A stretch of DNA of 20,809 nt from Phoronis ovalis (Eukaryota > Phoronida > Phoronidae), in NCBI GenBank assembly GCA_028565635.1, contig JAOXYB010109603.1:1-20809 (forward strand), read 5' to 3'. Within the stretch, counting starts at the first letter, position 1, and each line of letters opens with the position of its first letter. Below, piece by piece: positions 1-20,809 of the stretch. Below the pieces are notes generated by a model. It had not been told where the DNA came from. It did no database searches and was given only the letters and a program-made list of their open reading frames with translations. The position numbers and the translations under genes are program-made.

Positions 1-119
1 GTATATATAAATATATATGTATGTGTGTATGTATGTGTATGTGTGTGTGTGTGTGCGTGTGTGTATCTCTGTGTATCTGTGTGTGTGCGTGTGCGCATGT
101 GTGTGTGTGTGTGCATGTG
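1..119. repeat. GT-rich microsatellite
   Basis: Imperfect TATG and GT dinucleotide tract, including long GTGTGTGT runs broken by GTAT, GCGT and CTGT. The open frames across it, full of V, C and Y, are by-products of the repeat. Confidence 0.9.
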
Positions 120-406
120 CATCACGGAGGGCTATAGGGGGTTTTCGCGAGCATTGGGGTCTGTTAAGTCCGAGCAGCGAGCATTTACTTTTGGCGGCCA
201 TGTTTTTTTAATTTTTCTTGCTATCTTTTTTATTTTCTTGACATTTGCTGCGATGCATTTTCTTTTGGCGACCATTTTCGTTTTTTTTTTGCTTCCTGAT
301 TTTTTTTGGTTGTTAGTTTTTCTTATTAAGTGCGAGCAGCGAGCATTGCCATTTTTTATGTGCGAGCATTGCACCCTGGGGGGACCCCTACCCCCTCATC
401 ACGGAG
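120..406. repeat. Dispersed repeat bounded by a 10-bp direct repeat
   Basis: CATCACGGAG occurs at 120-129 and again at 397-406. Between them lie repeated CGAGCAGCGAGCATT and GCGAGCATT blocks (near 150, 171, 332 and 362), T-rich tracts and a CCCTGGGGGGACCCC tip. The direct repeats could be target duplications around an inserted element, or internal repeat units. Confidence 0.4.
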
Positions 407-424
407 ATCGATAAGTATTATCTA

Positions 425-690
425 GGGTTTTTAATAAATTTAAAAAGGAGTATTGTTAATAGTTTTTTTGCTGTAATACCCTTATAACAAAGATTTAATC
501 CAATTTTAGCAAACCGTTTTTTTTATTATTAGCATATCAATTTTGCAATTCATATAAAATTACTAAGACATTTTTTTTTAGCAAAAACAGTTAAGCAAAC
601 CGGATTTTTGGAAGGAAAAATACTTTAGAAGATCCAGTTTTTAAACCCGGGCCGCACACCCCATTTAAATTTTGTAAAGTGCCTCCCTTC
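425..690. mobile_element. Possible decayed copy of the same element
   Basis: AT-rich DNA with scattered AGCAAACC and TTAGCA motifs ends in CCCGGGCCGCACACCCC and AAGTGCCTCCC. These resemble the AACTGGGCTGCACACCCCC and AATACCTCGAGTACCCC right end of the 3555-3946 element. Neither a left end nor a target duplication is clear. Confidence 0.35.
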
Positions 691-3546
691 GGGTATGTAT
701 AATTACCTTAACCGAACCTCAAAGCCGGCCGTATGCCGTGCGCATACTGCCGATGCTAGTGTCTGGGGTTAGTGTTAAATATTTTGCTAAACAATTATCT
801 CCAAAATACAGATAGCATCACAGGATCAGGCTGAATACTTACAACATGTGTTTATGCAGAAATAAAATCTAGAACTCATAAATCTAGAAGTATATATCCA
901 GTATTTTTTTCATTTTCGGGAATAACTATCCTCCCGTCATCCATTTGCATGTACCTCAATCCCTTCACACCGGGATTTGGTAATCTTTTCGCTCCTTTAA
1001 AGACTGCGCCACCTAGTTTTCCTGTCGGGAAACAGAATTTCAAAAAATATAAAGCACATTGTACATAATTTCAATTACCAGAGGTGTTCATTTTGTGAAA
1101 TTAAATTTTAAAAATTGTCATGTTTCTTTTTTCTAAATAATAATTCCATTAATATTCTATAATTAGCGGCCGATGCTTTGTCATGGCGATCTCGCGCTTG
1201 AAAATTTATTTTTACGGAAGCGTAAAGCTTGTCCTACTAACGCTTTTATCATTTTCTGTGGGAAGATTAAATGTCACTAGAAAAACAAGAATTTTGAAAA
1301 AAAAATAAAAAGCAGAATGTACACTTTAAAAAGTTTTTGACATCGATTATTTGGTGTATTCCTAACGCTGATTTATTGATTGTTTGACCGGGTTTACGTG
1401 GGTGACCTTCGGTGGTCACATATATACATGTTGCATTTTCTTTTTTCAGTGACATTTCTCTGTTATGTTTCGCAAATGAAACTCATTCGTAATTTTTACT
1501 TAAAAGGATTAAAATAATTAGTTGATATTAAAAGTTTCAAGAACTAAAGAAGTCGTGACAAACACGTAACAAAATTAATCACCCGCTAACCACATATATG
1601 GTTCAATATTAATTAAAGTTCTTCCCAAAAAGCATACATCTGTTTGTGGCTTTTACTTTTGACCAAAAAGCACAAAACATGTATACATTATAAACATTTT
1701 ATCCATACATGTTTTGGTTTACATAAAAAGTATTCCTTGCTCTGGAATATGTATGTATAGACCCTTAATAATGGTAAACGAACGCAGGTCGTTTTCTCGG
1801 CAAATAATTTGTCTGATTGATTTTTATAATAATTTGCTTATTTAAAACTATAATACGCAGGTGTACGCAACATATAAATTACCAAGAAATGGTAAAAGGT
1901 ACTTGTAATTTAGACATTGCTCATCTGTTACAACTGACAAAGAAATAAGGGTAAGTTTATTCTTTTTACCAATTTTTAATGATTCAATCATGTTCGAAAT
2001 GGAAGAGTATATGACGGGTATATGATATGTTTGATTAAACATGATATGTAATACTAAAGTAAACTTATAAAATCCGAAACCATTGAAGTGGTCTTCCAAA
2101 TGCCAAGTGATACAAAAGTTACAATATAATGCTGAAAGTTTACTGAAATCCAGAAACATTGCTTGAGCACGCGATATATAGTAATGTACTGTAGTGTCAT
2201 GTTGTGTAGGAGCCAGCGCTTCCATGCAGCGCCCGGGATGCAGCGGTTCTGTTAAATATGTAAAAAGCATTCGGTTTTAATCGGGATGCTCTTCAACAAG
2301 AGGAGGCTTCCATATTTGTTTAAAGTAAAGCTGTAACCCTAAACTAGCATGAAAGGAATAGAACTAAGACAAGAATAATAATAAAAAAAACTTGACAGAT
2401 TATTCTACAGAGGCTTATATTTTTTCCTTCTGCGGTGACTCGAAGTAAGCTTCTAGTCAAAGGTAAACGGTATATTAGGCTTCAAAATTCGATAAATACT
2501 GTATAAATAATATAGTCTGTAGTATATAATATAGTCTGTAGTACTTAATTTATAAAGTTTAGGAATTATGATTTCATTATGATAACTTTGCATAATACAC
2601 TACAATTTACAATACTACAAAAGCAAAAATTTCTCAAATTTACCGACCAGCCACCCAACCCTTTCCACCGAGCAGTTCTGTCTTGTCATTACTCATCGTT
2701 GTGATTGGTAATACAATGTCATTGGCACGTAACACAGGCCTACACATATATACAATGGACATTATACTGCTATCTGCTCGGCTTTGTGGTAATTCCATTT
2801 AACAGTAATGTATAACCACGAATATTCGCTGATTTTAAATTGTTTTTTCCTTATACACATTTTCGTATTTAAGATGTTACGCCGTCAAACTAATTGAAGA
2901 TGAGTGTAAAATATCTAACAAGCACATATCATTACTCAAAAGATAACTGCACGTAATTAAATTATTACAGTTCTTGTTTCAATTTATAATTTATGTTCTA
3001 AAAGGAAACGAAATAGCAAGACACAAATATAATCGACAATTGTGAAAATTCCGTTTACAGTTTATTTTGAAAAGGTGACGAGAAAACTAGTTTTCAATTT
3101 TTTAACACAAACTAAAGGTTAAATTGTAGCAAGTATATTTTAAAATATGACATTCCTATGATTGCTTGCTGTAAAAGTTATTTAAATAATAGGAACTAAA
3201 ATGTTTAAAAGCGAAAGAATATGCTTTCATTGTTACCTTTTTTATTTCATTAGTTTGATTGCGCGAGGAAAATACTTATTTATTTTATCACTTACTCGTT
3301 CATTGCCTTTTTAGTTACGAAATTAATGAAAAATGCCGAAAAATTATCAATTCAAATTCAAACACAGTGCATACATTTATACTTATTTTGCGACAAAGTC
3401 AACATTTTGCCACACCTCAGTTCATTCCGTTAGATTTTCCTTATAGTTCAAATTCATGAAATTCCAAAAATCATTTATTTGTTAGTTAAATTAGATCAAT
3501 CAGCAAAATTGTAATTATTTTGTGTGATAGACCTGTATGTGCATAT
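691..3546. other. Intergenic region without a recognised gene
   Basis: About 2.9 kb of AT-rich DNA. A 19-bp tandem duplication of TATAGTCTGTAGTA lies at 2511 and 2530. A 140-codon minus-strand frame (1848-2270) has no recognised domain or splice context. The untranslated 5' exon and promoter of the peptide gene at 4051 could lie here but cannot be located from sequence alone. Confidence 0.6.
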
Positions 3547-3954
3547 CCTCAGACCCCGGGGGGTACTCAAGGTTTTTTGACTACGGGGATGTGCCGCGGA
3601 CCCCAATCCAAAATTTTAGCTTGTGGTAGCAAACCCAATCCAAATTTTTTGAAATTTTAAGGTAGCAATCCAAATTTTGTGAATTATAAGGGTAGCAATC
3701 CAAAATTTAAAAATATTTGAGTAGCAATCCATTTTTACGCAAAAGACTGATACAAACCAAATTCCAAAAATCGTTTTACGGATACAAACCTAAAATTAAT
3801 CCAAATTCTTTGCAATCCAAATTTTTTAATTTGTTTACGGTAGCAATCCAAAAAAAATACAGTAAGAAGTATACAATCCAAATCCAAATTTTTTAACTGG
3901 GCTGCACACCCCCACCAAAAAATACCTCGAGTACCCCCCCCCCGGGCCTCAGAC
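3547..3954. mobile_element. Non-autonomous DNA transposon with TIRs and 8-bp target duplication
   Basis: The element proper is 3555-3946 (392 bp). Its left end begins CCCGGGGGGTACTCAAGG. The reverse complement of its right end begins CCCGGGGGGGGGGTACTCGA, continuing GGTATTTTTT. The octamer CCTCAGAC abuts both ends (3547-3554 and 3947-3954). Eight-bp target duplications are the habit of hAT and P superfamilies. The interior is made of degenerate direct repeats of GTAGCAATCCAAATTT spaced about 30-35 bp and has no coding capacity. It ends about 95 bp before the peptide ORF exon. Confidence 0.85.
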
Positions 3955-4035
3955 TCATCAGTTAGCCACCAAATTGGATGTGTGATAAAATTGAAACGAT
4001 GCTTGCTGTAAAGAGGCCAAATATCGATACATCAA

Positions 4036-4050
4036 TGTATTTCTTTGTAG
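4036..4050 (+). promoter_or_regulatory. Splice acceptor before the peptide ORF
   Basis: TGTATTTCTTTGTAG immediately precedes the ATG at 4051. A short pyrimidine tract ends in TAG. If used, the exon begins exactly with the start codon. I could not identify the matching upstream exon or donor. Confidence 0.5.
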
Positions 4051-4326
4051 ATGCAGAATATACAAAAAAATATTCTACTGTTGGTGCTACTTACAATCGC
4101 ATATACATCCACTACCGCATTAGACTTTGGAGTTTGCGGGTTGACCTCATCAAGATATACTTGTATTATTGGCTGTTTGCGATGCGCCGAATTTTATGGT
4201 CACAGGTCGTACGATACACTAGCCTGCTGCGACCAATGCAAAAGGACTCAAGCAGTAATAATTGATGATGGACCGGATGTATGCAACTTTCTGCGACCGA
4301 AAGAAGTTGGATCGCGAGTTGGATAG
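4051..4326 (+). CDS. Candidate secreted cysteine-rich peptide, eclosion-hormone-like
   Basis: The 91-residue product is predicted to be a secreted peptide hormone. Residues 1-23 form a signal peptide with hydrophobic core ILLLVLLTIAY and likely cleavage after TSTTA. The mature part has cysteines at 29, 38, 42, 45, 59, 60, 63 and 78. CIIGCLRCAEFYG reproduces the eclosion-hormone pattern C-x3-C-x2-C-x4-G, followed by C-x3-C (59-63) and a last cysteine (78) before NFL. Arthropod eclosion hormone has six cysteines in this order and a C-terminal FL. Two extra cysteines (29, 60) could form a fourth disulfide. The ATG stands directly after a splice acceptor (TTTCTTTGTAG), so a 5' untranslated exon lies upstream. 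Length and layout suit a neuropeptide precursor. The family call rests on spacing only; it could be an unrelated small secreted peptide, or a chance frame. Confidence 0.6.
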   Translation: MQNIQKNILLLVLLTIAYTSTTALDFGVCGLTSSRYTCIIGCLRCAEFYGHRSYDTLACCDQCKRTQAVIIDDGPDVCNFLRPKEVGSRVG

Positions 4327-5884
4327 GAATGTGATCGGAACGGCTAGACCAAATTCTAGTATAAAAGCGCTCAACCTTTTTTGAAGAGAGAACTGGGGAC
4401 ACGAGTTCTGTTGAATTGTGATACTGGCAGTTTATATATGAGCTTTTCAACCATTGAAATGCGTAAACTGTTGTTGATTCATCGTCCATAAAATGACTAT
4501 GATGCACTGTGCACGCGCAAAACAATTAGCATTAATGCCTGCATTGTACCATTTTTGCGTCTTTTTTGTTTGTTTGTTTTGCTGTCCGTTACTGACAGCA
4601 TCTGGTTAATTACAAATACACGGATGCTATTCTGGTACTGTTTACGAATATAAAGCAAAATGTGGAATTAATTTGTTGAAACATTATTTTGTAATGCTGT
4701 CATGTTTAGTGTTCGTAGAAATAACTCACCGTTTGCTAAATTTAACTGACCGCTACTTTTTACGGTTTTCGTACATATGTGAGATATTAGATAGTTGTCT
4801 TTTGTAGCTTTACACTAGATTTGTCTACCGGTTTGTTAAATCTGAAAATGTCAAACACGAATTGTTCTTATTAGATAACAATGATTAAGTCCCGGTGCTA
4901 GGTGCGCTTCTCGCTCAATTACTAGGTATGACCAGCGCCAATAGATGCCCACACAGAACAGAACAGTGATTGGTTAATTTTTACCAAGAAGTAACATCTT
5001 CAATCAATAAGACAACTATAGTACAAAGTTTAGCAATATTAAACTTATATCAGATTTATTCGCGTTAATTAAATATATTGATTTTTGATAGATATCCAAA
5101 TGCGTCAATAGCATAACAAGTGGCAATTAAAAATTTAATTTATTTTAAAGTTAACAAGAAGCTTCTAAAAATGACAAAATACATAAATTCATCAACTGCT
5201 AATATTTCAACATAAAATATTCTGACTCTGTATTTTTCAACCATGGCAATTATATTAAGTAAATGTCTACTGTTAACAAAACAGCTGCGTCGCCAATTAC
5301 CAAGTTAATGAAGAAGGATTCCCAATATCAAAGGTTTATAGCGTCCTACTGCATATATCAATCAAGAGGGTGCTCTGTTAAAATCATCAGGGAGGGGCTT
5401 TGAAATATTTCGCCTTCCTAGTAATTTCAGCGGTTTCAGTTCACCTCGCCCAATAATTAAAGTGAACAATGAAACACTTTTTATACCCCTCAGGACCCCT
5501 GCCCTATAACAGAAACATAACTCCTATTATTATAATTTTTTCAGTTCTCACCCTGACGATTTTCAAGGAACATTTCCTTCAGTTATGGAACTTAGCTGTC
5601 AAACCTCCTATTAACAGTGGATTTTTTTTTTTGAAACTGTCACAAGGGCATTTGATGTAGACCATGAAAAGAGCATTTGTTGTACGGTATGTTTTGATGG
5701 CTGAAATAGCTTCCATCATGACTGATATCTTGTGCAGAACCATGCTGCACTACTGTATTAATGTCATCAAGTTTCCTCTGTAAAAGCCATCTTGAGCAGG
5801 TGTCTGTTCGACTAATGAAACAATTTTAGAAGCTTATTAAATGAAAGTGTTGGGGTTCAATCCCATACAACTCGCAGCATTAAA
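4327..5884. other. Tail-to-tail intergenic region / presenilin 3' UTR
   Basis: About 1.56 kb between the peptide stop codon (plus) and the presenilin stop (minus). It should hold both 3' UTRs and polyadenylation sites. AATAAA on the minus strand occurs at 5144-5139 and 5060-5055. No coding feature is recognised. The 63-codon plus-strand frame at 5469-5660 has no support. Confidence 0.6.
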
Positions 5885-6040
5885 CTATACATAAACTTGA
5901 TGTCCAGCGAGCACCTCCATAAACGGTTCGACAGCATATCTGGTGGCAAAAAAGAAGACGAGTCCAAAAGCAATGGATATAGGTAGTGCTGGTAATGCCT
6001 TTCTAAATACTGCCAGCAACATCAATGTAAAACACAATCC
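5885..6040 (-). CDS. PSEN: Presenilin exon 11: TM8-TM9, PALP motif and stop (residues 437-487)
   Basis: 156 nt including TAG at 5887-5885. The acceptor is ACTTTTTTCCAG|GGA. It encodes [20 protein letters not shown], then [20 protein letters not shown] and the C-terminus LAGHQVYV (human ends in HQFYI). PALP (453-456) contributes to the active-site conformation in the family. A possible polyadenylation hexamer AATAAA (minus strand) is at 5144-5139, about 740 nt past the stop; this is only a candidate. Confidence 0.98.
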
Positions 6041-9000
6041 CTGGAAAAAAGTGACAACAGTTAAAGAAACTCATGAATAACTGACTGTTCAGTTCTAAAA
6101 CAATTTCATAATTATATAAAATAAAGCATTTACAGAAAAAGTTCAAAGCTTTTGTCATCACCCAACATTTCTCTGAGGTCTCAATTTAGTATATTATGTA
6201 AATTTTACACTTCTACAGCATATGAAGAAAATTTTCTCTTTCTACGATTGTGAACTCTTACCACTTCTATATTACATACGAGTCACGATCCTCAGGTGTA
6301 TTTAGTTAAGTTATATTCCAAATTGCCCCATACTTTAATAATTGATTAATCTTACAGTACATTTTACCTATCTCCATATATTTCTTACTGATATAATAAT
6401 GTACTATCGAAATGTTAAAAGTGAGGAGTGTCTTTCTTGTTTTATTGAACTTCTTTAGTATATGCATCTATGATGCCTATTATTTTGTAGTAAACTAGAT
6501 GTATTTGTTGGAATTTAACATCATTCAAAGTCACTGATAGTTTTAGTTAACATGACTCATGCATCAGTCCTCTAGCCATCGTTTTCACAATAAAGTCACT
6601 TCCTGGTGTTTCACAATATCAATGGCTAGTTGTAGGTACAATAGAATGACATTTTGTCTAAGTATTGGAATGCCCAAAGGTCTTTTTAAATTCTGAATAA
6701 ATCTCTTTAATTTGATCTTATTAGTGTAGTAGTGTATTTGAAAGAGATGAAAAATATCTAGATCGTCCTGTGAGGAACAATAAAGATTTCAAACTTAATT
6801 TTTCAATTATATAATAAGAACATTAATACATCAGATAATTTGAAGAATGACAGAAATAATTCAATACTATATTTCTCTGATATATGTAAAACGAGGCTTA
6901 ACCCTTCACAAACATTATAATGTTCATAGTATACTATAATTTGCAGCAAGAGTATCAAAGAAACATGTGTGAGTAAGCGAACTATGTATTCCGATGCAAT
7001 TAACGCTATTATTTCCCCAATTATAGTCAAGAGTGAAAGAGAAACAGTAGGCTTAATCTAATTAAAACGTGACATTCAGCCTACTCTCCCGGATTATATA
7101 AAATAACATTTAGAAAGATGAAAAATGCTGTTATGTTCTTTTGAAATTGTGAATACTCTGTGGAGATTAAACAGTCGAGTCTAATTAACCTGTTTTTTGC
7201 AAAGTAAATTATGTGCTGCACTTAGAAAAAGGCTTTTGTATATTTTGTCAGACAGTGATTACCTGGAAATGAGATAATTCTGAAAAGTGACCTTAACGAT
7301 GTTGAAAATATAGAACATTACACTAATGTTGCTACCTTTGATACACTTGAATTTATCTTATAATCTTCATCAGATAACAAAACAATATTGCTGACATTAA
7401 AAATCTTGGACTTTCCTAATCCAATAATTTCAGGCTTATTAAAGGTATTTAGTTTTTATAAAAAAAACTAAACTTTTTGAAAGCTTATAGCGGGAAGCTT
7501 CGAATACAAATATAAAATAAAGTTTAAACAAATTAGCCAATTTTATTATTTTAATAATAAAAAAATTAAAATTAATCAAAATATTTCTCAAAACCAAAAA
7601 CACTATTTTTAAGAAGTTTGATTATTCAATTCTTTAAAATTAAAAAAAAACAAGGTTGAAAAAGTATTATCAAAATAGTAATGTTTAAATAAGTAAATGG
7701 AACATGGAGAGGGCCCTGGAAAACAGTCCATGGGTACAGTAGCTATAATATAGTACTTACAATAAGCACTGCAAGAGCACAGGCCAGTGTGGTGTTCCAA
7801 TCTGCATCTGCAGCAGCTCTACCAACCAAAATACTATAGAATATGAAGTCTCCTAGGCCAAGCTTTACTCCACCTGTACAGAAGACATAACATATAAAAT
7901 AACAGTCACACAGGAGGAAAAATTTAACTCATGTCAGTGTAGTGTGGGTGTTAATTATCAGCTGAATAACTTTAGACTTGTTAGGAATCAATGTCTGTCA
8001 TTAAAATTGGAAGGTGTTTATTTACACATATTCTTTTAGAAAATAAGCAAAATATATGCATGTAAAATAGCTACATACAATATAAATAATCACATGTCAT
8101 GGCTTTAGCCAGGGGTGTGACAGCCCAGTGAGGTCTGTGCAAACATTTTTAAACTTTATAAAAATTTACATATTAGTTTTATTTCTTTTTCATATACGCT
8201 AAAAAATCAATTAGGTGTTGGGGTACAAATAAATGTGGCTATATTTTGTCTCATGACTTGTCTGCATACATATAAAGTTTATTTAGCAGCAAATGCATTA
8301 AAGAATGTAAACAGTACATGCTTTAAACCTGGCTAGAGTTATGCACAATACCAGCAACCAGTTGTGAATGTGAGCAAAATGCAGGTGCTACATATCTACC
8401 CTAGACTACTAGAGGTACTATGACTGAAAACAGATTGTCATCACTAGCCCTGATGCATATCCACAACACTATAGTATCAACTTTGGGGATTTGTTCGCAA
8501 AACAACATCCTAGGAGGCTAGAACTTGTGACTCTTCTGAGTGACTAATATTATTAAACAGTTAAACTGTAGCATTAAGCAACAAAAAATCTTTGAATGTA
8601 TCTTAGTAGTGCACTCTGATTCTTTTATTGGTCTTCAAACCCTTCATTCTATTTGATGTACACTCAGGAGAGCTCAGGAAGCACACACAGAGCACAGAAT
8701 ATGGTGTAGCTTCCAGGGGCTATGGCAGTCCCTGGACCCTGGCCAGGCAAAGGGGGCACATCTACCCTTTGGAAATTCCTTGAGTTTCGTATCGCTTGAT
8801 ATCGTATCCAGCATAACAAAATAAGCACCATCCCACAACAAATCCTGCCAACGGCCCTGTATACTTACGTTCTTGTTGGTCTTCTTCAGTATTTTCTACT
8901 CTTTGAGGGCGTGGGCCCTGTATACTTACGTTCTTGTTGGTCTTCTTCAGTATTTTCTACTCTTTGAGGACGTGGGCTCTGTATACTTACGTTGTTGTTG

Positions 9001-12000
9001 GTCTTCTTCAGTATTTTCTACTCTTTGAGGATGTGGGCCCTGTGTATTTACGTTCTTGTTGGTCTTCTTCAGTATTTTCTACTCTTTGAGGACGTGTGCC
9101 CTGTATACTTACGTTCTTGTTGGTCTTCTTCAGTATTTTCTACTCTTTGAGGACGTGGGCCCTGTATACTTACATTCTTGTTGGTCTTCTTCAGTATTTT
9201 CTACTCTTTGAGGACGTGGGCCCTGTATACTTACGTTCTTGTTGGTCTTCTTCAGTATTTTCTACCCTTTGAGGACGTGGGCCCTGCATACTTACGTTCT
9301 TGTTCGTCTTCTTCAGTATTTTCTACTCTTTGAGGACGTGGGTTTTCATCAGGTTCACCCAAGCTTCTGACTGCTTGACGTGCACGCTGAGAATCTGTGC
9401 TATCTGTTGATCGTGTCTGCTGACGACTGCGTCCATGTTGATTTTCATGACCTTCAGTCCTCGCACCAAAGCCACCATCATCACTATCCTCCCCTGAACC
9501 AGCAGCACCTAGGGCACAAAAGATATGATAAATAACGATGAGTACAAACATTTCTGATATAAGTTGCTAGTACAGGTAACACTTTCGGAGGTTTAGCTCC
9601 ATCATCCACTCAGTAACTACCCAAGTAGTGTTTGCTTGGCAATATGGTAACTTTCATCTACGACAGTGAAATTTTTTATTGTACCTTGGGAATATATTGG
9701 TCTGATTCCTGATGAAGGAGTATTCCTTGATTGGCTTTCTCCTGTTGTATCAGTGTCAGCCATACCAACCATCCAAATCATTGTAGCTGTAAATAAAGAG
9801 AATTTTTAAAGTCAACTTACACACTTAATACTTAGCATGAACATTGTTTCACACTTTTAAACGTTTAGGACAATTTATTAAAATTAGAAAGTCTAAGAAC
9901 TTAAAAGTGTTAATATAACAGCAGCTGATGATGAATACAGTAGTTGTACTAGGTCTAGATAATAGGGAAACAAATTATAATCATATTAGCTATCTGAATG
10001 TATTAGGTGGTGCAGAGATCCCAGTGAACTGTAGGATTGATTGAAGTTACTTCCTTGGCAACAATCAATGAACTTGGGTGAATTATGAGATACACTGGGT
10101 TCACGTAACCACACACCTAGTGCTTGGTCAGTTCAGTGCAAATAGCTTTTGAAAACAACTAATCACACCACTTCTGTAGAAATAAAAATGTGTCACTGAA
10201 ACTTACTACAACTCCATGATATATTGTTAATAATTTCTATGGCATAGGTTAGATTTAACAGACAAGGCCATACTGTAAACATTAGGGCATTAGTATCTAT
10301 TATGACCTAGAGGGCAAAAGGTCATGTAAAGGTCGAACGTTAGGTTATTTAAAATTATTCAGGAACATTCCAATCAGTTTGTAATAAATATCAATTAGGA
10401 AATTTTGTTGATTTGTAAAATTGTTGTAGAGGTAGAACACTCATACACGCACACACATCAATTGCGCTCATACGCTAATTGTGCTACAAAACTGACAACA
10501 TTTAGGAGACTACCTTAATAGAAACATCAGAAGGAGATATCTATCACAAAATGATAATTTTTAGTAACTTTGGTTTATTTATCGTTTGACATTTTCTTTG
10601 CATAATCTTGCTAATCAAGGATTCTGGATTCTACTAGTAGAATGAACATTCCTTTAAATTAAAGCACAAATAAAGAAAATTGTATAAATTAAAAAAATGT
10701 CAAAGTACATTAATTATGCAACAGAAATGTTTTCCATTAAGTTTAAGTTTACACAGTACCTTAATGTTTAACCTGCTTCAACATAAGTACTTCAAATTCA
10801 ATTTTTTACAATTTTCTTGAAAACTTAAAAATTTTCAGTGTTTTTAGATTCTTCAATACATGGCAATTGTCCATGCAAATTTTAATCAGCTTAGTGCATT
10901 ATATATGTACAAAAAATATTTAGTTCCAACTGGGGTTCCAATCCAACAGCCAAAATGTAACATTTTTATGTTAAATGCTTAGATAAAATCCATGATTGGT
11001 GGCTAAATATGACCTGCCAGCATGACCTCTATGTGTGATGCTATATTAGATATTTACTAACCTGAATGTTTCAAAACTAAATATACCAATAATTTACAGC
11101 ACTGGGGACAATTATAGACTTTTTTTGCAAAAATTACAACCCCTTTTGTCATGCATAAAAAAATGTAACCTCCCTTTTTGTCAAGCACAAAAAGTAGCAA
11201 TATTCCCCGATTTGCACCAATCCATTTCTGTGGAAATTTCTGATCACACATAACATTAATTCAATAAATAACTTTACCTATTTAATTCACAACTAATTTA
11301 AATTTAAATTAAAACTCACTTTTGCTTCCAATTAAAAATACTGCCTTTACTACCACTCACTACCATATAAAATGAAAGTTTTTGCAAGCTCCAGGTCACA
11401 ATCAATTAATTACACTCAATAAAAAACATGTGTTCATATATTAGGTTTCAAAAATATAAACAAAATACAATTATGTTAAAATTATGTGGCATAACAAAAA
11501 AACTGGAAAAGTAAAAATATTGACTCTATTATAATCGAATTATAGAGTTAATATTAATTTTATATTAATTTGTCTTTTAGCTTTTTCAATTAAACTAAAT
11601 GTTTATTTTACCTATATCTTAAAAAATGAGCTCCGCCTTAACAATGCAACACATATTTTACGTATATTCCCAAAGTCTAAATCTATGAAAAATTTCAAAT
11701 TCATATGACTTAAAATAAAAAAGTTATTCACATTCAAATGTTACACCCCTGTTTAGCAGAGTGATAACATATGGTGCCTAGACACTAAAAAAAAGTTGTT
11801 TTGATGAAATTTAAATCATTATAAGATTTCATAAACTCATCAGGCTGCCAATTTTATTATATAATGAAATCTAAATTCTCATCTAATTAAACAGCACTTA
11901 CGAGCACTAGATCAAAACAACACCCTCTGGTGGTGAACAAAGAGATATGACATTCATTCTTCTGGTTCAGTCACATAATCATCATAGAATATTTATCTGT

Positions 12001-15000
12001 TTTGACTATGACCTTATGTGCACTCCTAATTTTTAGCGCGAGATTACCAACAGAAAATTATCTAAGAATTTACTTTTCTGTTGCAAATGCTTATGTTAGC
12101 TGTTTTATGCAAGTGATATGTGTGGCAACTTACTAGAATATATTAAAGCAGGAAAGATAGGCTCATTTCTTTCTTCAGCTGTTTCCACTAAAATTCTTAG
12201 AGGGCCTTTAGGACACAACACAGCTATCAAATCTAAAATAAACATACAAATGTAGTTATTACCTTGTATAATTTTTATGTACACAGCAATTCCAATGGCA
12301 CATAGTCGTTTGTTCAACAGGAATTAACAGGACATTTGCAATGTCAGATGCTTATCACATCCCTGGGATCACATCATACTGCGGGTCATATATGTGGTTT
12401 GTAGTTAGGCAGTGCAATTTTTGAAGTAGTTCCCCATACATAAAGCAAAAAACCGGAAAAATAAATGTCAAAGATTCGGATCAGTATTTTCAAATTCATT
12501 CTAAAATCCCAACTATCCTGATACATCCAATCACATGTGGTCTTTATGAATCCACATTTAAATCATCCAATCAGCGCTTCATCTTTTTGGAAAACAATGC
12601 AATGCGACGTGCCCTCTCAGGATCAAACATGTCTGCCAGTCAGCTATAGTGGAAATAACCTGATCTGGACTTTGATCATTACTTACCCTGTACCGAATAT
12701 GAAGTTGATCAGATAAAAACTGAAGGCATTATTGCAACATACCATCTCGAGAACAAACATGGACACCACTTTGCCATCTTGCAATTGATCCTGGTCAAAT
12801 TTACTCATGACCTGTGCTTTGACCTGTATTTACCATGTATCATATATAAAACTGATCGGATAAAAACTGTACCAGTTATTGCATAACCAAGAAAGTGTTA
12901 CACACAATGAAAAATGTCAAAAATTCGGATCGGCATTTGACACACTTTTAAAGGTCACTCATAAATACACAACCACCTACGGAATCCACCTTCTAGTCGT
13001 CTAGTCAATGTTTTGCCTTTCTGAAAAATGCTGCAACATGATGTACTCTTTTGGAAACAAACAGTTGGCCATATTGGAAGTAATCATAGTCAAAATTATA
13101 ACAGGCCTCTATACTTTGACCTGTATTTACCCTGTTCCAAATATGAATCTGATCGGATAAACACTGAATATTGCAACGTACCATTTCGAGAACAAACATG
13201 TCGTCAGTCGACCACCTTGGAAGTGATCCAGGTCAAAATTATATTTACCCTGTTCCAAATATGAAGCTGATCGGATAAACACTGAAGCTGTTATTGCAAC
13301 ATAACACTTCGAGAACAAACATGTCGCCAGTCGATCACCTTGGAAGTGATCCCGGTCAAAATTATGACTGACCTGTACCTTGACCAGTATTTACCCTGTA
13401 CCGAATATGAAGTTGATTGAATAAAAACTGAAGTAGTTATTGCGAGACAAAGAAAGTGTTATGTACAACAAAAAATATTATAGATTCAAATCGGCATTTG
13501 ACCAACTTAAGGTCATTTAAAAATGTCACCTAGTCCTATATGCCTACCAACCTTTGGCCTTCGTGAATCCGCCTTCGAATTGTCTAGTCAACGCTTCATC
13601 TTTATGGAAAGTGGCAAAACATAACATGCCCTCTTGGGAGCAGACATGGCCACCAGTCGGCCATATTGGAAGTACCCCAGGTCAAAATTACACCTGACCT
13701 GCACTTTGGCCTCTGTACCAAATATGAAGCTGGTTGAATAAAATCCGAAGTTGTTATTGCGAGACAAAGAAAGTGTTACATGACAATGATGCATACAAGA
13801 CGATTATATGCCCATTTCATTTTACTATGCGAGATGGACATAATAACAAACACAAGCAGTTATTTTTCTTTAAATGCGTACAGCAATACGGTACCACAAA
13901 ACTTGTCAGAAGTTGCCTGAATAATGATGTAAGCCTTACAGAGTAAATATTCATCTTGTATGGTACGTATATGATTTAAGTTGCATGTGCAGTTTAGGTC
14001 ATACTTTGCAATTCTTCACAACGAATTTATGGATTCTTTTGTCTTTAAAGTATATGTAACTCATATATATATGTTACACTAACAAATAAGAGGAGTTGAA
14101 CTTTACAAACCTCCATTTTGCAAGTCGTCTGAACTAAATAATCTTGACACCTGTGATTTCTTAATGTAGTGACTTTGTAACTTTTAAGTCAAGAGACACA
14201 AGAGTTACTAATTTTAAGGTAAGAAATGTATACAAAAGATTAATATTCAATATGCAAACTTTATGAATGGTACGATACCAGATTAATTTTTTCTTGCTTC
14301 TTACCCCAAATTGAAATAACGGCTAATACGACATAAGTTGTCCATTCTGGCAGATATTTGATGAAGACAAGTGCCATAAGAGCACTGACCATGATTAGAT
14401 ACGCCTGCTGTAGAAGTAAAGGACCTTTCCAATGTATCGAGATCATACCAACTCCCCCGAAATTCCACATTATGAATACTACAGTAATGTAGTCCATTGG
14501 TACATTGTAAGATCTCAACACTTCCCTGTAATACATAACACACTTGCTTAACGAACATATGTGTACCATAAACTCAAGTCAACAGGATGTGAACAGTTCA
14601 ACCACGTATAATCTCCAAAGAAATGTTAAAAACAATTATTTATCTATTTAAATAGTTACTGCTAAGTCTTAACGTAATGCTTTTTACCTGTAATTAAAAT
14701 AACCAGCAAGAATTTGTGGTAATTATATTTTACATGCTTACTAGTAATATCACCATGACACCTGGTACAATGGCAGAATGAAAAAACTGATTCCAAGAAA
14801 ATTTCCAGATATTATACAAAATGTCATATTAAGTATATAACTGATGAGGGCATTATGTGTATGCATAAACAGAATGCTTGCAGTCCTACCCTAGGCACTC
14901 ATGATTTTTTGAATACAGGAATGTGCCCAATCCAAATATAGGGACAGCAATCCAAATTTAGAAATATTTGACTTGCAATGCATTTTTACACAAAACTGAT

Positions 15001-18000
15001 GATACAAACCAAATGGAACATGGATAAGTAATCTACAACTTTGAAAATTATCTTGTAGCAAGTCAAATTATTTGCTGTGTGAGGTAAAAAGTATGCAATC
15101 CAATTCCAAAATTTTCACTCCTACCTCACATCCTTACTCAAAAATAACTTGAACATCCCTCTGGGAACCTACCGCGGTTGCATAACTTAGTAACATCTAA
15201 ACTCACCCTAAATATACATATGAGAAGAAGAACAGTAGAAGTAATGATGACACTATTAACCATCCATGGATAAACTGTAAAACAAGGTCTCATAGTTAAT
15301 AATTAAAATCACCTTGCATTGTGCTCACAAGTAGTTATTTAGTTTAGGGTTAATTGCATCACTATCATATCTAGTATTATAAATATCAGAAGGCTGTAAT
15401 TTAAGTATTACTAGACAGCACCCGTGGTAAACCACAGATATTGATAGAGATGTAGGTCACGTAAGACCGAGTTCAGACATGTTCACGTAACTCTCACAGG
15501 CAAAAAATAATGATGCAATAGTTTCAAAAATGCCCCATTAAATATGATACCGTTGACCTATTGACCCCAAAATTTGAGGAACCCGAGCCATCGTCGATAC
15601 CTACGATGTGTGAAAAGATCATGATTCTACATGTAATAGTTTTGAAGATATTTGGTGGAAAGAGTGGCAGACAGAGAGACGGACACTCGAGATTTATTAG
15701 TATAGATAGTTTGGCAAGTGTACCAAAGAAACAAGCAAGGGACTAGGAAAGCCGAAAGTCCCCCTGGTACATTATCATGTAATCTCTACAAATTCTGGGA
15801 CATGAGAAAACTTTTACTATTGTGCATCTTCTCTACAAGAATTGTTATTCACCAGATCAGGGGTGCAGGGGGAGTTTTCTACACATTATGATGAGCCGAG
15901 GATAATAAATCTTTTTGTTCATACTATACACAAGCAATTTGTACCAAATCAGGAGTGGCTTGAATATGCAAACAGGGGAGAAAAGGGCTTTATACTGGTT
16001 GAATCAGCAAAATACTACAGTATTGAGCAGTCTGGGTGCACAGTGCAATGCGATTATTCAATGTGATATTCATAATATAAAAAAAAACGTTTCTTTAATT
16101 ATCTTATGAACACTGATTACCACTTGTAAGTTAAATAATATTTTAAGACTAACATTTTCTTCAACACTTTTATGTCCATTTTTGTTGCCTGTTAAAAGCG
16201 TTGTTGCTCAACAAACTGGCTTTTTTTGAAACATCAAGCGTGGGCAATACTAGACTCATGTCTGCAGTGAAAAGAACCCCTCTTTTGGTTAATTTCAAAA
16301 GATAATATTGACAGATATAGTATTATGTGGGGTAATTAGGAAATATTTTGGGGCATAATTTAGGAGAAAAAACAAGTGACAAAAGACTGAAGATTTTAGA
16401 AGCGTTTTCAATGTCGCATGACATAGCTGTATACAAACTGCTTGAACATTACGCTTCCAGCATGGGCCATATATCTTATATAACATGTTCTCGTAAATTA
16501 CATGGCTCATCATGATGCAGGTCAATACCATGAAATTGTGTTTGGAAAACCTGAATGCTAACAGGATAATATCATGAAAGTATTTATTTTCAACTAGCCA
16601 TTTACTAAATGTACGCTTATGATTAACAGACGTTTTGTATACTAAAGCTAATCTACGAGGCCTTAAACATGATTACCATATTTACCTTATAACATCTGTA
16701 TTTGTACAGAACTATAAGAAATGTAGTCATTACAACGACTGCTCCCAAGACAATTAAAGCATTAGCTATGGACTGCCATATTGTTGTACCAGTGTCTGCA
16801 CCTTCATCATGGAATGGAGTGTATATACTGAAATGCAAAAAGACACAAATAAATACAAATATGTGCCTTACCTTATTGCATCTAGAGTGTTAAAAGATCC
16901 AAAAATTCTAAACAACTGTTTTGTTTTCACAAATTTTGCATTAAAGTTCTAAATGCTAATTGCACTAAAAGCCTATACAACCACCACTTATTTTGAGGCT
17001 GCCAAATCATTGCAGTTAGACCTTGTTTACTCAGCAGCCTTATCATATTAAACTCTTTTGCCACAACTCTCAGCAAGAAATATGATTGATGAAAATGGTG
17101 AGAAACCTGTGGTTTTACTCCCGACCAAATGTTAATTGCAGTGAAAACAGGTTGTAAAGAGTATTAATCCTGGAACATTATTTATAGCAAAATTCACCAT
17201 TACACTTACAGATATCCTTGCTTTTGTGTGTAGTACTTGACTGATTTAATGGTGGCTACTACAACAATAAGGCATAATGATACAGGAACAAACAGCATGA
17301 TGACATGTTTGGCACCGTATTTTAACTCTTCTTGTTCCTGTTCCTCATTAGATGGTTCTTGTCTCCTTTGTCTTGGTTGAGTCTCATTATTACGTGCTGA
17401 CCTATTTTCTTGTACACCTGGTTGTGCACTACCATCTTCCTGTGTTCCTTCTCCATTCTAAAACACAGCATTTTTTTGTAAAAATATAAAATTACAGTTG
17501 AGTGTAAGCTTGTTTCCTGTCCTTTCCAGCATTATTAGTTATGTAAGCGTCTACCATTTGAAGCTACAATAGCTAAAGAACTAATAGTAAACAGGGGCCA
17601 GTTGTCGGAAACATTGTAAAGCTTCAATTCCGCAAATCATAACTTACAGAAGCAAATGCATTGTCACCAAAAATATTAACTTTACGACTTGTGTAGGCAT
17701 CTTTACAGAGTTTCGGAATCGTAAGAATTTACAGAATTCGCAAGTATTTATGGAACTGTAACTTTACAATGTTTCCAACAACAGGCCCCAGGTTTCCAAG
17801 ACACTGTGCTATTTCCTATATAAAAAGCATCAGTGATTGTTAAAATAACAAATATCCTTGATAATAATATCAGAAAGCATAGCAAGAAAATTAGTGTTCT
17901 GGTATAGGCTTAGCACACGGTTTTTACCGCTGTGCAAAAGTGTGATCATCTGATATTAAACACTTTGTGCTCTAGCAGTGAAAAAAAAGTATCACGATGC

Positions 18001-19260
18001 AAAACACTACTGGGACTTTTCAGACAGTTAACAAAGCTTCACAACTAACAAAGAATACTTGATTTTTAAAAAATTGTGCTTATAATAATAATTGATGCTT
18101 AAGGTTTATCATTACAGGTGGAGAATAGACATTGTCAATCAATATGCAAATAAATAAAATTTCAATAAAACACTTCTAATGCATTAGTTATTTTTGAAAA
18201 TCTGCTTTGAACCTTTTAAATATGTAATGATAAATCCTAAAATTGGAAATACATTAGGCAAGCGTGCAAACTTGGGTTCCGTGTTATATACTTCATATCA
18301 CTACAAATTAACTTACTAGTATAGGTGAAGAATCATCCTACAAAAAATGGACCATTGGTACTTTTGTGCCAATTATTCAGTGAAATGTGAACTAAAAAGT
18401 TGATTCATAAACACTGGGACAAAAAGAACACTACTTTATGATATAGTAATTATTTAAATACTTTTTAAATTTCACGATATTATTTAAGGTCATATTTAAC
18501 CATTTTTAACAACTGTGAACTCCAGCCATTTGAGTTTAAAACATAATCAAACACCTTAAGGTGTTGTCCCTGATCATTTATGAAAACAACTTCCTCAAAT
18601 TTTCAAATTTGGTTCAACCCCTAACATCTGGCATTACTTGCTAAAAAGCAGAAATGGCCATATGCTAGCTACTTTCAAGAACTGGTGTTCTCCAAATATC
18701 AATTTTGTACTGTTTGTTATAAAGTTAATATTTGAACATGTACCACTGAGCAGCAGCAATGCATATGTGGAGAATACTGGTACTTAGGCCCATCTATGAG
18801 TATATAAAACTAAGAAACCAAGGTGTATTATATAGAAGGGAGTAAAAAAGAAAGAGCAAATCAAAAATACTAGATACTCAACAATACATCAAAAAAAAAA
18901 CACAATTCATCAACTCCTTTTCAAGTAATAATCATCAAATTCAATGTTATTTTAGATTTACTTTGAAGCGGATACATGTACATTTTAGAAGGAATGCAGC
19001 AAAAGGAGTAATTGAAAATAAATGCAGATTATGCTAGTACTGACACTCAGTGCCAAGTAACAGGCAGGCACATAAATGATCAGCATAAATAAAACCCACA
19101 TCTTACTAAGAAACTCTAAGATACAGTAGATTATAAATTAATTATCAGCTAAACTTACCAAATCCAAATGGTCCTCCTGAGGTACTGCTGCTGTAGCCAT
19201 GGTAACTGGCAAAAGAGCGCTATATTCTGTAAAACTGTCTTCTTCCTCAGATTCACTCAT
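5885..19260 (-). CDS. PSEN: Presenilin, gamma-secretase catalytic subunit (10 coding exons, complete)
   Basis: Presenilin is the intramembrane aspartyl protease of gamma-secretase. It cleaves Notch, APP and other type I membrane stubs together with nicastrin, APH-1 and PEN-2 in the secretory pathway and plasma membrane. The spliced frame joins 19260-19159, 17457-17210, 16827-16686, 15274-15207, 14525-14305, 12232-12134, 9786-9685, 9508-9296, 7873-7761 and 6040-5885, giving 1464 nt and 487 residues (human PS1 has 467). Seen in the sequence: an acidic N-terminus, TM1 at about 85-104, TM2 at about 136-157, catalytic IWDLIAVL with D261, IYSTTMIWMV endoproteolysis segment (291-300), a hydrophilic loop to about 398, [10 protein letters not shown] with D407, and PALP at 453-456. 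Every junction is GT-AG and in phase. The start is fixed by an in-frame TGA immediately before the ATG. The WD in place of human YD is, as I recall, usual in invertebrates. Identity is near certain; exon 8 and 9 edges in the variable loop are slightly less sure. Confidence 0.98.
6041..7760 (-). other. Presenilin intron 10
   Basis: 1.72 kb between TM7 and TM8-9 exons. AT-rich. It includes a TTTAGTTTTT / AAAAACTAAA hairpin near 7448-7472 and no recognised gene. A 75-codon minus-strand frame at 6803-7030 lacks any supporting feature. Confidence 0.75.
7761..7873 (-). CDS. PSEN: Presenilin exon 10: TM7 with catalytic D407 (residues 399-436)
   Basis: 113 nt. The acceptor is TCTGTACAG|GT and the donor ATT|GTAAGT, phase 0. 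It encodes [18 protein letters not shown], containing the GxGD signature of this protease class, then [20 protein letters not shown]. It has no open-frame methionine of its own and was found from the conserved motif and splice signals. Confidence 0.98.
7874..9295 (-). other. Presenilin intron 9
   Basis: 1.42 kb. Its first 441 bp (9295-8855) are the 61-bp junction minisatellite. The rest (7874-8854) shows no coding signal. A GC-richer patch around 8640-8770 is unassigned. Confidence 0.8.
8855..9342 (-). repeat. 61-bp x 8 minisatellite copying the presenilin exon 9/intron 9 junction
   Basis: Eight contiguous units start (plus strand) at 8855, 8916, 8977, 9038, 9099, 9160, 9221 and 9282, a strict 61-bp period with only a few substitutions. 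Read on the minus strand, each unit is the last 47 nt of exon 9 (from CCACGTCCTCAAAGAG to CAAGAAC) plus the first 14 nt of the intron (GTAAGTATACAGGG). Each copy therefore carries a 5' splice site: seven are GTAAGT, one (9038 unit) GTAAAT. The unit at 9282-9342 contains the functional junction. Because 61 is not a multiple of 3, use of any downstream donor brings TGA at 9252-9254 into frame. Confidence 0.97.
9296..9508 (-). CDS. PSEN: Presenilin exon 9: variable cytosolic loop (residues 328-399)
   Basis: 213 nt. The acceptor is TGCCCTAG|GT and the donor GAAC|GTAAGT, phase 1. It encodes a low-complexity polar segment: [10 protein letters not shown], an [18 protein letters not shown] stretch, and an acidic end [11 protein letters not shown] leading into ERG. 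DDGGF resembles human NDDGGF. The last 47 nt of this exon are the first part of the 61-bp minisatellite unit that continues for seven more copies into the intron. Reading past the donor hits TGA at 9252-9254. Confidence 0.93.
9685..9786 (-). CDS. PSEN: Presenilin exon 8: endoproteolysis region of the cytosolic loop (residues 294-328)
   Basis: 102 nt. The acceptor is TTATTTACAG|CT and the donor CAAG|GTACAA, phase 1. It encodes [15 protein letters not shown] and a polar tail rich in S, T and R. The hydrophobic TTMIWMVGM block corresponds to human STMVWLVNM, where presenilin cuts itself into N- and C-terminal fragments. The donor GTACAA is the weakest of the set but gives the correct phase into exon 9. 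Confidence 0.92.
9787..12133 (-). other. Presenilin intron 7
   Basis: 2.35 kb, the longest intron. It is AT-rich with no recognised gene or repeat family. A near-palindrome built on ACTCTAT and ATAGAGT lies at about 11523-11548. Short open frames such as 11057-11251 (minus) have no homology or splice support. Confidence 0.75.
12134..12232 (-). CDS. PSEN: Presenilin exon 7: catalytic D261 and start of TM6-TM7 loop (residues 261-294)
   Basis: 99 nt. The acceptor is TTTATTTTAG|AT and the donor TCTA|GTAAGT, phase 1. It completes D261 and encodes [20 protein letters not shown], then [18 protein letters not shown] and ERNE..FPALIYS are signature blocks of presenilins. The length matches my memory of human exon 8. 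Confidence 0.98.
12233..14304 (-). other. Presenilin intron 6
   Basis: 2.07 kb between the two halves of the catalytic aspartate codon. More than half of it (12455-13800) is the higher-order repeat described separately. 13800-14300 holds AT-rich DNA with a small TGTAAC...GTTACA inverted repeat around a TA run near 14055-14078 and no coding signal. Confidence 0.8.
12455..13800. repeat. Higher-order repeat array in intron 6
   Basis: A core of AATATGAAGCTGATCGGATA and AACACTGAA recurs near 12697, 12846, 13140, 13258, 13404 and 13722. Local spacing is 118 and 146 bp where units are adjacent (TTTACCCTGTTCC at 13126 and 13244, TTTACCCTGTACC at 13390). Longer units add AAAGTGTTACA, ATTCGGATCGGCATTTGAC, GAATCCACCTTC and GTCTAGTCAA blocks, seen around 12455-12690, 12885-13135 and 13450-13720. 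No open frame spans it. It appears to be segmental amplification of a non-coding repeat. Confidence 0.8.
14305..14525 (-). CDS. PSEN: Presenilin exon 6: TM4, TM5 and most of TM6 (residues 187-261)
   Basis: 221 nt. The acceptor is TATTACAG|GGA and the donor TGGG|GTAAGA, phase 1. It contains [51 protein letters not shown] and AVISIW. The last base is the G of the catalytic aspartate codon, whose other two bases lie in exon 7. The length matches my memory of human exon 7. Confidence 0.98.
14886..15167. mobile_element. Diverged second copy of the CCCGGG-TIR element
   Basis: It aligns end to end with the 3555-3946 element: CACTCATGATTTTTTGAATA versus TACTCAAGGTTTTTTGACTA at the left, then AGCAATCCAAATTTAGAAAT, TTTTTACACAAAACTGAT and GATACAAACCAAAT inside, and AAAAATAACTTGAACATCCC at the right. 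The GC tips have decayed. It lies in presenilin intron 5, which otherwise (14526-15206) shows nothing coding. Confidence 0.7.
15207..15274 (-). CDS. PSEN: Presenilin exon 5: TM3 (residues 165-187)
   Basis: 68 nt. The acceptor is TTTTACAG|TTT and the donor TTAGG|GTGAGT, phase 2. It encodes [19 protein letters not shown] followed by VYLG, the third membrane segment. It is too short to appear as a free-standing open frame but is required between exons 4 and 6 and fits both phases. The length equals what I recall for human exon 6. Confidence 0.96.
15275..16685 (-). other. Presenilin intron 4
   Basis: 1.4 kb between exons 4 and 5. The stretch 15410-15711 looks like an interspersed repeat. A 74-codon plus-strand frame at 15842-16066 resembles no family I recognise and has no splice or composition support. 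The remainder is unremarkable AT-rich DNA. Confidence 0.75.
15410..15711. repeat. Probable interspersed repeat in intron 4
   Basis: ACTAGACAGCACCCGTGGTA near the left is followed by GTTCACGTAACTCTCACAGG, TGACCTATTGACCCCAAAAT, GAAGATATTTGGTGG and GACAGAGAGACGGACACTCG, ending in ATTTATTAGTATAGATA. Its GC-richer composition and purine-rich GACAGAGAGACGGAC tail differ from the flanking intron and resemble dispersed repeats common in marine invertebrate genomes. The family is not named and the borders are approximate. Confidence 0.4.
16686..16827 (-). CDS. PSEN: Presenilin exon 4: TM1-TM2 loop and TM2 (residues 117-164)
   Basis: 142 nt. The acceptor is GCATTTCAG|T and the donor AAG|GTAAAT, phase 0. 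It encodes [14 protein letters not shown], the first luminal loop, then TM2 ending in the highly conserved [11 protein letters not shown]. The length equals what I recall for human PSEN1 exon 5. Confidence 0.97.
17210..17457 (-). CDS. PSEN: Presenilin exon 3: cytosolic N-tail and TM1 (residues 35-117)
   Basis: 248 nt. The acceptor is TTTTAG|AAT and the donor CT|GTAAGT, leaving phase 2 so that codon L117 is split. The first 45 residues are polar and rich in Q, E, R and N, which is typical of the unconserved presenilin tail. [17 protein letters not shown] then opens TM1 and is almost identical to vertebrate presenilin, followed by VVVATIKSV. Confidence 0.97.
17458..19158 (-). other. Presenilin intron 2
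   Basis: 1.7 kb between exons 2 and 3. It contains the inverted-repeat MITE at 17594-17789. From 17820 to 19150 I see only AT-rich DNA with short A or T runs and no long open frame or recognised motif. Confidence 0.8.
17594..17789. mobile_element. Inverted-repeat MITE in intron 2
   Basis: The left end GGGGCCAGTTGTCGGAAACA, continuing TTGTAAAG, is matched by the reverse complement of the right end, GGGGCCTGTTGTTGGAAACA plus TTGTAAAG, with two mismatches over 28 bp. Internal TTACAGAA and GAATTTACAGAATTCG motifs recur. The element is 196 bp with no coding capacity. A clear target duplication was not found. Confidence 0.85.
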
Positions 19261-19309
19261 TCACTTCTTTCAAAATCAGCAAAAATACTGAATAGAATAT
19301 ACAGAAAAC
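19159..19309 (-). CDS. PSEN: Presenilin exon 2: 5' UTR end and start codon (residues 1-34)
   Basis: The coding part is 19260-19159 and encodes an acidic start, [18 protein letters not shown], ending in EDHLDL. TGA lies in frame directly before the ATG, so no longer N-terminus is possible in this exon. The donor reads TTG|GTAAGT and leaves phase 0. The acceptor is not certain: TTTGTAG gives an exon start at 19309, and a second good acceptor, TATTCAG, gives 19287. Either choice changes only the UTR. Confidence 0.9.
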
Positions 19310-20462
19310 CTACAAAGATAAAAAGGGGCATATTGTATGATTATACAATGTCAGAGTAGCACTGCACTAATAATCTAAGGGCTCTAACTTTAAGTAATTC
19401 AGGCAACTCATGGAATGCAGGTGGCTAGTTTAGCCTAGCCCAAAATGTCCGTCATGAGAAGCAGCTATAGGTATATATGTCCTATCCAAAGGGGGAAATG
19501 GTTTTTCAGGTTCACTGCTTACAATGAGGAATATTTTTTAGGCTTACAGCAAATTTCCTTACAACGTGGTAATTTTTCCAAAAGTATTTAAATATTTATT
19601 TTCTCACACTAAGGGTGCACTAATGGATATGTTTCTGGCACTATTACCCCAGGGAGCTGCTGACATCCAAAGTGGTTATACATACTTGCCACCCTATGGG
19701 GTATGTTTTTCCAGGGTCCCTGCTTGCTACAGGTTATATATTTCAGCCCTGGATGCTCGCAACGGGGTATATTTTACAACTGGTATGTTTTTGCCATCTT
19801 TTTGGCAACGGGGTATGTTTTTTTAGCTGGCTTGCAACAGGTATAGGGTTTCAAGGCCTAGGCCTCACCCCTGTACCATAAATTGGCCAAGTAGCCCCTC
19901 CAGGAACTATTATAACGAATTTATAATAGTCCCAGGTTTTAGCTGTGGTGTGCTTACCATAGAATCATATATTTAAGCATCTGGTCAGGTGCTTAGCTAG
20001 GGATACATTTTTATCCACAGGTTAGGGTTTTGAGATATTGAATTTCCTCTGATTGGAACAATCATAAAATTTCAAAAAGTATATGACACTTGTGTCCATT
20101 TTTCCTAAGCAAATGTAAATTGTAATGTAAGCCTATTTTAAATTTTATCTTGCATCTTACTTCAGCATTAACCATCAAACCGCTACTATCTTCAGCCTGT
20201 TAAATTTTCAGTGTAATCTTGAAATTTCGGATCGTGCTGTTTTAAAAAAGATGCGAACGATAACTGAAAGCGAGTATTTCCTATGTTTCATTAAAAATGT
20301 ATTATCCTCGATGACGATCGAGTTATAAATATAATTGCTGCCAGGCCGGGATTAGTACTGAACAATTTAATAACTAAATTACCCACTGTACTTTCTTAAA
20401 CGAAGTTTCTATTGAACAGGGAACGTAAAATAACAATTAGTTTACTTTAGCAACTAACTTAC
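19310..20462 (-). other. Presenilin intron 1
   Basis: About 1.15 kb between the untranslated exon and exon 2. It contains the GGGGTATGTTTTT-type repeat (about 19620-19850) and a 10-bp inverted repeat with a 5-nt loop at 19906-19930. Otherwise it is AT-rich with no coding signal recognised on either strand. Confidence 0.7.
19620..19850. repeat. GGGGTATGTTTTT-type degenerate repeat in intron 1
   Basis: GGGGTATGTTTTTCC, GGGGTATATTTTAC, TGGTATGTTTTTGCC and GGGGTATGTTTTTTTAG occur in series about 40-65 bp apart, with TTGCAAC or CGCAAC and GGCAAC blocks between them. The same GGGGTATGTTTTT motif is at the right end of the window, so the two regions may derive from one element family. Confidence 0.6.
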
Positions 20463-20540
20463 CATTCACAAATCTGAAAGATTAGCACAACAAGATCACC
20501 GAAAATACACAAACTTTCAACTTTTTAAATCTAAAAATCC
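20463..20540 (-). other. PSEN: Presenilin exon 1, 5' untranslated (5' edge approximate)
   Basis: The donor GTGAATG|GTAAGT ends this exon at 20463. Nothing upstream of the exon 2 ATG can be coding, because TGA precedes it in frame, so exon 1 is untranslated. The 5' edge near 20540 is inferred from a YY1-like motif that often sits at start sites. The last three exon bases are an ATG that could open a short upstream frame in the spliced leader. Confidence 0.65.
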
Positions 20541-20574
20541 AAGATGGTCGATACGGAAGTGTTTATATCACGTG
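20539..20574 (-). promoter_or_regulatory. Probable presenilin core promoter cluster
   Basis: Within 36 bp lie CCAAGATGG (20539-20547, YY1-like), CGGAAGTG (20554-20561, ETS-like) and CACGTG (20569-20574, E-box). A TATA-like ATATAAAC (minus strand) lies between the last two. The cluster sits just upstream of the inferred exon 1 start. ETS plus YY1 pairs are typical of widely expressed animal genes, which suits presenilin. Motif matches alone are weak evidence. Confidence 0.5.
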
Positions 20575-20641
20575 GTCGAATGGTCATGGAAGAGTTCCGA
20601 TCCGGGATCAAATGTTAGGATTTTCTGAGTGTGAAAGAGAG

Positions 20642-20809
20642 TCCCGGGAGGGCTCACTTGAAAAAAAGTCGGGTACGCATGCTTGTCCGAAAAAACGGGG
20701 AAAAGGGGTACCTGTTTCGACGTTCGGGGTAGATTTTGGCGGAAAACCACATTTAGGGGTATGTTTTTGGCAAATGTAACTTCCCGTTTAGGGGTTGGTT
20801 TTCATGTAC
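20642..20809. mobile_element. Possible truncated CCCGGG-end element at the window edge
   Basis: CCCGGGAGGGCTCACTTG starts a stretch that resembles the left end of the 3555-3946 element (CCCGGGGGGTACTCAAGG). GTACGCATGCTTG and repeated TTTAGGGGTATGTTTTT and TTTAGGGGTTGGTTTT units follow. It begins about 70 bp upstream of the promoter motifs and runs out of the window, so its other end cannot be seen. Confidence 0.4.

Follow-up and report, generated by a model that had tools for sequence, protein, structure and literature searches.

On its forward strand, the window (the whole analyzed stretch of 20,809 nucleotides of Phoronis ovalis DNA, contig C4772 of a 77.4 Mb assembly) contains at positions 4051–4326 a coding frame of 91 amino acids plus stop, a candidate precursor of a secreted cysteine-rich peptide. 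The frame probably represents a phoronid gene with a single coding exon and, as its product, a small, disulfide-rich signal or effector peptide that has no recognizable kin. The original prediction had proposed a neuropeptide gene similar to eclosion hormone (EH); a gene for a small secreted cysteine-rich peptide is supported by the evidence below, whereas the EH identity is unsupported past the spacing of the cysteines. If expressed, the peptide would add an uncatalogued secreted molecule to those of phoronids, and should it prove to be a true EH, it would illustrate the extent to which this family can drift with its disulfide core kept. As matters stand, it is an ordinary candidate for a small secreted peptide and a caution that cysteine spacing alone names no hormone.

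Features of the reading frame

The translation of the frame reads MQNIQKNILLLVLLTIAYTSTTALDFGVCGLTSSRYTCIIGCLRCAEFYGHRSYDTLACCDQCKRTQAVIIDDGPDVCNFLRPKEVGSRVG, followed by the stop codon. Residues 1–23 (4051–4119) form a hydrophobic stretch and, by a crude hydropathy rule, a signal-like start, in agreement with the signal peptide of the original prediction; a cleavage after Ala23 is proposed by eye. The putative mature region (residues 24–91, 4120–4323) contains cysteines at positions 29, 38, 42, 45, 59, 60, 63, and 78, and the full framework of eight cysteines is C-x8-C-x3-C-x2-C-x13-CC-x2-C-x14-C, with C60 adjacent to C59. The pattern described at first, C-x3-C-x2-C-x4-G-x8-C-x3-C-x14-C, is indeed present (C38, C42, C45, G50, C59, C63, and C78), but it omits C29 and C60. 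The Asn-Phe-Leu (NFL) motif, taken earlier for the C-terminus, corresponds to residues 79–81, immediately past the last cysteine (Cys78), and is followed by ten further residues, RPKEVGSRVG. The Lys64-Arg65 pair (4240–4245), unmentioned in the earlier description, is located between Cys63 and Cys78 and may constitute a dibasic processing site.

The ATG directly follows a splice-acceptor-like tract (4034–4050) ending in TAG, which is an in-frame stop as well. The sequence immediately 5' of the ATG is TTTCTTTGTAG, with pyrimidines at 10 of the 15 bases preceding the AG. The original prediction argued that a chance frame would seldom have such a context; an AG with at least 9 pyrimidines among 15 bases directly precedes 176 of 12,272 ATGs (1.4%; both strands of 77 other loci and the window). 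The splicing itself is putative.

Once transcribed, the gene would give rise to a precursor directed to the secretory pathway by its signal peptide, which would be cleaved off near Ala23. The 68 residues that are left might form a compact, largely helical domain around as many as four disulfide bridges, and the folded peptide would work extracellularly as a signal or an effector. Two single-sequence models of the peptide, both of low confidence (mean pLDDT of 60.7 and 52.9, which is poor), place helices over the cysteine segments, at residues 35–49 and about 54–66. Such predicted helices fit many helical cysteine-rich peptides and prove none of them.

A sub-case that overlaps with the preferred explanation, in which the secreted cysteine-rich peptide is not a hormone but has a defense or toxin-like role, is a possible but tentative assignment. 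The order of the eight cysteines, C-C-C-C-CC-C-C, speaks for it; the same order occurs in other disulfide-rich secreted peptides too. Fast divergence is usual for defense and toxin-like peptides. On the other side, a Pfam search of the peptide with E-values up to 10 returned no family, and the sequence does not reveal function; the spacing is not known to match any defense or toxin peptide family. By description, the peptide can be likened to cysteine-rich secreted peptides known from a single lophotrochozoan, such as the oyster Cragi-CCCGS, which is also small and secreted, contains eight cysteines, and is reported to have no relatives identified in other species (PMC8398477). A survey of phoronid neuropeptides combined BLAST searches using known precursors with pattern searches for multi-copy precursors (PMC8557429), and the word "eclosion" is absent from its main text. 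Searches of this kind can miss single-copy cysteine-rich peptides that have no relatives.

Coding potential of the frame

In our judgement, the frame is very likely a gene. The competing explanation, a random intergenic open reading frame with an accidental abundance of cysteine codons, is regarded as unlikely. A crude filter selects frames with a hydrophobic start, at least seven cysteines after residue 20, and at least 8% cysteine in that part; the filter was defined once the finding was known, and the statistics are likewise post hoc. In the whole window, the filter passes the frame at 4051–4326 alone, also at a threshold of five cysteines, which makes it the sole frame of its kind there. 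None of the 211 ATG frames of 60–200 codons at 77 other loci of the genome (267,737 bases; 81 loci minus the window, L001, and the mitochondrial loci L004–L006) passes, and at the threshold of five cysteines only one does (L074, with six cysteines and a poor start). When the window was simulated 300 times with a second-order Markov model, five frames passed the filter, which speaks for a gene; scaled to a simulated genome of this size, this gives about 60 such frames, a number that favors chance. The spacing C-x3-C-x2-C-x12-13-C-x3-C is found in none of the 3,940 ATG frames of the 300 simulated windows.

The codon usage of the frame is similar to that of exons. The training data of the codon model were the longest open frames, one per locus, of 47 loci (19,353 codons in total). 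These are the loci whose frames reach 200 codons, out of 70 that were chosen for domains of kinases, cyclases, and seven-helix receptors. The frame scores 0.058 log-odds per codon, at the 57th percentile of 191 exon pieces (median of 0.049), and its score is matched by 6% of 130 chance frames, as is the synonymous part alone, which makes this a weak test; the exon pieces were included in the training, and some of the chance frames may be real exons. Over its own span, the frame outscores the five other reading frames by a small margin (0.058 versus 0.046 for the next). Its GC content is 0.42, compared to 0.32 in non-coding stretches. Both the peptide and the DNA of the frame have a single match in the 77 Mb assembly, the frame itself, and it thus does not have the character of a recognized repeat.

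A collection of 5.8 billion proteins yields no candidate that has three 5-residue words in common with the peptide. The missing protein match weighs little, because even the neighboring presenilin reaches at most 61% identity among the best 120 of 4,104 matches (66% over 376 columns in the tree alignment); judging by the matches, the collection seems to be without a close nuclear relative. On the plus strand, no AATAAA occurs from the frame to position 6120, and weaker variants are found downstream (AATATA at 4647, ATTAAA at 5038 and beyond). A chance frame is favored by the lack of a homologue in the protein collection, by the number of such frames expected from the simulations, by the share of chance frames that equal its codon score, and by the plus strand without AATAAA. 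It has to account, however, for the coincidence of a start codon, a signal-like segment, a cysteine-rich body, an acceptor-like context, the raised GC content, and coding-like codons in one and the same frame.

Relation to eclosion hormones and similar peptides

Membership of the peptide in the EH family is improbable. The resemblance read from the sequence lies in the cysteine spacing, and kinship may be envisaged on this ground: the peptide would then be a neurohormone, either a diverged EH or a representative of the broader EH/ITP/CHH group, that combines the EH disulfide core with an extra bridge C29–C60 and acts via a membrane guanylyl cyclase. The peptide and the EHs (PF04736) have in common a signal-like start, a short cysteine-rich mature part, and the elements C-x3-C-x2-C-x4-G and, after them, C-x3-C. 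The order of the cysteines is kept, the first four of the five intervals are equal or longer by one (3, 2, 13, and 3 versus 3, 2, 12, and 3), and a glycine is located five positions past the third EH cysteine. Beyond that, the two frameworks differ: the peptide has C-x3-C-x2-C-x13-C-x3-C-x14-C and two more cysteines, eight in place of six, whereas insect EH sequences have C-x3-C-x2-C-x12-C-x3-C-x10-C, so the last interval is 14 instead of 10. The G-x-[WY]-F-x-G motif of the insect sequences is absent, and a Lys-Arg pair is placed within the core. Phe-Leu is also misplaced, standing directly past Cys78 with ten residues behind it, while in insect EHs it occurs near the C-terminus, about 8–10 residues past the last cysteine.

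Permutations of the composition of residues 25–91 produce C-x3-C-x2-C-x11-14-C-x3-C in 403 of 400,000 cases, and in 109 of 400,000 if a sixth cysteine is required 8–16 residues further on. The rarity of the pattern speaks for EH; nevertheless, spacing alone is cheap, as many frameworks were open to matching and this one was picked post hoc. Scored with a profile of three insect EHs, residues 25–91 reach 9.7 bits, a value that is attained by 2 of 2000 full shuffles but also by 123 of 2000 shuffles in which the cysteines are kept in place. As so many cysteine-keeping shuffles equal the real sequence in score, the likeness to EH is mainly one of spacing. Identity to the Manduca EH is 20%.

The profile searches do not bear out the EH claim either. 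Apart from the missing Pfam match of the peptide, a search of the genome with PF04736 does not list this locus and points to two other places, both under the cut-off, with a profile that may not represent non-arthropod EHs; a search with PF01147 likewise leaves the locus unlisted and gives five other weak places. The EH profiles used are presumably those of arthropod EHs, so a far-diverged EH is conceivable. The genome contains 26 matches to guanylate cyclase domains, and on contig C1318 a kinase and a cyclase domain share the same strand, which counts in favor of the EH reading; cyclases, however, are non-specific to EH and uninformative on this particular ligand.

The similarity to ITP/CHH peptides (PF01147) is limited to the C-x2-C-x12/13-C-x3-C core, whereas the profile has no match at the locus, the last interval of the peptide is longer, and it has extra cysteines. 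EH disulfides connect cysteines 1–5, 2–4, and 3–6. Least probable of all would be a phoronid EH/ITP branch in which a fourth disulfide, C29–C60, locks the EH core and a cut at Lys-Arg, between the fifth and sixth EH cysteines, leaves two disulfide-linked chains.

The occurrence of EH in these animals is documented independently of the peptide. An EH ligand and its receptor are reported from phoronids by De Oliveira et al. (PMC6660194), which lends some support to the EH reading, and EH is reported in the same work from annelids, nemerteans, and molluscs, so that a homolog outside the arthropods would not be surprising. Relatives in echinoderms, mentioned in the original prediction, are described from brittle stars, a sea urchin, and a starfish (PMC5627052) and from a crinoid (PMC9793003). 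An oyster EH and the relation of EH to ITP/CHH are discussed in PMC8398477, and Xenoturbella is also among the subjects of the literature on the topic (PMC11521371). Hence, even if the peptide were a true EH, the presence of EH in phoronids is already known.

Two other loci matched by PF04736 were considered as EH candidates. L002 (21 bits, E-value of 0.021) shows no EH cysteine pattern and contains an in-frame stop, and was rejected as a chance match. L003 (contig C4522, 5957–6004, minus strand; 14.6 bits, E-value of 2.1) reads VYGKYFKGKHCSASC, with an AG that overlaps its first codon and a stop eight codons on. It resembles the EH core and is also treated as chance, though less firmly than L002; perhaps it is part of an EH exon.

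Neighboring gene, repeats, and other contigs

The minus strand of the window encodes a presenilin (5885–17457) with eight recognized exons and the stop at 5885; neither the conserved exon between those containing YKYRCYK and EVLRSYN nor the gene start was located in the window. A position of the 4051–4326 frame inside the presenilin 3' UTR was considered. AATAAA sites are present on the minus strand at 5144 and 5060; given these, there is no need to place the frame in this 3' UTR, although such a position is conceivable. In a quick tree of 50 rows, the presenilin is placed beside that of Lingula with an SH-aLRT support of 86, which is below the program's mark of 95. A minisatellite with a 61-base unit in eight copies (8853–9342) is built from a presenilin exon's 3' end together with the splice donor. 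It contains five exact copies of GAAC/GTAAGTAT, and the presenilin gene thus has a consensus-like donor repeated in tandem.

Upstream of the frame, at a distance of about 100 bases, an element of approximately 390 bases (3555–3946) has inverted ends (GGGGGGTACTC[AG]AGG...) and is flanked by an 8-base repeat, CCTCAGAC, at 3547–3554 and 3947–3954. It is a high-copy element, with at least 42 matches including itself, and looks like a non-autonomous DNA transposon. Another repeat, at 13124–13365, is a unit of about 120 bases that is present twice in tandem. Elsewhere in the assembly, the minus strand of contig C1318 (L035 and L039) encodes a kinase-like and a guanylate cyclase domain about 1.5 kb apart, an arrangement as in a receptor guanylyl cyclase.

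Contig C1114 (L005 and L006; 15,713 bases) is mitochondrial and has 12 recognized protein genes. One strand carries nad1-nad6-cob-nad4L-nad4-nad5, and the other carries cox3, atp6, nad3, nad2, cox1, and cox2; mitochondrial gene order in lophotrochozoans is the subject of PMC2728741. Among the best 120 of 7,999 matches, its COX1 is most similar to that of Phoronopsis harmeri (90%), followed by an unnamed protein (87%) and many molluscs (up to 86%). It is chiefly this COX1 that identifies the animal as a phoronid. In our reading, atp6 is located between cox3 and nad3.
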